Origin: Microlunatus parietis
GTDB taxonomy: Bacteria > Actinomycetota > Actinomycetes > Propionibacteriales > Propionibacteriaceae
NCBI RefSeq assembly: GCF_013407955.1
Contig: NZ_JACCBU010000001.1
Span: 5,642,001-5,706,000, forward strand
DNA length: 64,000 bases
Reading direction: 5' to 3'
The notes beneath the pieces are model-generated. The model was not told the DNA's origin and searched no databases. It worked only from the letters and a program-made list of their open reading frames with translations. The translations under genes and the position numbers were made by a program. Positions 1 through 64,000 of this stretch are shown piece by piece (the first letter of the stretch is position 1; each line of letters opens with the position of its first letter).

Positions 1-90
1 GACGCGGACGCCCTGTCCAGCACCACCCCGGCCGACCTGTCGCTGTCCTTCCGCCCCTTCCAGATCATCACCCTCCGCTACTCCCGCTGA
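1..90 (+). CDS. C-terminal end of a protein, possibly a GH38 alpha-mannosidase (partial)
   Basis: The window opens inside a reading frame that runs 29 codons to a TGA at 88-90. The tail reads ...SLSFRPFQIITLRYSR. A short beta-strand ending of the form 'rPfqi-TLR' is typical of the last strand of glycoside hydrolase family 38 alpha-mannosidases, and a sugar hydrolase would fit the polysaccharide theme of the window, but 29 residues are too few to decide. The frame is open with normal high-GC codon use, so the coding call is firmer than the function. Confidence 0.45.
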   Translation, partial: DADALSSTTPADLSLSFRPFQIITLRYSR

Positions 91-95
91 AAACC

Positions 96-160
96 CCGCC
101 GACCGGTCACCAAAGCAGCGTTTTCTACGGCGTGTCGCTGCACTGGTGACCGGTCGGCGG
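96..160. repeat. 17-bp perfect inverted repeat after the first gene
   Basis: The arms CCGCCGACCGGTCACCA (96-112) and its exact reverse complement (144-160) flank a 31-nt loop, starting 6 nt after the stop codon of the gene ending at 90. It would form a very stable hairpin. There is no T-tract, so it may be a T-less actinobacterial terminator, or the half-sites (each holding the palindrome ACCGGT) may bind a regulator. Confidence 0.6.
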
Positions 161-274
161 GCCGGTGGGAGTTCGGATCTGTCAGCCGGCGGGGCTGAGG
201 ACCACCGGCCCCAGGACCTCGTCGCACCACTGCCGGAACGTGGTTGGCGAACTCGTCTCCGGAGTGCGCTCGAC

Positions 275-553
275 CCCGCGGTCGAGCCCGTCGCGCTTGG
301 CCTGCGCCATCTCGACCATCCCGTCGGCCAGATCTTCAACCTGGTGGCGTTCGGCCGTGTCGTCTGGTTCGTGCCGCGGTCGATTGTCCAGCGCAATCCG
401 CGGCCGGACATCGCCTACCGGGAGCTGGCCGACCTGCCGCCGACGACGCTCACGGTGGCGTGGCCGCGGACCGCCCGGGACCGCGCCGTCGCCGCCTTCG
501 TCCGTACCGCCGGCGACGTCGTCAGGAGCGTTGGGGTTCGCGCCGGAACGTGA
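275..553 (+). pseudogene. Remnant of a LysR-family regulator (C-terminal part only)
   Basis: The frame ending at the TGA at 551-553 encodes '..IFNLVAFGRVVWFVPRSI' followed by 'RPDIAYRELADLPPTTLTV' and 'AWPRTARDRAVAAFVRTA'. This is the usual C-terminal end of a LysR substrate-binding domain (the 'VA-GRGV-LVP' turn and 'PRPD--YRPV-D-PP' strand). No winged-helix N-terminus or first effector half lies upstream; the sequence before about 275 is the terminator-like hairpin and unrecognisable text. I therefore call it a truncated relic. It is unrelated in position to the intact LysR gene at 2.4-3.3 kb. The left boundary is approximate. Confidence 0.55.
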
Positions 554-616
554 CGCCGGCGCCGACAGCCCTGGACACCGAGCCGCTCCCGTACCGGAAC
601 TTGATCTTGAACGAGT

Positions 617-1168
617 TCAGCCGGCGATGGCGAGCTTGATCACTTCCGCGCCGGGAAGCCGGCCGGCGTCGGGGCCGGGCAGGGCGAGCTTGCTGCCGCG
701 GATGCCGCTGCCGACGACGATCCACGGCTGTTCGGTGACGGCGGCGTCCACCAGGACGGGCCAGTCGGCGGGCAGCCCGATCGGGGTGATCCCGCCGTAC
801 TCCATCCCGGTTCGGCTGACCGCGTCGTCCATCGGGGCGAAGGAGATCTTGCGGACGTCGAGGTGCTTGCGGACGACCCGGTTCACGTCGGCGCGGTCGG
901 TGGCGAGCACCAGACAGGCTGCGGTCCGTTCCGTCTCGGCCCGGCGGCCGGACACCACGACGCAGTTGGCGGAGGCCTCGAGCGGAACGTCGTACGCCTC
1001 ACAGAAGGCGGCCGTGTCGGCGAGGGCGGCGTCGATCGGGGCGACCCAGGCCGGCAGGTCGAGACCGGCCAGCGCGGCGACGACGGGCGGGGCGAGCAGT
1101 TCCGGGTGATCGCCGGCCGGCGCCCAGTCGAGGGTGCCGACGCCGGGCGTGCGGGAGTTCTCGGTCAT
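617..1168 (-). CDS. YbaK/EbsC-type aminoacyl-tRNA deacylase
   Basis: This 183-residue protein has the fold and length of the YbaK/ProRS-editing (INS-like) domain family, stand-alone proteins that hydrolyse mischarged aminoacyl-tRNA in the cytoplasm. The C-terminal part 'EYGGITPIGLPADWPVLVD', followed by the glycine-rich 'VVGSGIRGSKL', is the characteristic end of the family, preceded by a '...VNRVVRKHLDVRKISFAP' stretch. The ATG at 1168 lies 6 nt after the stop of the AraC gene on the same strand, so the two are probably cotranscribed. The exact editing substrate (Pro-, Cys- or Ala-tRNA) cannot be told from sequence. Confidence 0.85.
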   Translation of the reverse strand: MTENSRTPGVGTLDWAPAGDHPELLAPPVVAALAGLDLPAWVAPIDAALADTAAFCEAYDVPLEASANCVVVSGRRAETERTAACLVLATDRADVNRVVRKHLDVRKISFAPMDDAVSRTGMEYGGITPIGLPADWPVLVDAAVTEQPWIVVGSGIRGSKLALPGPDAGRLPGAEVIKLAIAG

Positions 1169-1174
1169 CGGGGT

Positions 1175-1960
1175 TCAGGGTAGCCGGACGTATCGGCCCG
1201 GGGTGACGCCGAGGACCCGCCGGAAGTGTCGGGTCAGGTGGGATTGATCATGGAACCCGACCTCGGCCGCGACGTCGGCCGGCCGGTGTCCGGCGAGCAG
1301 CAGATGCCGGGCCAGGTCGACCCGCCGGCCGGTCAGATACTGATGTGGCGGGAGGCCGTACTCGGCCGCGAAGCTGCGGACCAGGTGTTCCGGGCTGGCC
1401 TGCAACAGTCCGGCCGCCTCGGCGAGCCCGAGCCCGGTCCGTACCCGGTCGTCGAGCAGTCTGCGCAGCCGGGCCGCGAGCGGCCGGTCCCGGACCGGCT
1501 TCGGCGTCGCCTCGGCCCGGTCCAGGTGAGCTTGCACCCGTTCCCGGATCAGCGCCCACCGGCTCTCCGCCTCGAGCCTTTCCGGCGCGGCCAGCACGCC
1601 GTGCAGCCGGTGAATCCGGTCCCGCAGCGCCGGATCCCGCAGCGTCGGCCGGTCCACGCCGGCGCCGACGCCGTGCAACTGATCCGGCTCGAGATAGAGC
1701 ACCCGTTTGACGAACCCGGTCCGGGTCGCCGGATGACCGTCGTGCGGCACGCCGGGCGGCAATAGCGTCACCAGGTCCGTGGTGCTGCCGTGGTCCTTGC
1801 CCTCCAACCGGTACCCGATCGCGCCCTCGTCGACGATCAGCAGGGTCCAGTCGGCGTGGGTGTGCCGCGGGTAGGCGTGATCGGTGAACCGCGCGTGGAA
1901 CACCTCCGCGATCCCGGTCGCCTGCGGGCGCCAGGCGGCGATCTCGGTTTCGGGCGCCAC
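1175..1960 (-). CDS. AraC-family transcriptional regulator with N-terminal cupin domain
   Basis: About 261 residues. The N-terminal half is an AraC-type cupin sensing domain ('HTHADWTLLIVDEGAIGY', '..VTLLPPGVPHDGHPA') and the C-terminal 100 residues contain two helix-turn-helix motifs ('GLAEAAGLLQASPEHLVRSF' and 'DVAAEVGFHDQSHLTRHFRR') ending in 'GVTPGRYVRL'. I chose GTG at 1960 because conserved similarity seems to begin near 'APETEIAAW'; an in-frame TTG at 1975 has a slightly better ribosome site. The long open extension upstream (to 2155) overlaps the opposite gene and is not believable. The gene is divergent from the DUF2000 gene at 2010, which is a plausible target. Confidence 0.87.
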   Translation of the reverse strand: MAPETEIAAWRPQATGIAEVFHARFTDHAYPRHTHADWTLLIVDEGAIGYRLEGKDHGSTTDLVTLLPPGVPHDGHPATRTGFVKRVLYLEPDQLHGVGAGVDRPTLRDPALRDRIHRLHGVLAAPERLEAESRWALIRERVQAHLDRAEATPKPVRDRPLAARLRRLLDDRVRTGLGLAEAAGLLQASPEHLVRSFAAEYGLPPHQYLTGRRVDLARHLLLAGHRPADVAAEVGFHDQSHLTRHFRRVLGVTPGRYVRLP

Positions 1961-2009
1961 ATCAAGAACGTACAAGATCGGACCTGAGCGATCGGGGCAC
2001 TCTGGCCGG

Positions 2010-2420
2010 GTGCGCTTCGACACCAAGATCGCCGTTCTGCTCGCCGACGACCTCGCGGCCTGGCAGCGGCTGAACGTGACCGCCTTCCTGGCCAGCGGGG
2101 TCGCCGCGGCCGCCCCCGACCTGATCGGCGAGCCGTACGTGGACGCCGACGGCATCGGCTACCTGTCGCTGTTCCGGCAGCCGGTGATGATCTTCGCCGC
2201 CGACCGCGAAACGGTCCGGGCAGCCCACGCCAGGGCCCTCGCCCGCGACGTGGCCCTGGCGATCTATACCCAGGAGATGTTCTCCACCGGCCACGACGCG
2301 GACAACCGGGCCGCCGTCGCTGCCGTACCGACCGAGAAGCTCGACCTGGTCGGCATCGCCGTGCACGGCGGCCGGTCGGCGGTCGACAAGATCATGAAGG
2401 GCGCCCGGATGCATCCGTGA
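2010..2420 (+). CDS. DUF2000-family protein
   Basis: This 136-residue protein runs from a GTG at 2010 ('MRFDTKIAVLLADDLAAWQR...') to TGA at 2420. The start 'KIAVLLADDLAAWQRLNV', the middle 'GYLSLFRQPVMIF' and the end 'DLVGIAVHGGRSAVDKI' match DUF2000 (PF09391), a small alpha/beta family of unknown function often found next to AraC regulators in Actinobacteria. It is transcribed divergently from the AraC gene with only about 50 bp between start codons, which suggests control by it. Its last 29 bp overlap the convergent LysR gene. Confidence 0.8.
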   Translation: MRFDTKIAVLLADDLAAWQRLNVTAFLASGVAAAAPDLIGEPYVDADGIGYLSLFRQPVMIFAADRETVRAAHARALARDVALAIYTQEMFSTGHDADNRAAVAAVPTEKLDLVGIAVHGGRSAVDKIMKGARMHP

Positions 2421-3294
2421 CCCGAGGGGACGAAGTCAAGTGGTCCAGCAGTCGGCGTACCGCAGGTGACTCGTCGTCGGGCCGGGTGATCAGGTACGTG
2501 TCGACCGTGACGCCGGCCAGTGGACGGACTACGACGCCGGGGACGTCCGGTGGCTCGTCCAACGGATAGAAGGCGGTCCAGGACTGCTCGCCGCTTCCGA
2601 CGTCGTGCAGCATGCCCTGCAGGGTGGTGAACGGCTCGCCCAGCCGCGGCGACAGCCCTGCGTCGTCGCAGACCCGCATGATCAAGTCGTGGAACGGCGG
2701 GTTGGCTTCGCGCGGGGCCAACCGAAGGGCGAGATCGGCCAGCGCCGCGACCGGTACGGCCTCCTGTGCCGCGGCGGAATGGGCGGCAGGCAGAACCGCG
2801 AGCACCTGATCGGTCCACAACCGTGCGGCCGCCAGCTCCCGCGGCGGGCGTACGTCGCGAACGATCGCCGCATCAAGATCACCGGTGGGTACGCGAGCCA
2901 GCCGGTCGGCCCGGGTTGCCCGGACGGGCTCGATCCGGAAGTCCGGCAGCTCGGAGTTCAGCCGGGTCAGCAGGTCACCGACCTGCCGATCGAACGCCCG
3001 GCCGACGCCCAGGCGAATGGTGCCGTCGCGGCCGGAGCTGAGATCGGCAGCGATCCGCCGGGTCCGGTCGACGGCCTGCAACACGGCTTCGGCCTCCGGA
3101 AGCAGGCGGGCACCGGCCGCGGTCAGCCGTACGTGACGGGTGGACCGGTCGAACAGCCGGAGGCCGAGCTCGCGTTCCAGCCGCTGGATGTCCTGGCTCA
3201 CAGCGGCCTGAACGATGTTCAGGCTGCGAGCCGCCCGGCCGAAACCGCCGGTCTCCGCGATGGCGACGAAGTACCGAAGCTGACGGATCTCCAT
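2392..3294 (-). CDS. LysR-family transcriptional regulator
   Basis: This 300-residue protein has the standard LysR layout: an N-terminal winged helix (residues 1-60, 'LRYFVAIAETGGFGRAARS' then 'AAVSQDIQRLERELGLRLF'), a linker helix and a periplasmic-binding-protein-like effector domain (about 90-295). Length and order are normal. ATG at 3294. It is divergent from the cupin gene at 3397 across a 102-bp gap, the classic LysR/target arrangement, so the cupin is the likely regulated gene. The 3' end overlaps the convergent DUF2000 gene by 29 bp. Confidence 0.93.
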   Translation of the reverse strand: MEIRQLRYFVAIAETGGFGRAARSLNIVQAAVSQDIQRLERELGLRLFDRSTRHVRLTAAGARLLPEAEAVLQAVDRTRRIAADLSSGRDGTIRLGVGRAFDRQVGDLLTRLNSELPDFRIEPVRATRADRLARVPTGDLDAAIVRDVRPPRELAAARLWTDQVLAVLPAAHSAAAQEAVPVAALADLALRLAPREANPPFHDLIMRVCDDAGLSPRLGEPFTTLQGMLHDVGSGEQSWTAFYPLDEPPDVPGVVVRPLAGVTVDTYLITRPDDESPAVRRLLDHLTSSPRVTDASGRPS

Positions 3295-3396
3295 GGCCCC
3301 TTCCTGCGCTCGCCCGCCGGTGATCAGGATCGGTGATCACTGTGGTCGCGTACTGCTTCTTGGTCGCCCGCCGCTCCTGAGCTGGACTCGAGAGAC
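3295..3396. promoter_or_regulatory. Divergent LysR/cupin promoter region with a 21-bp dyad
   Basis: The gap between the two divergent starts holds GTGATCA at 3320-3326 and TGATCAC at 3334-3340, forming a 7-bp-arm inverted repeat with a 7-nt centre. A LysR box is expected here and the dyad is the best candidate. However, TGATCA is enormously over-represented across the whole window, so this may be just two copies of that repeat. Confidence 0.4.
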
Positions 3397-3882
3397 ATGA
3401 TCAACCAAACACCCATTGTCGTACAGGCAGCCGACGCCGAGCTCCTGGCCGGACGGAACCCGATGCGTCTGCTCGCCGACAGCGATGCCAGCGAGGGCGC
3501 GTTCAGCATCTCCAGCGGCACCATCGCGGCCGGCGCCGACAACGCGAAACCCCATTTCCACAAGGCGTCCTGGGAAGTGTTCTGCATCATCGACGGAACT
3601 CTCGAGATGCTGCTGGATGACGAGCTGGTGACCGTCGGCGGCGGCGGGCTGGTCGCCGTTCCACCGGGCGTCGTGCACGCCTTCGGCGCGACCTCGGACT
3701 CGCCCGTCTCCGCGTTCGTGTTCATCACGCCCGGCGTCAACCGGTTCGACTATTTCCGCGTCCTGCCGAAGATTCTGCGCGGCGAGATCCCGGAGCAGGA
3801 ATTGGCGGAGATGCACCGGACCTACGACGTGCACTTCACCGAAAGTCCGCTCTGGGACCAGCGCGGCCACAGACCGACCTGA
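3397..3882 (+). CDS. Cupin-domain protein
   Basis: This 161-residue single-domain cupin has motif 1 'PHFHKASWEVFCIIDGTLEM' (metal ligands H, H and E) and motif 2 'GGGLVAVPPGVVHAF' with the final His. Such small cupins bind a divalent metal and act as isomerases, dioxygenases or storage-type sensors; the substrate is not predictable. The start ATG at 3397 begins ATGATCAACC. Its divergent neighbour is a LysR regulator. The region between its stop and the convergent LuxR gene (3883-3991) shows no gene. Confidence 0.85.
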   Translation: MINQTPIVVQAADAELLAGRNPMRLLADSDASEGAFSISSGTIAAGADNAKPHFHKASWEVFCIIDGTLEMLLDDELVTVGGGGLVAVPPGVVHAFGATSDSPVSAFVFITPGVNRFDYFRVLPKILRGEIPEQELAEMHRTYDVHFTESPLWDQRGHRPT

Positions 3883-3991
3883 GATTGCCGGGAAGCTCAG
3901 GACCCTTTCGGGCCGGTGCAGAGGTCGCGGGTGGTTGGTCGGCGGGCGCTGGAAGGCCTCCCGGCCGCGCGGGTTCTCCGCGGATGACGGG

Positions 3992-5584
3992 TCAGCGGCC
4001 GACGGACTCCGGGTGCCGGCCGGCCGACGGCAGCAGACCCCGTCGGGTGGCGATGTCGATTGCGTGGCGGCGCGACGTCGCGCGGAGCTTGCGGTAGATC
4101 CGCTGGGTCTGGTTGCGCACGGTGTGGACGGAGACGAACAGGCTCTCGGCGATCTCCGCGGCGGTGCCGCCGTCGGCGAGCAGACCGAGGACGACCTTCT
4201 CCCGCGGCGTCAGGGCGACCCGGTCCGCGTCTCCGTCCGCAGTCGGCTCGACGAACAGGACGACCTGCAGGGCCGTGATCACGGCCTTGACCGCGGGTTC
4301 ATGATCACCCGCGGAGATCAGGGTGCGCCGGTCCATGGTCACCAGGCTGTGCCGGATCGTGCCCGGATCGCCCGACTGGGTGAGGGCCCGGCGGACCAGC
4401 TGGGCCGAGCGGTGTTGATCACCGATCCGGTCCAGCGCGGTGGCCAGGGCGAGGCTGAGGTCGATCGCTCCGCGCCGTGGCGCCTGCTCGAGCCAGGGCC
4501 CGTCGGAGATCAACTCGGCGGCCTCACTGGGCCGGCTGGTGGCGAGCAGCCAGTGCGCGACCTGCAGGACCTGCTGGTGGTTCCGCGGTTCGCTCGGCAC
4601 CAGCTGCTTGGCCCGGGCGAAGTCGCCGAGGCTCAGGGCGAGTTGGAGTTCGATGCCGCCGAGCAACGTCTGCGGCAGCGAATCGGCCGGCAGCTGTTTC
4701 GGCCAGGTCCGGCGCAGGTGCGCGATCTGATCAAGGAGCAGCCGCTGCTGGCCGCGGACCAGGCCGGCCCGGGCCTGGGCGTACTGGGCGAGATACAGGT
4801 GCTCGTCGTGGACGAACCGGCCGGTGTGCAGGCGGCCCAGCACTTCCTCGTACGTCACCCAGTCCAGCCGGTCGGTGGCCAAGATCAACTGCGCGCTGAG
4901 CTGGCCGACGTGCGGACCGGGATTCAGCCAGTCCGCCGCCCACCCGTCCGGTACCGAATCGGCCTGATCCGCCCAGCGTTGCGCGGTGGCCTGCTCCCCG
5001 TACACGGCGTGCAGCAGGGCCAGTTCGCCCGCAGCGCCGGCAAGATCATCGGGATGGGCGTTCGGTAGGTAGGTGACCGCGTGAAGATCACCACCAGCCT
5101 CCATCAGCTGGCCCGCCAGCAGGTTCACCACGCCGTTGTGCAGGGAGAGGGTCGCCAGCTTGCGGTGGTCGGCATCCCGGGCCAGGATCAGCCGTTCGCC
5201 GATCGAACGGATCGCCGCCGCGTGCCGTACCGCACTGTCGTAGTGTCCATGATCACGAAGCGACCGCAGCACGGCATGCTCGACACTGACCCGGACCTCG
5301 TCATCGGCATAGCGGCCCTCGTCGATCATCCGCTGCACCGTACGGACCCGGTCCGGAACCGGTTCCGGGCCACGGGGTAGGGCGGGCGCGGTCCGGTCCA
5401 TGATCAGTTCCAGGGCCGGATGGCGTTGCCGTTGATCATGGTCGAGTCGGCCGAGCAGGTCGGGGAGCAGCCCGGGCACCCGGATCAGATGGATCCACTC
5501 GGCCTCGATCAGCCCTGCCAGTCCTCCATGATCATCGTCTTGTGCCGCTCGCCGGGCTGCCCGTACCGCAGCGGTGAGGTCCAT
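3992..5584 (-). CDS. LuxR-type transcriptional regulator with long TPR-like N-terminal region
   Basis: This 530-residue protein has a C-terminal LuxR helix-turn-helix (residues about 455-515, 'LTPREKVVLGLLADGGTAAE' and 'SVHTVRNQTQRIYRKLRA'). The preceding 430 residues are all-helical, rich in Ala/Leu/Arg and resemble the TPR-like arm of MalT/LAL regulators, but no Walker A ATPase motif is present, so it is a half-size relative of that group. ATG at 5584. No operon partner is adjacent; the ligand is unknown. Confidence 0.85.
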   Translation of the reverse strand: MDLTAAVRAARRAAQDDDHGGLAGLIEAEWIHLIRVPGLLPDLLGRLDHDQRQRHPALELIMDRTAPALPRGPEPVPDRVRTVQRMIDEGRYADDEVRVSVEHAVLRSLRDHGHYDSAVRHAAAIRSIGERLILARDADHRKLATLSLHNGVVNLLAGQLMEAGGDLHAVTYLPNAHPDDLAGAAGELALLHAVYGEQATAQRWADQADSVPDGWAADWLNPGPHVGQLSAQLILATDRLDWVTYEEVLGRLHTGRFVHDEHLYLAQYAQARAGLVRGQQRLLLDQIAHLRRTWPKQLPADSLPQTLLGGIELQLALSLGDFARAKQLVPSEPRNHQQVLQVAHWLLATSRPSEAAELISDGPWLEQAPRRGAIDLSLALATALDRIGDQHRSAQLVRRALTQSGDPGTIRHSLVTMDRRTLISAGDHEPAVKAVITALQVVLFVEPTADGDADRVALTPREKVVLGLLADGGTAAEIAESLFVSVHTVRNQTQRIYRKLRATSRRHAIDIATRRGLLPSAGRHPESVGR

Positions 5585-5999
5585 GGCTCAAACCGTCCAG
5601 GGCGCAGGGCATGCCGAGATCGACGCCGAACCCGAGACGCGCACAACCCGCACCAGTGGTGCCATCCTGGTATACCAATCCCGCTAGGACCTGGCCGGAA
5701 AACCGGGAGGTCGGAGACCCACAGTTGAGGTGGGCATGGTACCGCCCCGCCCTGTCCTGTAAACAGCCCCGCGCTCCGATGAATCGGTTTCCGCGAATTG
5801 ATCACCGACATGACCGAAGTTGACTATTTCGTTGATCATGTCGCCGCGGCGCGGCTCCACCGGCTGGCCAGTCTCGCCGGATCACCGATAGCAATGGCGT
5901 GCGCACGGGCGGGGGACCGGCGTTTCCTCATTCGTTCTCGCCGGCAGGTGGCCTTCTCCACATCGTGTCGGCCCGCGCACTGTTGTGGAGGATCGAGTC
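5585..5999. other. Intergenic region upstream of the surface-protein gene
   Basis: About 415 bp with no convincing gene. It carries the palindrome described separately at 5668-5677, two TGATCA sites and, at its right end, the GGAGG ribosome site (5987-5991) of the surface protein. Small open frames here have no recognisable similarity and poor codon pattern. Confidence 0.5.
5668..5677. promoter_or_regulatory. TGGTATACCA palindrome, GntR-type operator candidate
   Basis: A perfect 10-bp palindrome TGGTATACCA (preceded by C, followed by A) sits about 85 bp upstream of the LuxR gene and 320 bp upstream of the surface-protein gene. AT-centred palindromes of this type are typical operators of FadR-subfamily GntR regulators. 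No such regulator is adjacent; the only GntR in the window (20.8 kb) is a HutC/UTRA type. Confidence 0.4.
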
Positions 6000-8900
6000 T
6001 TGTCCGACAAGCCCCCTCGCTTCCGGCTCGCGGCCGCGATCGTTTCGCTGGCCCTGCTGACCGGACTGATCGCGTTCGGCAGTCCGCCGACGCCGGCCGC
6101 GGCCGTACCGGGTAATCCCGGTACGCCCGGCGAGCCAACCGTCCTCTACGAAGAGGACTTCGAAAACTCCGCCGACGCTACGAACACGTTGCTCAGCGAC
6201 TACGAGTCGGCCACCGGCATCGCGTACTCTGCCGACCCCTACTGGGCCAGCCGTGCCAACTGCAACGGTTTCATCATCGACCGGACCAGCCCTCGCCTCG
6301 AGGGCGACTGCGGCACTGGCGCGAGTGCCGTGGGTTCCTACAACGCCGTGACCGCAGTCGTCGACGCGCTCGGTCAGCACCAGGGCGCGACCGGCCTCAA
6401 CACTGCGGTCGCCTCCTACACCGCGGGCGATGGAGCGAACAATGCGGTGCAGTTCCGCACCGACGACGCGATCCAGCTGGCGGCCAACGGGCGGTTCGTG
6501 ACGTTCTCGGTCGACGCCGGTGCCATGAACTGCTTCGCCACCCACCCGCAGCTCCGGTTCTACCTGGACGGCGGCGACGGCGAACAGCCGCTGTCGGGCG
6601 CCGCGATCGATCCGTGCACGGACCCGCGGGCCGTCGATATCACCGGTACGTCGCAGAACGGATCCGCCGCCGCGACCCGGGTCGGCACCTTTCCGGGCGA
6701 CCGTGCGGTGCTGCTCACCGGCGGTGAGTTCGACATCGTGCTGCGCAACGAGAACGGCAATGGTCGCGGCAACGACGGTGCGTACGACAACATCCGCGTG
6801 CTCGACGTGACGCCGCAGCTGGACAAGTCCTTCGGCCCGGAGACCGTGCTGGTCGACGGCCGGTCCACGCTGACCTTCACGGTCACCAACACCAGCGAGT
6901 TGGGTGCCAAGAACGGCTGGTCCTTCACGGACAACCTGCCCGAGGGCCTGGTGGCCGCCGAGCCGACGGCCATCGGCGGCACCTGTGCAGCGGACACGAC
7001 CATCGGCGACGACGGCGCCTCGGTCTCGGTCGCCAACGGCGTCCTCGCCGCCGGCACCGAGTCCTGCACGATCACGGTCGCAGTCACCTCCGACACCGCC
7101 GGGACGTACGAGAACTGCGCCGAGAACATCTCCGACCAGGCCGGTATCGACCTGCCGGCCTGCGCCTCGGTGACCTTCGAGACTCAGCAAGACTTCCAGT
7201 GCGCGCCGCAGGGGATCCTGTTCCAGTACCCCGGCAACGTGCCGCCCACCCAGGTGATCGGGATCGACGTCGTGACCGGTGCTGCGAGCACGCTCGGCTC
7301 CATCGAGAATCGCAGGATCAACGCGATCGCCTACAACGTGCTGGACGACTACATCTACGGCCTGGATCTGCACAACACCACCATCGTGCGCGTCGGCGGC
7401 GATGCGAGCGCCGTCCCGATCGGTTGGCCGGAAGGCCTCCCTCACCTCGTCGTCGGTGACATTGACGAGGCAGGCCGCTACTGGGTCACGGACGACCTGA
7501 ACTGGCACGTGGTTGACCTCGCTCCGGGCTCCAGCAGCTACGGAACCGTCGTCGACCAGGGCCAGGCACCGACACCGGCCGGCCTCGCAAGCATGGGAGC
7601 TGACTGGGCCTACGTCCCGGGCACCGACGCGCTCTGGAGTATCGGCATCGAGGGTTCGAACGCCGTACTGGTCAAGTTCGATCGGGCGACCCGGCAGAAG
7701 TCCGTGGCAGCCAACCTCGGCGTCCTCGGCGGCAACACCTTCGGCGCCGTCTATGCGGACCCGAACGGCTTCCTGTACGGCTCCGACAACGTCACCGGCC
7801 AGATCTTCCGGGTCGATGTCGCGGCCGGCACGGCGCAGAAGTTCTCCGACGGTCCGTCCTCCGGCACCAACGACGGCGCTCGCTGCGCCGAGGCGCCGAT
7901 CCCGATCGACTTCGGTGACGCCCCGGACAGCTACGGCACCACGCTGGCCGATGACGGTCCGCGCCACTCGATCCCCGGGATCGACGTCCAGTCCGACACC
8001 GCGCCGCTGATGCTCGGCTCCAAGATCGACATCGACGTGGACGGGGTTCCCTCGGACGCCGCCGACGCCGACGACACCGCCGAGGTCGCCGACGAGGACG
8101 GGGTGACCAAGCCGGTGCAGCTGTCCCAGACCGGCCCGACCACGGTGTCGGTGACCGCGACCAACACCAGGGACGTGGCGGCCACCTTGGCCGGCTGGAT
8201 CGACCTCGACGGGAACGGCACGTTCGACGCGAGCGAACTGGTCACCGCGACCGTGCCGGCCGGCAGCGGCACCGCAACGTACCCGCTGGAGTTCGGCGAG
8301 TTCACCGGAGAAGGCACCACGTATGCGCGGTTCCGGTTGTACGGGAGCACGGGCGCCACGCCGTCCCCGACCGGACCGGCCGGTGCCGGTGAGGTCGAGG
8401 ACTACGTCGTAGAGGACCGCGAGCTGACGATCGAGAAGAACTCGACCGCCACCGAGGCGACCCGGATCGGCGACACGGTGAAGTACTCCGTGACCGTGTC
8501 CAACACGGGCACGGCGGCGTTCACCGAGGACGCTCCGGCGATCATCGCGGACGACCTGTCCGGGGTGCTCGACGACGCGACCTACAACGGTGACGTCGAC
8601 GCGACGTCCGGCGAGGCCACCGTCGACGGGAACCTGCTCCGGTGGCGCGGTGCGATCGAGCCGGGCGGCACGGTCACGATCACCTACACGGTGACGACCA
8701 CCGGTGCCGGCGACGCCGAGTTGATCAACGTCGCATTCCAGCCCGAGTGCGATCCGGCGGCCGAGGACTGCGAGCCGGTCACGCCGCCGCCGGCGGAGTG
8801 TGACGAGAACGGCAAGGACCCGAAGACCGGCCTGCCCTGCGACAGCACAAAAGTGGAGCTGCCGAGGCTGACGGTCGAGAAGGCCGCCGACACCACGGCG

Positions 8901-10613
8901 ATCCCCGAGGTCGGCCAGACCGTGACCTACACAGTCAAGGCGACCAACGACGGCAAGGGCGCGTTCACGGCAGCGGATCCGGCGGTCGTGATCGACGACC
9001 TGTCCGGTGTGCTGGACGACGCGACCGTCGATCCGGCGACGCTCCAGGCCGACCGCGATCCGGCGGCCGCGTACGCCGAGCCGCGGATCACCTGGACCGG
9101 CGCGCTGGCGCCGGGCGAGACGGTGACGATCACCTACCAGGTGACCTACACCGGCGCCGGTGATCACAAGTTGATCAACGTCGCGTTCCAGCCGGAGGAC
9201 CCGGACAACCCGGAGCCGCCGGCCTGTGACCCGGCCGACGAGAACGGGCTGGACCCGGAGACCGGGCAGCCCTGCTTCAAGCACCAGATCCCGGCCGCCG
9301 GGCTGACCGTCGAGAAGTCGGTCGATCCGGCCGACGGTTCGGTGGTGAATGCGGGCCAGGAGGTCACCTACACGATCACGTTCGGCAACGACGGCGAGAC
9401 CGACGCCGCGGTGAACGAGTGGATCGACGACCTGTCCGACGTGCTGGACGATGCCGAGTTGATCACCGGTCCGACCTCGTCCGGCGACGCGCTGAGCGTC
9501 TCGGAGGTGGCCGACGGCCGGTTCACGGTGAACGGTTCGGTGGCGGTCGGCGAGACCGTGACCGTGACCTACACGGTCAAGGTGCTGCCGGACGGCGAGC
9601 GGGGCAACAACGCCCTCGGCAACGTGGTGGGCAAGGACCCGTCGCCGGGCCCGTGCGAGGAGAACGATCCGCTCTGCACGAGCAACCCGATTCCGCACCT
9701 GGTCGACAGCAAGAGCGTCGCTCCGGAGACGGGCAGCACGGTCGATCCGGGTCAGCAGTTGACCTACACGCTGACCTTCGGCAATGACGGTACGGGAGCC
9801 GGGCAGGTCGACCGGGTCGACGACCTCGGCCACCTGCTGGACGACGCCGACGTGACCGGCCAACCGACCTCGTCGGACCCGGCGCTGAGCGTTTCCATGA
9901 TCGAGAACGGACGGTTCGCGATCACCGGTGAGCTGGAGCCGGGCCAGACCGTCACGGTGACCTACACGGTCACGGTGCGCGGGCTGGATGATCTTGGTGA
10001 CGGCGTGCTCGCCAACTTCCTGCTCGATCCGGATGAGGACACCCCGGACGAGCCGGTCTGCGAGGGCGAGGACTGCACGGCCAACCCGATCGCCCGGCTC
10101 CGGGTGAGCAAGTCGGCCGACCCGTCCTCGGGTGCGCAGGTCGAGGAGGGGCAGCGGATCACGTACACGCTGACCTTCGAGAACGAGGGCTCCGGCGACG
10201 CCGACATCGATCACACCGACCACCTGGCCGGCGTGCTCGACGACGCGGACGTGATCACGTCGGCGAAGGCGTCCGACCCGGCGCTGACCGTACTCGACGC
10301 CGATGATCAGTACACGGTCCAGGGCACCCTGGCGGCCGGGCAGACGGTCACCGTCTCCTACGTCGTCGAGGTGCGGGCCGCCGATGATCAAGGTGACGGG
10401 CAGCTGGCGAACTTCCTGACCGAGACCGGCCAGGAGCCGCCCGCCGAGTGCAACGACGGCGACCCGTCCTGCACGACGCACGAGACCGAGCCGCCCGGCC
10501 CGGAACTGCCGGACACCGGTGCCCCGAGCACCCTGTTCGCGCTGCTCTCCGGTCTGGTCCTGCTCGCCGTCGGCGGCGTGACCGTCGCCCGGTCGAGGAG
10601 GAACAAGCGCTGA
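6000..10613 (+). CDS. LPDTG-anchored surface protein with GEVED and five DUF7927-type repeats
   Basis: A 1537-residue exported protein. I chose the TTG at 6000 because GGAGG lies 8 nt upstream; the in-frame GTG at 5985 has no such site. Residues 1-31 are a signal peptide ending 'TPAAA'. Residues about 277-395 form a DUF11-like domain, about 401-630 a DUF6923-like propeller-type domain ('IGIDVVTGAASTLGSI'), and about 634-805 a GEVED domain ('FGDAPDSYGTT' to 'GAGEVEDYVVED'). Five related Ig-like repeats then start near residues 809, 957, 1102, 1234 and 1367 ('LTVEK-- D---..G--VTYT'), separated by Cys-containing linkers. It ends with LPDTG (1503-1507), a membrane span and 'RSRRNKR', so a sortase should couple it to peptidoglycan. 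No sortase gene is in the window. A role in adhesion or surface display is inferred. Confidence 0.9.
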   Translation: MSDKPPRFRLAAAIVSLALLTGLIAFGSPPTPAAAVPGNPGTPGEPTVLYEEDFENSADATNTLLSDYESATGIAYSADPYWASRANCNGFIIDRTSPRLEGDCGTGASAVGSYNAVTAVVDALGQHQGATGLNTAVASYTAGDGANNAVQFRTDDAIQLAANGRFVTFSVDAGAMNCFATHPQLRFYLDGGDGEQPLSGAAIDPCTDPRAVDITGTSQNGSAAATRVGTFPGDRAVLLTGGEFDIVLRNENGNGRGNDGAYDNIRVLDVTPQLDKSFGPETVLVDGRSTLTFTVTNTSELGAKNGWSFTDNLPEGLVAAEPTAIGGTCAADTTIGDDGASVSVANGVLAAGTESCTITVAVTSDTAGTYENCAENISDQAGIDLPACASVTFETQQDFQCAPQGILFQYPGNVPPTQVIGIDVVTGAASTLGSIENRRINAIAYNVLDDYIYGLDLHNTTIVRVGGDASAVPIGWPEGLPHLVVGDIDEAGRYWVTDDLNWHVVDLAPGSSSYGTVVDQGQAPTPAGLASMGADWAYVPGTDALWSIGIEGSNAVLVKFDRATRQKSVAANLGVLGGNTFGAVYADPNGFLYGSDNVTGQIFRVDVAAGTAQKFSDGPSSGTNDGARCAEAPIPIDFGDAPDSYGTTLADDGPRHSIPGIDVQSDTAPLMLGSKIDIDVDGVPSDAADADDTAEVADEDGVTKPVQLSQTGPTTVSVTATNTRDVAATLAGWIDLDGNGTFDASELVTATVPAGSGTATYPLEFGEFTGEGTTYARFRLYGSTGATPSPTGPAGAGEVEDYVVEDRELTIEKNSTATEATRIGDTVKYSVTVSNTGTAAFTEDAPAIIADDLSGVLDDATYNGDVDATSGEATVDGNLLRWRGAIEPGGTVTITYTVTTTGAGDAELINVAFQPECDPAAEDCEPVTPPPAECDENGKDPKTGLPCDSTKVELPRLTVEKAADTTAIPEVGQTVTYTVKATNDGKGAFTAADPAVVIDDLSGVLDDATVDPATLQADRDPAAAYAEPRITWTGALAPGETVTITYQVTYTGAGDHKLINVAFQPEDPDNPEPPACDPADENGLDPETGQPCFKHQIPAAGLTVEKSVDPADGSVVNAGQEVTYTITFGNDGETDAAVNEWIDDLSDVLDDAELITGPTSSGDALSVSEVADGRFTVNGSVAVGETVTVTYTVKVLPDGERGNNALGNVVGKDPSPGPCEENDPLCTSNPIPHLVDSKSVAPETGSTVDPGQQLTYTLTFGNDGTGAGQVDRVDDLGHLLDDADVTGQPTSSDPALSVSMIENGRFAITGELEPGQTVTVTYTVTVRGLDDLGDGVLANFLLDPDEDTPDEPVCEGEDCTANPIARLRVSKSADPSSGAQVEEGQRITYTLTFENEGSGDADIDHTDHLAGVLDDADVITSAKASDPALTVLDADDQYTVQGTLAAGQTVTVSYVVEVRAADDQGDGQLANFLTETGQEPPAECNDGDPSCTTHETEPPGPELPDTGAPSTLFALLSGLVLLAVGGVTVARSRRNKR

Positions 10614-10634
10614 TCGTGATCAGCTGAGTTGATC

Positions 10635-10683
10635 AACCCGGCCCGGTGCTGTTTCCCCAGCACCGGGCCGGGTTCTCCTTTTC
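10635..10683. terminator. Rho-independent terminator, probably bidirectional
   Basis: A perfect 17-bp stem (AACCCGGCCCGGTGCTG at 10635-10651 with its complement at 10658-10674), 6-nt loop, followed by CTCCTTTTTC. It ends the surface-protein gene and lies 16 bp before the convergent stop of the WYL gene. Confidence 0.9.
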
Positions 10684-10690
10684 GCGTGGA

Positions 10691-11632
10691 TCAGGAGTCG
10701 AGCAGCCGCCGGGCGTGATCATGGACGGCGGTACGGACCTCGGGCGGGTCGATGATCTCGAAGGCCCAGGGGATCCGGACCACGACGTCGACGAGCGGCC
10801 CCAGCTCGTTGGCGGCGAAGCGGACCTCGCAGGCCGTGTCATCCACAGCCTCCACCACCCCTTGGCTCGGCGGGATGATCTTGACCACGGTCGCGGCCGG
10901 CGCGTGCACCCGGAGCCGGGCGACGAGATCCCAGGGCGCGATGCCGGTCCCCTCGGCGACCAGCGCGACCGGGTCCGGCGGATCGTCGAACCGGTAGCGG
11001 GTGCCGGTCAGCTCGGGCTGCGTGATCCGGTCCACCCGGTACGTCCGCCAGGCCTGCCGGTCCCGGTCGCGGGCGACGAGGTACCAGCGCCGGCCGGTGT
11101 GGACGATCTGCAGCGGTTCGACGCTCCGCTCGGCCTCGGAGCCGTCGTGGGTGCGGTAGCGGAACCGGAGTCCCTCGACGTGCCGGCAGCCCGCGGCGAG
11201 CGTCACCAGCACGCCGCCGTCGACGACCGGCAGCTCGCCCTGGGGCAACTGGGTGGTGTGGGCGCTGATCGCGTCGACCTGCTCCCGAAGCCGTACCGGC
11301 AGGACCTGGTGCAGCTTCGCCAGCGCCGAGATCGCCGCCTCCTCGACCCCCGACACCGTCGTCGTGGTCGCCACCCGGAGCCCGACGGCGATCGCCACCC
11401 CCTCGGCGTCCTCGAGCAGCAGCGGCGGCAGCCGGCCGCCGGGCCCGAGCCGATAGCCGCCGCCGATCCCGGCCTCGGCCTGGATCGGATAGCCCAGCGA
11501 GCGCAGCCGCGCGACGTCGCGCCGCACCGTCCGGGGCGTGATCTCGAGCCGGCCCGCCAGCTCGGCGCCGTCCCACTGCGGACGCGCGTGGAGCAGGGAC
11601 AGCAGGCGGAGCAGCCGGGTCGCGGTATCCAT
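10691..11632 (-). CDS. WYL-domain HTH transcriptional regulator (YafY type)
   Basis: This 313-residue protein has an N-terminal HTH_11 winged helix ('DTATRLLRLLSLLHARPQWD', 'TPRTVRRDVARLRSLGYPI') with the glycine-rich wing 'AEAGIGGGYRLG', a central WYL domain ('EPLQIVHTGRRWYLVARD') and a C-terminal WCX extension. Regulators of this type act on adjacent genes; here the divergent DinB-ankyrin gene (start 11698) is the probable target, as such pairs are common in Actinobacteria. ATG at 11632. Confidence 0.92.
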   Translation of the reverse strand: MDTATRLLRLLSLLHARPQWDGAELAGRLEITPRTVRRDVARLRSLGYPIQAEAGIGGGYRLGPGGRLPPLLLEDAEGVAIAVGLRVATTTTVSGVEEAAISALAKLHQVLPVRLREQVDAISAHTTQLPQGELPVVDGGVLVTLAAGCRHVEGLRFRYRTHDGSEAERSVEPLQIVHTGRRWYLVARDRDRQAWRTYRVDRITQPELTGTRYRFDDPPDPVALVAEGTGIAPWDLVARLRVHAPAATVVKIIPPSQGVVEAVDDTACEVRFAANELGPLVDVVVRIPWAFEIIDPPEVRTAVHDHARRLLDS

Positions 11633-11667
11633 CTCGCGCCCAGTTTCCCAGAACTCGAGGACCGACC

Positions 11668-11697
11668 CTGTCCGCAGGTCGTCCTACCGTGAAGTCC
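11668..11697 (+). promoter_or_regulatory. Possible leaderless promoter of the DinB-ankyrin gene
   Basis: CTGTCC (11668-11673), 11 nt, then TACCGT (11685-11690), 7 nt before the ATG. No Shine-Dalgarno is present, which fits a leaderless transcript. The same CTGTCC-N11-TACGTT arrangement precedes the other DinB gene at 44143. Confidence 0.3.
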
Positions 11698-12540
11698 ATG
11701 ACGACGCTCTCGCAGAACCTTCTCGAACTGTCCGACTTCGCCTGGCAACGGCTGCGGCAGCGCGTCGCCGGGCTGACCGACGACGAGTACTTCTGGGAAC
11801 CGTTCGACGGCTGCTGGACGATCCACAAGTCCGGCGCCGGCTTCGTCGCCGATGCGAGCCGGATCCCGCCGGCGCCGGCGCCGTTCACCACGCTGGCCTG
11901 GCGGATCACGCACCTGGTCGACATCCTGCAGGCCGAGCGCACCGCCACCTGGTTCGGTCAGCCGGCCACGGACGACCCGCCGCCGGTGCCGGGCTCCGCC
12001 GCCGACGCGCTCGCTGCCCTGGACCACGCGTACGAGGTCTGGCGGAGCCGGCTCGCCGCGCTGAGCCAGGAGGACCTGGACCGGCCGATGGGCGAGATCG
12101 CCGGGCCCTATGCCGAGAGCGACGGCACCTCGTTCGCCCTGCACATCCTCGACGAACTGATCCACCACGGCGCCGAGGTCGGCACGGTCCGCGACTTCTA
12201 TCGCGGGCTGCGTGCCGAGGACCCGTTCCCGGCGGCGCTCGAGGGCAGGATCACCCCGGCCGAGCGGCCGGCGCTGCTGGCCGAAGCCGCGGCCGCGCAA
12301 CGCTGGGACCTGATCCCGAAGCTCGCCGAGCTGGGGTTCGCCGTCGACGAGCGGACGGCGGGCGGCATGACCGCGGCCCACCTCGCCGCCGGTACGGGAG
12401 CACTCGACACCCTGCGGTTCCTGGTCGAGCGCGGCGCCGATCTGTCGATCAAGGACACCCAGTTCGACGCCGACGTCCGCGGCTGGGCCGCCTGGTTCCG
12501 GCAGCCGGAGATCATCCGGTATCTCGAGACGCTCAGGTGA
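11698..12540 (+). CDS. DinB-superfamily protein fused to ankyrin repeats
   Basis: 280 residues. Residues about 1-165 form a four-helix DinB-like bundle with the expected metal-binding histidines ('RITHLVDIL' and 'DELIHHGAEVG'). DinB-like proteins of Actinobacteria are metal-dependent and often use mycothiol. Residues about 175-280 form an ankyrin unit ('GGMTAAHLAAGTGALDTLRF', 'LVERGADLSIKD'). Start ATG at 11698. Divergent from the WYL regulator. The last 8 bp overlap the convergent membrane-protein gene. Substrate unknown. Confidence 0.85.
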   Translation: MTTLSQNLLELSDFAWQRLRQRVAGLTDDEYFWEPFDGCWTIHKSGAGFVADASRIPPAPAPFTTLAWRITHLVDILQAERTATWFGQPATDDPPPVPGSAADALAALDHAYEVWRSRLAALSQEDLDRPMGEIAGPYAESDGTSFALHILDELIHHGAEVGTVRDFYRGLRAEDPFPAALEGRITPAERPALLAEAAAAQRWDLIPKLAELGFAVDERTAGGMTAAHLAAGTGALDTLRFLVERGADLSIKDTQFDADVRGWAAWFRQPEIIRYLETLR

Positions 12541-13108
12541 TGATCAACCAGCTGATGCCGGCGCAGCCGGCGGCCCAGCCGAAGCTGACCAGCGTGCCGA
12601 TGATGAACCGTTCGGCGGTGCCTGAGGTGGCGCCGGCCTTCAGTTCCGGATAGCGGGCGAGCCCCTTGATCGCCAAGATCAGCGCGACGCCCTCCGGCCA
12701 GGTGAGCAGCGAGGCCATGATCCCGATCCGTTCCAGGACACCGATCCAGGCGCCACCGCGCAGCATCTCGCGCTGGATCCGGGCACCCGAAGGCCCGACC
12801 TGCAGCGTCGGAGCGGTGGCTCGGGCGAGGCTGAGCACGATCGTCGTGACGGTGCCGCCGGTGATCACCGTCGAGACGGCCGCGGCGCCGACGCCGAGCC
12901 AGTTGATCACCGGGCCGGCCGGCGGCGTGGCCGAGGCGACGATCGCGACCCCGAGCTGGGCCAGTCCGATCACGGCGAGGATGATCACCGCGCGGGGCGG
13001 TCCGGTCAGCAGGTGTGGCGGCCGGGGTTGCGCGCGCTGCCGCCAGATCAGGCCGGCGACGATCGACACGGCGGTCCAGCCGAGCAGGCCGAGCAGCAGC
13101 GGCGTCAT
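12533..13108 (-). CDS. Integral membrane protein paired with SatD
   Basis: About 191 residues with four to five hydrophobic segments ('LLLGLLGWTAVSIVAGLIW', 'AVIILAVIGLAQLGVAIVA', 'VLERIGIMASLLTWPEGVA', 'FIIGTLVSFGWAAGCAGIS'). I chose ATG at 13108 because GGAGGAGAG lies 6 nt upstream. The junction with SatD reads TGA-TC-ATG, so translation is probably coupled. The conserved tail 'KAGATSGTAERFIIGT' recurs in actinobacterial membrane proteins of unknown function that travel with SatD genes. Role unknown. Confidence 0.75.
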   Translation of the reverse strand: MTPLLLGLLGWTAVSIVAGLIWRQRAQPRPPHLLTGPPRAVIILAVIGLAQLGVAIVASATPPAGPVINWLGVGAAAVSTVITGGTVTTIVLSLARATAPTLQVGPSGARIQREMLRGGAWIGVLERIGIMASLLTWPEGVALILAIKGLARYPELKAGATSGTAERFIIGTLVSFGWAAGCAGISWLIIT

Positions 13109-13110
13109 GA

Positions 13111-13725
13111 TCAACTCTCCTCCGCGGTGGACCGTTCGGCGCGTTCCAGCATCCTGGCCACCACCGGCACCGTATCCCGCTCGACCGCCCAGCCGGCGGC
13201 GCGCAGCCGTTGGCCGACGGCCTGCCGAGTGATGCCCAGTTGCTCGGCCGCCTGCTGCATGGTCGCGTCGCCGGTCATCGCGTCCATCGCCTGCCAGCCC
13301 TGGTCCGAGCGCCGGCTGCGGACGGCGGCGAGCAGATGCAGCACGACGTCGGCGTCCGCGGCCTCCTGCTCGCCGGGTGCCGTCGCCATCACCCGGAGCC
13401 GGTCGGGATCCTGCTTGGCCGCCTCGACCGCCGCGCGCGCGACCGGGAACGCGGGCCCGCGGGCCTCGCGCGAGGTCGCCGGCAGCGGCGTCTCGACCGG
13501 CCCGATGCCGAGCCCGACGTACCAGTCGCCTTCCCGCATGAGGTCAAGCATCACCTGGACCACCGACAACGGCCGGTCGAGGACGCCCTGGAACTCGTCG
13601 CCGACGGTCCGGGTGAACGGGAGCACCGTGTCTACCGTGTCTACACTCAGACGCCTCAGCGTCGGCTCGACCCGGTCCGGGCCGGTCCGGGACGAGACCT
13701 GGTCCACGGTGAGAACGTACGGCAC
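13111..13725 (-). CDS. SatD-family protein with C-terminal HTH
   Basis: 204 residues from a GTG at 13725. The N-terminal part has the SatD hallmark 'TVGDEFQG' and 'WYVGLGIGPVETPLP', a nucleotide-cyclase-like core. The C-terminal 60 residues carry a helix-turn-helix ('DATMQQAAEQLGITRQAVGQ'). SatD was named from an acid-tolerance operon in streptococci; its biochemical role is not settled. It is cotranscribed with the downstream membrane protein through a TGATCATG stop/start junction. Confidence 0.8.
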   Translation of the reverse strand: MPYVLTVDQVSSRTGPDRVEPTLRRLSVDTVDTVLPFTRTVGDEFQGVLDRPLSVVQVMLDLMREGDWYVGLGIGPVETPLPATSREARGPAFPVARAAVEAAKQDPDRLRVMATAPGEQEAADADVVLHLLAAVRSRRSDQGWQAMDAMTGDATMQQAAEQLGITRQAVGQRLRAAGWAVERDTVPVVARMLERAERSTAEES

Positions 13726-13780
13726 AAGGGAAAGGTTAGTTCCTTTCTTCGAGTTGAAGCAAGTCTAGAGCCTTTCAAGG

Positions 13781-14764
13781 ATGGTGGTGGTGGCGGTCCT
13801 GGCGGTGACCCGGCGGCAGGCGCTGGCGTACCGGTTCGCGGCCCAGCGGCTCACCGTACGACTGCCGAAGCGGGAGTACGTCAACGCAGCGCGCTTCGGG
13901 CTGCAGGACTCGGCACCGCGGGACGCCCTGGTCGCACTGCATGCGCGGGTCGAGGCGTGCGAGCCCGAGGCGTGGCAGGCGCCCGGGCTGATCCAGACCT
14001 ACAGTCCGCGAGCCGCCGTGTTCGTGCTGCCCGAGCAGGATTTCGGGGTGTTCACGATCGGCCGGCTGCCGTTCGACCAAGATCAGCGGGCGGCCCTCGA
14101 GGCGGACGCCGAGCAGATCTGCCGCGACCTCGCCGGGACCGAGCGACGGGGCGGTCTCAACGGACTCCGGTCGGCCTGCTGGACCGGCCGGATCGCGCTC
14201 CGCTGGACCACCAGCGCGCTGTACGCCAGGGAGGTCGAACGCCCCGAGATCGACGAGGCCGACGCCCGGGCCGAGCTGTGCCGCCGGCACCTGACCGGCT
14301 TCGGGCCGACCACTCCGGCCGCGTACGCCTGGTGGTCCGGGATGTCACCCGGCGATGCTCGCCGGGTCTGGCGACAGCTCAAGCCCGAATTGGTGGAGGT
14401 GGACCTGGACGGGCACCGGGCCTGGATCCTGGCCGGCGACGAGCCGGACCTGCGCCGGCCGCCCGACCCGCCGCCGGCCCGGTTCCTGGCCGCACCCGAC
14501 CTGCGCCTGCTCGGGCAGGACCGGACCGGCCTGTTCTGCGGACCCGGACAGCGGCGCTGGACCGACCTGCACGACACGTTCCACCCGAACGGGCTGCTGG
14601 TCGGCGACGAACTCGTCGGCGCCTGGGGCCGGCGCGGCGGCCGGATCGTGGTCCGGGTCGCGGGCCCGCTGCCCGAGCCGGTCCGCGCCGACGTCGAGGC
14701 CGAGGCACTCGCGATGCCGATCCCCGGCGCGACCATGTCGATCAGCTACACCGAGGTGCCATGA
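13781..14764 (+). CDS. Winged-helix DNA-binding protein, AlkZ-like (HTH_42)
   Basis: This 327-residue protein is of the HTH_42/AlkZ family (PF06224), tandem winged-helix proteins that include the azinomycin-repair DNA glycosylase AlkZ. Visible family features are 'RRQALAYRFAAQRL' at the start, 'LTGFGPTTPAAYAWWSGM' in the middle winged helix and a C-terminal '..HDTFHPNGLLVGDELVGAW'. Most members are functionally uncharacterised, so a DNA-repair role is an inference from the family. ATG at 13781. The 3' end overlaps the next gene by ATGA, so the two are cotranscribed. Confidence 0.8.
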   Translation: MVVVAVLAVTRRQALAYRFAAQRLTVRLPKREYVNAARFGLQDSAPRDALVALHARVEACEPEAWQAPGLIQTYSPRAAVFVLPEQDFGVFTIGRLPFDQDQRAALEADAEQICRDLAGTERRGGLNGLRSACWTGRIALRWTTSALYAREVERPEIDEADARAELCRRHLTGFGPTTPAAYAWWSGMSPGDARRVWRQLKPELVEVDLDGHRAWILAGDEPDLRRPPDPPPARFLAAPDLRLLGQDRTGLFCGPGQRRWTDLHDTFHPNGLLVGDELVGAWGRRGGRIVVRVAGPLPEPVRADVEAEALAMPIPGATMSISYTEVP

Positions 14765-15576
14765 TCAACTCGATTCCGATCACCGACGCCGGCGACCTGC
14801 GGCTGGCCGACTACGTCGCCCTGCGCGAGGTCAACCTGCGCAAGTCGCTGGAGTCCGCGGAGGGGCTGTTCATCGCGGAGGGGGAGAAGGTGATCCGGCG
14901 CGCGGTCGAGGCCGGCTACCGGCCGCGATCCTTCCTGCTCGCCGAACGCTGGCTCGCCTCCCTGCGCGACGTGCTGGTTCGCTGTCCCGACACCCCGGTC
15001 TACCTGGCCACCGAGGAGGTCACCGAACAGGTCACCGGCTTCCACGTCCACCGCGGTGCCCTGGCCTCGCTGCACCGGCAGCCGCCGCGGCCGGTCGAGG
15101 ACGTGCTCGGCCGCCGGCGGCCGCGACGATCACGGATCGCCGTGCTGGAGAACCTGGTGGACCATGCCAACGTCGGCAGTGCCTTCCGGAACGCAGCAGC
15201 CCTCGGCGTCGACGCCGTCCTCGTGACGCCGTCCTGTGCCGACCCGCTCTACCGCCGCGCCATCAAGACCAGCATGGGGAACGTCTTCAACGTGCCCTGG
15301 ACGCGCACGCCACCGATGCCGGACCTGCTCGACCTGCTCAGAGCGCACGGCTACACGACGGTCGCCCTCACGCTCGCGGACGACTCGATCACCCTCGACG
15401 AACTGGCCGAGCGGGATCTGCCGGCCCTGGCGCTGATCTTCGGGACCGAGGGCGCCGGCGTCGATCCGCGTACAGCGAGGGACGTGGACCTTCGGGTCAG
15501 GATCCCGATGGCCGCCGGTGTCGACTCGCTGAATGTCGCGGCGGCGACAGCGGTGGTCTTCTACGTGACGCGGTAG
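14761..15576 (+). CDS. SpoU/TrmH-family RNA 2'-O-methyltransferase
   Basis: 271 residues. It has an N-terminal SpoU substrate-binding domain ('SLESAEGLFIAEGEKVIRRA') and a C-terminal SPOUT knot with motif 1 'NVGSAFRNAAALGVDAV', motif 2 'LALIFGTEGAGVD' and motif 3 'AAGVDSLNVAAATAVVFY'. The enzyme should transfer methyl from SAM to a ribose 2'-OH of rRNA or tRNA; the target nucleotide is not predictable. The start overlaps the AlkZ-like gene (ATGA) and begins ATGATCAACTCG. Confidence 0.92.
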   Translation: MINSIPITDAGDLRLADYVALREVNLRKSLESAEGLFIAEGEKVIRRAVEAGYRPRSFLLAERWLASLRDVLVRCPDTPVYLATEEVTEQVTGFHVHRGALASLHRQPPRPVEDVLGRRRPRRSRIAVLENLVDHANVGSAFRNAAALGVDAVLVTPSCADPLYRRAIKTSMGNVFNVPWTRTPPMPDLLDLLRAHGYTTVALTLADDSITLDELAERDLPALALIFGTEGAGVDPRTARDVDLRVRIPMAAGVDSLNVAAATAVVFYVTR

Positions 15577-15599
15577 CGCCGCCGCCCGAGCAGCGTCGC

Positions 15600-16186
15600 C
15601 CGGAGCCGTTCGGATCCTGGCCAACAACGCACTCGTGCAGGCCTGCAGGTGCCCAGGCTCGCCATCACCGCGGCCAACTTCTTCGACACCGGCTCGGTGG
15701 CCGGAACCTCGATCGGGAAGGCCGGGCTCCCCGTACCTGCCGACGATCATCGTCGCCGATACGCCGTACGTGATCAAGCACGCCGGGGGCCGGACGACCG
15801 TCCGTGTCGATCAACGGACCAACGGCGCGGCGTGGAACGAGCTCGGCGTCTTCGACTTCGAGGCCGGCAGCTACTACGTCGAGGTCAACAACGACAACGC
15901 GGTCGCGGAAGGCTACGTGATCGCCGACGCCGTGAAGCTGTCGCCGGCCGGGGCTGCGCCCTGCTCGGTGATCATGCAGCAGCGTGCCGGCGAGCTGAAG
16001 GTGGCGGTGGCCGATCCGACGCACGAGTCCGCATCGGTTACGGTGAACCTGAACCAGCCCGGCTACCGGTCCTACGTCGCCGACGACACGATCACGGTCC
16101 ACCAGCTCCAGCCCAAGATCAGCTTCTCGGTGAACACCCGGGGCGCCGCCGGGGTGAGTCGCACCGTCACGTTCCGTCGCGCGTAA
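15600..16186 (+). pseudogene. Decayed polysaccharide lyase family 8 (C-terminal part with golvesin-like domain)
   Basis: Directly after the methyltransferase stop, one frame reads 'VRILANNALVQA', then a second frame (from about 15647) reads 'VPRLAITAANFFDTGSVAG', then the first frame resumes at about 15730 with 'YVIKHAGGRTTVRVDQ' and a golvesin-like stretch ('NELGVFDFEAGSYYVEVNND'). It ends with the usual PL8 tail ('GELKVAVADPTHESASVTV') and TAA at 16184-16186. Together these are consecutive pieces of the C-terminal beta domain of hyaluronate/xanthan-type lyases, split by two compensating frameshifts and lacking the catalytic alpha/alpha domain (over 500 residues missing). No start codon is credible. 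It heads the polysaccharide locus that continues to 21.5 kb. Confidence 0.75.
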
Positions 16187-16199
16187 GGAGAGCGGAGGC

Positions 16200-17171
16200 T
16201 TGACCGACAGCCAGGCCCGGATCGATGCCCGTTACGGCTACTCACTCCACGATCTGCTGGCGGTCGAAGCGCCCGCTGCACCGGGCGACTTCGCGGAGTT
16301 CTGGACCGCGCGGTACCGGGCCGCCCGGGCCGTCGACCCGGTCGCCCGGATGCGGGCCAGCGGGGACACCGGCCCGGCCGGCACGCGGCTGTGGGACATC
16401 GAGTTCACCTCGACCGACGGCCTGCGGCTGGGCGGCTGGCTCAGCCTGCCCGCCGACGGGCAGGTCGAGCGCGGGCTCGTGGTCGGCCATGGTTACGGGG
16501 GCCGGGCGGCGCCGGAGGCGGAAGTCCCGGTGGAGCGGGCAGCGGTGCTGTTCCTGACCGCGCGCGGCCTGCCGGTCCGCGGCGAGCAGCCGGGCCTCCC
16601 GACCCGGGGCGGGACGCACGTGCTGCACGGCATCGATCACCGCGATCGCTATGTTCACGGCGGTTGCGTGGCCGACACCTGGTGTGCCGTCAGCGCGTTG
16701 GTTCAGCTGGTACCGGAGGCGGCGGCGCGGATCGACTACTTGGGCGGCAGCTTCGGTGGCGGCATCGGCGCGCTCGCCCTGCCGTGGGACGACCGGATCC
16801 ATGCGGCCTGTCTGGTGGTGCCGAGCTTCGGGAATCACCCGTTGCGGGTGACGCTTCCGTGCACCGGCAGCGGCGAGTCGGTCCGGCTGTATGCGCTCGA
16901 CCATCCCGAAGTGCTGGAGGTCCTGCGCTACTTCGACGCCGCCGCCGCGGCCGGCTTCATCACGATCCCCACCCACGTCGGGTTGGCCCTCGCCGATCCG
17001 GCCGTACCGCCGCCCGGCCAGTTCGCCGTCCACAACGGGTTGGCCGGAGTCCGGGAACGGTTCCTGCTGACGGCGGGGCACCTGGAGTATCCGGGTCGGG
17101 AAGCGGAGGGCCGGGCGCTGCTGGCGGACCAGCGCAGGTTCCTTTCACGATCATGGGGAGCGGCCTCGTGA
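16200..17171 (+). CDS. Acetyl esterase, AXE1/cephalosporin-C deacetylase family
   Basis: This 323-residue alpha/beta hydrolase starts at TTG 16200, behind AAGGAG and GGAGG. Family signs are the N-terminal 'GDFAEFWTARYRAAR', the oxyanion region 'GLVVGHGYGG', the nucleophile elbow 'LGGSFGGGIGAL' with Ser184, the acid region 'LALADPAVPPPG' and the final His in 'TAGHLEYPG'. Such enzymes remove O-acetyl groups from xylan and other sugars. No signal peptide, so it would act on imported oligosaccharides. It overlaps the sulfatase start by GTGA. Confidence 0.85.
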   Translation: MTDSQARIDARYGYSLHDLLAVEAPAAPGDFAEFWTARYRAARAVDPVARMRASGDTGPAGTRLWDIEFTSTDGLRLGGWLSLPADGQVERGLVVGHGYGGRAAPEAEVPVERAAVLFLTARGLPVRGEQPGLPTRGGTHVLHGIDHRDRYVHGGCVADTWCAVSALVQLVPEAAARIDYLGGSFGGGIGALALPWDDRIHAACLVVPSFGNHPLRVTLPCTGSGESVRLYALDHPEVLEVLRYFDAAAAAGFITIPTHVGLALADPAVPPPGQFAVHNGLAGVRERFLLTAGHLEYPGREAEGRALLADQRRFLSRSWGAAS

Positions 17172-18532
17172 ACGCAACCCGCCCGAACGTGCTGGTGATC
17201 ATGACCGACCAGCAGTCGGCGACCGCGCTGAGTTGCGCCGGCAACGCCGACCTGGCCACGCCGGCGATCGACTCGCTGGCTCGGACCGGGGTGCGGTTCG
17301 AGCACGCGTACTGCACCAGCCCGTTGTGTGCGCCGTCGCGGGCGTCCATGATCACCGGACTGATGCCGTCCGCCCTCGGCGTGAACGACAACATCGCGCT
17401 CGTGCCGGAGTCCTTCCCGGCCGACACGCTCGGCCGGATCTTCGCCGCTGCCGGCTACGAATGTGCCTACGCCGGGAAGTGGCACGTCCCCGGGGTCGCC
17501 CACGAGGGTGGCCGGCCGGGGCCGGCTGGCCGGGCGACGAGCGGATTCGACGAGATCTTCTCCGGTACGCACGACGGGCTGGCGCAGGCGTGCAGCACCT
17601 ACCTGACGGCCGCCGAGCGGAGGGACGCACCGTTCCTGCTCGTCGCGTCCTTCAACGAGCCACATGGAATCTGTGAATGGGCTCGGGGCCAGCGGCCCCC
17701 TTCGGGCGAGCTGCCCGATCCCGACTGGCGTGAGCTTCCGCTGCTGCCACCCAACTTCGCCGCGGGTTCGGAGGAGCCCGAGGCGCTGCGCCAGGTCCAG
17801 CAGTTCGCCTGGATGGTGCACCCGACCCAGCAGTGGGACGAGGAGCGCTGGCGCCGCTATCGCTACGCCTATCACCGGCTGTGCGAACGGGTCGATGCGG
17901 AGATCGCGACGTTGCTGGCCGGCCTGGACGCCGCCGGGCTCCGCGACAACACCTTGATCATCTTCACGTCGGACCACGGCGACATGCAGGGTGCCCACCA
18001 GTGGAACCAGAAGAAGGTTCTGTATCAGGAGGCGGCCGGTGTGCCGTTCATCGTCGTTCCGCCCGGAGGGTCGGCCGCAGGCCGGACCAGTACGGAACTC
18101 GTCTCGGTCGGGCTGGACCTGCTGCCCACGTTGTGCGACTACGCCGGGATCGAGCCGGCCGGGAACCGGGCCGGGCGGAGCGTCCGGCCGCTGCTGGAGT
18201 CGGGCCACGCGACTCGGCCGCAGTGGCGGGAGCACATCGTCGTCGAGACGGAGTGGACCTTTCCTGGCCTGATGCCGCCGCCCGTTATGTCGACCCTGCT
18301 CGGCCGCCTGGTCCGGACCGAGCGGTACGCCTACCTCTGTCATTCCTGGGGACTGCACCGGGAGCAGCTGTTCGATCTTGGCCAGGACCCGGGGCAACTG
18401 ATCAATCTGGCCACCAGCGGCCGCCATCAGCCGATCCTCGATGATCACCGCCGCCGGCTCCGGGAACACTGTGCCGTCGGCGACGACCGCTTCGCGCGGC
18501 ATGTTCCCGAAGTCGGGGTGCCACCGCGATGA
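17168..18532 (+). CDS. Sulfatase (Cys-type, formylglycine-dependent)
   Basis: About 454 residues. GTG at 17168 overlaps the previous stop, with GGGGAG upstream; an in-frame ATG at 17153 is the alternative. The N-terminal metal site 'PNVLVIMTDQQ' and the activation motif 'CAPSR' with Cys54 as the residue converted to formylglycine define the S1 sulfatases. 'IIFTSDHGDMQGAHQ' supplies the second metal site. No signal peptide is seen, so desulfation of imported oligosaccharides is likely. The required formylglycine-generating enzyme is not in this window. It is cotranscribed with the esterase and the DUF1961 gene (ATGA overlap at 18529). Confidence 0.92.
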   Translation: MNATRPNVLVIMTDQQSATALSCAGNADLATPAIDSLARTGVRFEHAYCTSPLCAPSRASMITGLMPSALGVNDNIALVPESFPADTLGRIFAAAGYECAYAGKWHVPGVAHEGGRPGPAGRATSGFDEIFSGTHDGLAQACSTYLTAAERRDAPFLLVASFNEPHGICEWARGQRPPSGELPDPDWRELPLLPPNFAAGSEEPEALRQVQQFAWMVHPTQQWDEERWRRYRYAYHRLCERVDAEIATLLAGLDAAGLRDNTLIIFTSDHGDMQGAHQWNQKKVLYQEAAGVPFIVVPPGGSAAGRTSTELVSVGLDLLPTLCDYAGIEPAGNRAGRSVRPLLESGHATRPQWREHIVVETEWTFPGLMPPPVMSTLLGRLVRTERYAYLCHSWGLHREQLFDLGQDPGQLINLATSGRHQPILDDHRRRLREHCAVGDDRFARHVPEVGVPPR

Positions 18533-19226
18533 GGCCGGCGTCGTCCGAACTCGGGGAGCTCCTGTACGAGAACCCGCTGGCCGGCGCCCGGGACCTGGCC
18601 GACTTCCGGATGGAGGGACCGGGAGTGATCAGCTTCCCGCGGGGCCGGCTCCGCCTGGAGAGCACGGCCGATCCGGGTGCGGGACAGGCGGCGAATCTCG
18701 TCCTCTGGTGCCCGGAGACCTTCCCGTCCGACGTGGCCGTCTCCTGGGACTTCTTCCCGCTCCACGAACCCGGCCTGTGCATCCTGTTCTTCGCCGCCCG
18801 CGGCCGCGGCGGTGAGGACGTCCTCGATCCGGCTCTCGCCGAGCGCAACGGACCGTACGAGCAGTATCACCACGGCGACATCGACGCCTATCACGTGTCC
18901 TACTTCCGGCGGCGGTTCCCCGAGGAGCCGCGCTTCCACACCTGCAACCTGCGCAAGAGCCATGGCTTCCACCTGGTGGCCCAAGGGGCTGATCCGATTC
19001 CGTCGGTGATCGAGGCCGAGCCGCCGTACCGCATGATGATCGTCAAGTGCGGGGCCGGATCGAGTTCTCGATCGACGGGCTGGTGTCATTGCGGTGGACC
19101 GACGACGGCACCGTCGGCGGCCCGCCCCTGACCGGCGGCAAGATCGGCTTCCGCCAGATGGCCCCCTTGATCGCCGAGTACGCGAATCTCGAGGTGCTGC
19201 GGGCGGTGCCGGTCCCCGATTCATGA
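18529..19226 (+). pseudogene. DUF1961-family protein, interrupted by a single-base frameshift
   Basis: The first 176 codons encode a DUF1961 protein (PF09224; 'PETFPSDVAVSWDFFPL', 'YHVSYFRRRFPEEPRFHTC', 'NLRKSHGFHLVAQGADPIP'), a beta-sandwich family found in sulfatase and polysaccharide-lyase loci. At the GGGG run at 19051-19054 the frame breaks. The conserved continuation ('GRIEFSIDGLVSLRW' ... 'GGKIGFRQMAPLIAEYANLE') lies in another frame and stops at 19226, whereas the original frame runs on to a spurious stop at 19131. One missing base restores a full-length protein of about 232 residues. Either a recent mutation or a homopolymer sequencing error. Confidence 0.8.
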
Positions 19227-19236
19227 GCGGCGCGGG

Positions 19237-19262
19237 TGGCCGGCAGCTCGGATCGCCGGCCA
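19237..19262. terminator. Hairpin between convergent genes
   Basis: TGGCCGGC (19237-19244) and its complement GCCGGCCA (19255-19262) around a 10-nt loop lie between the end of the DUF1961 gene and the end of the convergent sulfatase. No T-tract. Probable shared transcription end. Confidence 0.4.
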
Positions 19263-19268
19263 AGATCA

Positions 19269-20720
19269 TCAGCCTGGCGGCGAGGTTGCGTGAGGTACGT
19301 CCTCGTACCGCTCCTGCAGGCGAGCCAGCTCCCGTTCGAGTTCGGCCCTGATCTCGGCGGCCGCCGGGTCGTCGGCGATGTTGGTGAGCTCGTTCGGGTC
19401 GGCGACGAGGTCGTACAGCTCCCAGGCGGGCGGGAACACCCGGTCGGAGGATCCGTCGGTGCCGAGGCCATCGGCGTAGAAGTAGATCAGCTTGTGTGTT
19501 GCGGTGCGGACGCCGTAGTGGGCCCAGGCGTGGTGGTTCGGGTCGTCGTGCTCCCAGTAGCGGTAGTACAGGGATCGCGGCCAGTCGTCCGGTCGCTCGC
19601 CCTCCAGCAGGGGGAGCGCGCTGCGGCCCTGGCCGGTCGGCAGCACGTCGCCCGGCTTCAGCCCACACGCATCGAGGAAGGTGGCCGCGAAGTCGACGTT
19701 GGTGATGATCTCGTCCACGGTCGTACCGGGGGAGATCCGGCCGGGCCAGCGGACCAGGAACGGCATCCGCAGCGATTCCTCGTAGATGAAGCGCTTGTCG
19801 TACCAACCATGATCACCGAGGAAGAAGCCCTGGTCGGAGGTGTAGACGACGATCGTGTTGTCGACGAGTCCGTGGTCGTCGAGGTAGTCGAGCACGCGCC
19901 CGACGTTGTCGTCGACGGACTGCACGGTCTGCAGGTATTCGCGCAGGTAGTGCTGGTAGAACCAGCGGGTCCGTTCCTCGCGGTTCTCCTCGCCGGCGAG
20001 CTCGGGCGGCATGGCGACGCGAAGATCATGATCCGGAAGATCATCGGCGATCTTCATCGTGGCGGCCCGCGCCGCGTCGCTTCGGGTCTCGTAGTCGTCG
20101 AACAGCGTCGCCGGTTCGGGGATGCTGCCGACCGGGTAGAGATCACGATGCTTCGGGTGCGGCTGCCAGGGCCGGTGTGGCGCCTTGTGGTGAATCATCA
20201 GACAGAACGGCTCGGCGCCGGACTGTTGATCAAGCCAGTCCAGGCTGAGATCCGTGACGATGTCGGTCGCGTAGCCGGGCACCCTGGTCGTCCCGTCAGC
20301 GGTGATCATCTCCGGGTCGAAGTACTCGCCCTGACCGGGAAAGACCTGCCAGGCATCGAAATCCTCCGGCCGGGGCAGATGCGGCTCCTGCTCGCCGAGA
20401 TGCCACTTGCCGAACAGGGCGGTCCGGTAGCCCGACTCGCGCAGGGCCTGGGGGAAGTTGGGCACCCGGTAGTCGATCTGCGAGTAGATGCTCGTCACGC
20501 CGTTCACGTGGCTGTAGGTGCCGGACAGAATGGACGCCCGGGACGGGGAGCAGATCGCGTTCGTACAGAAGCAGGCATCGAGCCGGGCGCCGGCGGCGGC
20601 GAGCCGATCGAGGTGCGGCGTCTGGTTGACCTGACTCCCATAACAGCCGATGGCATGCGCTGCGTGATCGTCGGTGAGGATGAACACGATGTTGGGCCGC
20701 TCGCTTCGAGGGTGAGTCAC
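19269..20720 (-). CDS. Sulfatase (S1 family, Cys-type)
   Basis: This 483-residue protein has the N-terminal 'PNIVFILTDDHAAHAIGCYG' with metal-binding Asp pair, the FGly motif 'CSPSR' (Cys57), 'GKWHLGE' and 'YTSDQGFFLGDHGWYDKR', plus the typical C-terminal 'LYDLVADPNELTNIADDP'. These are features of S1 sulfatases acting on glycosaminoglycan-like or other carbohydrate sulfates. No signal peptide. Transcribed divergently from the GntR regulator, which probably controls it and perhaps the opposing esterase/sulfatase operon. Confidence 0.93.
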   Translation of the reverse strand: MTHPRSERPNIVFILTDDHAAHAIGCYGSQVNQTPHLDRLAAAGARLDACFCTNAICSPSRASILSGTYSHVNGVTSIYSQIDYRVPNFPQALRESGYRTALFGKWHLGEQEPHLPRPEDFDAWQVFPGQGEYFDPEMITADGTTRVPGYATDIVTDLSLDWLDQQSGAEPFCLMIHHKAPHRPWQPHPKHRDLYPVGSIPEPATLFDDYETRSDAARAATMKIADDLPDHDLRVAMPPELAGEENREERTRWFYQHYLREYLQTVQSVDDNVGRVLDYLDDHGLVDNTIVVYTSDQGFFLGDHGWYDKRFIYEESLRMPFLVRWPGRISPGTTVDEIITNVDFAATFLDACGLKPGDVLPTGQGRSALPLLEGERPDDWPRSLYYRYWEHDDPNHHAWAHYGVRTATHKLIYFYADGLGTDGSSDRVFPPAWELYDLVADPNELTNIADDPAAAEIRAELERELARLQERYEDVPHATSPPG

Positions 20721-20733
20721 GCCCGAGATCGTA

Positions 20734-20760
20734 CTAGAGTTGCTTGTCGAAGAAGTCTAG
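20734..20760. promoter_or_regulatory. Paired CTAG-centred sites between sulfatase and GntR
   Basis: The 57-bp divergent gap has ACTAGA (CTAG at 20734-20737) and TCTAGA (CTAG at 20757-20760), whose centres are 23 bp apart, about two helical turns. CTAG is rare in this DNA. Spaced half-sites of this sort suit a HutC-type GntR dimer pair. Confidence 0.45.
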
Positions 20761-20777
20761 ATAACTGTGAGGTGCTG

Positions 20778-21542
20778 ATGGCTGACGACCGGCCGATCCA
20801 CGCGGCGATCACCGAACGCCTGCGCGCCGAACTCGGCGACTATGCCGACGGTGACCTCCTTCCTGGTGATCGCGAACTCGCCGAGCGGTTCGGGGTGAGC
20901 CGGATGACCGTACGCCAGGCCGTCGCGACGCTGGTCACCGAAGGCTTGATCATCCGCCGAAGGGGCAGCGGCACCTACGTCGCCAAACGGGCGGTGCACC
21001 GGCGGATGGCAAGGCTGTTGTCCTTCACCGAACACATGCATCGCCAGGGCCGGACTCCCTCGGCGCAGGTGATCGATCTCGGCGACCGGCTCGGCACCAG
21101 GGCCGAGAACGCCGATCTCGACCAGCCCGACGGCGCATCGGTGATCACGCTCCGCCGCGTGCTGTGCGGCGACGGAACCCCGATCGCGATCGAGGACGTG
21201 ATCCTCCCGCAGGACTGCGGGGCGGTCCGCGACCGAGACCTCACCGGCTCCCTGCACGCGGCGCTCGCGGCGATCGGGCGCCGGCCGCGCAGCGCCCGCG
21301 GCACCATGATCGCCGAGCCGGCCGAACCTCGCATCGCCAAGCTCCTCGACATCGCCATCGGATCGGCGCTGATGGTGCAACGGCTGCGGATCCTCGACGG
21401 TGAGGACCGCCCGGTACAACTCGTGATCGTCCGCTACGTCGGAGAGCGCATCGTCTTCGACATCGATCAGGAACGGCCGGCGGAAGACCTGGCGGCCCGC
21501 ATCGATCCACCGTACGAGTTCAGCTCACTGGTCGTGACCTGA
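20778..21542 (+). CDS. GntR-family regulator, HutC subfamily (UTRA domain)
   Basis: 254 residues from ATG at 20778. N-terminal GntR winged helix ('LLPGDRELAERFGVSRMTVR', 'GLIIRRRGSGTYVAK') and a C-terminal UTRA ligand domain ('ARLLSFTEHMHRQGRTPSA', '..IAIEDVILPQD'). UTRA regulators usually sense sugar derivatives, so a breakdown product of the sulfated polysaccharide is the expected inducer. Divergent from the sulfatase at 19.3-20.7 kb. Its last 18 bp overlap the convergent TetR gene. Confidence 0.93.
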   Translation: MADDRPIHAAITERLRAELGDYADGDLLPGDRELAERFGVSRMTVRQAVATLVTEGLIIRRRGSGTYVAKRAVHRRMARLLSFTEHMHRQGRTPSAQVIDLGDRLGTRAENADLDQPDGASVITLRRVLCGDGTPIAIEDVILPQDCGAVRDRDLTGSLHAALAAIGRRPRSARGTMIAEPAEPRIAKLLDIAIGSALMVQRLRILDGEDRPVQLVIVRYVGERIVFDIDQERPAEDLAARIDPPYEFSSLVVT

Positions 21543-22148
21543 CCGCGCCGCGGGCGTGAACAAGGTGGCCAGGTAGTCGTCCAGCATCGACTGCGCGACC
21601 TCGGCGGTGTAGACGTCGAGCAGCACGTAGTTGGTCAGGCCCTCGGCGAGGCAGATCAGCAGCCCCGCCTCGGTCTCCGGGTTGCGATCGGCCGCGAGAT
21701 CGCCGTCCTCGGCCGCCCGGCGCAGTTGATCGGCGAACAGGGCCGCGAGCGGCGTCGTGGCGTCCTTGGTGATGGCGCGCAGTTGATCATCGTGGACGGC
21801 GCGGGACAGATAGGCCAGGTGGACCAGCAGCCCGGCGCGGCTCTCCCGGTCCAGCGGCAGCATCTCCTGCAACGAGGTACGGATGATCCGGTAGGGCGTG
21901 GCCCGGCCGCCGAGGTCCTGGAGCCGCTGCCGGACCCGGGCGCCGGCCCGTTCGCCGTTCTGGGTCAGCGCGACCAGCAGCAGTTCCTCCTTGCCGGAGA
22001 AATAGTGTTGCAGCTGACCCAGCGAGACGCCCGCCTCCTTGGCGATCTCGCGCATGCCGACCCCGTCCAGGCCGCGCGTCTCGGCGAGCCGCCAGAGCGC
22101 GTCGACGAGCTTGCGCCGCCGCTGCTCGTGGTCGACGCGATGCTGCAT
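21525..22148 (-). CDS. TetR-family transcriptional regulator
   Basis: 207 residues with an N-terminal TetR helix-turn-helix ('GVGMREIAKEAGVSLGQLQH', 'YFSGKEELL') and a helical TetR_C_6-like ligand domain ('EGLTNYVLLDVYTAEVAQ'). ATG at 22148. Divergent from the DUF418 membrane gene across a 75-bp gap with clear dyads, so it very probably represses that gene and itself. Confidence 0.92.
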   Translation of the reverse strand: MQHRVDHEQRRRKLVDALWRLAETRGLDGVGMREIAKEAGVSLGQLQHYFSGKEELLLVALTQNGERAGARVRQRLQDLGGRATPYRIIRTSLQEMLPLDRESRAGLLVHLAYLSRAVHDDQLRAITKDATTPLAALFADQLRRAAEDGDLAADRNPETEAGLLICLAEGLTNYVLLDVYTAEVAQSMLDDYLATLFTPAARSGHDQ

Positions 22149-22173
22149 CGTGACCTCCTGGACTCAAGTCGAG

Positions 22174-22207
22174 TGTATTGCTACAGTAGCGAGTCAATAC
22201 AGTTGAC
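22174..22207. promoter_or_regulatory. TetR operator region with overlapping dyads
   Basis: The TetR/DUF418 gap contains TGTATTG (22174-22180) paired with CAATACA (22195-22201), GCTACAGTAGC between them (22180-22190), and GTCAA-TACAG-TTGAC (22193-22207). Stacked AT-richer dyads in a divergent promoter are what a TetR repressor would use; I cannot say which is bound. Confidence 0.6.
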
Positions 22208-22223
22208 TTGCTAAGGGGTCGAG

Positions 22224-23408
22224 ATGACGGGAAGCCTGACGGCCGAGGAGCGCGGGCCGAGGGTCGATGCTCCGGGCGGCCGGGCGCCGGCGCCGGACCT
22301 GGCGCGCGGCCTGATGCTGCTGGTGATCGCGCTGGCCCACGCACCGCTGTTCACCGTCGTGGCTCGAGCTCCAGGTGGGGCCGACGCGGTCACCGAGGTG
22401 CTGCACCTGCTGTTCGTCAACAACCACGCGCGATCGATGTTCGCCTTCCTGTTCGGGTATGCGCTGGTCCAGCTCGCCGATCGTCGGCCGCCGGCCGAGA
22501 GCGACGCGGAGGTGCGCGGGCTGATCCGGCGCCGTGGTGGCTGGCTGATCATGATCGGCTTCCTGCACGTCGCGCTGCTCGCCCCGGTCGACATCCTTGC
22601 CGGGTACGGCCTCGTCGCCGTGCTGTTCGCCGGGCTGCTCCGGGCCCGGGACGCGACCTTGCTGCGGGTGGCGGCCGGGACGGCCGTGCCGGCGGTCGGG
22701 CTGGCCGGAGTTCTTCTGTGGTACCCGTTGTCCCAGGGCGTCTCGTCGTACGCGCTGAACGGGTTCGATCCTGGCGCCCGCGATCCGTGGGCGCTGTTGA
22801 TCGAGCGGGTGCTGGGCTGGCCGGCCGGACTGGTGATCGGTGTCGTGCTGGTGCTGCCCGCGGTGATCTTGGGAATCTGGGCCGCCCGCCGCCGGCTGCT
22901 GGAGCAGCCCGAACGGCACCGGCGGCTGCTGCTCGGGATCGGTGTGGGCAGCACGCTGGTGGCGCTGGCCGGAGCCGTGCCGGCGATCTTGATCCAGACC
23001 GGCTCCTGGCCGGAGCCGACCGTTGCCGGTGTCGCCCTGGCGACGTTTCTGCAGCCGCTGACCGGCTTCGTGGGCGGGATCGGCGTGATCGGCTTCATCG
23101 CCGTGGCCGCGTCGGGCCAACGGCGACCGGGACTCCTCGCCACGGCGCTGCAGGCGCTGGGGCGGCGCTCGCTGACGTTCTACCTGGTCCAGTCGGTGAT
23201 CTTCGTCGCGGTCTGCTACCCGTACGGGCTCGGACTGGGGGACCGGCTCGGGATCACCGGAGCGTCGATCCTGGCGGTGATCATCTGGCTCGCGTCGCTG
23301 CTGGCCGCCGACCTGATGCGCCGACTCGGGCACCGCGGTCCGGCCGAGATCCTGCTCCGCCGACTGGTCTCGCTGGGTGGACGTCGGGCGTCCGAAACAG
23401 GTCAGTAA
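22224..23408 (+). CDS. DUF418-domain membrane protein
   Basis: 394 residues, about ten hydrophobic helices. The N-terminal 'APDLARGLMLLVIALAHAPL' is the typical first helix, and the C-terminal DUF418 (PF04235) region includes 'ALGRRSLTFYLVQSVIF'. The family is related to acyltransferase-3/heparan-acetyltransferase-like membrane proteins, with no firm function. ATG at 22224 with AAGGGG upstream. Probably repressed by the divergent TetR protein. Confidence 0.88.
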   Translation: MTGSLTAEERGPRVDAPGGRAPAPDLARGLMLLVIALAHAPLFTVVARAPGGADAVTEVLHLLFVNNHARSMFAFLFGYALVQLADRRPPAESDAEVRGLIRRRGGWLIMIGFLHVALLAPVDILAGYGLVAVLFAGLLRARDATLLRVAAGTAVPAVGLAGVLLWYPLSQGVSSYALNGFDPGARDPWALLIERVLGWPAGLVIGVVLVLPAVILGIWAARRRLLEQPERHRRLLLGIGVGSTLVALAGAVPAILIQTGSWPEPTVAGVALATFLQPLTGFVGGIGVIGFIAVAASGQRRPGLLATALQALGRRSLTFYLVQSVIFVAVCYPYGLGLGDRLGITGASILAVIIWLASLLAADLMRRLGHRGPAEILLRRLVSLGGRRASETGQ

Positions 23409-23478
23409 CGAAGCCGCGGGGCAGCGGGGACGCGCTGTTACGATCACCGGAACGGCGTTGGCGCGGGAAGGTGTCGGG

Positions 23479-25755
23479 ATGAGCAACGGTGCAGACGGAG
23501 GGCGTTCGGATTCGGCCTTGGTGGAGGACCCCGGGTTGCCGCCGGTCGCCGTCGATGATCAGGTACGGGAAGCGGAGGAGCGCCGCTGGACCCCGCGGCG
23601 GATCATCGTCTGGACCTTGATCGCGATCCTCGGCGGCCTCGGCTGGACCATGATCGCGATCGTCCGCGGCGAGACCGTGAACGCGATCTGGTTCGTCTTC
23701 GCCGCCGTGTGCACGTACTTCATCGCGCACCGCTTCTACGCCAAGTTCATCGAGCGCAAGCTGCTCAAGCCGGACGATCGGCGGGCCACCCCGGCCGAAT
23801 ACAAGGCCAACGGCCGCGACTTCATGCCGATGGACCGCCGGGTCCTGTACGGGCACCACTTCGCCGCCATCGCCGGCGCCGGTCCGCTGGTCGGGCCGGT
23901 GCTCGCCGCGCAGATGGGCTATCTGCCCGGCACGCTGTGGATCGTCGTCGGCGTGATCCTGGCCGGCGCCGTGCAGGACTACCTGGTGCTGTTCTTCTCG
24001 ATGCGGCGCGGCGGCCGCTCGCTCGGCCAGATGGCGCGCGACGAGCTCGGCGTGATCGGCGGCATCGCGGCCCTGATCGGCACGCTGGTGATCATGGTGA
24101 TCATCCTGGCCGTGCTGGCGCTGGTGGTGGTCAACGCGCTCGGCGAGAGCTCGTGGGGCGTCTTCAGCATCCTGATGACCATCCCGATCGCTCTCTTCAT
24201 GGGCGTCTACCTGCGCTGGATCAGGCCGGGCAAGATCACCGAGATCTCGCTGATCGGGTTCGTGCTGCTGCTGTTCGCGATCATCGCCGGCGGCTGGGTG
24301 TCCAACACCGACTGGGGCCAGGCGATCTTCCACCTGGACCGGCCGACGATCGCCTGGGGCATCATCATCTACGGCTTCGTCGCCGCCGTACTCCCGGTCT
24401 GGCTGCTGCTGGCGCCGCGGGACTACCTGTCCACGTTCATGAAGATCGGCACGATCGTCATGCTGGCGGTCGCGATCATCCTGGTCCGGCCCGAGATCAG
24501 CGTGCCCGCGTTCAGCGAGTTCGCCGGCCGGGACAACGGGCCGGTCTGGACCGGCGCCCTGTTCCCGTTCCTCTTCATCACCATCGCCTGCGGAGCCCTG
24601 TCCGGCTTCCACGCCCTGATCTCGTCCGGGACCACCCCGAAGTTGATCGAGAAGGAGCGGCAGACCCGGTTCATCGGCTACGGCGGCATGCTGATGGAGT
24701 CGTTCGTCGCGATCATGGCGCTGCTCGCGGCGATCTCGATCGACCGCGGCATCTACTTCGCGATGAACTCCTCCGCCGCCGTCACCCAGGGCACCGTCGA
24801 GGGCGCGGCGGCGTTCGTCAACTCACTCGGCCTGGCCGGGGTCAACGTCACCCCGGAACTGCTCGCCGAGACGGCCCGGAACGTGGGCGAGGAGTCGATC
24901 GTCTCCAGAACCGGCGGCGCACCGACCCTGGCGCTCGGGCTGTCCCACATCATGCAGCAGTTCATCGGCGGCACGTCCCTGATGGGCTTCTGGTACCACT
25001 TCGCGATCATGTTCGAGGCGCTGTTCATCCTGACCGCGGTGGACGCCGGCACCCGGGTGTCCCGGTTCATGCTGCAGGACGCGCTGGGCAACGTCTGGGG
25101 CAGGTTCAAGGACACCAACTGGCGGATCGGCGCCTGGGTCTGTACGGCGATCATGGTCGCCGGCTGGGGCTCGATCCTGCTGATGGGGGTCACCGATCCG
25201 CTCGGCGGCATCAACACGCTGTTCCCGTTGTTCGGCATCGCCAACCAGCTGCTGGCCGCGATCGCGCTGGCGGTCTGCCTGTCCATCGTGGCCCGGCAAC
25301 GCGGCGCCGGCCGGTTCCTCTGGATCGTCGCCGTACCGCTGGCGTTCACCGCGGTGGTGACGATCACGGCCTCGATGCAGAAGATCTTCTCCCCGGTGCC
25401 GGCGGTCGGCTACTGGGCGCAGCACAGCGCGTTCCGGGCGGCGCTGGAGCGGGGCGAGACCAGCTTCGGCACGGCCAGGACCCGCGAGGCGATGGAGGCC
25501 GTAGTCCGCAACACGTTCGTCCAGGGCACGCTGTCGATCATCTTCGTCACGCTCGCGATCATCGTGATCGCCATCGCGATCGCCCGGACCATCGCCCTGC
25601 TCCGCGCCGGCGGCGGCCCGAGCACCGAACTGCCGGCCCAGCCGGCCGGCCGCTACGCCCCGGCCAGCCTGTTCGCCAGCAAGCCGGAACGCGACCTGAT
25701 GAAGCAGTGGGCGGCGCTGCCGGCAGAGAAGCAGCCCAGCGGGGTCGGTCACTGA
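23479..25755 (+). CDS. cstA: Carbon starvation protein CstA (peptide/pyruvate transporter family)
   Basis: 758 residues with about 16 membrane helices. ATG at 23479 preceded by GGAAGG. The CstA core is clear: 'YGHHFAAIAGAGPLVGPVLA', 'GAVQDYLVLFFSMRRGGRS', 'GALSGFHALISSGTTPKLIE' and 'ALFILTAVDAGTRVSRFM'. In E. coli the family (CstA, BtsT) imports peptides or pyruvate with protons. The downstream ybdD gene overlaps its stop by one base, the usual cstA-ybdD arrangement. Confidence 0.95.
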   Translation: MSNGADGGRSDSALVEDPGLPPVAVDDQVREAEERRWTPRRIIVWTLIAILGGLGWTMIAIVRGETVNAIWFVFAAVCTYFIAHRFYAKFIERKLLKPDDRRATPAEYKANGRDFMPMDRRVLYGHHFAAIAGAGPLVGPVLAAQMGYLPGTLWIVVGVILAGAVQDYLVLFFSMRRGGRSLGQMARDELGVIGGIAALIGTLVIMVIILAVLALVVVNALGESSWGVFSILMTIPIALFMGVYLRWIRPGKITEISLIGFVLLLFAIIAGGWVSNTDWGQAIFHLDRPTIAWGIIIYGFVAAVLPVWLLLAPRDYLSTFMKIGTIVMLAVAIILVRPEISVPAFSEFAGRDNGPVWTGALFPFLFITIACGALSGFHALISSGTTPKLIEKERQTRFIGYGGMLMESFVAIMALLAAISIDRGIYFAMNSSAAVTQGTVEGAAAFVNSLGLAGVNVTPELLAETARNVGEESIVSRTGGAPTLALGLSHIMQQFIGGTSLMGFWYHFAIMFEALFILTAVDAGTRVSRFMLQDALGNVWGRFKDTNWRIGAWVCTAIMVAGWGSILLMGVTDPLGGINTLFPLFGIANQLLAAIALAVCLSIVARQRGAGRFLWIVAVPLAFTAVVTITASMQKIFSPVPAVGYWAQHSAFRAALERGETSFGTARTREAMEAVVRNTFVQGTLSIIFVTLAIIVIAIAIARTIALLRAGGGPSTELPAQPAGRYAPASLFASKPERDLMKQWAALPAEKQPSGVGH

Positions 25756-25958
25756 TGGCGCCTCCGATGATCATGGTCGGACGCGTCTGGCGTTCCGTGC
25801 GCTGGTACGTCACATCAGTGATGGGCGACAACGCGTACCAGCTCTACCTTGATCATCAGCGGCAGCACCATCCCGAGCAGCCGGCCCTCTCCGAGCGCGA
25901 GTTCTGGCGAGCCCGTACCGATGATCAGGAACGCAACCCGCAGGGCCGCTGCTGCTGA
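25755..25958 (+). CDS. ybdD: YbdD/YjiX-family small protein
   Basis: 67 residues starting at an ATG that shares one base with the cstA stop. The sequence '..VMGDNAYQLYLDHQRQHHP' and the terminal CC ('GRCC') are characteristic of YbdD (DUF466), a small cytosolic partner of CstA-type transporters. Two further in-frame ATG codons within the first seven residues could also serve as start. Confidence 0.9.
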   Translation: MAPPMIMVGRVWRSVRWYVTSVMGDNAYQLYLDHQRQHHPEQPALSEREFWRARTDDQERNPQGRCC

Positions 25959-25970
25959 CGCCGGCGAATG

Positions 25971-26019
25971 CTTTGCTGCCGCTCAACGGCCGGGAAATCG
26001 ATCTCTCCGGGCAGCAAAG
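25971..26019. terminator. Hairpin after cstA-ybdD
   Basis: CTTTGCTGCC (25971-25980) pairs perfectly with GGCAGCAAAG (26010-26019) around a 29-nt loop that itself holds a CCGG/CCGG pairing. It lies just after the ybdD stop and before the convergent small gene, so it probably ends the operon. No T-tract. The rest of 25959-26120 shows nothing else. Confidence 0.5.
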
Positions 26020-26120
26020 TGCAAAATCGCGCCACTCGCTGGTCCGCTGATGGCGCCCACCGCAGGGTCTCGACCGCTGTGGATTTCCGCCGCGACTGAC
26101 CGGCTGGAATTCACTACAGA

Positions 26121-26348
26121 TCAGTCGGTTGGCTGCCGTTCAGCGTTACCTGTCGACATCGACCAATCGGCAAGCAGCTGTCGGACGGCATCGCCTCGCA
26201 CCAGGGATGCCTCGGCGATCGCATCGGTGCGCTGGATGTAATCCTGGGCCCGGGCGAGCAGGATCCGGACGTCGTCCAGGTCGACATCCGAGCCGTCGCC
26301 GTGCTTGATTCTGCAACGCATCGCTCCAAGATCGTCGTACAAGGACAC
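26121..26348 (-). CDS. Small hypothetical protein
   Basis: 75 residues from a GTG at 26348 with GAGGTG 5-6 nt upstream. The sequence is charged and helical ('DVDLDDVRILLARAQDYIQR', 'RGDAVRQLLADWS') with no signal peptide or membrane segment. I do not recognise a family. The codon pattern is normal for the window, which together with the ribosome site makes it more likely real than not. Confidence 0.55.
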   Translation of the reverse strand: MSLYDDLGAMRCRIKHGDGSDVDLDDVRILLARAQDYIQRTDAIAEASLVRGDAVRQLLADWSMSTGNAERQPTD

Positions 26349-26809
26349 GTGGTCACCTCGGATCTGCTGGTCGTGGGACTCATCTCTGCATCGGCGCGTG
26401 GAGTGCCGGTTGGTCGTTGCGGGGCCAGGCTAACCCGGATCCCTGGACGGCCGTCGATTGCGTGGCCCGCGCGTACGGATGACTCCGCCTCCCGTCCATC
26501 CGGTGCCGCTCGCAATGGCGCCTGTCATTCCCTTGTCGACGCAAAGGGCGGTGCCTGTGCAGCCGTCGAGCCTCAGCGGCGCAACCACGCTCCGCGGCGC
26601 CGCACACTCGCGCTTCCAACCCGCAAGTCGCCGAACGGACCCAAATGGCAGCTCCGCCCGACGAATCCGTGCCCTTTGGGTCCACTCGACGCAACCGGAG
26701 ACGTTGGTAGTCGGGCGCGCGCGGACGATGGATCCACGCCGATGTGCTCCGGGCGGGTGGCGCCGACAATCCGCTTGGCCCAAAGTTCCGGGGCTGCTGG
26801 GATGGCGTC
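26349..26809. other. 460-bp region without a recognisable gene
   Basis: Several long frames cross this stretch on both strands but none has a plausible start, ribosome site or familiar sequence. It holds one 9-bp inverted repeat, GGACCCAAA (26637-26645) with TTTGGGTCC (26675-26683). It also falls inside a 2.46-kb gap in the otherwise dense TGATCA sites (25,927 to 28,385), so it may be a join with acquired or degraded DNA. Confidence 0.4.
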
Positions 26810-27760
26810 ATGCGCATCGGCTCTTTCGGCGAATGGCAGCTCGCTCAGCCGAGTACTCCGCGCTCGGTCCTGGCCGACGTCGTGCGCCGGGCGGTGGGAG
26901 CCGAGATCCTCCGTGCGGACCGGATCTTGGAGGGTTACTCGAACGAGGTCTACCGGGTTCGAGCTGCGGACGACCAGGATCTGATGATCCGGATTCTGAG
27001 GTTCGACGACGACATCAGTCCCTCGGCATCGGCCGCCGAGGCTCGGGCGATCGCCCTGGCCAGGGCGGCCGGCGTTCCCGCGCCGGAGATTCTGCTGCTC
27101 GACACGATCGACGCCGGCGACCGCGGGTTTCCGGTCATGGTGCAGCGGACGGTGCCGGGGCGTCCGTTGAGTCAGGTGATCGAGCGGCTCTCGGAGCAGC
27201 AGGTGCGGCAGGTGCTGATTCGACTCGGCGAGTTGATGGCCCGGCTGAACGGCATCCGGGTCGAGAGTGAGCTCGACTGGTCGACCGTGATGGCCGCTGG
27301 ACTGGCTGACCGATGCGCAAAACGGGACCAGGTGCTCGCCGGCGGGTTCTCGGCGACCGAGTTCGACCAGATCATTGAGTTGTTGGCGGGATACGTCCGT
27401 GACTTCCCGGTCGAGGAGTGGGTGCTCTGCCATGGCGATCTCAGTGGCAAGCACATCTTCGTGACGGGCGACGGTGGGGACTCGATCGCCGTCACCGGGA
27501 TGATCGACTTCGGTGACTGGCAGGCGGGCGCCCCGGTGCATGATCTGGCCGTGCTCCGAGTCCGCGAACCACAGCTGGAGGTGTCACCGCTGCTGCTCGG
27601 CTTCGGTGCACCGGCCGACGAGACGTACCGACGCCGATTGGACCTGCACACCCTCCTGATCGCGTTGGATTCGCTGACCTTCGGCGTGGATCAGCACGAC
27701 CCTGTCGGCATCGCGCGGTCTGGTCGCCAGGTGCGCTCCCTCGTCAGCGACCTCGGGTAG
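26810..27760 (+). CDS. APH-family phosphotransferase (aminoglycoside/homoserine kinase-like)
   Basis: 316 residues from ATG at 26810. The APH fold is clear: 'GYSNEVYRVRA' (nucleotide loop), 'QDLMIRILRF' (Lys position altered to Arg), catalytic loop 'CHGDLSGKHIFV' and metal motif 'MIDFGDWQAGAPVHDLA'. In the catalytic loop the usual Asn (HGDxxxxN) is replaced by His, so activity may be unusual. The family phosphorylates antibiotics, choline or sugars; substrate unknown. Its last 17 bp overlap the end of the acetamidase relic on the other strand. Confidence 0.8.
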   Translation: MRIGSFGEWQLAQPSTPRSVLADVVRRAVGAEILRADRILEGYSNEVYRVRAADDQDLMIRILRFDDDISPSASAAEARAIALARAAGVPAPEILLLDTIDAGDRGFPVMVQRTVPGRPLSQVIERLSEQQVRQVLIRLGELMARLNGIRVESELDWSTVMAAGLADRCAKRDQVLAGGFSATEFDQIIELLAGYVRDFPVEEWVLCHGDLSGKHIFVTGDGGDSIAVTGMIDFGDWQAGAPVHDLAVLRVREPQLEVSPLLLGFGAPADETYRRRLDLHTLLIALDSLTFGVDQHDPVGIARSGRQVRSLVSDLG

Positions 27761-28369
27761 GTGAGCTGGGAAGCAGCGGTCGGTCGACTTCGCTCAACAG
27801 TTCAACAACCGGTCGGAGGACTTCGTGGGGGACGTCCATTCGGTAGGTCGGGGTGTGGGCGACGACGCTGGACACGCGAAGATCGCCGATCGCGCCGAGC
27901 CAGGCGTTGGCCTCCTCGAACGAGACATCCTGGGCGTAGGCCACGTGCATCGCTGCGTCCGAAATGCATTGACGGTAGGACTCGCTCTCGACGAAGCGGC
28001 TGCACAGATGCGACAGGCCGGCGCCGTGGCTCACCAGCGGTCGGTGTGGACGAGTGTCCTTGATGACGTGGTCGCCCTCTCGACACTGGCGCCGGCCCGA
28101 TCCCGGAGGACTCCGCCCCAGGGTTCCCAGTCCAGCCGGGTGCCGGCGAAGCCGATCCAGCCCGGGCCTCTGACGTCGATGTCGTCGATCGTGACGGCCA
28201 GGCTGTCTCCCGCACCGAGGCCCTCGACATCGATCGGGCCGGTGAGGAAGGGCGAAACGGTGCACGCAATCGTCTCAGCGACGAACTGGTCACCCGAACG
28301 CACGGTGACGGCTGCCGGGAGCTCAGAGCTGTCCAGACCGATCAGCTGGTCCCGCGTGATGCGCAGCAT
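27744..28369 (-). pseudogene. Acetamidase/formamidase, internally deleted and frameshifted
   Basis: From ATG at 28369 the first frame gives the family N-terminus ('RSGDQFVAETIACTVSPFL', 'GAGDSLAVTIDDIDVRGPGW'). Around 28080-28110 similarity passes to another frame, which gives the family C-terminus ('MHVAYAQDVSFEEANAWLGA', 'IGDLRVSSVV', 'TYRMDVPHEVLRPV') and stops at 27744. The whole locus could code for only about 208 residues against roughly 300-420 in intact FmdA/AmdA proteins, so the central catalytic part is missing. A dead gene by deletion. Confidence 0.75.
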
Positions 28370-28431
28370 TCACGGGATCGTAGATGATCATGAGACGAAG
28401 TGCGATCCAATAGTCGTCGTTGCAGGCTCGC

Positions 28432-29670
28432 TCAGCTCACGGGATCAGGTCGGTCGTGACGGCGCGAGGCGGCGCCGTCGACCGGGCCGGCTTCGTTGCG
28501 GTAGGCGGGCGGCCTCGGGTCGAGCCAGTCGATCATGGCCGACTTGGCGACGTTCATCGCGAAGAAGTGGTTGCCCGCCGGCGTGTAGTGGCCGCAGTAG
28601 TAGCGATCGACGTAATCGGTCGGGGTGAGGGAGAACGCCTCGAAGTCTCGCTGGTGCGCCGCCAGGCCGTCGACGTAGTCGATGCCGAGGTCGTCGAGTC
28701 GCCGGACGAAGTCCTGGTCAGCCCGAGGTAGTCCGGCGCAGGCGTCGGCGACCGCTCCAGCCGGATAACTGAGCAGGATCAGCAGTTGTTGATCACGGCT
28801 GGCGAGTTCGCTGCGTACGGACTCGATGATCTCGATCGAGGACCGGAAGGCGCAGGCCGTGTAGAGGCGACGGGCCGACGCCGCCATTGCAGCCCCCGTG
28901 GTCGTGTCGAACTCGACGCCCAGAGAGTGCGCGAGTTCGGCATGCTCGCGGACGAAGGCGAAATCGCCGGTCTGCTCCGCGACCAGAAGCTGGACGACCG
29001 GGTCGGCGCCGAAGGTCTCGATCAGGAAGTCCGTGTCACACAGGTCGTAGAGGGACTCCGAGGTGGGGCAGGGATTGGGTTGTTCGGCGAGCCCGCCGGA
29101 CGGATCGAATCGGACATGGCGCCACGGGTTGGCGTGGAACATGCCGACCGGCAGCTCGCGCTGTTCGCGCCACCAATCCGATCCGACCCGGAGCAGCCGA
29201 TAGGCGTCCAGGTTCCGGTAGTGATCATCGAGGAAGATGTTCAAGATCACGTACTCGGTGCCGATGTTCGTCGGCTGAACCCGCCGCAGCCGGAGCGCCG
29301 CCTGGTAGACGCCGTAGCCGCCGACGCCGAAGTTGCGGATCGGCTCGCCCAGGTTCGCGGCGAGGTACTCCTGCCAGGTCTCGCCGTCGCTCACCTGGTG
29401 GCACTGGGTGAAGCTGTCGCCGAAGCTGTTGATCCGGCACGGTCGGTCGCTGTAGTTGATCACGAGTCGCTCGCCGAGCTCGCCGTAGCGGTACGTGCTG
29501 GTCGCCCCGCCATGGCCGTCGACGACCCGGGAGTCGTTGGGCACATAGCCGAGCTCGGCGTCGAACCTGGCCCAGTTGGGCTCGCCGGTGTCGAGGAACC
29601 GGTCGAGGTCGCGCCGTTCCAGGGTCGCCGCCGCGAGGAAGGCTCGGACGTGCTCCTCATGATCATTCAT
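28432..29670 (-). CDS. SGNH/GDSL-type hydrolase
   Basis: 412 residues from ATG at 29670 (MNDHEEHV...). Block I is 'RINSFGDSFTQCHQVSDGE' with the catalytic Ser of GDS, block II 'IRNFGVGGYGVYQA' supplies the oxyanion Gly, and the His/Asp end is probably 'HYTPAGNHFFA'. No signal peptide, so cytosolic. SGNH enzymes are esterases, or O-acetyl hydrolases of sugars and lipids; substrate unknown. It lies 32 bp downstream of the deformylase gene on the same strand and may belong to that operon. Confidence 0.8.
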   Translation of the reverse strand: MNDHEEHVRAFLAAATLERRDLDRFLDTGEPNWARFDAELGYVPNDSRVVDGHGGATSTYRYGELGERLVINYSDRPCRINSFGDSFTQCHQVSDGETWQEYLAANLGEPIRNFGVGGYGVYQAALRLRRVQPTNIGTEYVILNIFLDDHYRNLDAYRLLRVGSDWWREQRELPVGMFHANPWRHVRFDPSGGLAEQPNPCPTSESLYDLCDTDFLIETFGADPVVQLLVAEQTGDFAFVREHAELAHSLGVEFDTTTGAAMAASARRLYTACAFRSSIEIIESVRSELASRDQQLLILLSYPAGAVADACAGLPRADQDFVRRLDDLGIDYVDGLAAHQRDFEAFSLTPTDYVDRYYCGHYTPAGNHFFAMNVAKSAMIDWLDPRPPAYRNEAGPVDGAASRRHDRPDPVS

Positions 29671-29702
29671 TCGCGCTCCCCGCGGCTCGACGTTGTGGCG
29701 CT

Positions 29703-30287
29703 TCAGGAGTCCTTGCGCGGACTCACCGGCCAGTCGACCGGGTACTCGTCGGCCAGCTCCTCGTGCCGGCGATACAGCTTCTTCCGGAGCCGGCCGGAGA
29801 GCCGGTCGCCGAAGACGGTGCCGAGCAGGTGGTCGGTCTCGTGCTGCAGGCACCGGGACAGCAGGCCGGTGCCGACCAGTTCCTGATCTTGGCCGAAGGC
29901 GTCCTGGCCGCGGCAGACGGCGCGGTCGGGGCGGGCGAGCTCGACGTACGCGCCGGGGAGGGAGAGGCAGCCCTCCTCCTCGGTCTCCAGCACCCGGTCC
30001 TTGCCCTCGGGAAGCTCCACCTCGGGATTGCAGAACACGCCGAGCTGCCGCTGATGATCATCGTCTGGGCAGTCGTAGACGAAGACGCTGAGGTCGATGC
30101 CGACCTGGGTGGCCGCCAGGCCGACCCCGTCGGCGGCCCGCATGGTGGCGAACATGTCCCGGATCAGCCGGTGCAGTTCGTCCCCGTACTCGGTCACCGG
30201 GCGAGTCTTGGCATGCATGACCGGAGTTCCCCAACGGGTGATCGGCAGGATCGTGCCACCGCTGGTCAGGTCGGTCAGGGTCGTCAC
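29703..30287 (-). CDS. def: Peptide deformylase
   Basis: This 194-residue protein has the three deformylase motifs in order: 'GVGLAATQVG', 'EEGCLSLPG' (Cys metal ligand) and 'QHETDHLLG' (HExxH type). It removes the formyl group from nascent proteins at the ribosome. The start at 30287 is 15 bp from the amidohydrolase stop. Many actinobacteria carry more than one def gene and this one is not in the fmt cluster, so it may be a secondary copy. Confidence 0.95.
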   Translation of the reverse strand: MTTLTDLTSGGTILPITRWGTPVMHAKTRPVTEYGDELHRLIRDMFATMRAADGVGLAATQVGIDLSVFVYDCPDDDHQRQLGVFCNPEVELPEGKDRVLETEEEGCLSLPGAYVELARPDRAVCRGQDAFGQDQELVGTGLLSRCLQHETDHLLGTVFGDRLSGRLRKKLYRRHEELADEYPVDWPVSPRKDS

Positions 30288-30302
30288 CGAAGGAGGTCCT
30301 TC

Positions 30303-31550
30303 CTAGGAGATCTGGTACGGGTCCTCGGTGAACCCGGTGCCGGCGTCCGCATCGTAGTGGTAGACCTCGCGACCCTCGATGATCACCCGCCGGGCCCGGC
30401 TCATGATCTCCAGCGGGTCGCCGTCCCAGAGCACCAGGTCGGCGTCCTTGCCCGGTTCCAGGGAGCCGACCCGGTCGGCCAGGCCGAGGATCTCGGCCGG
30501 GTTGATCGTGATCGATTCCAGGGCGGTACGGGGATCGAGGCCCTCCTTGACCGAGAGGATCGCCTGGTAGACGAGGAAGTTGATCGGCACCACCGGATGA
30601 TCGGTGGTGATCGCGATCTTGACACCGGCCTTGGCCAGCAGACCCGGATTACGCAGATGACGCTGGTTCACCTCGACCTTGCTGCGCGAGGTGAACAACG
30701 GGCCGATGATCACCGGCACGCCGCGCTCGGCCAGCACGTCCGCGAGCAGATGTCCCTCGGTGCCGTGGTTGATCACCAGCCGGTAGCCGAACTCGTCGGC
30801 CAGCCGGAGCGCGGTCGCGATGTCGTCGGCGCGGTGCGTGTGCTGACACCACGGCACCTCGCCGGTCAGCACCGAGACCAGCACCTCGGAGTTGGCGTCC
30901 CGGTCGAACGGCTTGCCGTCCTGCTCGGCCTGATCACGCTTGGCCTGGTAGTCCTGCGCCTTGCTCAACGCTTCCCGGATCACCGCGGCGACGCCGAGCC
31001 GGGTCGACGGGGTCTGCTTCTTCTCGCCGTACACCCGCTTCGGGTTCTCGCCGAGCGCGGACTTGATGCTGCACGGTTGGGCGAACACCATCTCGTCGAC
31101 CATCCGGCCCCAGGACTTGATCGCCACGGTCTGGCCGCCGATCGGGTTGCCCGAGCCGGGCTTGACGACGACCGAGGTGATGCCGCCGGCGAGGGCGTCC
31201 CGGAAGCCTTCGTCGGCCGGGTTGATCGCGTCCAGGGCGCGGAACCGGGCGCCGACCGGGTCGGTCATCTCGTTGGTGTCCTGGCCGGCCCAGCCGTTGC
31301 CCTCCTCGTGCACGCCGACGTGGCCGTGCGCCTCGACGAAGCCGGGCAGCACCCACTGACCGGTCGCGTCGATCACCTCGGCCTTCTTGCCGATCTTGAC
31401 TCCGGCGCCGACCGCGGTGATCACGCCGTCCTTGATCAACACGGTGCCGTTCTCGATCGGCTCGCCGACGATCGGGACGACCCGGCCGCCGACGACGGCG
31501 AGTTCGCCCTGGCGGCGCGGGAAGGTGGACGATGACGTCTGCCTCGGCAT
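30303..31550 (-). CDS. Amidohydrolase-family metal-dependent hydrolase
   Basis: 415 residues with the amidohydrolase layout: a small beta domain formed by both ends ('GGRVVPIVGEPIENGTVLIK', 'PGKDADLVLWDGDP'), 'WVLPGFVEAHGHVG' (HxH metal site), 'CQHTHRADDIATAL', 'YRLVINHGTEGH' and 'IAITTDHPVVP' (metal-binding Asp/His). Similar to imidazolonepropionase/dihydroorotase-like proteins of unknown substrate. ATG at 31550 overlaps the lactonase stop, so the genes are translationally coupled. Confidence 0.9.
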   Translation of the reverse strand: MPRQTSSSTFPRRQGELAVVGGRVVPIVGEPIENGTVLIKDGVITAVGAGVKIGKKAEVIDATGQWVLPGFVEAHGHVGVHEEGNGWAGQDTNEMTDPVGARFRALDAINPADEGFRDALAGGITSVVVKPGSGNPIGGQTVAIKSWGRMVDEMVFAQPCSIKSALGENPKRVYGEKKQTPSTRLGVAAVIREALSKAQDYQAKRDQAEQDGKPFDRDANSEVLVSVLTGEVPWCQHTHRADDIATALRLADEFGYRLVINHGTEGHLLADVLAERGVPVIIGPLFTSRSKVEVNQRHLRNPGLLAKAGVKIAITTDHPVVPINFLVYQAILSVKEGLDPRTALESITINPAEILGLADRVGSLEPGKDADLVLWDGDPLEIMSRARRVIIEGREVYHYDADAGTGFTEDPYQIS

Positions 31551-32584
31551 CAGGCGCCGGCTCCTTCGGTGAGCGGGATCAGGCAGGACGGGCTCGGCGT
31601 CTCGATCGTGCCGTCGATCCGGCCGGCGGCAAGATCATCGCGGCCGATCGCGACCACGGTGCCGTCGTTCTGGTTGGCCACCCACAGGTGCGATTCGGTG
31701 GCGACCAGGTCGCGCGGCCAGGCGCCGCCGCAGGACACCTCGACCGCCGGCCGGACGTGACCGTCGGCGAGCTGGAACGCGGCGATCGTGTCGGAGCCGC
31801 GATTGGCGACGAAGATCGACGAGCCGTCGGCGACGATCGCGGACGGGTAGATCCGTTCCTGGGTTGAGCTTCCGGAGGCCGGTACGCGCTGCCCGGTCTC
31901 GCCGCCGGTGCCGGTACGGGGAGCCCACCACACCTCGGCCGACAGCTCGCAGGCGACCACGAGTTGATCATCGACGAGGACCAGGTGTCGCGGCCCGGTG
32001 CCCGGCGGCAGCAGGACCGGATCGCCGGCCCGGCCGAGCTTGCCGTCGCCGTCGATCCCGATCCGGTGCACCCGGTCGGTGCCGAGGTCGGGGACCAGGA
32101 TCAGGTCGCAGTCGGCCACCACCTGGTGCGGGTGCGGTTCCGACTGCCGGCTCGCATCCGGCCCGGTGCCGGTGAAGTCGAGCCGGTCGGTCTGCCCGGT
32201 CAGGCTGCCGTCCTCGGCGAGGCCGAAGGCGGACACCGAGCTGGACCCGTAGTTCGCGGTGATCACGAACCGGCGGTCCGGGCTCAGGCACAGGTGGCAC
32301 GCGCCCGGCCCGGAGTTCGGCACGGTGTTGATCAACTCCGGGCCGCGCTCGGTCAGCCGGAACGCCGCCGCCGACGAGTTCGTACCCTCCGACACGCCGT
32401 ACAGCAAGGGCAGGTCGGGGTGCTTGATCAGATAGCTCGGCGAGTCGATCTCGACGGTGCCGATCGGGGAGGCGCCGTCCGGCGAGACCCGAAACGTGAC
32501 GAGGCCGGATCCGTCCCCCAGGGTCGGGGTGTAGCCGCCGACGATGAGCTGGCTCAGGTGAGGTAGAGGCACGATGTCTTGCAT
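31550..32584 (-). CDS. Lactonase-family beta-propeller (6-phosphogluconolactonase type)
   Basis: 344 residues from ATG at 32584. The Lactonase (PF10282) propeller is recognisable from 'GSGLVTFRVSPDGASPIGTV', 'PSYLIKHPDLPLLYGVSEG', 'GACHLCLSPDRRFVITANYG', 'SEPHPHQVVADCDLILVPDL' and 'GTGPRHLVL'. Enzymes of this family hydrolyse 6-phosphogluconolactone or carboxy-muconolactones. The open frame continues upstream to 33502 but that part is the antisense of xerC and is not protein. Head gene of the minus-strand lactonase-amidohydrolase-def operon. Confidence 0.88.
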   Translation of the reverse strand: MQDIVPLPHLSQLIVGGYTPTLGDGSGLVTFRVSPDGASPIGTVEIDSPSYLIKHPDLPLLYGVSEGTNSSAAAFRLTERGPELINTVPNSGPGACHLCLSPDRRFVITANYGSSSVSAFGLAEDGSLTGQTDRLDFTGTGPDASRQSEPHPHQVVADCDLILVPDLGTDRVHRIGIDGDGKLGRAGDPVLLPPGTGPRHLVLVDDQLVVACELSAEVWWAPRTGTGGETGQRVPASGSSTQERIYPSAIVADGSSIFVANRGSDTIAAFQLADGHVRPAVEVSCGGAWPRDLVATESHLWVANQNDGTVVAIGRDDLAAGRIDGTIETPSPSCLIPLTEGAGA

Positions 32585-32641
32585 ATCACGGTTGCGGCGT
32601 GGCGACTTGTCCTCGGTGCCGAGCCGACGGATGGTGAGAAC

Positions 32642-33589
32642 GTGCCTGCCGCTCCGGAACCCGCCGAACCCGAGCTGGCGGACGGCTGCCGGGAACTGCT
32701 GGACCGCTACCTGCGGCACCTCGGCTCGGAACGGCAACTCTCCGACCACACGGTACGGGCCTACCGCGCCGACCTGATCTCGCTGCTGGAGCAGCTGACC
32801 CGCCTCGGCCGGGACCGGCTGGCCGAAGCCACCCTGGGCGACCTGCGGAGCTGGCTGGCCCGGCAGCAGTCGGCCGGCCAGGCCCGGTCCAGCATCCAGC
32901 GCCGGGCCACCGCGGCCCGGGTCTTCTTCGCCTGGGCCCGGCGGGTCGGCGAGATCGAGACCGACCCGGCGGTGTCGCTGCGCTCGCCGAAGCTGCAACG
33001 ACGGCTGCCGGACACGTTGGACGCCAGCGACGCGCAGCAGATGCTCGAGCAGGCGATCGCGTACGCGGCGGAGGAGGGCGGTCCGGTCGCCCTGCGCGAT
33101 GTCGCCCTGCTCGAGGTGCTGTACGGCAGCGGCGTCCGAGTCGCCGAACTTTGCGGGCTCGACCTGACCGACGTCGACGCCGACCGGCGCACGCTGCGCG
33201 TCTTCGGCAAGGGCCGCAAGGAACGCACGGTGCCGCTCGGCGCCCCCGCCTTCCGCGCTCTGGACCGCTGGATCGCCGACGGCCGCGACGCTCTGATCAC
33301 TCCGGCCTCGCCGCCGGCGATCTTCCTCGGCGAGCGCGGCGGCCGGATCGATCAACGCGTGGTCCGGCGGATCGTGCACCGCGCCCTCCGGCTCACCGAC
33401 GGCGCTCCTGATCTTGGTCCGCACGGGCTCCGGCACGCGATGGCGACCCATCTGCTGGAGGGTGGCGCCGACCTGCGCAGCGTCCAGGAGATGCTCGGCC
33501 ACGCCTCACTCGCGACGACCCAGATCTACACCCACGTGACCACGGACCGGCTCCGGCGGGCGTACGAACAGGCCCATCCGCGGGCCTGA
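32642..33589 (+). CDS. xerC: Tyrosine recombinase, XerC type
   Basis: 315 residues from GTG at 32642. An N-terminal SAM-like core-binding domain ('LLDRYLRHLGSERQLSDHTV') is followed by a catalytic domain with Arg in 'GSGVRVAELCGL', Lys in 'GKGRKERTVPLG', HxxR in 'GPHGLRHAMATHLLEGG', His in 'MLGHASLATTQ' and the nucleophile Tyr in 'IYTHVT'. XerC/D resolve chromosome dimers at dif. In many actinobacteria xerC lies next to the M23 peptidase and rpsB; here they are 9.4 kb apart. Confidence 0.92.
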   Translation: MPAAPEPAEPELADGCRELLDRYLRHLGSERQLSDHTVRAYRADLISLLEQLTRLGRDRLAEATLGDLRSWLARQQSAGQARSSIQRRATAARVFFAWARRVGEIETDPAVSLRSPKLQRRLPDTLDASDAQQMLEQAIAYAAEEGGPVALRDVALLEVLYGSGVRVAELCGLDLTDVDADRRTLRVFGKGRKERTVPLGAPAFRALDRWIADGRDALITPASPPAIFLGERGGRIDQRVVRRIVHRALRLTDGAPDLGPHGLRHAMATHLLEGGADLRSVQEMLGHASLATTQIYTHVTTDRLRRAYEQAHPRA

Positions 33590-33691
33590 ACTCCGCGGGA
33601 TGTCACGGTCGAGTTAAGGTTTCATTTCATACTGAAACTTCTGAGATCTGGTATTGACTGGCGCCCGGAGCGGGCTTCAAGATCACGTTGC

Positions 33692-35281
33692 ATGAGTTCC
33701 CGCATCCCGGCGGTCCTGCTGGCCGCCCTCCTGATCCTCACCGGTTGCGCGGGCGGTGGCAGTGGATCGGGCACCGAGCAGCAGAGTCGTACCGTGTCCC
33801 TGGCGGTCAGCGACCCGGTGACGTTGAACCCGGGTCGGCAGACGATCGCCTTCGCCCAGACCAGAGTGATCTTCTCCGGCCTGATGTTCGCCGAGGCGGA
33901 CGGATCGATCACCGGCCTCAACGCGGAGTCGGTGACCTCCGACGACGCGGTGAACTGGACGATCAAGCTCCGCGACGGCTGGACCTTCCACAACGGTGAG
34001 CCGGTCACCGCCGAGAGCTACGTCAAGGCGTGGAACGCGACCGCGTACGGACCGAACGCCTGGGAGAACAGCGGCCAGCTGGCCAACATCGTCGGGTACG
34101 ACGACCTGAACCCGGAGGAGGGTGAGCCGAAGGTCACGGAGATGTCCGGTCTCAAGATCATCGACGAGCACACCTTCACGGTGCAGTTGAAGAGCCCGGA
34201 CGGTCAGTTCCCGTTCCAGGTGTCGCAGTCGCAGACGGGCTTCTTCCCGTTGCCGGAGGCCGCCTACGATGATCTTGAGGGCTTCGCGAAGGCGCCGATC
34301 GGGAACGGTCCGTTCAAGATCGTCGGCAGCTACACCGAGAACGATCCGGTCACCGTGCAGGCCTACCCGGAGTATGCCGGGCCGAAGCCGACGGTCGACG
34401 AGATCGTGTTCAAGCCGTACACGGACATGACCACGGCCTACACCGACGTCCAGGCCGGCAACACCGACGTCCTGTTCGTCCCGGCCAGCCGGATGAACCA
34501 GGTCAAGACCGACTTCGGTGATCGCGCCTACGTCTTCCAGGGTCTGGGGATGAACTACCTGGGCCTGCCGTTGTGGGAGGAGCGGTACTCCGACATCCGG
34601 GTCCGGCAGGCGATCTCGATGGCGATCGACCGGCAGGCGGTCAGCGACGCGATCTACGGCGGGATCTGGGAGCCGGCCTCCGCGCTGACGCCGCCGGGGG
34701 AGCCGGGCACTCCGGTCGGGCTGTGCGGTGAACTGTGCACGTTCAATCCCGACAAGGCCAAACAGTTGCTGGCCGAGGCCGGCGGCTGGACCGGCTCGAT
34801 GGAGATCAGGTATCCGGGCGGTTCCGGGCTGGACGAGCTCTATCAGGCCTACGCGAATCAGCTGCGGCAGAACCTCGGCATCGCCGACGTGACCGCGACG
34901 CCGACGACGGACTTCCCCGAGTTCCAGAAGCTGCGCAACGAGCGCAAGCTGACCGGGCCGTACTTCTCCCGCTGGGGTGCGCTGTACGCCAGCCAGCAGA
35001 ACACGCTGCGCGAGTTCTACCTGGAGACCGGCGGCTGTGTGAACTGCATCCCCTACTACACCGAAGAAGTGAAGGAGCTGCTGGCCAAGGCCGACGCCGA
35101 GCTTGATCAGGAGAAGGCGATCGCGGGGTACGTCGAGGTACAGAAGGCGATCATGAAGGACTTCCCGGCACCGCCGATGTTCTTCGAGAAGTACACCTAC
35201 GCCACCTCGGAACGGGTGGCGAAGCTGGACGAGGGTGTCGGCTCGATCAACATCGAGTTCACCGAGCTCGCCGGACAGTGA
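33692..35281 (+). CDS. Peptide ABC transporter substrate-binding lipoprotein (SBP family 5)
   Basis: 529 residues. Signal peptide with lipobox 'LLILTGCAGG' (Cys near residue 19), then an SBP_bac_5 (DppA/OppA) fold: 'DGWTFHNGEPVTAESYVKAW', 'NGPFKIVGSY' and 'RVRQAISMAIDRQAV' (as 'DIRVRQAISMAID'). It should sit on the membrane surface and deliver oligopeptides to the permeases encoded next. First gene of a six-gene plus-strand operon (33.7-40.9 kb). The 100 bp before it hold an AT-rich stretch (33,613-33,660) suited to a promoter. Confidence 0.93.
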   Translation: MSSRIPAVLLAALLILTGCAGGGSGSGTEQQSRTVSLAVSDPVTLNPGRQTIAFAQTRVIFSGLMFAEADGSITGLNAESVTSDDAVNWTIKLRDGWTFHNGEPVTAESYVKAWNATAYGPNAWENSGQLANIVGYDDLNPEEGEPKVTEMSGLKIIDEHTFTVQLKSPDGQFPFQVSQSQTGFFPLPEAAYDDLEGFAKAPIGNGPFKIVGSYTENDPVTVQAYPEYAGPKPTVDEIVFKPYTDMTTAYTDVQAGNTDVLFVPASRMNQVKTDFGDRAYVFQGLGMNYLGLPLWEERYSDIRVRQAISMAIDRQAVSDAIYGGIWEPASALTPPGEPGTPVGLCGELCTFNPDKAKQLLAEAGGWTGSMEIRYPGGSGLDELYQAYANQLRQNLGIADVTATPTTDFPEFQKLRNERKLTGPYFSRWGALYASQQNTLREFYLETGGCVNCIPYYTEEVKELLAKADAELDQEKAIAGYVEVQKAIMKDFPAPPMFFEKYTYATSERVAKLDEGVGSINIEFTELAGQ

Positions 35282-35300
35282 TCATGGTCGGGCCAACCAC

Positions 35301-36227
35301 GTGATCAAGTTCCTGGTCCGCCGGCTCGCCGAGCTCGTGGTGGTGTTCCTCGGGGTCACGTTCGTGATCTACGCGGCGGTCTTCGCCCTGCCCGGTGACC
35401 CGGTCGCGGCGCTGGGCGGAGACCAGCCGTTGCCGCCGCGAACGGTCGAACTGATCAGGGCGAAGTACCACCTCGACGATCCGCTGTGGAGCCAGTACCT
35501 CCGCTACCTGGGCACGCTGCTGACCGGCGATCTCGGTGTCGACCTGAACGGCCGGTCGGTCGCCGAGCGGCTGGCCGGCCGGTGGCCGGTGACGATCCAG
35601 CTGGCCCTGACCGCGTGGGTGATCCAGGTCGTGATCGGGATCGGGCTCGGGCTGCTGGCCGGCCTGCGGCAGAACTCCTGGATCGACCGGAGCGTGTTGA
35701 TCATGACGATCGTGGTCACCTCGATCCCGATCATCGTGATGGCCGTCGCCGCGCAGTTGATCTTCGGCGTTCGGCTGTCGCTGCTTCCGATCGCGGGCGT
35801 GTCGGAGGGGTGGCCGGTCTCGTACCTGCTGCCCGCCTGCGTGCTGGCGATCTACGGTCTGGCGGCGGTGTCCCGGCTGATGCGGGGCAGCGTCGCGGAC
35901 ACGATGCGGACCGACTTCGTCCGGGCGCTCTGGGCCAAGGGCCTGCCGGGGCATCAGGTGGTCGGCGTGCACGTGCTGCGGAACTCGGCGATCCCGGTGC
36001 TCACCTATCTGGCCGTCGACCTGGGCGCGCTGCTGGGCGGCGCGATCGTCACCGAGGGCATCTTCAACCTGCCCGGCGTGGGACAGCTGATGTTTCAGGC
36101 CATCCGGACCCACGAAGGTCCGACGGTCGTCGGCATCGCGACGGCGCTGGTCCTGATCTTCCTGGCCACCAGCCTGATCGTGGACGTCCTGCACTCCCTG
36201 CTGGATCCCCGGGTGCGCCATGACTGA
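35301..36227 (+). CDS. Peptide ABC transporter permease, DppB type
   Basis: 308 residues with six membrane helices. GTG at 35301 gives the canonical start 'VIKFLVRRLAELVVVFLGV'. 'FALPGDPVAAL' and the EAA loop 'FVRALWAKGLPGHQVVGVHV' identify the DppB/OppB family. It has no ribosome site of its own. A six-codon frame (ATG 35284) starts 2 nt after the lipoprotein stop and ends in a TGA overlapping this GTG, which suggests re-initiation. Confidence 0.92.
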   Translation: MIKFLVRRLAELVVVFLGVTFVIYAAVFALPGDPVAALGGDQPLPPRTVELIRAKYHLDDPLWSQYLRYLGTLLTGDLGVDLNGRSVAERLAGRWPVTIQLALTAWVIQVVIGIGLGLLAGLRQNSWIDRSVLIMTIVVTSIPIIVMAVAAQLIFGVRLSLLPIAGVSEGWPVSYLLPACVLAIYGLAAVSRLMRGSVADTMRTDFVRALWAKGLPGHQVVGVHVLRNSAIPVLTYLAVDLGALLGGAIVTEGIFNLPGVGQLMFQAIRTHEGPTVVGIATALVLIFLATSLIVDVLHSLLDPRVRHD

Positions 36228-36239
36228 GGACGGTGCATC

Positions 36240-37133
36240 GTGACTGATCAGGTGCTGACCGCCGACATCGCGGTCGAGGGAGCCCAGGCCCGCGGTGTCT
36301 GGGCCACGGTGCGGCGCCGGGTGCTGTTCTGGCTGCCGCTCGGCGTGTTGACGATCATGATGTTGATCGCCGTCGCACCGGAGCCGTTCGCGGGGCTGTT
36401 CGGGAATCCGGATCCGCGGGTCTGCGACCTGTCCCGCAGCGTGAGGCCGCCGACCGCCGGGCATCCGTTCGGCTTCGATGTGCAGGGCTGTGACGTGTAC
36501 GCGAACGTGATCCACGGCGCCCGGGCGTCCATGATCGTCGGCCTGGTCTGCACTGCGATCGCGCTCGGCATCGCCCTCGTCGTCGGGACCCTGGCCGGCT
36601 ATCTCGGCGGGCTGCTCGACTCGATCCTGGCCCGGCTGACCGACATCTTCCTCGGCTTCCCGTTCCTGCTCGGCGCGATCGTCGTGCTGAACACGCTGGG
36701 CAGCCGGTCGGTGATCACGGTCGCGCTGGTGCTCGCGCTGTTCGCCTGGCCGACGCTGGCCCGGCTGGTCCGGACCAGTGTGCGGGGCATCCGCGGTGCG
36801 GAATACGTCCAGGCGGCGACCGCGATGGGGCTGCCGACCCGGCGCATCCTCGGCCAGTACGTGCTGCCGAACGCGATCGGTCCGGTGCTGGCGGTCGCGA
36901 CCCTGACCGTCGGCGGCGTGATCGTCGCCGAGTCGACCCTGACCTTCCTCGGCCTGGGCCTGCGCGCGCCGTCGATCTCCTGGGGCCTCCAACTGGCCAG
37001 CGCGCAGGCCGTGTTCCAGCGGGCGCCGCACATGTTGATCTATCCGAGCATCTTCCTGGCCGTGACGGTGCTCAGCCTGATGACGATCGGCGACGTGCTC
37101 CGGGACGCGATCAACCCCCGAGCCCGATCATGA
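36240..37133 (+). CDS. Peptide ABC transporter permease, DppC type
   Basis: 297 residues. It has one N-terminal helix, the OppC-type stretch 'HPFGFDVQGCDVYANVIHGA', five more helices and the EAA loop 'EYVQAATAMGLPTRRILGQY', followed by 'ESTLTFLGLGLRAPSISWG'. Forms the second half of the membrane channel with the preceding DppB-type protein. GTG at 36240 with GAGGA upstream. Confidence 0.92.
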   Translation: MTDQVLTADIAVEGAQARGVWATVRRRVLFWLPLGVLTIMMLIAVAPEPFAGLFGNPDPRVCDLSRSVRPPTAGHPFGFDVQGCDVYANVIHGARASMIVGLVCTAIALGIALVVGTLAGYLGGLLDSILARLTDIFLGFPFLLGAIVVLNTLGSRSVITVALVLALFAWPTLARLVRTSVRGIRGAEYVQAATAMGLPTRRILGQYVLPNAIGPVLAVATLTVGGVIVAESTLTFLGLGLRAPSISWGLQLASAQAVFQRAPHMLIYPSIFLAVTVLSLMTIGDVLRDAINPRARS

Positions 37134-37185
37134 AAGGTTGCCGATCATGATCAAGACGGATGACGGATCCAGGGAAAGGGAGACG

Positions 37186-38610
37186 ATGACGGGATACAGC
37201 GTCGAGACGGCACGCGAGGCGGCGCCGGCGATCGAGGCCTGGCTGGCGTACCAGCGGCGCTTTCTGCGCATCCCGGGGGTGCAGGCCGCGATCCGGGTCG
37301 GGGCCGAGTTGATCACCTCGCAGGCGTACGGGTTCGCCGACGAGCCGGCCGGGACGCCGCTGCGGACCGACCACCTGTTCCGGATCGCGTCGCACTCCAA
37401 GACGTTCACGGCGACCGCGGTCCTGCAGCTGGCCGGTCAGGGCAGGCTGCGGCTGGACGACCGGATCGACGCTCACGTACCCGAGCTGGCCGGCACCGGG
37501 GTCGGAGCGGTCACCCTGCGCGAGCTGCTGGGGCATCAGGGCGGCGTGATCAGGGACGGCATCGACACCGACTTCTGGCAGCTGATGCGGCCGTTCCCGG
37601 ACCGGGACGAGCTGATCGAGCTGTGCCGCGAGCACGGCGTCGTCTACCAGACCAACGAGTACTTCAAGTACTCCAACGTCGGCTACTCGCTGCTCGGGCT
37701 GGCGATCGAGAGCGCCTCGGGCGTCTCGTACCACGACTACGTCAAGAAGTTGATCATCGAGCCGCTCGGGCTGGCCGACACCGGCCCGGAGTGGCTGCCG
37801 GACCTCGCCGGCCGGTTCGCCGCCGGCCATACCGGGCTGATCGACGGCGCCGAACCGCGGCAGGCGATCGGCCACGTCGACACCCGCGGCATGGCCGCGG
37901 CAACCGGCTTCTACTCCACGGCCGAGGACCTGGTCCGCTACGCCGCCGCCCATTTCACCGGCGCCGAGGACCTGATCGACGACTCCGCCAAGCGACTGAT
38001 CCAGCGCGACGAGAGCACGGTCACGACGAACGGCACCGAGCAGGGCACCTATGGTCTCGGCATGGACGTCACGACGATCGGCGAGCGGCGGCTGGTCGGC
38101 CACAGCGGCGGCTACCCGGGCCACATCACCCGGACCTACCTCGACCCGACCGAGCAGGTCGCGGTGAGCGTCCTGACCAACTGCATCGGCGGCCCGGCCA
38201 CCGCCCTCGCCGACGGCGTGGTGAAGCTGCTCAATCTTGCGGCCGATGATCACGAACCGGATCCGGCGGCGGTCGATCATGATCTCTCCCGGTTCACCGG
38301 GCTGTTCGCGAACCTGATGGGCGTCGTGCAGATCGCCCTGCTGGGTGGTCGATTGGTCGGCTTCTACGCGGCGGCGCCGGATCCGACCGCGTCCTACGAC
38401 GAGCTCCGCTTCGTCGACGAGAACACCCTGGCGGGGACGGCGGAGGCCGGGTTCGGGCTGGCCGGCGAGCCGATCCGGTTCACCTGGGCGGCCGACGGGT
38501 CGGTCGAGTCGGTCCGCTACGGCGGCGGCAGCCGGTGGCCGGTGGACGTGTTCCTGGCCCGCCGCGCCGACCAGATCAGCAGGGGCACCGCCGGGGCCGG
38601 AACGAGTTGA
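37186..38610 (+). CDS. Serine hydrolase, beta-lactamase/D-aminopeptidase family
   Basis: 474 residues. ATG at 37186 behind AAAGGGAG; earlier in-frame ATGs at 37138 and 37147 lack a site. Class C/PBP-like motifs: SxxK in 'RIASHSKTFTA', YxN in 'EYFKYSNVGYSLLG' and HxG in 'RLVGHSGGYPGH'. A C-terminal beta domain of about 100 residues follows ('GLFANLMGVVQIALLGGRLV'). No signal peptide, so cytosolic, where it could process imported peptides (esterase or D-aminopeptidase activity). Embedded in the peptide-import operon, which supports that role. Confidence 0.85.
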   Translation: MTGYSVETAREAAPAIEAWLAYQRRFLRIPGVQAAIRVGAELITSQAYGFADEPAGTPLRTDHLFRIASHSKTFTATAVLQLAGQGRLRLDDRIDAHVPELAGTGVGAVTLRELLGHQGGVIRDGIDTDFWQLMRPFPDRDELIELCREHGVVYQTNEYFKYSNVGYSLLGLAIESASGVSYHDYVKKLIIEPLGLADTGPEWLPDLAGRFAAGHTGLIDGAEPRQAIGHVDTRGMAAATGFYSTAEDLVRYAAAHFTGAEDLIDDSAKRLIQRDESTVTTNGTEQGTYGLGMDVTTIGERRLVGHSGGYPGHITRTYLDPTEQVAVSVLTNCIGGPATALADGVVKLLNLAADDHEPDPAAVDHDLSRFTGLFANLMGVVQIALLGGRLVGFYAAAPDPTASYDELRFVDENTLAGTAEAGFGLAGEPIRFTWAADGSVESVRYGGGSRWPVDVFLARRADQISRGTAGAGTS

Positions 38611-38612
38611 TC

Positions 38613-39197
38613 ATGGCCAAGTCCGCGAACCGCGCCGGTCGCAGCAAGCCGTCGGCCCCGCCGCCCGACCCGACCGAGGACTGGGAGGTCAGCGAACGGC
38701 GGCGGGAGTTCATCGAGTCCTTCGGGGTGCTGCGTGAGATGGCCGGTTCGCCGCGGATGGAGGGTCGCGTGCTGGCGTATCTGATGACCAGCAGCAAGCC
38801 GTACGTCTCGTCGGCGGAGCTGGCCGGTGCGCTGAAGGCGAGCGCCGGCTCGATCTCCGGCACCACCCGGCGGCTGATCGAGATGGGCTTCATCGCGCGG
38901 CACGCCATCCCGGGTGATCGCAGCCACTACTTCACCGTCGACGACGACATCTGGGGCACTTTCCTGGCCGGCGAACGACGCTACCTGGACCGGCAGCGCG
39001 CCATGTTCTCCGACCTGCTGGCCGACGTCCCGGCGACGCTCACCGGCCCGCGGCGCCGGCTCCGCAACGCCCGCAACTACATGGAGTGGCTGGCCACCTA
39101 CCACCGCAAGATGCTGGCCGACTGGAAGGCCTACAACGAGACCCACAACGTCGACACCGACGAGGAATCGGCCGCCGGCGACGAGGAACGGTCATGA
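38613..39197 (+). CDS. GbsR/MarR-type transcriptional regulator
   Basis: 194 residues. Winged helix 'PYVSSAELAGALKASAGSIS' followed by 'GTTRRLIEMGFIARHAIPGD' and 'RSHYFTV' is the GbsR-type MarR pattern, with a helical C-terminal dimer region and an acidic tail. The ATG at 38613 follows the hydrolase stop in the junction TGA-TC-ATG, and its own stop overlaps the ATPase start (ATGA). A regulator buried inside the operon it presumably controls, close to the ATPase gene. Confidence 0.82.
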   Translation: MAKSANRAGRSKPSAPPPDPTEDWEVSERRREFIESFGVLREMAGSPRMEGRVLAYLMTSSKPYVSSAELAGALKASAGSISGTTRRLIEMGFIARHAIPGDRSHYFTVDDDIWGTFLAGERRYLDRQRAMFSDLLADVPATLTGPRRRLRNARNYMEWLATYHRKMLADWKAYNETHNVDTDEESAAGDEERS

Positions 39198-40885
39198 CCT
39201 CGGCCGGGCGGGCCGTGCTGGCGTTCGAGGACCTCGTGGTCGACTTCGAGGTCGGCGGCCAGTGGCAGCGGGCGGTCGACGGGGTGTCGTTCGACCTGCG
39301 CCAGGGCGAGGTGCTCGCGGTGGTCGGGGAGTCCGGGTCCGGCAAGAGCGTGACCAGCCTGGCCTCGATCGGCCTGCTGCCCGGCAACGCCCGGGTCGGC
39401 GGCCGGGTGCTGCTCGATGATCAAGACCTGCTGACGGCCGGCCGGGCCCGGCTCACCGAGATCCGGGGTAAGCGGATCGCGATGATCTTCCAGGACCCGG
39501 TGAATGCGCTGGATCCGGTCTTCACCATCGGGTTCCAGCTGGTCGAGATGATCCGGCGGCACCAGCCCGACCTGGATCGCCGGCAGGCGCGGGAGCGGGC
39601 CGTCGAGCTGCTCCGGATGGTGGAGATCTCCGACCCGGAGCAGCGGTTGCGGCACTACCCGCACCAGCTGTCCGGCGGGCAGTGTCAGCGCGCCATGATC
39701 GCGATGGCGTTGTCCTGCGACCCGGAGGTGCTGATCGCCGACGAACCGACCACGGCCCTCGACGTCACCGTGCAGCAGGAGGTGCTCGACGTCCTGATGG
39801 CGCTGCGCCGGCGGACCGGCGTGTCGATCATGATCATCACCCACGACATGGGCGTGGTCGCCGACGTCGCCGAACGGGTCGTCGTGATGCGCCAGGGGAG
39901 TGTGGTCGAGGTCGCCGGCATCCGGGACCTGTTCGCCCGGCCGCAGCACGACTACACCAAGGCCCTGCTGGCGGCCGTCCCCGGCGCCGACCGCCCCGAT
40001 CCGGAGCCCGGCCGTGATCATGACCGGGCACCGGTGAGCGGGCCGGCGGGCGACGACACCACGCCGCCCCCGCTCGAGATCGACGGGCTGGTGGTCGAGT
40101 ACCGCGGCCGGCGCGGGCGTCGGGTCCGGGCCGTGGCCGGTGTCGACCTGCGCCTCGGCCCCGGCGAGATCTGCGGCTTGGTCGGCGAGTCCGGGTCGGG
40201 CAAGTCGACGATCGGTCGCAGCGTCCTCGGGATGGCTCCGATCAGCGGCGGCGACGTCCGCGTCGGCGGGGTCTCGCTGGCGAGCGCCGGCCGTGCCCAG
40301 CTGCGCGCGATCCGGTCGCGGATCGGTGCCGTTTTCCAGAACCCGGCCGCCTCGCTCAACCCGCGCTACACCCTCGGCCAGTCGATCGGCGAGCCGCTGC
40401 TGGTCCACCGCGGCGTCCGCGGTGCGGAACTGACCGGACGGGTCCGCGCCCTGCTGGAGAGCGTCGAGCTGCCGGCCGGTTGGGCCGGGCGCTACCCGCA
40501 CGAGCTGTCCGGCGGCCAGCGGCAGCGGGTCTCGATCGCCCGGGCGATCGCGCTCGAGCCCGATCTGCTGATCGCCGACGAGCCGACCTCGGCCCTGGAC
40601 GTCTCGGTGCAGGCCACCGTGCTGGACCTGCTCGTCTCGCTGCAGCAGCAGTTCGCCTTCGCCTGCCTGTTCATCAGCCACGACCTCGCGGTGGTCGAGC
40701 AGGTCTGCGACCGGGTCGCCGTGCTGCACGACGGCGTGATCGTCGAGCAGGGCAGCTGCGCGATGATCATGAACGAGCCCACCGACCCGTACACCCGGCG
40801 GCTGCTGGCCGCCGCCCCGGTCCCCGATCCGGTCGAGCAGGCCCGCCGCCGGCAGACCCGCCTGGCCGGCGTCTTCGCCTCGTGA
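39194..40885 (+). CDS. Fused double ABC ATPase of a peptide transporter (DppD-DppF type)
   Basis: 563 residues with two complete ATPase domains. Domain 1 (about 10-260): Walker A 'GESGSGKSVTSL', signature 'LSGGQCQRAMIAMALSCDP', Walker B 'LIADEPTTALD'. Domain 2 (about 295-555): 'GESGSGKSTIGRS', 'LSGGQRQRVSIARAIALEP', 'LIADEPTSALD'. The first half matches DppD and the second DppF, joined by an acidic, Pro-rich linker near residues 265-292. It powers the transporter formed with the two permeases and is the last gene of the operon. Confidence 0.95.
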   Translation: MTSAGRAVLAFEDLVVDFEVGGQWQRAVDGVSFDLRQGEVLAVVGESGSGKSVTSLASIGLLPGNARVGGRVLLDDQDLLTAGRARLTEIRGKRIAMIFQDPVNALDPVFTIGFQLVEMIRRHQPDLDRRQARERAVELLRMVEISDPEQRLRHYPHQLSGGQCQRAMIAMALSCDPEVLIADEPTTALDVTVQQEVLDVLMALRRRTGVSIMIITHDMGVVADVAERVVVMRQGSVVEVAGIRDLFARPQHDYTKALLAAVPGADRPDPEPGRDHDRAPVSGPAGDDTTPPPLEIDGLVVEYRGRRGRRVRAVAGVDLRLGPGEICGLVGESGSGKSTIGRSVLGMAPISGGDVRVGGVSLASAGRAQLRAIRSRIGAVFQNPAASLNPRYTLGQSIGEPLLVHRGVRGAELTGRVRALLESVELPAGWAGRYPHELSGGQRQRVSIARAIALEPDLLIADEPTSALDVSVQATVLDLLVSLQQQFAFACLFISHDLAVVEQVCDRVAVLHDGVIVEQGSCAMIMNEPTDPYTRRLLAAAPVPDPVEQARRRQTRLAGVFAS

Positions 40886-41038
40886 ACTGTCCTCGCCCGA
40901 GCCGGCATGCCGCCACATCATCACCCGGGTCCGCCTCGGGTACCTGCTCGAGGCGCGTTGTGCTAACAGATCGGGGCGGCGACGCGGCGACTACATCCAG
41001 ATCGTCCCTGCTGGGTGCGCCGAATCACCGCGCGCCGT

Positions 41039-41308
41039 TCAGGGGGAGGACTGGGCTCCAGGCGACCGGCCGTAGTGGATGACCTCCATCGTGCATCCGC
41101 AGACGCGCAGCAGGCGCAAGGCGGTCGAGACGGTCGGCTCCCTGATCCCGGTCTCATAGGCGTGGATCGCCGCACGCGATGTCTCAGCGGCACGTGCGAG
41201 AGCACTCGCGGAGAGTCCTGCCTCTTCTCGAGCCAGCTTCAACGCTTGAGCAATCGAGGTATCCGCTAGGGCGGCGAGTGCGTCACCGGTCACGGCCGTC
41301 ACCGCCAT
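41039..41308 (-). CDS. XRE-type HTH protein, probable antitoxin
   Basis: 89 residues from ATG at 41308. The Cro/CI helix-turn-helix is 'LKLAREEAGLSASALARAAE' then 'TSRAAIHAYETGIREPTVST'. It overlaps the nucleotidyltransferase gene by 26 bp on the same strand and is the last of three overlapping genes. HTH partners of nucleotidyltransferase toxins often act as antitoxin and autoregulator; that is inferred from position. Confidence 0.78.
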   Translation of the reverse strand: MAVTAVTGDALAALADTSIAQALKLAREEAGLSASALARAAETSRAAIHAYETGIREPTVSTALRLLRVCGCTMEVIHYGRSPGAQSSP

Positions 41309-41849
41309 GACCAGGTTCGGCAAACATCTCTTGAACGAGGAACTGTGCCTTCGGCAGAAGTCGGCTGCTGCCGATGACCTGCTCTGCAATCGCCAGCACA
41401 TCATCGGCAGTCTCCGCCCCTGCCTCTCGGGCGAGGAACATGATGTCGTCCTGGTCGCGGTCGATCCGTGCGGCCTGGACCTTCAACGCCAGCAGATAGC
41501 GAGGGGACGGCACGCTGACTGTCACACCGGGGACGTCGAGTATGACCTTCGCCTCGCGGTCGTTGCCGGGCGGCAGGAGTCCCTTGACTCCGTCATTGAG
41601 CCAGTCGTCAGCCAATCCGCTGTGACGCGCCGCCACCCGGCGCGCGGCTTCGTAGACGACGGCCTTGGGTTCGAAGACCCCATCGACATCGGCGGTGGTG
41701 CGACGCATGTTGTACGCGAGTGCCATTGCCGCACCGCCTACGACGAACAGCTGCGCTCGTACGCCGCGCGCGTCGAGTTCCCGGCCAAGTTCGGAGAGCA
41801 GCGCGATGATCTGCTCGCGGCTGAGCGTGAGGTCGCGGCCGTCGCTCAC
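41283..41849 (-). CDS. Nucleotidyltransferase-fold protein (DUF6036/AbiEii-like), probable toxin
   Basis: 188 residues from GTG at 41849, whose last two bases overlap the upstream stop. The core motif 'FVVGGAAMALAYNMRRTTAD' followed by VDGVF is the polymerase-beta type G-G..D-V-D site of minimal nucleotidyltransferases. 'YLLALKVQAARIDRDQDDIM' is the usual helical follow-up in DUF6036/AbiEii relatives, a group that includes the MenT tRNA-modifying toxins. With an HTH gene behind it a toxin-antitoxin or phage-defence role is likely. Confidence 0.75.
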   Translation of the reverse strand: MSDGRDLTLSREQIIALLSELGRELDARGVRAQLFVVGGAAMALAYNMRRTTADVDGVFEPKAVVYEAARRVAARHSGLADDWLNDGVKGLLPPGNDREAKVILDVPGVTVSVPSPRYLLALKVQAARIDRDQDDIMFLAREAGAETADDVLAIAEQVIGSSRLLPKAQFLVQEMFAEPGHGGDGRDR

Positions 41850-42190
41850 ACCGACGCCAACGAGTCTTGCTCGACCAGCACCCCGCGGGCAGCGAACTCG
41901 GCGGGTGCGTGAGCGAGTGAGTAGGCGAAGAACCGGTCGCTGCCAGGGTGCCAGAAGGCTGGTAGTGCGCGTTCCGGAGTCAACGTCCATGCTGGCGGTT
42001 CCGTGCCGTTTTGTCGGGCTAGATGCGCGACGGCAGCAGCTGCCAGGGCGTCAACGAGGAGGTCCCCGGTCTGTGCAGGCTCGACCTGGCTTACCTCGCC
42101 ATGTTCTAGCCAGTCGGCCACGACGCGGACATAGTTTGTCTCTGATGTCGCCATCAAGGTCGCCGCGAGGTCCGCCGCCGAGTACTTCAT
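41846..42190 (-). CDS. Hypothetical protein, first gene of the nucleotidyltransferase module
   Basis: 114 residues from ATG at 42190 ('MKYSAADLAATLMATSETNY...'). No family recognised by me. It is mostly helical, has no membrane segment, and contains two Trp-rich turns ('VADWLEHGEVS', 'PALPAFWHPGSDRFF' region). The stop overlaps the nucleotidyltransferase start by TGA/GTG, so the two are translationally coupled, which argues for a functional link such as a second antitoxin or an effector-associated subunit. Confidence 0.65.
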   Translation of the reverse strand: MKYSAADLAATLMATSETNYVRVVADWLEHGEVSQVEPAQTGDLLVDALAAAAVAHLARQNGTEPPAWTLTPERALPAFWHPGSDRFFAYSLAHAPAEFAARGVLVEQDSLASV

Positions 42191-42268
42191 GTGCAGGAGT
42201 GTACCGAAAGCGGTACACCATACGAATGGCACGCTACCCGGCGTGGAAGCCGACGATCGGACGCGAGA

Positions 42269-42706
42269 TCAGCCTTCGGCCGGATCGAACCAACGCAGCC
42301 GCTTCCCGAACCTGGCGAAACCTTGGTCCCGGGTCGCCAGCCGCGCGCCGTGGGCGCTCGCGAGCGACGCGAGGTAGACGTCCGATACGGCACCTCCGCG
42401 GAGCCGGCGATCACTCTTGAGCAACTCGTCGAAGATGGCCCACGACCGGGGCGTCGAGGTGACCGATCGAGCCGGTGGTGTCTCCTGCAGAGCCCGGACG
42501 AAACCGAAAGCACTCGCTGTGGTGGACACCGGCTTCGAGATGCGCGGGTCCGTCACGATCCGCACGAAGCCCGTGAGCGCCAGGTCGGCGAGCAACAGCG
42601 GTTCGGCGTCGTTGACGGCCCCGCCGAGCCATCGGGCATAGTCGGCGTGCCGGTCCGCGCCCTCCCGGAACGCGGACACGAGCACATTGACGTCGAGGAG
42701 GATCAC
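42269..42706 (-). CDS. vapC: PIN-domain ribonuclease toxin (VapC family)
   Basis: 145 residues from GTG at 42706. The PIN acidic residues are visible in 'MILLDVNVLVSAFRE' (first Asp), in 'RGGAVSDVYLASLASAHGA' (Asp) and in 'LATRDQGFARF' (final Asp). VapC toxins cut tRNA or rRNA. It overlaps the upstream antitoxin gene by 4 bp. Confidence 0.88.
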   Translation of the reverse strand: MILLDVNVLVSAFREGADRHADYARWLGGAVNDAEPLLLADLALTGFVRIVTDPRISKPVSTTASAFGFVRALQETPPARSVTSTPRSWAIFDELLKSDRRLRGGAVSDVYLASLASAHGARLATRDQGFARFGKRLRWFDPAEG

Positions 42707-42951
42707 AGCCAGCCGTCTTCCTCGTCGAAGAGCTGCTGCACGGCGTCCTTGTCGTCGATGTCGATCAACAGGCGCCCGTTCGGGAAGCCGTCGGTGGGGA
42801 GACTGTATTTCTTGGTGGTCACCGTTCGATCCTTCGCCAGTAGGTCATGCAGGGCCTCGATCATCAGGCTCGTCACCGTCCGGTTCTCGGCCTTCGCCCG
42901 CTCCCGGACCTCATCCATCAGTGCGTCAGGGAGGTTCATGGTCGTGCGCAT
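42703..42951 (-). CDS. vapB: Ribbon-helix-helix antitoxin (VapB family)
   Basis: 82 residues from ATG at 42951 ('MRTTMNLPDALMDEVRERAK'), with a possible alternative start 12 bp upstream. The N-terminal strand and two helices ('ENRTVTSLMIEALHDLLAK') form the DNA-binding ribbon-helix-helix. The C-terminal acidic tail ('DIDDKDAVQQLFDEEDGW') would wrap the toxin. Forms the VapBC pair with the overlapping downstream gene. Confidence 0.87.
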   Translation of the reverse strand: MRTTMNLPDALMDEVRERAKAENRTVTSLMIEALHDLLAKDRTVTTKKYSLPTDGFPNGRLLIDIDDKDAVQQLFDEEDGWL

Positions 42952-42993
42952 GCAGACGAGCATACGCGCGCCATATGCCGATGCATATCGGGA

Positions 42994-44004
42994 TTACCAC
43001 CAGCTCATCGGGTCAACCACCTCGCCGTCCAGCCAGAGCATCAGATGCAGGTGGCAGCCGGTGGAATAGCCGGTGCTGCCGACCCGGCCGATCACCTGAC
43101 CCTGCGCGACCTGCTGCCCGACGCTCGCCGAGTACGAGCTCGCGTGGTTGTAGCCGCTCACCACATGCCGGCCGGCGATCGTCCCGTGGTCGATCATCAA
43201 CCGGTTGCCGTACCCGGGATTGAAGAAGACCTGACTCACCCGGCCCGGGTACGGAGCTCGGATCGGGGTCCCGCAGCCGGCGCCGAAGTCGGTCCCGTCG
43301 TGCAGCTTCGTCACCCGCAGGACCGGGTGCAGCCGCATCCCGAACGGTGAGGTGATCGGCCCGGCGACCGGCGGGACGAAGCCGTGCTCGCCGGGTGGCC
43401 CGGTCCCACCCAGGCCGGCCGCGGCTGCTGCTGCCGCTGCCGCGCGTTCGGCCGCGCGCCGCTCGGCGACCTCCCGCTGCGCCTCGCCGACCAGCCGGAC
43501 CCGTCCGTCCCCGCCCGGGGCCGCGGCGGCGCCGCCGAGCCGGAGCGGGTCGAGGTAGGTGTCGCCGCGCAACCAGCCCCAGTGCAGGCAATCGCGCGGC
43601 GGACAGTGCCCCGGCTGCAGCGTCCCGATCCGCTGACCGGCCGTCACGCGAGTCCCCACCGGCACGGTCGCGGTGACCGGCTCGTACGTCGTCCGGGTGG
43701 CCCCGTGGTCGACGACCAGCACTCCGCGACCGGCCAGCGGCTGGGCATAGGTCACCGTGCCGGCGGCCGCGGCCAGCACCGGCGACCCCGCCGGCGCGGC
43801 CAGGTCGACGCCGCGGTGGCCGGCGCCCCAGCGCGTCGTGGGCGGGTCGAACGGCCGGGCCACCTCGATCGGCCCGGACAGCGGCCAACCGGTGCGGCCG
43901 GGCCGGACCTCGGCCGACGTCGGTCCGGGCCCGGCCAGGACCAGCAGCAGACCGGCCAGGACCATGGCGGGCAGGCTCCACCCGCGGCACGTGCGTATCT
44001 TCAT
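42994..44004 (-). CDS. M23-family protein with two LytM domains
   Basis: 336 residues from ATG at 44004, with a signal peptide ending near 'GPGPTSA'. Domain 1 (about 55-160) has 'GHRGVDLAAPAGSPVLAAAA' but the second metal motif reads 'LHWGWLRG', lacking the second His, so it is probably inactive. An Ala-rich linker (about 185-200) leads to domain 2 (about 215-336) with 'LHDGTDFGAGCGTPIRAPYP' and intact 'CHLHLMLW'. A secreted peptidoglycan endopeptidase or its regulator. In actinobacteria a single-domain M23 gene commonly precedes rpsB on the opposite strand, and this is its positional match, here with an extra complete domain. Confidence 0.9.
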   Translation of the reverse strand: MKIRTCRGWSLPAMVLAGLLLVLAGPGPTSAEVRPGRTGWPLSGPIEVARPFDPPTTRWGAGHRGVDLAAPAGSPVLAAAAGTVTYAQPLAGRGVLVVDHGATRTTYEPVTATVPVGTRVTAGQRIGTLQPGHCPPRDCLHWGWLRGDTYLDPLRLGGAAAAPGGDGRVRLVGEAQREVAERRAAERAAAAAAAAAGLGGTGPPGEHGFVPPVAGPITSPFGMRLHPVLRVTKLHDGTDFGAGCGTPIRAPYPGRVSQVFFNPGYGNRLMIDHGTIAGRHVVSGYNHASSYSASVGQQVAQGQVIGRVGSTGYSTGCHLHLMLWLDGEVVDPMSWW

Positions 44005-44113
44005 GCCCGGGATCCTGCGCCGGTCCACTCGGATCCGCCGGGCCGGAGAAAATCTGTGGACAACGAAATTCGTACCCGCCGGGCTGTGGACAACCGCGGT
44101 TTCAGGAACTCGA

Positions 44114-44142
44114 CTGTCCGGAACCGCCGTTACGTTGCGCGC
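44114..44142 (+). promoter_or_regulatory. Possible leaderless promoter of the DinB gene
   Basis: CTGTCC (44114-44119), 11 nt, TACGTT (44131-44136), then 6 nt to the ATG; no Shine-Dalgarno. Same spacing and similar boxes as before the DinB-ankyrin gene at 11.7 kb. Confidence 0.3.
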
Positions 44143-44712
44143 ATGAACGACGCCTACTGGCACGAACCGCCCACGGCGGGCACCGAGCTCGAGCACCTGA
44201 CCGGAGCCCTGGATCGACTCCGGGCCACCTTCCGCTGGAAGACCGACGGCCTCGACGCTGCGGGCCTGCGGACCACGATCGGCTCCTCGCCGCTGACCCT
44301 GGGCAGCCTGCTCAAGCACCTCGCCCGGGCCGAGGACGAGATGTTCACCAGGAAGCTGAGCGGGGCGCCGGTCAGTCCGCCCTGGGACACGGTCGACTGG
44401 GACGCCGACCCGGGCTTCGACTTCACCTCGGCCGCCGACGACAGCCCCGCTCAGCTCTACGCGATCTGGGACGACACGGTCGTCCGGTCCCGGCAGCGAC
44501 TGGCCGCGGCACTGTCCGCCGGCGGTCTGGATCAGCTCGTCCACCTGGCCTGGCCGGACGGCCGCCGGCTCAGCCTGCGCCGGCTGCTCTGCGACCTGAT
44601 CGAGGAGTACGGCCGGCACGCCGGGCACGCCGACCTGATCCGGGAAGCGGTCGACGGCCGGGTCGGTGAGGACCCGCCCGGAGATTGGCGCCCGACGCCG
44701 GCCGCGAGTTAG
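44143..44712 (+). CDS. DinB-family protein (DUF664, mycothiol-transferase type)
   Basis: 189 residues. Four-helix bundle with the three-His metal site: 'LLKHLARAEDEMFTRKL' and 'EEYGRHAGHADLIREAVDG' (two His). The 'GRHAGHADLIRE' end is the DUF664 hallmark; actinobacterial members are thought to transfer mycothiol to small molecules. ATG at 44143, divergent from the M23 gene. Confidence 0.88.
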   Translation: MNDAYWHEPPTAGTELEHLTGALDRLRATFRWKTDGLDAAGLRTTIGSSPLTLGSLLKHLARAEDEMFTRKLSGAPVSPPWDTVDWDADPGFDFTSAADDSPAQLYAIWDDTVVRSRQRLAAALSAGGLDQLVHLAWPDGRRLSLRRLLCDLIEEYGRHAGHADLIREAVDGRVGEDPPGDWRPTPAAS

Positions 44713-44747
44713 CCCGGAACGGGCGAACGGCGTAGACTCGGCGCCGC

Positions 44748-44765
44748 AGCCCGAGGAATCGGGCT
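44748..44765 (+). promoter_or_regulatory. Hairpin in the rpsB leader
   Basis: AGCCCGA (44748-44754), loop GGAA, TCGGGCT (44759-44765) in the 218-bp gap before rpsB. A TAGACT box at 44733-44738 could be the -10 element of the rpsB promoter. A role as S2 binding site is speculative. Nothing else is seen in the gap. Confidence 0.35.
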
Positions 44766-44930
44766 GACTTCGCATGCTCGTTGACCGATCGGCCACGATC
44801 GGGCGGCGTCCGCGGTCTCGATTCCTGCCCGGTTCGAGTCGGCCGTCGCATGGGCATCAGGCGGTGTCGAAGAGCTCGGCACCGGACAACCGTACGTCGG
44901 GCGGAAGCCCGAGAAGAGAGGGATACGGCC

Positions 44931-45839
44931 ATGGCCGTCGTCAGCACCCGCCAGCTCCTGGAGAGCGGCGTCCACTTCGGACACCAGACCCGTCGGTGGA
45001 ACCCGAAGATGAAGCGGTTCATCCTCACCGACCGCAACGGCATCTACATCATCGACCTGCGCCAGTCGCTGACCTACATCGACCGCGCGTACGCCTTCGT
45101 CAAGGAGATCGTCGCCCGCGGCGGCAAGGTCCTCTTCGTCGGCACCAAGAAGCAGGCCCAGGAAGCGATCGCCGAGCAGGCGACCCGGGTCGGCATGCCG
45201 TACGTCAACCAGCGTTGGCTCGGCGGCATGCTCACCAACTTCCACACCGTGATCAAGCGGATCCAGCGGCTCAAGGAGCTGGAGGGCATCGACTACGACG
45301 ATGTCGCGGGCTCCGGCCGCACCAAGAAGGAGCTCCTCGGCATGCGCCGGGAGAAGGAGAAGCTGGAGAAGACCCTCGGCGGCATCCGGGACATGAACGA
45401 GGTGCCGCAGGCGGTCTGGATCGTCGACACCAAGAAGGAGCACCTCGCCGTCGACGAGGCCCGCAAGCTGCGGATCCCGATCATCGGCATCCTCGACACC
45501 AACTGCGACCCGGACGAGGTCGACTACGCGATCCCGGGCAACGACGACGCGATCCGCTCCGTCTCGCTGCTCACCCGGGTGCTGGCCGACGCCGTGGCCG
45601 AGGGCCTGATGGCCCGTTCCGGTGGCGACCAGACCGGCGCGGAGGCGACCGCCGAGCCGATGCCGGACTGGGAGCGCGAGCTGCTGGCCAAGCAGGAGGC
45701 CGACGCCCGGGCCGAGGCCACCAACACGGCCGAGGAAGTCCACGGCAGCGAGGCCGCCGATGCCGCCGCGACCTCCCAGGATCCGATCCTGGAGTCCGAG
45801 ACCGCCGGGCTCAAGGAGCCCAGCGAAGTCAGCAACTGA
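44931..45839 (+). CDS. rpsB: 30S ribosomal protein S2
   Basis: 302 residues. Typical S2 sequence: '[20 protein letters not shown]', '[16 protein letters not shown]', '[12 protein letters not shown]' and '[20 protein letters not shown]'. The C-terminal 60 residues are an acidic, Ala/Glu-rich extension ('[20 protein letters not shown]') as in other high-GC actinobacteria. ATG at 44931. Start of the translation cluster rpsB-tsf-pyrH-frr-cdsA. Confidence 0.99.
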
Positions 45840-45855
45840 CTCACGCGACACCGCA

Positions 45856-45873
45856 GCAGGGGGCAACCCCTGC
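45856..45873 (+). terminator. GNRA-loop hairpin between rpsB and tsf
   Basis: GCAGGGG (45856-45862), tetraloop GCAA, CCCCTGC (45867-45873), 17 bp after the rpsB stop. A stable stem without a T-run, probably an attenuator or RNA-stability element; a partial terminator between rpsB and tsf is known in E. coli. Confidence 0.5.
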
Positions 45874-45918
45874 GCTTCCCCCTGACAAGCTCTCTGAACG
45901 AAGGAAGTACGAGGACGC

Positions 45919-46734
45919 ATGGCGACGATTGCCGCTACCGATGTGAAGCGGCTCCGGGACTCCACCGGGGCCGGGATGATGGACGCGAAGAAGGCGCTCA
46001 CCGAGGCCGAAGGCGACTTCGACAAGGCCGTTGAGCTGCTCCGCGTGTCCGGGCAGGCCAAGGCCGCGAAGCGGGCCGACCGGGCGGCCAGCAACGGCCT
46101 GGTCGCCTACGCCGACGGCGCACTGATCCAGCTCGGCGCCGAGACCGACTTCGTGGCCAAGAACGAGGAGTTCCAGGCCCTCGCGGAGACCGTGGTCAAG
46201 GCCGCGGCCGCCGCCAAGGCGAACTCCGTCGACGAGGTCAACGCGGCTCCGGTCGAGGCCGGCAAGACGGTCGCCGACGTGATCCACGAGCTCGCCGTCA
46301 AGATCGGCGAGAAGCTCGAGGTCAGCGACGCGGCCTACTTCGACGGCAACACGACGGTCTATCTGCACAAGCGGGCCTCGGACCTGCCGCCCCAGGTGGG
46401 CGTGCTGGTGCAGTACGCCGGCGACGACGAGGCAGCCGCCAAGACGGCCGCCATGCAGGTCGCCGCGATGCGCCCGCAGTACCTCAACCGCGACGAGGTC
46501 CCGGCCGACATCGTGGCCAACGAGCGTCGGATCGCCGAGGCGACGGCCCAGGCCGAGGGCAAGCCGGAGCAGGCGATCCCGAAGATCATCGAGGGCCGGG
46601 TGAACAGCTTCTTCAAGGACGTCGTCCTGCTGGACCAGCCGTCGGTGACCGACAACAAGACCCCGGTCAAGAAGTTGCTCGACGCGGCCGGCGTTACCAT
46701 CGAGCGATTCGTTCGCTTCGAAGCGGCTTCCTGA
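45919..46734 (+). CDS. tsf: Elongation factor Ts
   Basis: 271 residues, the nucleotide-exchange factor for EF-Tu. N-terminal UBA-like domain '[20 protein letters not shown]', the Tdf motif '[14 protein letters not shown]' that contacts EF-Tu, and the C-terminal module '[18 protein letters not shown]'. ATG at 45919 with GAAGGAAG upstream. Confidence 0.99.
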
Positions 46735-46749
46735 GCCTTCGAAACCGTG

Positions 46750-46787
46750 GCGTGCGCTACGAATCCGTACGGGTTCGTAGCGCACGC
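46750..46787. terminator. 14-bp inverted repeat between tsf and pyrH
   Basis: GCGTGCGCTACGAA (46750-46763) and its exact complement (46774-46787) with loop TCCGTACGGG, itself containing palindromic CCGTACGG. It begins 15 bp after the tsf stop. Probable terminator or attenuator setting pyrH expression apart from tsf; no T-run. Confidence 0.6.
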
Positions 46788-46825
46788 TCATGTCAAGCCC
46801 GGAATTTCGACCCTAAGGAGAGCCG

Positions 46826-47539
46826 ATGGCGAGCCCGTACAAGCGGGTGCTGTTGAAACTGTCCGGCGAGGTGTTCGGCGGCGGCAAGGTGGGCGTCGAC
46901 CCGGACGTGGTGGCCGCACTGGCCCGGCAGATCGCCGAGGTCGCGGCGACCGGGGTCCAGATCGCCATCGTCGTCGGCGGTGGCAACTTCTTCCGCGGTG
47001 CTGAGTTGCAGCTGCGGGGCATGGAGCGGGACCGCGCCGATTACATGGGAATGCTCGGCACGGTGATGAACTGCCTGGCCCTGCAGGACTTCCTGGAGAA
47101 GGCGGGTGCCGAGCCGCGGGTCCAGACCGCCATCACGATGGGTCAGGTCGCGGAGCCGTACATCCCGCAGCGGGCCGAGCGGCACCTGGTCAAGGGCCGC
47201 ATCGTGATCTTCGGCGCCGGCTCCGGGATGCCGTACTTCTCCACCGACACCGTGGCCGCCCAGCGGGCGCTGGAGATCGGTGCCGAGGTGCTGCTGATGG
47301 GCAAGCAGGGCACCGACGGGGTGTACGACTCGGACCCGCGGACCAACCCGGACGCCCGGAAGTTCGACGACCTCAGCTACGACGAGTATCTGGCCCGGGA
47401 CCTCAAGGTCGCCGACGCGACGGCGATCAGCATGGCCCGTGACTACGCACTGCCGATGGTCTTTTTCAGCCTCGACACCGACGGCACCATCGTCCGGGTG
47501 ATCGCTGGTGAGAGGATCGGAACCACAGTCCACACCTGA
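46826..47539 (+). CDS. pyrH: UMP kinase
   Basis: 237 residues, amino-acid-kinase fold. '[15 protein letters not shown]' binds phosphate, '[13 protein letters not shown]' is the glycine loop, '[20 protein letters not shown]' the UMP region and '[17 protein letters not shown]' the ATP region. Makes UDP from UMP. ATG at 46826 with TAAGGAGAG upstream. Confidence 0.98.
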
Positions 47540-47569
47540 TAGCCCAAGCCGAGCAGAAGGAGCTCTACC

Positions 47570-48127
47570 GTGATCGACGAGATCCTCATGGACGCGGAGT
47601 TGAAGATGGACTCCGCGATCGAGTACGCGAAGGAGGAGTTCGCGGCGATCCGCACCGGTCGAGCCCACCCAGCGATGTTCTCGAAGCTGGTCGTCGACTA
47701 TTACGGCGCCGCGACGCCGCTGCAGCAGCTGGCCAGCTTTCAGGTCCCCGAGGCGCGGATGGTGCTGATCACTCCGTACGACAAGGGATCGATGGCCGGC
47801 ATCGAGAAGGCGATCCGGGACTCGGACCTGGGCGTCAACCCGACCGACGACGGCAACGTCATCCGGGTCACGCTGCCCGAGTTGACCGAGGAACGGCGCA
47901 AGGAATACATCAAGCTGGCCCGGACCAAGGCGGAGGAGGCGCGGATCTCGATTCGCAACCACCGCCGGGCCGCCAAGGAGGCCCTGGACAAGCTGGTCAA
48001 GGACAAGGAGGCCGGCGAGGACGAGGTGACCCGGGCCGAAAAGCAGCTGGACGTGGTCACCAAGCAGCACACGGACGCGGTCGACGAGGTGCTCAAGCAC
48101 AAGGAATCCGAACTGATCGAGGTTTGA
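47570..48127 (+). CDS. frr: Ribosome recycling factor
   Basis: 185 residues from GTG at 47570 with AAGGAG upstream. Classic RRF: 'FAAIRTGRAHPAMFSKLVVD', 'YYGAATPLQQLASFQVPEAR', 'LGVNPTDDGNVIRVTLPELT' and 'ARISIRNHRRAAKEALDKL'. Splits post-termination ribosomes with EF-G. Confidence 0.98.
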   Translation: MIDEILMDAELKMDSAIEYAKEEFAAIRTGRAHPAMFSKLVVDYYGAATPLQQLASFQVPEARMVLITPYDKGSMAGIEKAIRDSDLGVNPTDDGNVIRVTLPELTEERRKEYIKLARTKAEEARISIRNHRRAAKEALDKLVKDKEAGEDEVTRAEKQLDVVTKQHTDAVDEVLKHKESELIEV

Positions 48128-48130
48128 TCG

Positions 48131-49045
48131 GTGTCGGATCCCTCGCCTGGAGAATCAGCTCCAGGGAACGAACCGGGCGGAGCGACGCCGCAGCCGCCGG
48201 CTGACCACGGCCGGGCCGGCCGCAACCTGCCGGCGGCGATCGGGGTCGGCGTCGGGCTCGGCGCCTATCTGGTGGTCACCCTGATCTGGTTCAAGCCGGG
48301 CTTCGTCGCCCTGCTCGCGGTCGCCCTGGCGCTCGGCGCCAACGAGATGTACCAGGCGCTGAAGCGGCAGGGGATGACGGCGGCCATCGTGCCGATCGTC
48401 GTCGGTACGGTCGCGATCGCCACCGGTTCCTATCTGGCCGGGGTGCAGCGGCCGGTGTTCTTCTCGACCACCTCGGTGCTGCTGGCCTCGCTCGCGCTCA
48501 CCGTCCTGGCCGCCATGATCTGGCGGATGCCCAAGGGGGCGTCCGGCTACGTCAAGGACACCGCGGCCAGCCTGATGATCATCGCCTACGTGCCGTTCCT
48601 CGGCTCGTTCGCGGCGCTGATGCTGGCGGGGGAGAACGGTTCGGTACGGCTGGTCACGTTCATCGTGATCGTCGTGATGGGCGACGTCGGCGGCTACGTG
48701 GCGGGCGTCCTGTTCGGCCGGCACCCGATGGCGCCGACGATCAGCCCGAAGAAGTCCTGGGAGGGCCTGGTCGGCTCGGTCGTGCTCGGCACCGGCTCCG
48801 GACTGGCCCTGACGGTGTTCGGCCTCGGCGCGCCGTGGTGGATCGGCCTGATCCTCGGTGTCCTGCTGGTCGGGGTCGGCGTCTGCGGCGACCTGATCGA
48901 GTCCTTGATCAAACGGGACCTCGGGATCAAGGACATGAGCTCGTTCCTGCCCGGCCACGGCGGCGTGATGGACCGGTTGGACTCGCTGCTGGTGGCCGCG
49001 CCCGTCGCCTGGCTGATCATGTATCTGCTGGTTCCCGGCGGCTGA
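48131..49045 (+). CDS. cdsA: Phosphatidate cytidylyltransferase
   Basis: 304 residues, about eight membrane helices after a 45-residue Pro/Gly-rich N-terminal tail. The CDP-DAG synthase signature is complete: 'DLIESLIKRDLGIKDMSSFL' followed by 'PGHGGVMDRLDSL'. Converts phosphatidate and CTP to CDP-diacylglycerol in the membrane. GTG at 48131, 3 bp after the frr stop. Confidence 0.97.
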   Translation: MSDPSPGESAPGNEPGGATPQPPADHGRAGRNLPAAIGVGVGLGAYLVVTLIWFKPGFVALLAVALALGANEMYQALKRQGMTAAIVPIVVGTVAIATGSYLAGVQRPVFFSTTSVLLASLALTVLAAMIWRMPKGASGYVKDTAASLMIIAYVPFLGSFAALMLAGENGSVRLVTFIVIVVMGDVGGYVAGVLFGRHPMAPTISPKKSWEGLVGSVVLGTGSGLALTVFGLGAPWWIGLILGVLLVGVGVCGDLIESLIKRDLGIKDMSSFLPGHGGVMDRLDSLLVAAPVAWLIMYLLVPGG

Positions 49046-49066
49046 CCGTACTGTCGCGGGTTCCCG

Positions 49067-49600
49067 TCACAGCTCGCGCCGCATGCACACGCGGGGCCAT
49101 CGGTCGAGGCCGAGCGCTGCCTCGGCTGCGCGGATTCGGACGAGCCCTGGGCTGAGTTCGTCGTCGCCGAGTACGCGGAAGCCGAGCCGCTCGTAGTACG
49201 GGGCGTTCCACGCCACGTCCCGGAACGTGGTCAGGGTGAGTGCCGGCAGAGCCCGGTCGCGTGCATGACCCGCGGCGTGCTCGATCAGCGCCCGGCCCAG
49301 CCCGCGCCGGGCGGCGTCCGGATGCACGGTGACCTGCTCGACGTGCAGGGCGCCGTCCACCTCCTCGGCGACGAGGTAGGCGACGATCGTGCCGTCGTCC
49401 GCGGCGGCGACCCAGGCGGCGCCCGCTCTGCGCAGCCGCTCCAGCTCGGCGAGCGTCGGCGGCTCGTCGTCGGCGACGGCGGCCATGCCGAGCCGTCGGA
49501 ACTGCTCGCCCGCGGCCACCTCGATCTCCTGCAGCCAGGGCAGGTCGGCGGACTCGGCGCTACGGATGATCGCCGGGCCAGTATGACTGTCCGTGATCAC
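49067..49600 (-). CDS. GNAT-family N-acetyltransferase
   Basis: 177 residues. Acetyl-CoA loop 'VTVHPDAARRGLGRALIEHA' (RxxGxG/A) and C-terminal 'WNAPYYERLGFRVLGDDEL' define the fold. The initiation codon GTG at 49600 overlaps the TetR stop by 4 bp, so it is translated with it. Substrate unknown. Confidence 0.9.
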   Translation of the reverse strand: MITDSHTGPAIIRSAESADLPWLQEIEVAAGEQFRRLGMAAVADDEPPTLAELERLRRAGAAWVAAADDGTIVAYLVAEEVDGALHVEQVTVHPDAARRGLGRALIEHAAGHARDRALPALTLTTFRDVAWNAPYYERLGFRVLGDDELSPGLVRIRAAEAALGLDRWPRVCMRREL

Positions 49601-50172
49601 GGCGGGCCGACGATACCGTTGATCAACCAGTCCAGGCCGGCCAGGAAGTCGCGCCGGACCCTGCTCGCGGACAACGGCTGCTCGCCGTCGGCCGTCCAGC
49701 CGGTGGCGAACGCCGCGTACCCGATCGTGTAGACGATCATGGTGCGCCGGCCGGCCTCGCCCGCTCGGCCGCCGGCTCCGAGCCGGTCCAGGCAGTCGTC
49801 CATGATCACGCCGAGCCGTTGTGCCTCGGGACCCCGGGATCCCTGCCTGGTCAGGTAGGCGCCGACCAGGCTGGGGTGCTCGACCAGGGTGTCGTAGGTG
49901 TCGACCATGATCGTTCTCAGGGCCCGGCGCGGGTTCTTGGCGCTCGGATTCCGGACCGCCGTCAAGACGTCGTCGAGCACCGCGTCGAGGAGCGCGTTCT
50001 TGTCGTCCAGGTGGCTGTAGATCGCGTTCGGGGCGACCCCGAGCTCGGCCGCGACGGCACGCAGGCTCAAACCGGCCAGCCCGCGGGTGGCCAGCGTCCG
50101 GCGCGCGGCGGCGACGATCTGCTCCCGGCTCAGTCCGGCACGCTCACCGCGCGACCTTCGGCTCCGTTCCAT
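49597..50172 (-). CDS. TetR-family transcriptional regulator
   Basis: 191 residues from ATG at 50172. HTH 'GLSLRAVAAELGVAPNAIYS' followed by 'HLDDKNALLDAVLDDVL', then a TetR_C_1-like helical domain. A longer frame to 50253 would cover the operator and start inside the neighbour, so I reject it. Divergent from the hydrolase at 50216, across a clear operator. Confidence 0.92.
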   Translation of the reverse strand: MERSRRSRGERAGLSREQIVAAARRTLATRGLAGLSLRAVAAELGVAPNAIYSHLDDKNALLDAVLDDVLTAVRNPSAKNPRRALRTIMVDTYDTLVEHPSLVGAYLTRQGSRGPEAQRLGVIMDDCLDRLGAGGRAGEAGRRTMIVYTIGYAAFATGWTADGEQPLSASRVRRDFLAGLDWLINGIVGPP

Positions 50173-50180
50173 GACTCTAT

Positions 50181-50206
50181 TGTACAACGTCCAATTAAGT
50201 TGTACA
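50181..50206. promoter_or_regulatory. TetR operator: TGTACAAC-N10-GTTGTACA
   Basis: Perfect 8-bp arms (50181-50188 and 50199-50206) with a 10-nt centre occupy most of the 43-bp gap between the divergent starts. The same segment also reads as two direct repeats TGTACARYGTCCAWT. The hydrolase ATG lies 10 nt to the right, so its transcript is probably leaderless or nearly so. Confidence 0.8.
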
Positions 50207-50215
50207 GTGTCCATT

Positions 50216-51046
50216 ATGACGAACTTCGCAGAACGTGAGCAGTACGTCGGCACCGCCGCCGGGGTGCCCTATCTGATCCTGCCGCCGGCCTCGGGCCGGA
50301 CGGAGGCGCCGATCGTGGTCGGCTGGCACCTGTTCGATGCGCCGCGGACCGAGTCCGCCTTCGCGGCGGCGATGCCGTTGGACGGACTGGATGCCTGGCG
50401 GATCTATCTCGGGCTGCCGCTGTGCGGAGCCAGGAAGCCGGCCGGCGGTGACGAGGAGGTGATGCGGCTCGGTATGGAGGACGCGGTCCGCAATCTGTAC
50501 GGGCCCGTCCAGGACCAGGCCGTCGCCGAGTTCGAGCCCGCGGTCGCGGCGATCAAGGCCGAGCACGGGTTGACCGGTGATCGACTCGGGCTGTTCGGCG
50601 GGTCGGCCGGTGCTGCCGCAGCGCTCGGCGTCCTGGCCGCCACCCGGCTCCCGGTTGCGGCCGCGGTCGTGGTCAGCCCGCTGACCCAGCTGCGGCCGCT
50701 GGTCGCGGCCAACGGCCGGCTGTACGGCATCGTCTATCCCTGGGATGCCGGCTCGGAAGCGATCGCGGACAAGATCGACTTCGTCGCGCGGGCTCCCGAA
50801 CTGGCTCGGGCCGGTGCTCCGCTGCGGCTACTGGTCGGCGAACTCGACGACGCCGAGGCGATCCATGTCCCCGCCTTCGCCGTACGCGACGCGCTGGCCG
50901 GTGCCGGGGTCGAGGCCGAGGTCACCGTGGTGCCGAACATGCCGCACATGTTGGTCGATCCGCCGGGAGACGAGCCGGCGCCGCAGACCGACCATGCCGC
51001 CGCTGCCGATCGCCTGGCGGTCGAGTGGTTCGCCGGCCGCCTGTGA
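50216..51046 (+). CDS. Alpha/beta hydrolase
   Basis: 276 residues. Nucleophile elbow 'LGLFGGSAGAAAALGVLAA' (Ser in GGSAGA), probable acid in 'LLVGELDDAEAIHVPAFA' and final His in 'VVPNMPHMLVDPP'. Related to dienelactone-hydrolase/prolyl-oligopeptidase-like esterases; no signal peptide. Regulated, by position and operator, by the divergent TetR protein. Substrate unknown. Confidence 0.82.
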   Translation: MTNFAEREQYVGTAAGVPYLILPPASGRTEAPIVVGWHLFDAPRTESAFAAAMPLDGLDAWRIYLGLPLCGARKPAGGDEEVMRLGMEDAVRNLYGPVQDQAVAEFEPAVAAIKAEHGLTGDRLGLFGGSAGAAAALGVLAATRLPVAAAVVVSPLTQLRPLVAANGRLYGIVYPWDAGSEAIADKIDFVARAPELARAGAPLRLLVGELDDAEAIHVPAFAVRDALAGAGVEAEVTVVPNMPHMLVDPPGDEPAPQTDHAAAADRLAVEWFAGRL

Positions 51047-51063
51047 CCGGGGCGTCGATCACC

Positions 51064-51079
51064 GATTAACCGATGAATC
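51064..51079. promoter_or_regulatory. LacI-type operator in front of the lacI-family gene
   Basis: GATTAACCGATGAATC, a near-palindrome with the central CG expected of LacI-family sites, 48 bp before the regulator ATG. It matches the site at 52193-52208 in 13 of 16 positions. A TAGGCT box at 51115-51120, 6 nt before the ATG, suggests a leaderless transcript. Confidence 0.65.
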
Positions 51080-51126
51080 GCCCGGTGCCTGACCGGTCGG
51101 ACGGAGTGCGCCACTAGGCTCGAGCC

Positions 51127-52155
51127 ATGGTCGAGCGACACGTGACGTTGAAGGACGTCGCCAAGCGGGCGGGTGTGTCGACGGCGGTCGTGTCGGCGGC
51201 GATCTCCGGCAACGCGACGACCATCCGGATGAGCGAGGCGACGCGCCTCCGGGTGGAGCGGGCGGTCGCCGAGACCGGCTACCGGGTCAACCACGCGGCG
51301 AAGTCACTCAGGATGTCGCGGTCCGGCATCATCGCCGCCGTCGTGCCCAAGATCGCGAACCCGGTCTTCGAGTACGCCATCCGTGGCATCCAGGCCGCGG
51401 CGGAGGAGGCGGGTGACGTGCTGATGCTGACCGATGCACTCTGGATCAAGCACGGCAGTCACCTGATGCAACGGATGGTCGGCACCCGGATGGTGGACGG
51501 GTTCCTGGTCCGGTCGCCACAGCTCGGCTCCGAGACGATCGAGGAGCTGACCAGTCGCACGATCCCGTACGTGATCCTGCAGACTCCCGCCGAGGATGAT
51601 CAGCGGACCAGCGTCTGGGTCGATGATCATGCCGGGATCGCCCTGGCGACCGAACATCTGCTCCGGCTGGGCCATCGCCGGATCGCCCTGATCGGCGGCC
51701 CGGACCAGGCCTCCTACGGCGGTCCTCGCGTCGCCGGCTATCTCGACACGCTGCGATCGGCCGGCTTGAGGCCGGATCCGCGGCTGGTCCACCGGTCCGG
51801 CTTCGACCCGCACGTCGTCGCCCAGTCGGCGATGGCGGTGCTGACCGGGCCCGAGCCGCCGACGGCGATGATCATCGACAACGTGATCGCTGCGCCCGGG
51901 GCTCTGGCGGCGATCGTCGATCTGGGGCTGCGGGTGCCGGAGGATCTCTCGGTCGTGGCCTATCAGGATCTGCCGATTGCCGGTGTCCTCCGGCCGGCAC
52001 CGACGACGATCCGGATGCCGGTCTACGAAGCTGGTGTCCGGGGCTACCGGGCTCTCCGCCAGTTGATCGACGGGAAGCGGGCCAGGTCGGCCCTCGTGAA
52101 GAGCCCACGCCCGAAGTTGATCGACCGCGGATCCACGGCCCCGCCCGCCTCCTGA
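51127..52155 (+). CDS. LacI-family transcriptional regulator
   Basis: 342 residues. HTH 'VTLKDVAKRAGVSTAVVSAA', hinge helix region 'VNHAAKSLRMSRSGIIAAVV' and a periplasmic-binding-protein-like sugar domain ('NPVFEYAIRGIQAAAEEAGD', 'LLRLGHRRIALIGGP'). It should repress the following polysaccharide operon (52.3-60.2 kb) and itself until an oligosaccharide or uronate signal binds, as shown by matching operators before both. Confidence 0.95.
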   Translation: MVERHVTLKDVAKRAGVSTAVVSAAISGNATTIRMSEATRLRVERAVAETGYRVNHAAKSLRMSRSGIIAAVVPKIANPVFEYAIRGIQAAAEEAGDVLMLTDALWIKHGSHLMQRMVGTRMVDGFLVRSPQLGSETIEELTSRTIPYVILQTPAEDDQRTSVWVDDHAGIALATEHLLRLGHRRIALIGGPDQASYGGPRVAGYLDTLRSAGLRPDPRLVHRSGFDPHVVAQSAMAVLTGPEPPTAMIIDNVIAAPGALAAIVDLGLRVPEDLSVVAYQDLPIAGVLRPAPTTIRMPVYEAGVRGYRALRQLIDGKRARSALVKSPRPKLIDRGSTAPPAS

Positions 52156-52192
52156 CCTCAGTTCGACCCGATCAGGATCCGATTGCGGTCTT

Positions 52193-52208
52193 GATTACTC
52201 GATTAATC
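52193..52208. promoter_or_regulatory. LacI-type operator before the polysaccharide operon
   Basis: GATTACTCGATTAATC, 15 of 16 positions consistent with two-fold symmetry around the central CG except one base pair. It overlaps a TTGATT -35 candidate (52191-52196), so bound repressor would block the promoter. The operon start is at 52276. Confidence 0.7.
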
Positions 52209-52275
52209 CGTGTCACTCTAATCCGGACGTTGCTGATCGATGCCCCGTCGGGGGCGAACTGGGGTAGTTCTGCCG

Positions 52276-53634
52276 ATGGTTCATGTCGTGGTGGTCTCTG
52301 GATGGCAGACCGTGAATATCGGGGATGTCGCGCACAGCCCCGGGGTGTTGGAGGCGTTCCGGCGGTTCGCACCGGGCGTTCGGCTCACCCTGTGGGCGCG
52401 CAACATCGACGACGGGGTACGGCAGCTGCTGGCCCGCTACTACCCGGAGGTGGCGCTGGTCGAAGAGCGGGTCGGCGACGACGGGTCGATCACTCCGGCG
52501 CTGGAGCGGCTGTTCGGCGAGGCGGACCTGCTGGTGCACGGTTCCGGCCCGTCGCTGGTCGGCAAGATCGAGACCGCGGCCTGGCGCGCGCACACCCACA
52601 AGCCGTACGGGTTCTTCGGGGTCACCGTCGACCCGCTGCGGCCCTACGACGGGACCCTGGAACGGTCGGCGGCCATGATCGACGCCATCGCCGGCGACCT
52701 GCTGGGCCCACTGGACCGGGAGTTGCTGACCGACGCCGCGTTCGTCTACTGCCGGGACTCGCTGACCCGGAGATTCCTGCAGGGACAGGGAATCGGGGTG
52801 GCCGAGCTCGAGTTCGGCGCGGACGGCACGGTGATCTTCGACGTCGTCGACGATGATCACGGAGCCCCGGTGCTGGCCGAGTACGGGCTGGTCGAGGGTC
52901 AGTTCCTGTGCGCGGTGCCGCGGCTGCGGTACACGCCGTATTACAAGATTCGCGGCTTCGCCCCGCGGGCCGAGGACTGGCGCAAGGAGGCCTACAACGC
53001 CGGCTACGCGGAGTCCGACCTGGACGTGCTGCGGCAGTCGATCATCAGCTGGGTCCGGGCCACCGACCTGCCGGCGTTGATCGTGCCCGAGATGTCGTAC
53101 GCGGTCGAGCTGGCCGAGACCCGGCTGGCCGGGACCTTCCCGGCCGACGTGCGCGACCGGGTGCACGTGCTGCCCCGGTTCTGGGACCTGGCCGAGGCCG
53201 CCGCGGTCTATCGCCGGGCCGCCGCCGTGGTCAGCATGGAGTGCCACTCGCCGTTGATCGCACTGGCCGAGGGCGTTCCGTCGCTCTACCTGCGTCAGCC
53301 GACGGACACGATCAAGGGCCAGATGTATCACGACCTCGGGCTGTCCGAGTCGATCATCGAGTTGACCGACGCCGCGGCGGGGGAGGCGGTCGAGCGGGTG
53401 GCCAAGATCGCCTCCGATCTTCCGGCCGCGCGGGACGCCATGGCCCGCTCGCGGATCGCGGCCTACGAAGGCCTGCGGCACCACGTCGAGTTCGCGGTCG
53501 GCCGGGTTACGGCCCTTCGACAGGCTCAGGGCACGGAGGGGCAGGCTCAGGGCACGGAGGGGCAGGCTCAGGGCACGGAGGGGCAGGCTCGGGGCACGGG
53601 TGCTGCGGGGGAGCGGGGCGCTGACGCACCGTGA
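52276..53634 (+). CDS. Polysaccharide pyruvyl transferase-family protein
   Basis: 452 residues. The N-terminal 'GWQTVNIGDVAHSPGVLEAF' (GDxxH-type start), 'ADLLVHGSGPSLVG' and the C-terminal 'AAAVVSMECHSPLIALAEGV' (R/S..H-P...A) fit PF04230, GT-B-like enzymes that add ketal pyruvate to sugars. Pyruvylation is a biosynthetic step, yet this is the first gene of a degradative operon, so the true reaction may differ. The last 35 residues are low-complexity, encoded by a tandem DNA repeat. No ribosome site is obvious. The end overlaps the permease start. Confidence 0.75.
   Translation: MVHVVVVSGWQTVNIGDVAHSPGVLEAFRRFAPGVRLTLWARNIDDGVRQLLARYYPEVALVEERVGDDGSITPALERLFGEADLLVHGSGPSLVGKIETAAWRAHTHKPYGFFGVTVDPLRPYDGTLERSAAMIDAIAGDLLGPLDRELLTDAAFVYCRDSLTRRFLQGQGIGVAELEFGADGTVIFDVVDDDHGAPVLAEYGLVEGQFLCAVPRLRYTPYYKIRGFAPRAEDWRKEAYNAGYAESDLDVLRQSIISWVRATDLPALIVPEMSYAVELAETRLAGTFPADVRDRVHVLPRFWDLAEAAAVYRRAAAVVSMECHSPLIALAEGVPSLYLRQPTDTIKGQMYHDLGLSESIIELTDAAAGEAVERVAKIASDLPAARDAMARSRIAAYEGLRHHVEFAVGRVTALRQAQGTEGQAQGTEGQAQGTEGQARGTGAAGERGADAP
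53513..53604. repeat. Palindromic REP-like element with 21-bp tandem expansion inside a gene end
   Basis: CCCTTCGACAGGCTCAGGG (53513-53531) is a familiar dispersed element of GC-rich bacteria, whose antisense translation 'LSLSKG' turns up in many spurious proteins. From 53521 a 21-bp unit repeats exactly three times (53521-53541, 53542-53562, 53563-53583) plus a degenerate fourth, encoding QAQGTEG repeats at the C-terminus of the pyruvyl transferase-like protein. Confidence 0.8.
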
Positions 53635-54611
53635 TCGACGTCCAGTCCCGCCCCGCACCGTCGCGGGCGGCACCGTCTCCGAAGACCTCCCCTGGTCTTC
53701 GGCAGCGCCTGGCCGTTCGCTGGCGACGGGATCGGGTGTTGCTGCTGCTGGCGGTGCCGGGCGTCGTGGTGCTGCTGATGTTCCACTACCTGCCGCTGCT
53801 CGGCAACGTGATCGCGTTCCAGGATTACCAGCCGTTCCTCGGCATCGGCAACAGCCCGTTCGTCGGGTTCGAGAACTTCGCGGTGATCATCAACGGAGAC
53901 CCGGAGTTCCTCAACGCGCTGGCCAACACGTTGATCATCACGCTGATCCAGGTCGTGTTCGTCTTCCCGCTGCCGATCGCGTTCGCGCTGATCTTGAATT
54001 CGCTGCTCAGTGAACGGCTGAAGCGGCTGACCCAGTCGGTGCTCTACCTGCCGCACTTCCTGTCCTGGGTGATCGTGGTGGCGCTGTTCCAGCAGATGCT
54101 CGGCAACGGCGGCATGCTGAACACCTGGCTGCGCAGCGCCGACTTCGAGACGTTGCAGATCATCGGGGTGCCGGAGCTGTTCAAGCTGATGATCACGTCG
54201 CAGGTGATCTGGAAGGACACCGGCTGGTCGACGATCATCTTCCTGGCCGCGCTGTCCCGGGTCGATCTCAACCTGTACGAGGCGGCGGCGATCGACCGGG
54301 CCGGCGCCTGGCGGCAGATGTGGCATGTCACGCTGCCGGCGATCCGGCCGGTGATCGTCCTGCTGCTGATCCTCCGGCTCGGTGACGCGCTGAGCGTCGG
54401 CTTCGAGCAGATCATCCTGCAGCAGGGACCGGTCGGCATCCAGGCCAGCGAGGTGCTGGACACCTACGTCTACAACAACGGCATCATCGGCGGCGACTGG
54501 GGCGTCTCGGCGGCCGTCGGCCTGGTCAAGGGAGTGGTCGGCGTGATCCTGGTGCTCGGCGCCAACAAGGTGGCCCATGCGCTGGGCGAGCGAGGGGTGT
54601 ACTCGAAATGA
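53631..54611 (+). CDS. Sugar ABC transporter permease, LplB type
   Basis: 326 residues with six membrane helices. 'FHYLPLLGNVIAFQDYQPFL' and the EAA loop 'EAAAIDRAGAWRQMWHVTLP' are typical of LplB/CUT1 permeases that import oligosaccharides from large polymers. GTG at 53631 overlaps the previous stop. Works with the YtcP-type permease and the lipoprotein that follow. No ATPase is encoded in the operon; such systems usually share an MsmX-like ATPase encoded elsewhere. Confidence 0.93.
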   Translation: MIDVQSRPAPSRAAPSPKTSPGLRQRLAVRWRRDRVLLLLAVPGVVVLLMFHYLPLLGNVIAFQDYQPFLGIGNSPFVGFENFAVIINGDPEFLNALANTLIITLIQVVFVFPLPIAFALILNSLLSERLKRLTQSVLYLPHFLSWVIVVALFQQMLGNGGMLNTWLRSADFETLQIIGVPELFKLMITSQVIWKDTGWSTIIFLAALSRVDLNLYEAAAIDRAGAWRQMWHVTLPAIRPVIVLLLILRLGDALSVGFEQIILQQGPVGIQASEVLDTYVYNNGIIGGDWGVSAAVGLVKGVVGVILVLGANKVAHALGERGVYSK

Positions 54612-55510
54612 GCAACTGGCGAGACACCCGGCCGGTCTGGATGGGCCGTCCCTCGATCCTGGCCCGGGCCGGCCGGGGGATCGTGCTCGGCCTCGCCTGC
54701 CTGGCGGTGATCGTGCCGTTCGTCGCGGTGATCATGACCAGCATCGCGTCCCAGCGGGAGGTGAGCGCCGCCGGCGGGTTCGTCCTGTTCACCACGGATC
54801 CGACACTGGCCGCCTACCGGGCGGTGCTGTCCGGCGGCGTGGTCACCCGCGCCCTATTCGTGTCGATCGGCGTCACGGTGGTCGGGACCATCCTGTCGGT
54901 GGTCTGCACGATCATGCTCGCGTACGCGCTGTCGAGGCCGGGAACGCTGCTGCACAAGCCGATTCTGCTGCTGACCCTGTTCACGCTGCTGTTCAGCCCG
55001 GGCATGATCCCGATGTATCTGATCGTCCGGCAGCTCGGCCTGATCGACAATCTTGCCGCGCTGATCCTGCCCGTGCTGATCAACGCGTTCAACGTGATCG
55101 TCATGCGGTCGTTCTTCCTCGAACTGCCCGGCGAACTGATCGAATCGGCCAAGATCGACGGCGCCGGCGAGCTGCGCATCCTCACCACGATCGTGGTGCC
55201 GCTGTCCAAGGCGGTGATCGCCGTGGTCGGCCTGTTCTACGCGGTGGCGTACTGGAACGCGTTCTTCTCGGCGCTGCTCTACCTGCCGTCGCCGGAGAAG
55301 TGGCCGCTGCAACTGGTGCTGCGCACGTTCGTCGTCAACCAGACCCCGCTCGGCACCGACGAACTCGCCGTCGGGGCCGAGACGATGCCGCCGCAGACCT
55401 CGATCCAGATGGCGATCCTGGTGATCTCCATCGTCCCGATCCTGATCGTCTATCCGTTCATCCAGAAGCACTTCAGCAAGGGCCTGCTGATCGGCGCCGT
55501 GAAGGGATAG
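54608..55510 (+). CDS. Sugar ABC transporter permease, YtcP/LplC type
   Basis: 300 residues, six membrane helices, EAA loop 'ESAKIDGAGELRILTTIVVP' and the conserved 'YWNAFFSALLYLPSPEKWPL' of YtcP relatives. ATG overlaps the preceding stop (ATGA at 54608). Partner of the LplB-type permease. Confidence 0.93.
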   Translation: MSNWRDTRPVWMGRPSILARAGRGIVLGLACLAVIVPFVAVIMTSIASQREVSAAGGFVLFTTDPTLAAYRAVLSGGVVTRALFVSIGVTVVGTILSVVCTIMLAYALSRPGTLLHKPILLLTLFTLLFSPGMIPMYLIVRQLGLIDNLAALILPVLINAFNVIVMRSFFLELPGELIESAKIDGAGELRILTTIVVPLSKAVIAVVGLFYAVAYWNAFFSALLYLPSPEKWPLQLVLRTFVVNQTPLGTDELAVGAETMPPQTSIQMAILVISIVPILIVYPFIQKHFSKGLLIGAVKG

Positions 55511-55547
55511 CAGCGCCCGACTCTCTTCAATGACGAAAGGAAACACC

Positions 55548-57167
55548 ATGGAGACACTGACTCGGCGGAGTCTGATCATGGGCGCCTCAGCGGCCGCCGT
55601 GATCGGCGGCGCCGCGACTCTGACCGGCTGCGGCACCTCGGGCGGCGAGAACACCGACGCCCGGCGCGTCGGCGACGGCGAGTTGCCGACGTTCGCCGAG
55701 GCCGCCGGCGTTAAGCCCGACCTGCCCAGCGGCTACCCGGGCGGCATGCACGGGTTCTTCAGCTACCCGGCCGAACCAACGGCTCCGGTGGAGCCGCCGC
55801 TGTCGGGCGGCAAGATCACGGCGCTGACGTACACCTTCGATCCGGTCGCCCCCGGCCTGGCCGAGAATCCCCTGTGGCAGAAGGTGAATCAGGGTCTCGG
55901 CGCCGAACTGGACATCACCTACGCACCGTCGGCCGATTACCGGCAGCGGTTCGCCACCACGATCGCCGGCGGCGACCTGCCCGACCTGGTGACGATCTAC
56001 GGTTCGGTGCAGCAGTTGCCGGGGCTGCTCAGGTCACAGTTCACCGACCTCAGCGAGCATCTGGCCGGCGATGCGATCAAGGACTACCCGAACCTCGCCG
56101 GGCTCGCCACCGAGTCCTGGCGGGAGACCGTGATCGAGGGGTCGATCTGGGGCATCCCGATCGCGCGGCCGCCGATCGGCGGCGCGATGTTCGTCCGCAA
56201 GGACCTCCTGGACCAGCAGGGGCTCGCCGTACAGCCGAAGGACTTCGCGGAGTTCAAGGAACTGCTGATCGCCCTGACCGACGAGCGCAACTCGCGCTGG
56301 GCGTGCGGCGATCCGGCCGGCGTGCTCGGCCTGATCACCTCGATGCTCGGCATCCCGTCGCTGTGGATCGAGGAGGGCGGGAAGTTCACCGCCAACATCG
56401 AGACCGAACAGTACGCGAAGGCGCTGGCCGACGCACGCGGCCTGGTCGAGGCCGGGGTCTTCCATCCGGACGGGATGACCGCGACGAACAACCAGCGCAA
56501 CGACTGGTTCACCGCCGGCCGCACCCCGCTGGTGCAGGGCGGATTCGTCGGCTACAGCAAGTACGAGATGTGGGGCGCCGAGGTGCCGGGCTTCGAGCTG
56601 GCGACCATGCTCCCCGTCGGGTACGACAGCTCGACCGAGCCGGTGCACAACCGCGGCACCGTGATGCAGGCGATGACGGTGATCAAGAAGTCCGATCCGG
56701 CCCGGGTCAAGGAGCTGCTGAAGGCGCTGGACTGGCTGGCCTCGCCGTTCGGCTCGTCGGAATACCTGACCCGGAAGTTCGGCATCGAGGGCGAGACGTA
56801 TGTGCTCGAGGGGACGGACCCGATCTTGAACTCGCGGGGTCAGAACCTCAAGCTCGTGCCGTTCGGCTACATCTCCGACGGTCCGCAGGTGATCTACGAC
56901 CCGGGCCAGCGGCGGATCGCGGAGGCGCGTTTCGCCTACCAGGAGAAGGCGCTGGCGATGACCCTGCCGGATCCGACGATCGGCCTCTACTCGGAGACCG
57001 AGGCGACCAAGACCGCCCAGATCGGCAAGGCGCTCGAAGATCACCGCACGGAGATCCTGATCGGCCGGAAGCCCTTGGACAGCTGGACCGAGGCCGTGTC
57101 CAGCTGGCGCAAGGCCGGCGGCGACCAGATCCGCGAGGACTACCAGACCGCGTTCGCGGCCAAGTGA
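55548..57167 (+). CDS. Extracellular sugar-binding lipoprotein (SBP family 1, LipO type)
   Basis: 539 residues. ATG at 55548 has AAAGGAAA upstream; the in-frame ATG at 55530 lacks a site. The N-terminus has a twin-arginine motif ('LTRRSLIMGAS') and a lipobox 'TLTGCG' with Cys near residue 28, so it is a Tat-exported lipoprotein. The large domain matches the LipO/oligosaccharide-binding type used with LplB/YtcP permeases ('GDLPDLVTIYGSVQQLPGL'). Confidence 0.9.
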   Translation: METLTRRSLIMGASAAAVIGGAATLTGCGTSGGENTDARRVGDGELPTFAEAAGVKPDLPSGYPGGMHGFFSYPAEPTAPVEPPLSGGKITALTYTFDPVAPGLAENPLWQKVNQGLGAELDITYAPSADYRQRFATTIAGGDLPDLVTIYGSVQQLPGLLRSQFTDLSEHLAGDAIKDYPNLAGLATESWRETVIEGSIWGIPIARPPIGGAMFVRKDLLDQQGLAVQPKDFAEFKELLIALTDERNSRWACGDPAGVLGLITSMLGIPSLWIEEGGKFTANIETEQYAKALADARGLVEAGVFHPDGMTATNNQRNDWFTAGRTPLVQGGFVGYSKYEMWGAEVPGFELATMLPVGYDSSTEPVHNRGTVMQAMTVIKKSDPARVKELLKALDWLASPFGSSEYLTRKFGIEGETYVLEGTDPILNSRGQNLKLVPFGYISDGPQVIYDPGQRRIAEARFAYQEKALAMTLPDPTIGLYSETEATKTAQIGKALEDHRTEILIGRKPLDSWTEAVSSWRKAGGDQIREDYQTAFAAK

Positions 57168-57205
57168 CCTGATCCGAACCTGATCTTCATCGACGAGGAG
57201 TTCCC

Positions 57206-59182
57206 ATGACCCTGCCTGCCCGGAGACGGAAGCGGCTCGTGATCACCGGCCTGGTGCTCGCCGTCCTGCTGCCCATGATCATCGGTGGTGCGCCGAAGGC
57301 GGCCGCCGAACCACCACAGCTGCATCCGCCGGACGACATCGTCGCCGGGCTGCGGCCCGGCCACCCACGGCTGATGGTCGACGCCGCCGGGCTGGCCCGG
57401 ATCGAGCAGCAGGTCACGGGCTCCGAACTGGCGGCCGGCTTGCAGCAGCAGTTGATCACCGAGGCCGACCGGATGGTCACGCTGCCGGTGTCGGTCTACG
57501 AGTTCCCGGACGGCCGGACGCTGCTGCAGGTGGCCCGCGAGGTGCAGCGGCGATCGGTGTTCCTGTCGCTGACGTACCGGCTGACCGGTGACGAACGCTA
57601 CGCGGCCCGGGCCTACCAGGAGCTCGCGGCCGTCGCGGAGTTCCCGGACTGGAACCCGGAGAGCTGGCTCTCGGTCGCCGAGCTGCTGTACGCGTACGCC
57701 GTCGGTTACGACTGGCTCTACGAGTATCTGGGCGATGATCAACGCGCCGTACTGCGCAACGCCATGATCGAGTTCGGGCTGAACGAGGCCAAGATCGCCT
57801 ACGACACGTCGAACTCCTGGACCCGGTCGACGACCAACTGGAACATCGTCTGCAACAGCGGCGTGATCATGGCTGCGCTGGCCATCGGCGACGAGGTCCC
57901 CGAGTTGGCCAATGAGCTGCTGCACCGAGCGTACGACTCGCTGCCGGTCGCGCTGGCCGAATACGGGCCGGACGGCGGCTATCCGGAAGGCACCACCTAC
58001 TGGGGTTATGCGACCCGGTTGCTGGTCTCGGCGCTCTCCTCGTTGGAGACGTCGATCGGTGACGACTACGGCATCTCCGATGCGCCCGGACTCGATGTGA
58101 CGGTGGACTTCGGCATGCAGCTGACCGGCTCGAGCGGGCAGCTGTTCAACTACGCCGACTCGTTGACCCAGGTCAGGACCCGGGGCGGCTCGGCGTCGAC
58201 CTACTGGCTGGCCCATCGTTACAACCAACCCGGCTACGCCTGGTGGGCCGATGAGGGCGCCTCCCGAGTCCTGCCCAGCGCACTGCCGCCGCTGCATCTG
58301 ATGTGGCTGGGCATGATCGATCCCGAGGATCCTGGAGCCTCCGGATTGCCACTGGACAAGGTGTTCCAGCGTGCCCACGTGCAGACGATGCGTAGCGGTT
58401 GGGATCCGGGCGCGACGTTCGTCGGCTTCCGAAGCGGCGACAACGCCGCGAACCACGGTGATCTTGACATGGGCACGTTCGTCCTCGATGCCCTCGGGGT
58501 GCGATGGGCGACGGAGCTCGGCCGGGACGACTACGGCCTGCCCGGCTACTTCGACACCGGTCAGGACGGGCTGCGCTGGACGTACTACCGCAAACGTGCC
58601 GAGGGGCAGAACACGCTGGTCCTGAATCCCGGGACGGCACCCGACCAGGCCCTCGGGGCCACCGGGAGGGTCGTCCGTACCGATGGGAATGCGGGGACGG
58701 CGTTCTCGGTCGCGGACCTGTCCGAGGCGTACGCCGATCGTGGCGTGATCAGGTGGCGGCGCGGCATCGCCATGGTCGACGGGCGATCACGCGTCGTGGT
58801 TCAGGACGAGGCGGCCGGCAGGGCTCGGATCACGCCGTACTGGTTCATGCACACATCCGCGGCGATCACCCTCGCCGCGGACGGCAGGACCGCGAAGCTG
58901 ACCCTGAACGGCCGGCAACTGCAGGCCCGGCTGCTCGACGGACCGGCCGGCGCCAAGTTCTCGATCATGGACGCGAAGCCGCTGCCGACCTCGCCGAACC
59001 CGTCCGGCCAGAACCCGAACGCCGGCACCCGCAAGCTCGTGGTGACCGCCGACCCGGCGCGTCACTTCCGCCTGTCGGTGCTGCTGGAACCACTGCCGAC
59101 CGGGCAGCCGGCCGATCCGCCGGCGGTGACACCGCTGGGCGGCTGGAACCTGCAATCGCTCGGCCCCCAGCCGAAGCCGTAG
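57206..59182 (+). CDS. Heparinase II/III-family polysaccharide lyase
   Basis: 658 residues. Basic signal peptide ending 'PKAAA', an alpha/alpha toroid ('RPGHPRLMVDAAGLARIEQQ', 'YEYLGDDQRAVLRNAMIEFG', 'TTNWNIVCNSGVIMAALAIG', 'PDGGYPEGTTYWGYATRLLV') and a beta-sandwich heparinase II/III domain ('FRSGDNAANHGDLDMGTFVL', 'RWATELGRDDYGLPGYF'). The NWN, Tyr and 'NHGDLD' His positions match catalytic regions of PL15/PL17/PL21-like enzymes. Cleaves uronate-containing polymers outside the cell. Confidence 0.9.
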   Translation: MTLPARRRKRLVITGLVLAVLLPMIIGGAPKAAAEPPQLHPPDDIVAGLRPGHPRLMVDAAGLARIEQQVTGSELAAGLQQQLITEADRMVTLPVSVYEFPDGRTLLQVAREVQRRSVFLSLTYRLTGDERYAARAYQELAAVAEFPDWNPESWLSVAELLYAYAVGYDWLYEYLGDDQRAVLRNAMIEFGLNEAKIAYDTSNSWTRSTTNWNIVCNSGVIMAALAIGDEVPELANELLHRAYDSLPVALAEYGPDGGYPEGTTYWGYATRLLVSALSSLETSIGDDYGISDAPGLDVTVDFGMQLTGSSGQLFNYADSLTQVRTRGGSASTYWLAHRYNQPGYAWWADEGASRVLPSALPPLHLMWLGMIDPEDPGASGLPLDKVFQRAHVQTMRSGWDPGATFVGFRSGDNAANHGDLDMGTFVLDALGVRWATELGRDDYGLPGYFDTGQDGLRWTYYRKRAEGQNTLVLNPGTAPDQALGATGRVVRTDGNAGTAFSVADLSEAYADRGVIRWRRGIAMVDGRSRVVVQDEAAGRARITPYWFMHTSAAITLAADGRTAKLTLNGRQLQARLLDGPAGAKFSIMDAKPLPTSPNPSGQNPNAGTRKLVVTADPARHFRLSVLLEPLPTGQPADPPAVTPLGGWNLQSLGPQPKP

Positions 59183-59236
59183 ATCCTCCACGACTCGGGG
59201 AAACAGGAAGCATTTCCACCAAAGAAAGGGATGGCC

Positions 59237-60220
59237 ATGACGCAGATCTCGGCCCCTGGTCGACTTGCTCGAAGGACGATGGTTCTCACCGCGGCGGTAA
59301 TCCTGAGCGCCTCGGTGGCTGTCGCTGCAGTGACGAATCCACTACCCGCCGGTGCGGCAGAGCCGGTCCGCAGTTACGCGGCGGGCATCGCGGGGGAGAC
59401 CTGGACGATCGAAGATCCCGAGGACTGCAGTGCGGAGATCGGCGCTGGCGGCAACCTCAGGGAGGGCGAGGACTTCTTTCAGGGCAAGTGTCAGGGAGCG
59501 GGGGAAGCACCCCGGATCACCGGGACCTCGGAGGCGCGGGCCTTGACGTTCCGCACCGACAAGGACTTCAGGTACCCGGGCGCCATCATCGAAGACCCCG
59601 CCAAGAACACCTGGCAGGACGCTGCCGGAAACACCCTCCGGGACCGCTCGGAACTGGCAACGGGATGGGACCTGCCGTTCCACACCGACGTGTGGGTCGG
59701 GTTCGACGTTCGCATCCCTGCGGGCGTCGATGACGTGACGGGTAGCGGGGCGTACGTGCTGCAGCTATGGCAGTGCACCGCGAACCCGATCGGCGGCGTG
59801 CGCATCCAGTCCGGCGCCGGCAACGGGCACAACCTCCAGTTCGTACGCCGTGGCGAGGAGCCGGGCATGGAATTGGAGTACAACAAGGCGATGGCGACCA
59901 AGAGCGTCGGGACCGACGAGTGGCACTCCTTCGTGATCAAGTACAACGTCGAGCCCTATCACGAGGGCGCGCCCAAGGGGCGTATCGCGGTCTGGCACAG
60001 GAGAGTGGGAGCGACCACCGTCGAGACGAAGCTCTTCGAGCGGGAGGAGTACTTCGGCTACGCGACGCGCTCCAGATGCACGGGCGAGTTCAGGAACGAG
60101 TTCAAGATCAAGTTCGGCCTGTACAAGGACTACCAGCCGGGCGCGACGTTCCGCTCCGACTTCCGGGACCTGAGGATCGGCGCCAGCAAGGCGGCGGTGC
60201 AGCCCTACAACCGCGGTTGA
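59237..60220 (+). CDS. Secreted polysaccharide lyase, heparin-lyase-I-like jelly roll
   Basis: 327 residues. ATG at 59237 (AAAGGG 6 nt upstream) rather than the ATG at 59231. Signal peptide ending 'LPAGAA'. The jelly-roll pattern 'DVWVGFDVRIPAG', 'VLQLWQCTANPIGGVRIQSG', 'EWHSFVIKYNVEPYHEGAPK' and '..EFKIKFGLYKDYQPG' fits PF14099 (PL13/PL20-like lyases). Last gene of the LacI-controlled operon; with the heparinase it would digest a uronic-acid polymer before uptake. Confidence 0.78.
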   Translation: MTQISAPGRLARRTMVLTAAVILSASVAVAAVTNPLPAGAAEPVRSYAAGIAGETWTIEDPEDCSAEIGAGGNLREGEDFFQGKCQGAGEAPRITGTSEARALTFRTDKDFRYPGAIIEDPAKNTWQDAAGNTLRDRSELATGWDLPFHTDVWVGFDVRIPAGVDDVTGSGAYVLQLWQCTANPIGGVRIQSGAGNGHNLQFVRRGEEPGMELEYNKAMATKSVGTDEWHSFVIKYNVEPYHEGAPKGRIAVWHRRVGATTVETKLFEREEYFGYATRSRCTGEFRNEFKIKFGLYKDYQPGATFRSDFRDLRIGASKAAVQPYNRG

Positions 60221-60371
60221 GCTCGTGCGCTATCCTGTGATTCGGCGCTGGAGGGCGCCGCCGGGTCCGCGGGCAGGGGACAGCCCACCTCCGATCTTCG
60301 CGAAGCCGTGCCAGTTGATCACAGCTTCCTTGGCCCTGTTCGCGGACCGCAGGTCCGGAGAGGAAGAGCCC

Positions 60372-61085
60372 ATGATCATCCGGGCAGCGGCAGAGTTGGG
60401 TGCCGCCAATCACCAGAGTTTCTTCGCCGCCAGAGCGGAGGCCGCCGGCGGTATGGTGCAGCACCGCTACGGAGGCACCGTGGCGGTGACGCCCAACGGC
60501 GAGGCGATGGTCCTGTTCCCGACCGTGCCGGTCGATGCGGCCGCGGAATGCGTGGCCGAGCAGCTGGCGTTGTTCGAGCGGCACCGGCCGCTGTCGGAGA
60601 TCGGCTGGTGGTCCCTGGATGCCGCGGGCCTTCCGGCGTTGGGGGCGGTGCTGGCCGAGCGTGGATTCGACTGGGGCTGGCGACCGAACTGGATGATGCT
60701 CGACGTCGCCCGCCTGGTTGTTGATCATGCGCGTCCGGCGGGCCTGACGGTGGTCGAGCTGAAAGATCGTTGGTGGCGGTACGAGGCGCGCCTCGACGAC
60801 GTCACCGTGGGTCGGGCGATCCTGCACCTGTGCGAGGTCGACGGTGAGCCCGTCGGCGGGCTCTACGACATGGAGGTCGACGCTGGTCAACGTCGTCGCG
60901 GCATCGGCACCGCTCTGGCCGAGGCGGTCGGTGAACGGGCTCGTGATCTTGGTTGCCGGTCGGTGTTGTTGAACGCCACCGGGCCGGGCGAGCCGGTGTA
61001 TCGCCGGGTCGGTTTCGACAAGCTGGGCGAGCAGGGGCAGACCTGGTGGTTGCCGGGCGACCGGTTCGATCAGCGCGTCGGTTGA
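60372..61085 (+). CDS. GNAT-family N-acetyltransferase
   Basis: 237 residues. ATG at 60372 behind GAGGAAGAG. The C-terminal half has the acetyl-CoA loop 'DVEAGQRRRGIGTALAEAVG' type motif ('VDAGQRRRGIGTALAEAVGE') and 'LLNATGPGEPVYRRVGF'. The N-terminal half is a degenerate second GNAT-like domain. Substrate unknown. The 150-bp gap before it has no clear terminator. Confidence 0.85.
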   Translation: MIIRAAAELGAANHQSFFAARAEAAGGMVQHRYGGTVAVTPNGEAMVLFPTVPVDAAAECVAEQLALFERHRPLSEIGWWSLDAAGLPALGAVLAERGFDWGWRPNWMMLDVARLVVDHARPAGLTVVELKDRWWRYEARLDDVTVGRAILHLCEVDGEPVGGLYDMEVDAGQRRRGIGTALAEAVGERARDLGCRSVLLNATGPGEPVYRRVGFDKLGEQGQTWWLPGDRFDQRVG

Positions 61086-61112
61086 CCTCGCCCCAGGGGC
61101 CGGCCGCAGACT
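61082..61112 (+). promoter_or_regulatory. MerR-type promoter with 19-bp spacer
   Basis: TTGACC (61082-61087) and CAGACT (61107-61112) are separated by 19 bp, the stretched spacer typical of MerR-controlled promoters. A dyad GCCCCAGGGGC (61090-61100) sits inside the spacer. The -35 box overlaps the stop codon of the GNAT gene; the MerR GTG start is at 61119, so the transcript is nearly leaderless. Confidence 0.5.
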
Positions 61113-61118
61113 CGGCGT

Positions 61119-61943
61119 GTGGACGATGCGTATCTGCTGGCCGGCCGCTTCGGCACCGAGGCCCGGCTGTCGCCGAAGGCGCTCCGGCTGTACGCCGAGC
61201 TGGGCTTGCTGGTGCCGACCGAGGTGGACCCGGCGACCGGGTACCGCTACTACCACCGCGACCAGCTCGACCGGGCCCGGCTGATCGGCCGGCTGCGCGG
61301 CCTCGACCTGCCTTTGGCCAGGATCGCAACGCTGGTCGACCTGACCCCGGCGGCGCTGGAGATCGAGCTGCGGGCCTGGCTCAAGTCTCGCCATGATCAA
61401 CTCGGCCGGCAGGCGCAGCAGATCGATGCGATCGTCCGCGGACCGGCCCAGCTGCCGGAACTGATCGCCGCCGTAACCGTGCGGCAGGCGCCGGCGACCA
61501 CGCTGCTCTGCCGGCAGCGGATGGTGTCGACGGCGGAGCTGGACACGTTCATCGCCGAGTCCGAGGCGGAGCTGCGGGCCGGGTTGCGCGGCGCCGGCCT
61601 ACCCGGCGACGGCCCGATCCGGGTCTACTTCCACGAAATGGTCACGCCGGACAGCGACGGCCTGGTGGAGGTCGCGCTCGGCTACACCGGCCCGCTCGAT
61701 CCGTTGCCGGGATTGCGGATCCGGCTGTCGCCGGCCCAGACCGAAGCGGTGCTGCCGGCGCCGAAGGCGTACGAGGACTATCCGCTGGTGCTGCACCTCT
61801 ACGACGCGCTGGAGGCCTGGATCGCCGACCGTCCCGGTGCCTGCCTCAGCGACACCTGCTTCGAGGTCCATCCGGGCAGCGACGCCCGGTTCGACGTCGT
61901 CTACCCGGTCCGGCTGCCCAACCATAGTGAGGATCCCTCATGA
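61119..61943 (+). CDS. MerR-family regulator with GyrI-like ligand domain
   Basis: 274 residues from GTG at 61119. MerR HTH ('LSPKALRLYAELGLLVPTEV', 'GYRYYHRDQLDRARLIGRLR'), coiled-coil dimer helix and a C-terminal GyrI/BmrR-like domain ('VRQAPATTLLCRQRMVSTAE'). BmrR-type proteins sense lipophilic compounds. It probably activates its own promoter and the overlapping BtrH-like gene (4-bp overlap at 61940). Confidence 0.9.
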   Translation: MDDAYLLAGRFGTEARLSPKALRLYAELGLLVPTEVDPATGYRYYHRDQLDRARLIGRLRGLDLPLARIATLVDLTPAALEIELRAWLKSRHDQLGRQAQQIDAIVRGPAQLPELIAAVTVRQAPATTLLCRQRMVSTAELDTFIAESEAELRAGLRGAGLPGDGPIRVYFHEMVTPDSDGLVEVALGYTGPLDPLPGLRIRLSPAQTEAVLPAPKAYEDYPLVLHLYDALEAWIADRPGACLSDTCFEVHPGSDARFDVVYPVRLPNHSEDPS

Positions 61944-62872
61944 TCACGACCGCCGTCGGCCTGCCCTACATCGGGTCCGGGCCCTACTGCTATGCCAACT
62001 CGTTCGCCATGATCATGGGCGAGCACGCCCCCTCGACCGCGGTGATCGAAACGCTGTCCGGCGGACCGTTCGGAATGCAGCTGATCGGCGGCCGACTGCC
62101 CTTCTTCGACCCGTACGGCTGGGATCCGGCGCTCGGCTTCGACAACCTGCTCGACGCCCTGGGCTGGACCGCGACCGAGACCTCCGGCGGCGACGAGGAC
62201 GAGGCCGAGGCGCGGCTCCGGGCTGCCGCCGCCGACGGGCCGGTCTGGGTCGGGCCGGTCGAGATGGGCTATCTGGCGCACCAGCCGGAGATGCGCGGCC
62301 CGATCGAGGCGGACCACTTCGTCGTCGTGCTGGAGGTTGGGCCGGACCTGGTCACGATGCACGATCCGCACGGCTTCCCGTACGCGACGCTGCCGGTGCG
62401 CGACTTCCTCACCGCCTGGCGGGCCGACACGCTGCCGTACGGAAAGCCGTACACGTTGCGCTCCGGCTTCCGCCGCGAGACCGAGGTCACCGAGATCGAG
62501 GCGCTGCGGCGCGGGATCGGCGCGGCGACGGCCTGGCTTGACCTCGATCCGGCCCGGGAGGTGCCGCCCGGGACGCTCGGCAACGGCGACGCGGCGCTCG
62601 CCCTGGCCGACCTGTGGGAGGCCGGCCTGGACGACGGCCTGCGCGGTCACCTCGCCTACTTCGCGGTACGGGTCGGAGCGCGCCGGCTGGACGACGCGGC
62701 GACCTGCCTGGCCCGGATCGGCCTCGACGAGGCGTCGGCCGTGTTGCGGGATCAGTCCCGGCTGGTCGGATCGCTGCAATATCCGGTCGTCACGAGGGAC
62801 GACCCGGCCGTGGCGCGCGGGCTGCGGGCGCTCGCGCCGACCTACGACAAGCTCCGGGCGGCGCTGGGCTGA
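61940..62872 (+). CDS. BtrH/C39-like cysteine-protease-fold protein
   Basis: 310 residues. Start ATGATCACG at 61940 overlaps the MerR stop. 'PYIGSGPYCYANSFAMIMG' presents a Cys at a helix start, 'EADHFVVVLEVG' a His before a strand and 'TMHDPHGFPYATLP' an Asp, the order expected of papain/C39-like folds as in BtrH-type acyltransferase or peptidase domains. The C-terminal 110 residues are helical. No signal peptide. Function unknown; coupling to a MerR/GyrI regulator suggests a small-molecule response. Confidence 0.65.
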   Translation: MITTAVGLPYIGSGPYCYANSFAMIMGEHAPSTAVIETLSGGPFGMQLIGGRLPFFDPYGWDPALGFDNLLDALGWTATETSGGDEDEAEARLRAAAADGPVWVGPVEMGYLAHQPEMRGPIEADHFVVVLEVGPDLVTMHDPHGFPYATLPVRDFLTAWRADTLPYGKPYTLRSGFRRETEVTEIEALRRGIGAATAWLDLDPAREVPPGTLGNGDAALALADLWEAGLDDGLRGHLAYFAVRVGARRLDDAATCLARIGLDEASAVLRDQSRLVGSLQYPVVTRDDPAVARGLRALAPTYDKLRAALG

Positions 62873-62902
62873 CCATCACCGTGGCGGGCTGATCACGTGT
62901 TA

Positions 62903-62920
62903 CGCTACACTTGTGTAGCG
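62903..62920. promoter_or_regulatory. TetR operator CGCTACACTTGTGTAGCG
   Basis: A perfect 18-bp palindrome, 8-bp arms around TT, 31 bp before the TetR start. Typical for an autoregulated TetR repressor controlling the downstream ABC transporter. Confidence 0.8.
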
Positions 62921-62951
62921 AAAGGGTGATGAGCATGATCGTCCGGCCCGG

Positions 62952-63545
62952 ATGACTGGCCGGCCACGCAGCGGCGCGGCCGACGAAGCGATCTTGGAAG
63001 CGGCTCTGGAGTCGTTGATCGAGCGAGGGATCGAGGCCACCACCATCGATCAGGTGGCCCGAGACGCCGGCGTCGCTCGGACGACGGTCTATCGGCGCTA
63101 CCCGGACAAGAACCAGCTGCTCATCGCCGCGATCAAGCACGGTCATGATCAATTGCCGCTCCCTCCGGCGCCCGCGGAACCGACGATCGAAGACGTGATC
63201 AACGCCCTCGCGATCGCGCTGGCCGATCCGCGGGGTCGCCGACTGATCCGGCGGAATGCGTACTCGCTGCGCGATCATCCCGATCTTGAACGGTCCTATC
63301 GTGCGGCGAGTATTCAGGCTCGGGAGGACGCGATCCTCGATGCCCTGACCCGTGCTCACCGGGCCGGTCGGTTCCCGCCGGACTCCGATCCCGTCATGAT
63401 CCAGACCCTGCTGTTGGCCTCGATCACGTTCCACCTGTTCAACTACGACGACCAACGCACCGAGTCCGAGATCCGCGACTATTTCACAGCAGTTCTCAAG
63501 CATCTCGGGTACCGGAACAAGGCTTCGAAGGGGAGCCGACGATGA
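62952..63545 (+). CDS. TetR-family transcriptional regulator
   Basis: 197 residues from ATG at 62952. HTH '[20 protein letters not shown]' then '[12 protein letters not shown]', helical C-terminal domain. No ribosome site of its own. An upstream six-codon frame (ATG 62935, with AAAGGG 8 nt before it) ends in a TGA overlapping this ATG, so translation may depend on re-initiation. The stop overlaps the ATPase start (ATGA), forming a TetR-ABC exporter operon under the palindromic operator. Confidence 0.93.
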
Positions 63546-64000
63546 CCACCGAAACCATGATCAGTAACAACCAGGACACCGATACGGTGATCCGCGTCCG
63601 CGGCCTGGTGAAGTCCTACGGGACGGTGCGGGCGCTCGATTCGCTCGACCTCAGCGTGCGCCGGGGCGAGGTGCACGGTTTTCTCGGGCCCAACGGAGCT
63701 GGCAAGACCACCACGATGAAGGTGCTGCTCGGGCTGGTTCGGGCCGACGGGGGCAGCGTCGAGCTGCTCGGCGGCGATCCCTGGCGAGACGCCGTTTCGC
63801 TGCATCGGCGGATCGCGTACGTGCCCGGAGATGTTGATCTTTGGCCGACGCTGACCGGCGGCGAGGCGATCGACCTGCTCGGCCGGATGCGCGGCGGCCT
63901 GAACGAGGCTCGGCGGGCCGACCTGATCGAGCAGTTCGATCTTGATCCGGGCAAGAAGGGCCGTACCTACTCCAAGGGCAACCGGCAGAAGGTCGCCCTG
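63542..64000 (+). CDS. ABC transporter ATP-binding protein (3' end outside window)
   Basis: 153 codons from ATG at 63542 to the window edge, no stop. Walker A '[19 protein letters not shown]', Q-loop region '[20 protein letters not shown]' (the usual Gln is replaced by Gly) and an altered signature '[11 protein letters not shown]'. The pattern matches the DrrA/multidrug-exporter group. Cotranscribed with the TetR gene. Confidence 0.93.

Follow-up and report, generated by a model that had tools for sequence, protein, structure and literature searches.

A clade of PF04230 (polysaccharide pyruvyl transferase family) proteins with a changed predicted PEP contact in lyase/importer operons of Actinomycetota: evidence for a putative catabolic role

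Analysis of a 64,000-nucleotide stretch of the genome of Microlunatus parietis (here called the window) revealed a predicted operon on the plus strand whose first gene (52276..53634) encodes a PF04230-derived protein of 452 amino acids, assigned by Pfam, alignment, AF2 model, and tree to a clade with a Glu/Asp-x-His motif. Downstream lie genes for an LplB-like ABC permease (53631..54611; PF00528), a YtcP/MalG-like ABC permease (54608..55510; PF00528), a solute-binding protein that is probably a lipoprotein (55530..57167; PF01547/PF13416), a PL35-like heparinase II/III-type lyase (57206..59182; PF07940 and DUF4962; PDB 8khv, 8khw, and 9o3q), and a PF14099-like polysaccharide lyase (59231..60220), all on the plus strand and the latter two with signal-like N termini. 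The genes named for 52276-60220 in the first-pass annotation were all found in the order and on the strand given there. Neighboring genes overlap by 4 bp at 53631/53634 and 54608/54611 or lie 19, 38, and 48 bp apart. The PF04230 gene was scanned as 52240-53634, and the start at 52276 matches that of the Kribbella-type and Microlunatus speluncae orthologs. Its product has no evident signal peptide and, by prediction, is the operon's sole non-secreted enzyme. The heparinase resembles solved PL35 glycosaminoglycan lyases over long alignments (8khv, 1.2e-86, residues 48 to 647; 9o3q, "PL35 chondroitinase," 1.6e-67, residues 52 to 592), and the last gene product falls just below the curated PF14099 cut-off (28.8 versus 29.9 bits), which its orthologs in L054 (32.4 bits) and L050 (30.8 bits) pass. 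M. speluncae (L054) shows the same gene order, as do four Kribbella loci (L050 to L053), where a PF05426 protein takes the place of the heparinase; judged by this recurrence, the arrangement is more than a product of chance.

A gene for a LacI-family regulator (51127..52155, plus strand; PF00356 and PF13377), which was absent from the first-pass annotation, precedes the PF04230 gene. In the loci from Microlunatus and Kribbella, a homolog lies directly 5' of the PF04230 gene, and a LacI gene is present in 34 of 40 actinobacterial loci. Predicted operators were located 5' of lacI (51064..51079, no strand assigned; GATTAACCGATGAATC, a perfect pattern match) and 5' of the PF04230 gene (52193..52208, no strand assigned; GATTACTCGATTAATC), and the 7.24-Mb genome contains no further perfect operator-like site for a pattern that was itself derived from the upstream regions. 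The same motif occurs 5' of the orthologs in L054, L050, L051, L053, and L037, and those in L055 and L056 have a version that deviates by one base. Within the window, four matches with up to two mismatches were found versus 0.08 expected, and the regulator gene appears to belong to the system. A third operator-like site with one mismatch adjoins clpP/clpX and was taken as chance. Between 51000 and 61000, a sigma-70 scan gave no promoter-like site, and a terminator scan gave two terminator-like sites, both on the opposite strand and no more than in shuffled sequences.

The match of the window protein to PF04230 scored 44.6 bits against a curated cut-off of 25.3, no other Pfam family was matched, and profile-profile comparison with control PF04230 members gave a probability of 99.5. 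Its AF2 model (pLDDT 94.5) has a GT-B fold, as does the model of a control PF04230 protein. PDB sequence searches with the window protein or the family alignment A1 gave no convincing relative; the link to Pvg1p (5ax7) was obtained solely via the control profile, and 5ax7 is absent from the best 50 structural matches listed for the AF2 model.

In the phylogeny, the window protein falls within a single clade of 47 sequences (SH-aLRT 100) that spans six phyla, judged by record titles, and keeps the N-x-G-D motif, the RDS arginine, and the histidine of ketal-pyruvyltransferases. The underlying alignment A2 comprises 47 of 55 family proteins; it omits L052, L064, L069, L076, L078, L090, and L098, which are near-copies or partial gene calls that all carry the Glu motif, as well as L100, a fragment lacking the site. 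R160, H324, and K347 are found in 47/47 sequences and D17 of the N-x-G-D motif in all 43 that have a residue there; N14, G16, D17, R160, H324, K347, and E272 are invariant wherever the residue is present. R160 corresponds to the RDS arginine (CsaB R148, Pvg1p R217) and H324 to the PEP-site histidine (CsaB H308, Pvg1p H339), each sharing a column with the respective control residue, while K347 (compare the PEP-site lysines CsaB K328 and Pvg1p K361) lies two residues off the control K306 column in the profile alignment.

A comparison of active-site residues with known transferases, as the first-pass annotation had proposed, brought out one difference. The position of CsaB R306 and Pvg1p R337 is occupied in the clade by Glu (41 sequences), Asp (5), or His (1) and never by Arg (n = 47), whereas control PF04230 proteins have Arg (46), Ser (2), or Pro (1) and neither Glu nor Asp (n = 49; controls from the same phylum only, taken highest-scoring first, with L119 and L219 removed as no frame matched the control profile). 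By alignment, this replacement of Arg by Glu/Asp is a clade-wide change at a predicted PEP contact, and the altered active site suggests a different, digestive reaction. The window protein thus shares with CsaB of Paenibacillus alvei and Pvg1p of Schizosaccharomyces pombe the family, the GT-B fold, the N-x-G-D motif, the RDS arginine, the PEP-site histidine, and probably the lysine, but differs from both in this residue and, within Actinomycetota, in lying in lyase/importer operons and not in cell-surface clusters. Three characterized PF04230 members were counted in a 2019 review (PMC6801904).

We further examined the genomic context of the relatives, with gene calls from a codon-usage script whose lengths and starts are approximate. 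An LplB/YtcP-type permease pair lies near the PF04230 gene in 33 of 40 actinobacterial loci, covering 14 of 19 genus labels; a recognized lyase is present in 22 of the 40 and a lyase or the unassigned c6 protein in 30, always alongside the permeases. Control PF04230 loci had a permease pair in 0/19 and a recognized lyase in 0/19, counts that include three loci without a called control gene and two under 10 kb, and their neighbors (86 of 87 scanned) include glycosyltransferases, flippases, and S-layer proteins. Since the actinobacterial genes stand in a permease pair/lyase context and the control loci have neither, the PF04230 member very likely has a catabolic role in actinobacteria. The first-pass annotation had suggested that the protein may not act in biosynthesis and had proposed a genome-context survey, in which a location mainly in capsule or exopolysaccharide clusters would have spoken against this; the survey did not find the clade mostly in such clusters and supports a non-biosynthetic role in actinobacteria. 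The suggested handling of pyruvylated sugars or capping of stored oligosaccharides gained no direct support.

In eight loci (L061, L063, L064, L066, L067, L069, L072, and L098), the strand run consists of the PF04230 gene, two permeases, a binding protein, and a single heparinase-type protein that bears a signal, with one gene more in L072, so that the PF04230 protein is the only evident cytosolic enzyme there. The heparinase-type protein of L061 is nearest to heparinase III. Other runs differ: those of Kribbella contain a PF05426 protein in which no signal peptide is evident, and none was detected in the PL35-like protein of L077, L078, L080, and L082 by our test, a crude hydrophobicity rule under which many binding proteins were negative as well. 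An SGNH esterase is encoded in the runs of the Microbacterium/Agromyces group. As far as these predictions go, the argument from a sole cytosolic enzyme applies to the window and to certain groups but not universally.

Outside Actinomycetota, the catabolic context is weak. In Chitinophaga, the PF04230 member follows a SusC/SusD pair, and in a Tannerella MAG it follows a PF05426 gene and a weak PF14099 match. Just 2 of 12 named non-actinobacterial loci had a homologue of the importer/lyase/related-protein query set; of 107 non-actinobacterial neighbors, the scan covered 62, including three that belong to the actinobacterial locus L092. The planctomycete stretches gave 0/16 with a homologue of that set and no clear context either way. 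Within the order of the Chitinophaga locus, 1 of 248 sampled genomes carried a member, namely that of the locus itself. PL35-type lyases were found in 7 of 381 genomes of the window's order, four of which (G000, G041, G366, and G083) also carry the PF04230 gene of this clade; with 7 of 381 genomes, the sample was too small for comparing PL35-lyase clusters with and without the gene.

The genes of the surrounding pathway were also considered. No match to PF07470 (GH88/GH105) at E ≤ 1e-5 was found in 21 of 33 carrier genomes, including those of all eight loci listed above, and in the window genome the only match over the cut-off is a GH76 protein. The GH88/GH105 step is not always missing, since PF07470 proteins are present in 12 of the 33 genomes; in two Microbacterium loci, such a protein is encoded in the strand run itself (assigned by Pfam in L074 and by clustering in L076). 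The window genome has a kduI gene (316 bits against a cut-off of 250) with a short-chain dehydrogenase gene after it; kduI lies far from the operon and has its own importer.

From these data we infer that the protein descends from ketal-pyruvyltransferases and is a catabolic enzyme, induced by its substrate and active in the cytosol, that most likely hydrates an unsaturated uronate, a scheme to which we assign as a whole a probability of roughly 40%. Secreted lyases would cut a uronate polymer into pieces with 4,5-unsaturated uronate ends. These oligosaccharides would be taken up by the ABC importer, relieve repression by the LacI protein, and be acted upon in the cytosol by the PF04230-derived enzyme. 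The unsaturated end, C4=C5(O-)-COO-, may bind where the ancestor held PEP, CH2=C(O-P)-COO-. Either the Glu/Asp specific to the clade or the conserved His would protonate the enol ether, and addition of water at C5 would then release 5-keto-4-deoxyuronate for KduI/KduD. A reaction other than PEP-dependent pyruvylation is more likely than not, and hydration of a 4,5-unsaturated uronate is our leading, though tentative, guess for it. It is possible, if doubtful, that the clade represents a new class of unsaturated-uronyl hydrolases, which would free the lyase/importer operons of many actinobacteria and some Bacteroidota from the need for GH88/GH105.

The strongest alternative, although rather unlikely, is another GT-B sugar reaction on the imported oligosaccharide, e.g., phosphorolysis, epimerization, or glycosyl transfer. 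The top named structural matches of the AF2 model are indeed UDP-GlcNAc 2-epimerases (e.g., 3ot5_C; VIA Z 25.0, rmsd 4.7, 347 aligned), but matches of this kind are obtained with the control PF04230 model too, so the resemblance reflects the fold and was dropped as specific evidence. Conservation of the pyruvyltransferase RDS arginine and histidine in 47/47 sequences would also be unexpected for nucleotide-sugar chemistry.

Catabolic context and active-site change would equally fit the hydrolytic removal of pyruvate ketals from 4,6-pyruvylated sugars on imported oligosaccharides, the ancestor's chemistry reversed with water in place of PEP/phosphate, and loss of a predicted PEP contact suits a phosphate-free reaction. 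Exopolysaccharides with pyruvyl groups are known, and xanthan lyase releases pyruvylated mannose (PMC6801904). We regard ketal removal as unlikely, however, as the associated lyases (PL35-like, heparinase III-like, PF05426, and PF14099-like) point to uronate polymers and the window operon has no hydrolase for neutral sugars. The uronate polymers of these lyases are not known to be pyruvylated. Literature searches on depyruvylases and on the mechanism of GH88/GH105 yielded nothing useful.

True PEP-dependent ketal-pyruvylation, modifying an imported or stored oligosaccharide (capping or trapping) during growth on the polymer, would agree with the PF04230 score above the cut-off, the GT-B fold shared with the control model, and the retained RDS arginine, histidine, and, in 43/43 sequences with a residue there, N-x-G-D aspartate. 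The need for the changed arginine is moreover unproven, since its contact was docked in CsaB and the residue is not among the mutants listed in that source, and Pvg1p R337A was not expressible (PMC10435577, PMC4872226). Glu/Asp in 46/47 sequences nevertheless reverses the charge at a predicted PEP contact, no glycosyltransferase is among the 25 of 85 neighbor families listed for the actinobacterial loci (the other tallies likewise list 25 families each, of 108 and 124), and spending PEP on a food sugar has no evident purpose, which makes this reading improbable. A catalytically dead or regulatory protein, e.g., a ligand sensor for the importer operon, could account for the lost predicted PEP contact and the LacI gene in 34/40 loci, but is very unlikely given that the seven residues listed above, from N14 to K347, are invariant wherever present across six phyla, an enzyme pattern.

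The hydration scheme can be compared with known uronate pathways. GH88/GH105 unsaturated glucuronyl hydrolases are alpha/alpha toroids and work by hydration. If our proposal is true, the PF04230-derived enzyme would occupy the same place in the pathway, acting in the cytosol between the lyase products and KduI, with another fold and from another family, as it is no member of PF07470 in the Pfam scan. The LplB-YtcP-LipO uronate-oligosaccharide operons of Firmicutes are coupled with secreted lyases and use GH88/GH105 hydrolases; the window shares the importer type and the coupling but has a PF04230-derived enzyme as its first gene. A literature search gave nothing relevant on PF04230 in lyase or uptake clusters; a PF04230 gene among glycosyltransferases is reported in PMC11286577.

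The general annotation of PF04230 proteins is polysaccharide pyruvyl transferase, and the residue change and catabolic operons suggest that this annotation gives the wrong role for the clade. Soil actinobacteria would have recruited a pyruvyltransferase relative into switchable operons for cutting and importing acidic polysaccharides. Hydration, if true, would close a gap in the pathway of genomes that have lyases but no GH88/GH105 and clearly exemplify the redirection of a PEP site to another enol ether, making uronate-polymer breakdown in these bacteria directly testable with one purified protein.

A minor feature of the window gene is a 21-bp tandem repeat of 3.8 copies (53521..53599, plus strand; TRF). 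Five match rows confined to the C-terminal repeat in relatives' genomes and three genomes with weak C-terminal partial matches were not counted as relatives. The repeat forms the C-terminal tail of the PF04230 protein and lies outside the conserved enzyme.

The first-pass annotation had described a PF04230 gene together with importer and lyase genes at 52276-60220, and this gene set proved to be real, with all genes present, on the + strand and tightly packed. Pfam analysis assigned a LacI regulator at 51127-52155 (+) and the PF04230 gene at 52276-53634 (+), which is followed by genes for two ABC permeases (53631-54611 and 54608-55510, +), a binding protein (55530-57167, +), a PL35-like heparinase II/III protein (57206-59182, +) and a PF14099-like lyase (59231-60220, +). 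From 52276 onward, the operon genes overlap or are separated by gaps of <50 bp, and the next gene, at 60225, encodes an acetyltransferase. Both lyases have signal-like N termini upon inspection, and the N terminus of the PF04230 protein is the first strand of its GT-B fold; the latter is the sole non-secreted enzyme encoded at 52276-60220. An orthologue with 88% identity exists in a genome of Microlunatus, the genus of the window. The PF04230 protein ends in a Q-A-Q-G-T-E-G tail from a 21-bp repeat (3.8 copies, 53521-53599), which looks like a dispersed DNA repeat, since five match rows in relatives' genomes cover this C-terminal tail alone. Long open antisense frames opposite the operon genes, e.g., 52213-53673 (-), were rejected as real genes, as such frames are usual at high G+C content.

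A near-palindrome, GATTA-N2-CG-N3-AATC, precedes both the PF04230 gene (52193-52208) and lacI (51064-51079). Allowing up to two mismatches, four matches were found in the window (two sites, each read on both strands) versus 0.08 expected, and in the 7.24-Mb genome these two upstream sites are the only perfect ones; a further site, next to clpP/clpX genes, deviates at a single position. The same near-palindrome is located 5' of the orthologue in five loci of relatives (L037, L050, L051, L053, and L054), occurs with one base changed upstream in L055 and L056, and is absent from those upstream regions inspected in more distant loci. In the simplest reading of these sequences, a local repressor would regulate its own gene and the operon, with the PF04230 gene first; we infer that LacI would bind the near-palindrome and respond to the imported sugar.

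Phylogenetic analysis placed the 47 sequences of the group that includes the window protein in one clade versus 49 control PF04230 sequences of the same phylum (SH-aLRT 100, stem 1.53, in a quick search with no bootstrap and with long branches within the controls), and the profiles of both groups aligned with a probability of 99.5. Reference active-site residues were taken from the reports on Paenibacillus alvei CsaB and Schizosaccharomyces pombe Pvg1p (PMC10435577, PMC4872226). The Asp of N-x-G-D is kept in all 43 sequences having a residue at that position, and the RDS Arg and the PEP-site His are kept in 47/47. A Lys is also found in 47/47, but two residues off in the profile alignment, and the PEP-site Lys is probably conserved. 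Two residues before the His, 41 clade members carry Glu, five Asp and one His, and none has Arg, whereas the controls have Arg in 46/49, Ser in two and Pro in one; Pvg1p and WbbZ show R-L-H, and the second PF04230 gene of the window genome encodes an ordinary R-x-H motif. According to the same reports, this Arg in CsaB and Pvg1p is a PEP contact based on docking, not mutation (PMC10435577, PMC4872226). The predicted model of the window protein (pLDDT 94.5, pTM 0.92) has a two-domain GT-B fold, and its best PDB matches include UDP-GlcNAc 2-epimerases (3ot5_C, VIA Z 25.0, rmsd 4.7, 347 aligned). As Foldseek gave matches of the same kind for a control PF04230 model, the fold tells nothing specific.

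A full relative is present in 13/391 genomes of the order (16 have some match, of which three weak and partial ones were left out). The scan of named genomes yielded 51 loci, mostly from Actinomycetota, i.e., 52 including L037, of which 40 are actinobacterial. Among these 40, the permease pair occurs in 33, a LacI gene in 34, a lyase of four recognised kinds in 22, and a lyase or a protein of the unassigned cluster c6 in 30, every time with permeases. Close relatives in Kribbella, Nonomuraea and Jiangella are over-represented, so these counts are not independent; by genus label, 14/19 have the permease pair. Importer and/or lyase are missing at ten loci (L037, L055 [a 4.4-kb contig], L056, L060, L065, L083, L092, L094, L097, and L099), of which L060, L065 and L083 have permeases.

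The protein cluster c5 (17 loci, 1100-1240 aa) matches Hepar_II_III_N/C in the members scanned (L050 and L061), the L061 protein being closest to heparinase III. Four Kribbella loci encode a PF14099-like lyase and a PF05426 protein closest to PDB entries 3nfv and 8bdq, named alginate lyase, which belong to PL38. The c6 proteins (nine loci, ~660-800 aa; e.g., L058:3586-5619, L073:146-2398 and L095:8019-9992) are encoded directly 5' of the PF04230 gene in 7/9, and a crude test gave a signal peptide in 5/7. A Pfam scan found no family for that of L058 and only a weak GH127 match for that of L073, and c6 is a candidate new lyase or hydrolase family.

When 19 loci carrying other PF04230 genes from this phylum were searched with the query set (importer, lyase and related proteins) at the threshold used for the clade loci, no homologue was found. 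Control neighbours (86 scanned) included Glycos_transf_1 (9), SLH (8), MurJ (5) and Glycos_transf_2 (4), and clade neighbours (113, from 20 chosen loci) BPD_transp_1 (31), LacI (16) and SBP_bac_1 (11), proteins of <80 or >1000 aa being excluded from both sets; no glycosyltransferase was among 25 listed of the 85 neighbour families at the chosen clade loci. A catabolic role of the clade in actinobacteria is thus well supported, and the earlier doubt that its member pyruvylates was apt. The association was not found in the open-licence literature searched.

By record title, the other phyla in the scan of named genomes are Bacteroidota, Planctomycetota, Verrucomicrobiota, Acidobacteriota (one Bryobacteraceae MAG and one fragment) and a Spirochaetes MAG. 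Planctomycetota members occur in up to 22/246 genomes, several with weak or partial matches. In a Tannerella MAG, the PF04230 gene follows a PF05426 gene and a gene that matches PF14099 only weakly, below the cut-off (20.1 bits), and in Chitinophaga it follows SusC and SusD genes; these are no more than hints of the same association beyond Actinomycetota. Query-set homologues occur in only 2/12 non-actinobacterial named loci (L085, GH88-like; L087, PF05426) and in none of 16 planctomycete stretches (L176-L191). Listed families of 62 scanned neighbours, nearly all from outside Actinomycetota, include two sulfatases and three LamG-type proteins. Planctomycete members may differ in role. Four planctomycete loci (L179, L181, L184, and L185) share conserved, apparently unrelated surroundings. 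The Niabella MAG locus L085 carries two clade genes in tandem (8791-11167), with genes for SusD, GH5, alpha-galactosidase and LamG-type proteins nearby.

Cleavage by lyases produces a 4,5-unsaturated uronate, which GH88/GH105 enzymes normally remove via hydration. PF07470 (1e-5) had no match in 21/33 genomes with a clade member, including those of eight loci in which the PF04230 gene is accompanied just by permease and binding-protein genes and a single heparinase-type gene (L061, L063, L064, L066, L067, L069, L072 [with one extra gene], and L098). The remaining 12 have a match; the best in the window genome is a GH76 protein. The window genome encodes KduI (NF002091, 316 bits, cut-off 250) in another cluster with an importer of its own, with a short-chain dehydrogenase directly 3'. 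Three points prompt the proposal that the PF04230 enzyme would hydrate the unsaturated uronate end inside the cell: a step appears to be missing between import and KduI, the window operon encodes just one cytosolic enzyme, and PEP resembles the unsaturated uronate in that each has its carboxylate attached to an enol carbon. We give this first choice a probability of about one in three. The lone non-secreted enzyme does not hold everywhere, as the crude test found no signal peptide in the Kribbella PF05426 protein, the PL35-like proteins of L077, L078, L080 and L082, or the Microbacterium/Agromyces SGNH esterase. After hydration, another GT-B chemistry ranks next, followed by removal of a pyruvate ketal and true pyruvylation.

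A second PL35-like protein of the window genome (L211, G000:C1:935779-937560, 1105 aa) has no importer or PF04230 gene directly adjoining. Mandelate-racemase/enolase-type proteins are encoded near the PF04230 gene in L055 (2636-3760), L065 (8865-9986), L060, L071 and L083, and one adjoins kduI in the window genome (L261:10054-11178).
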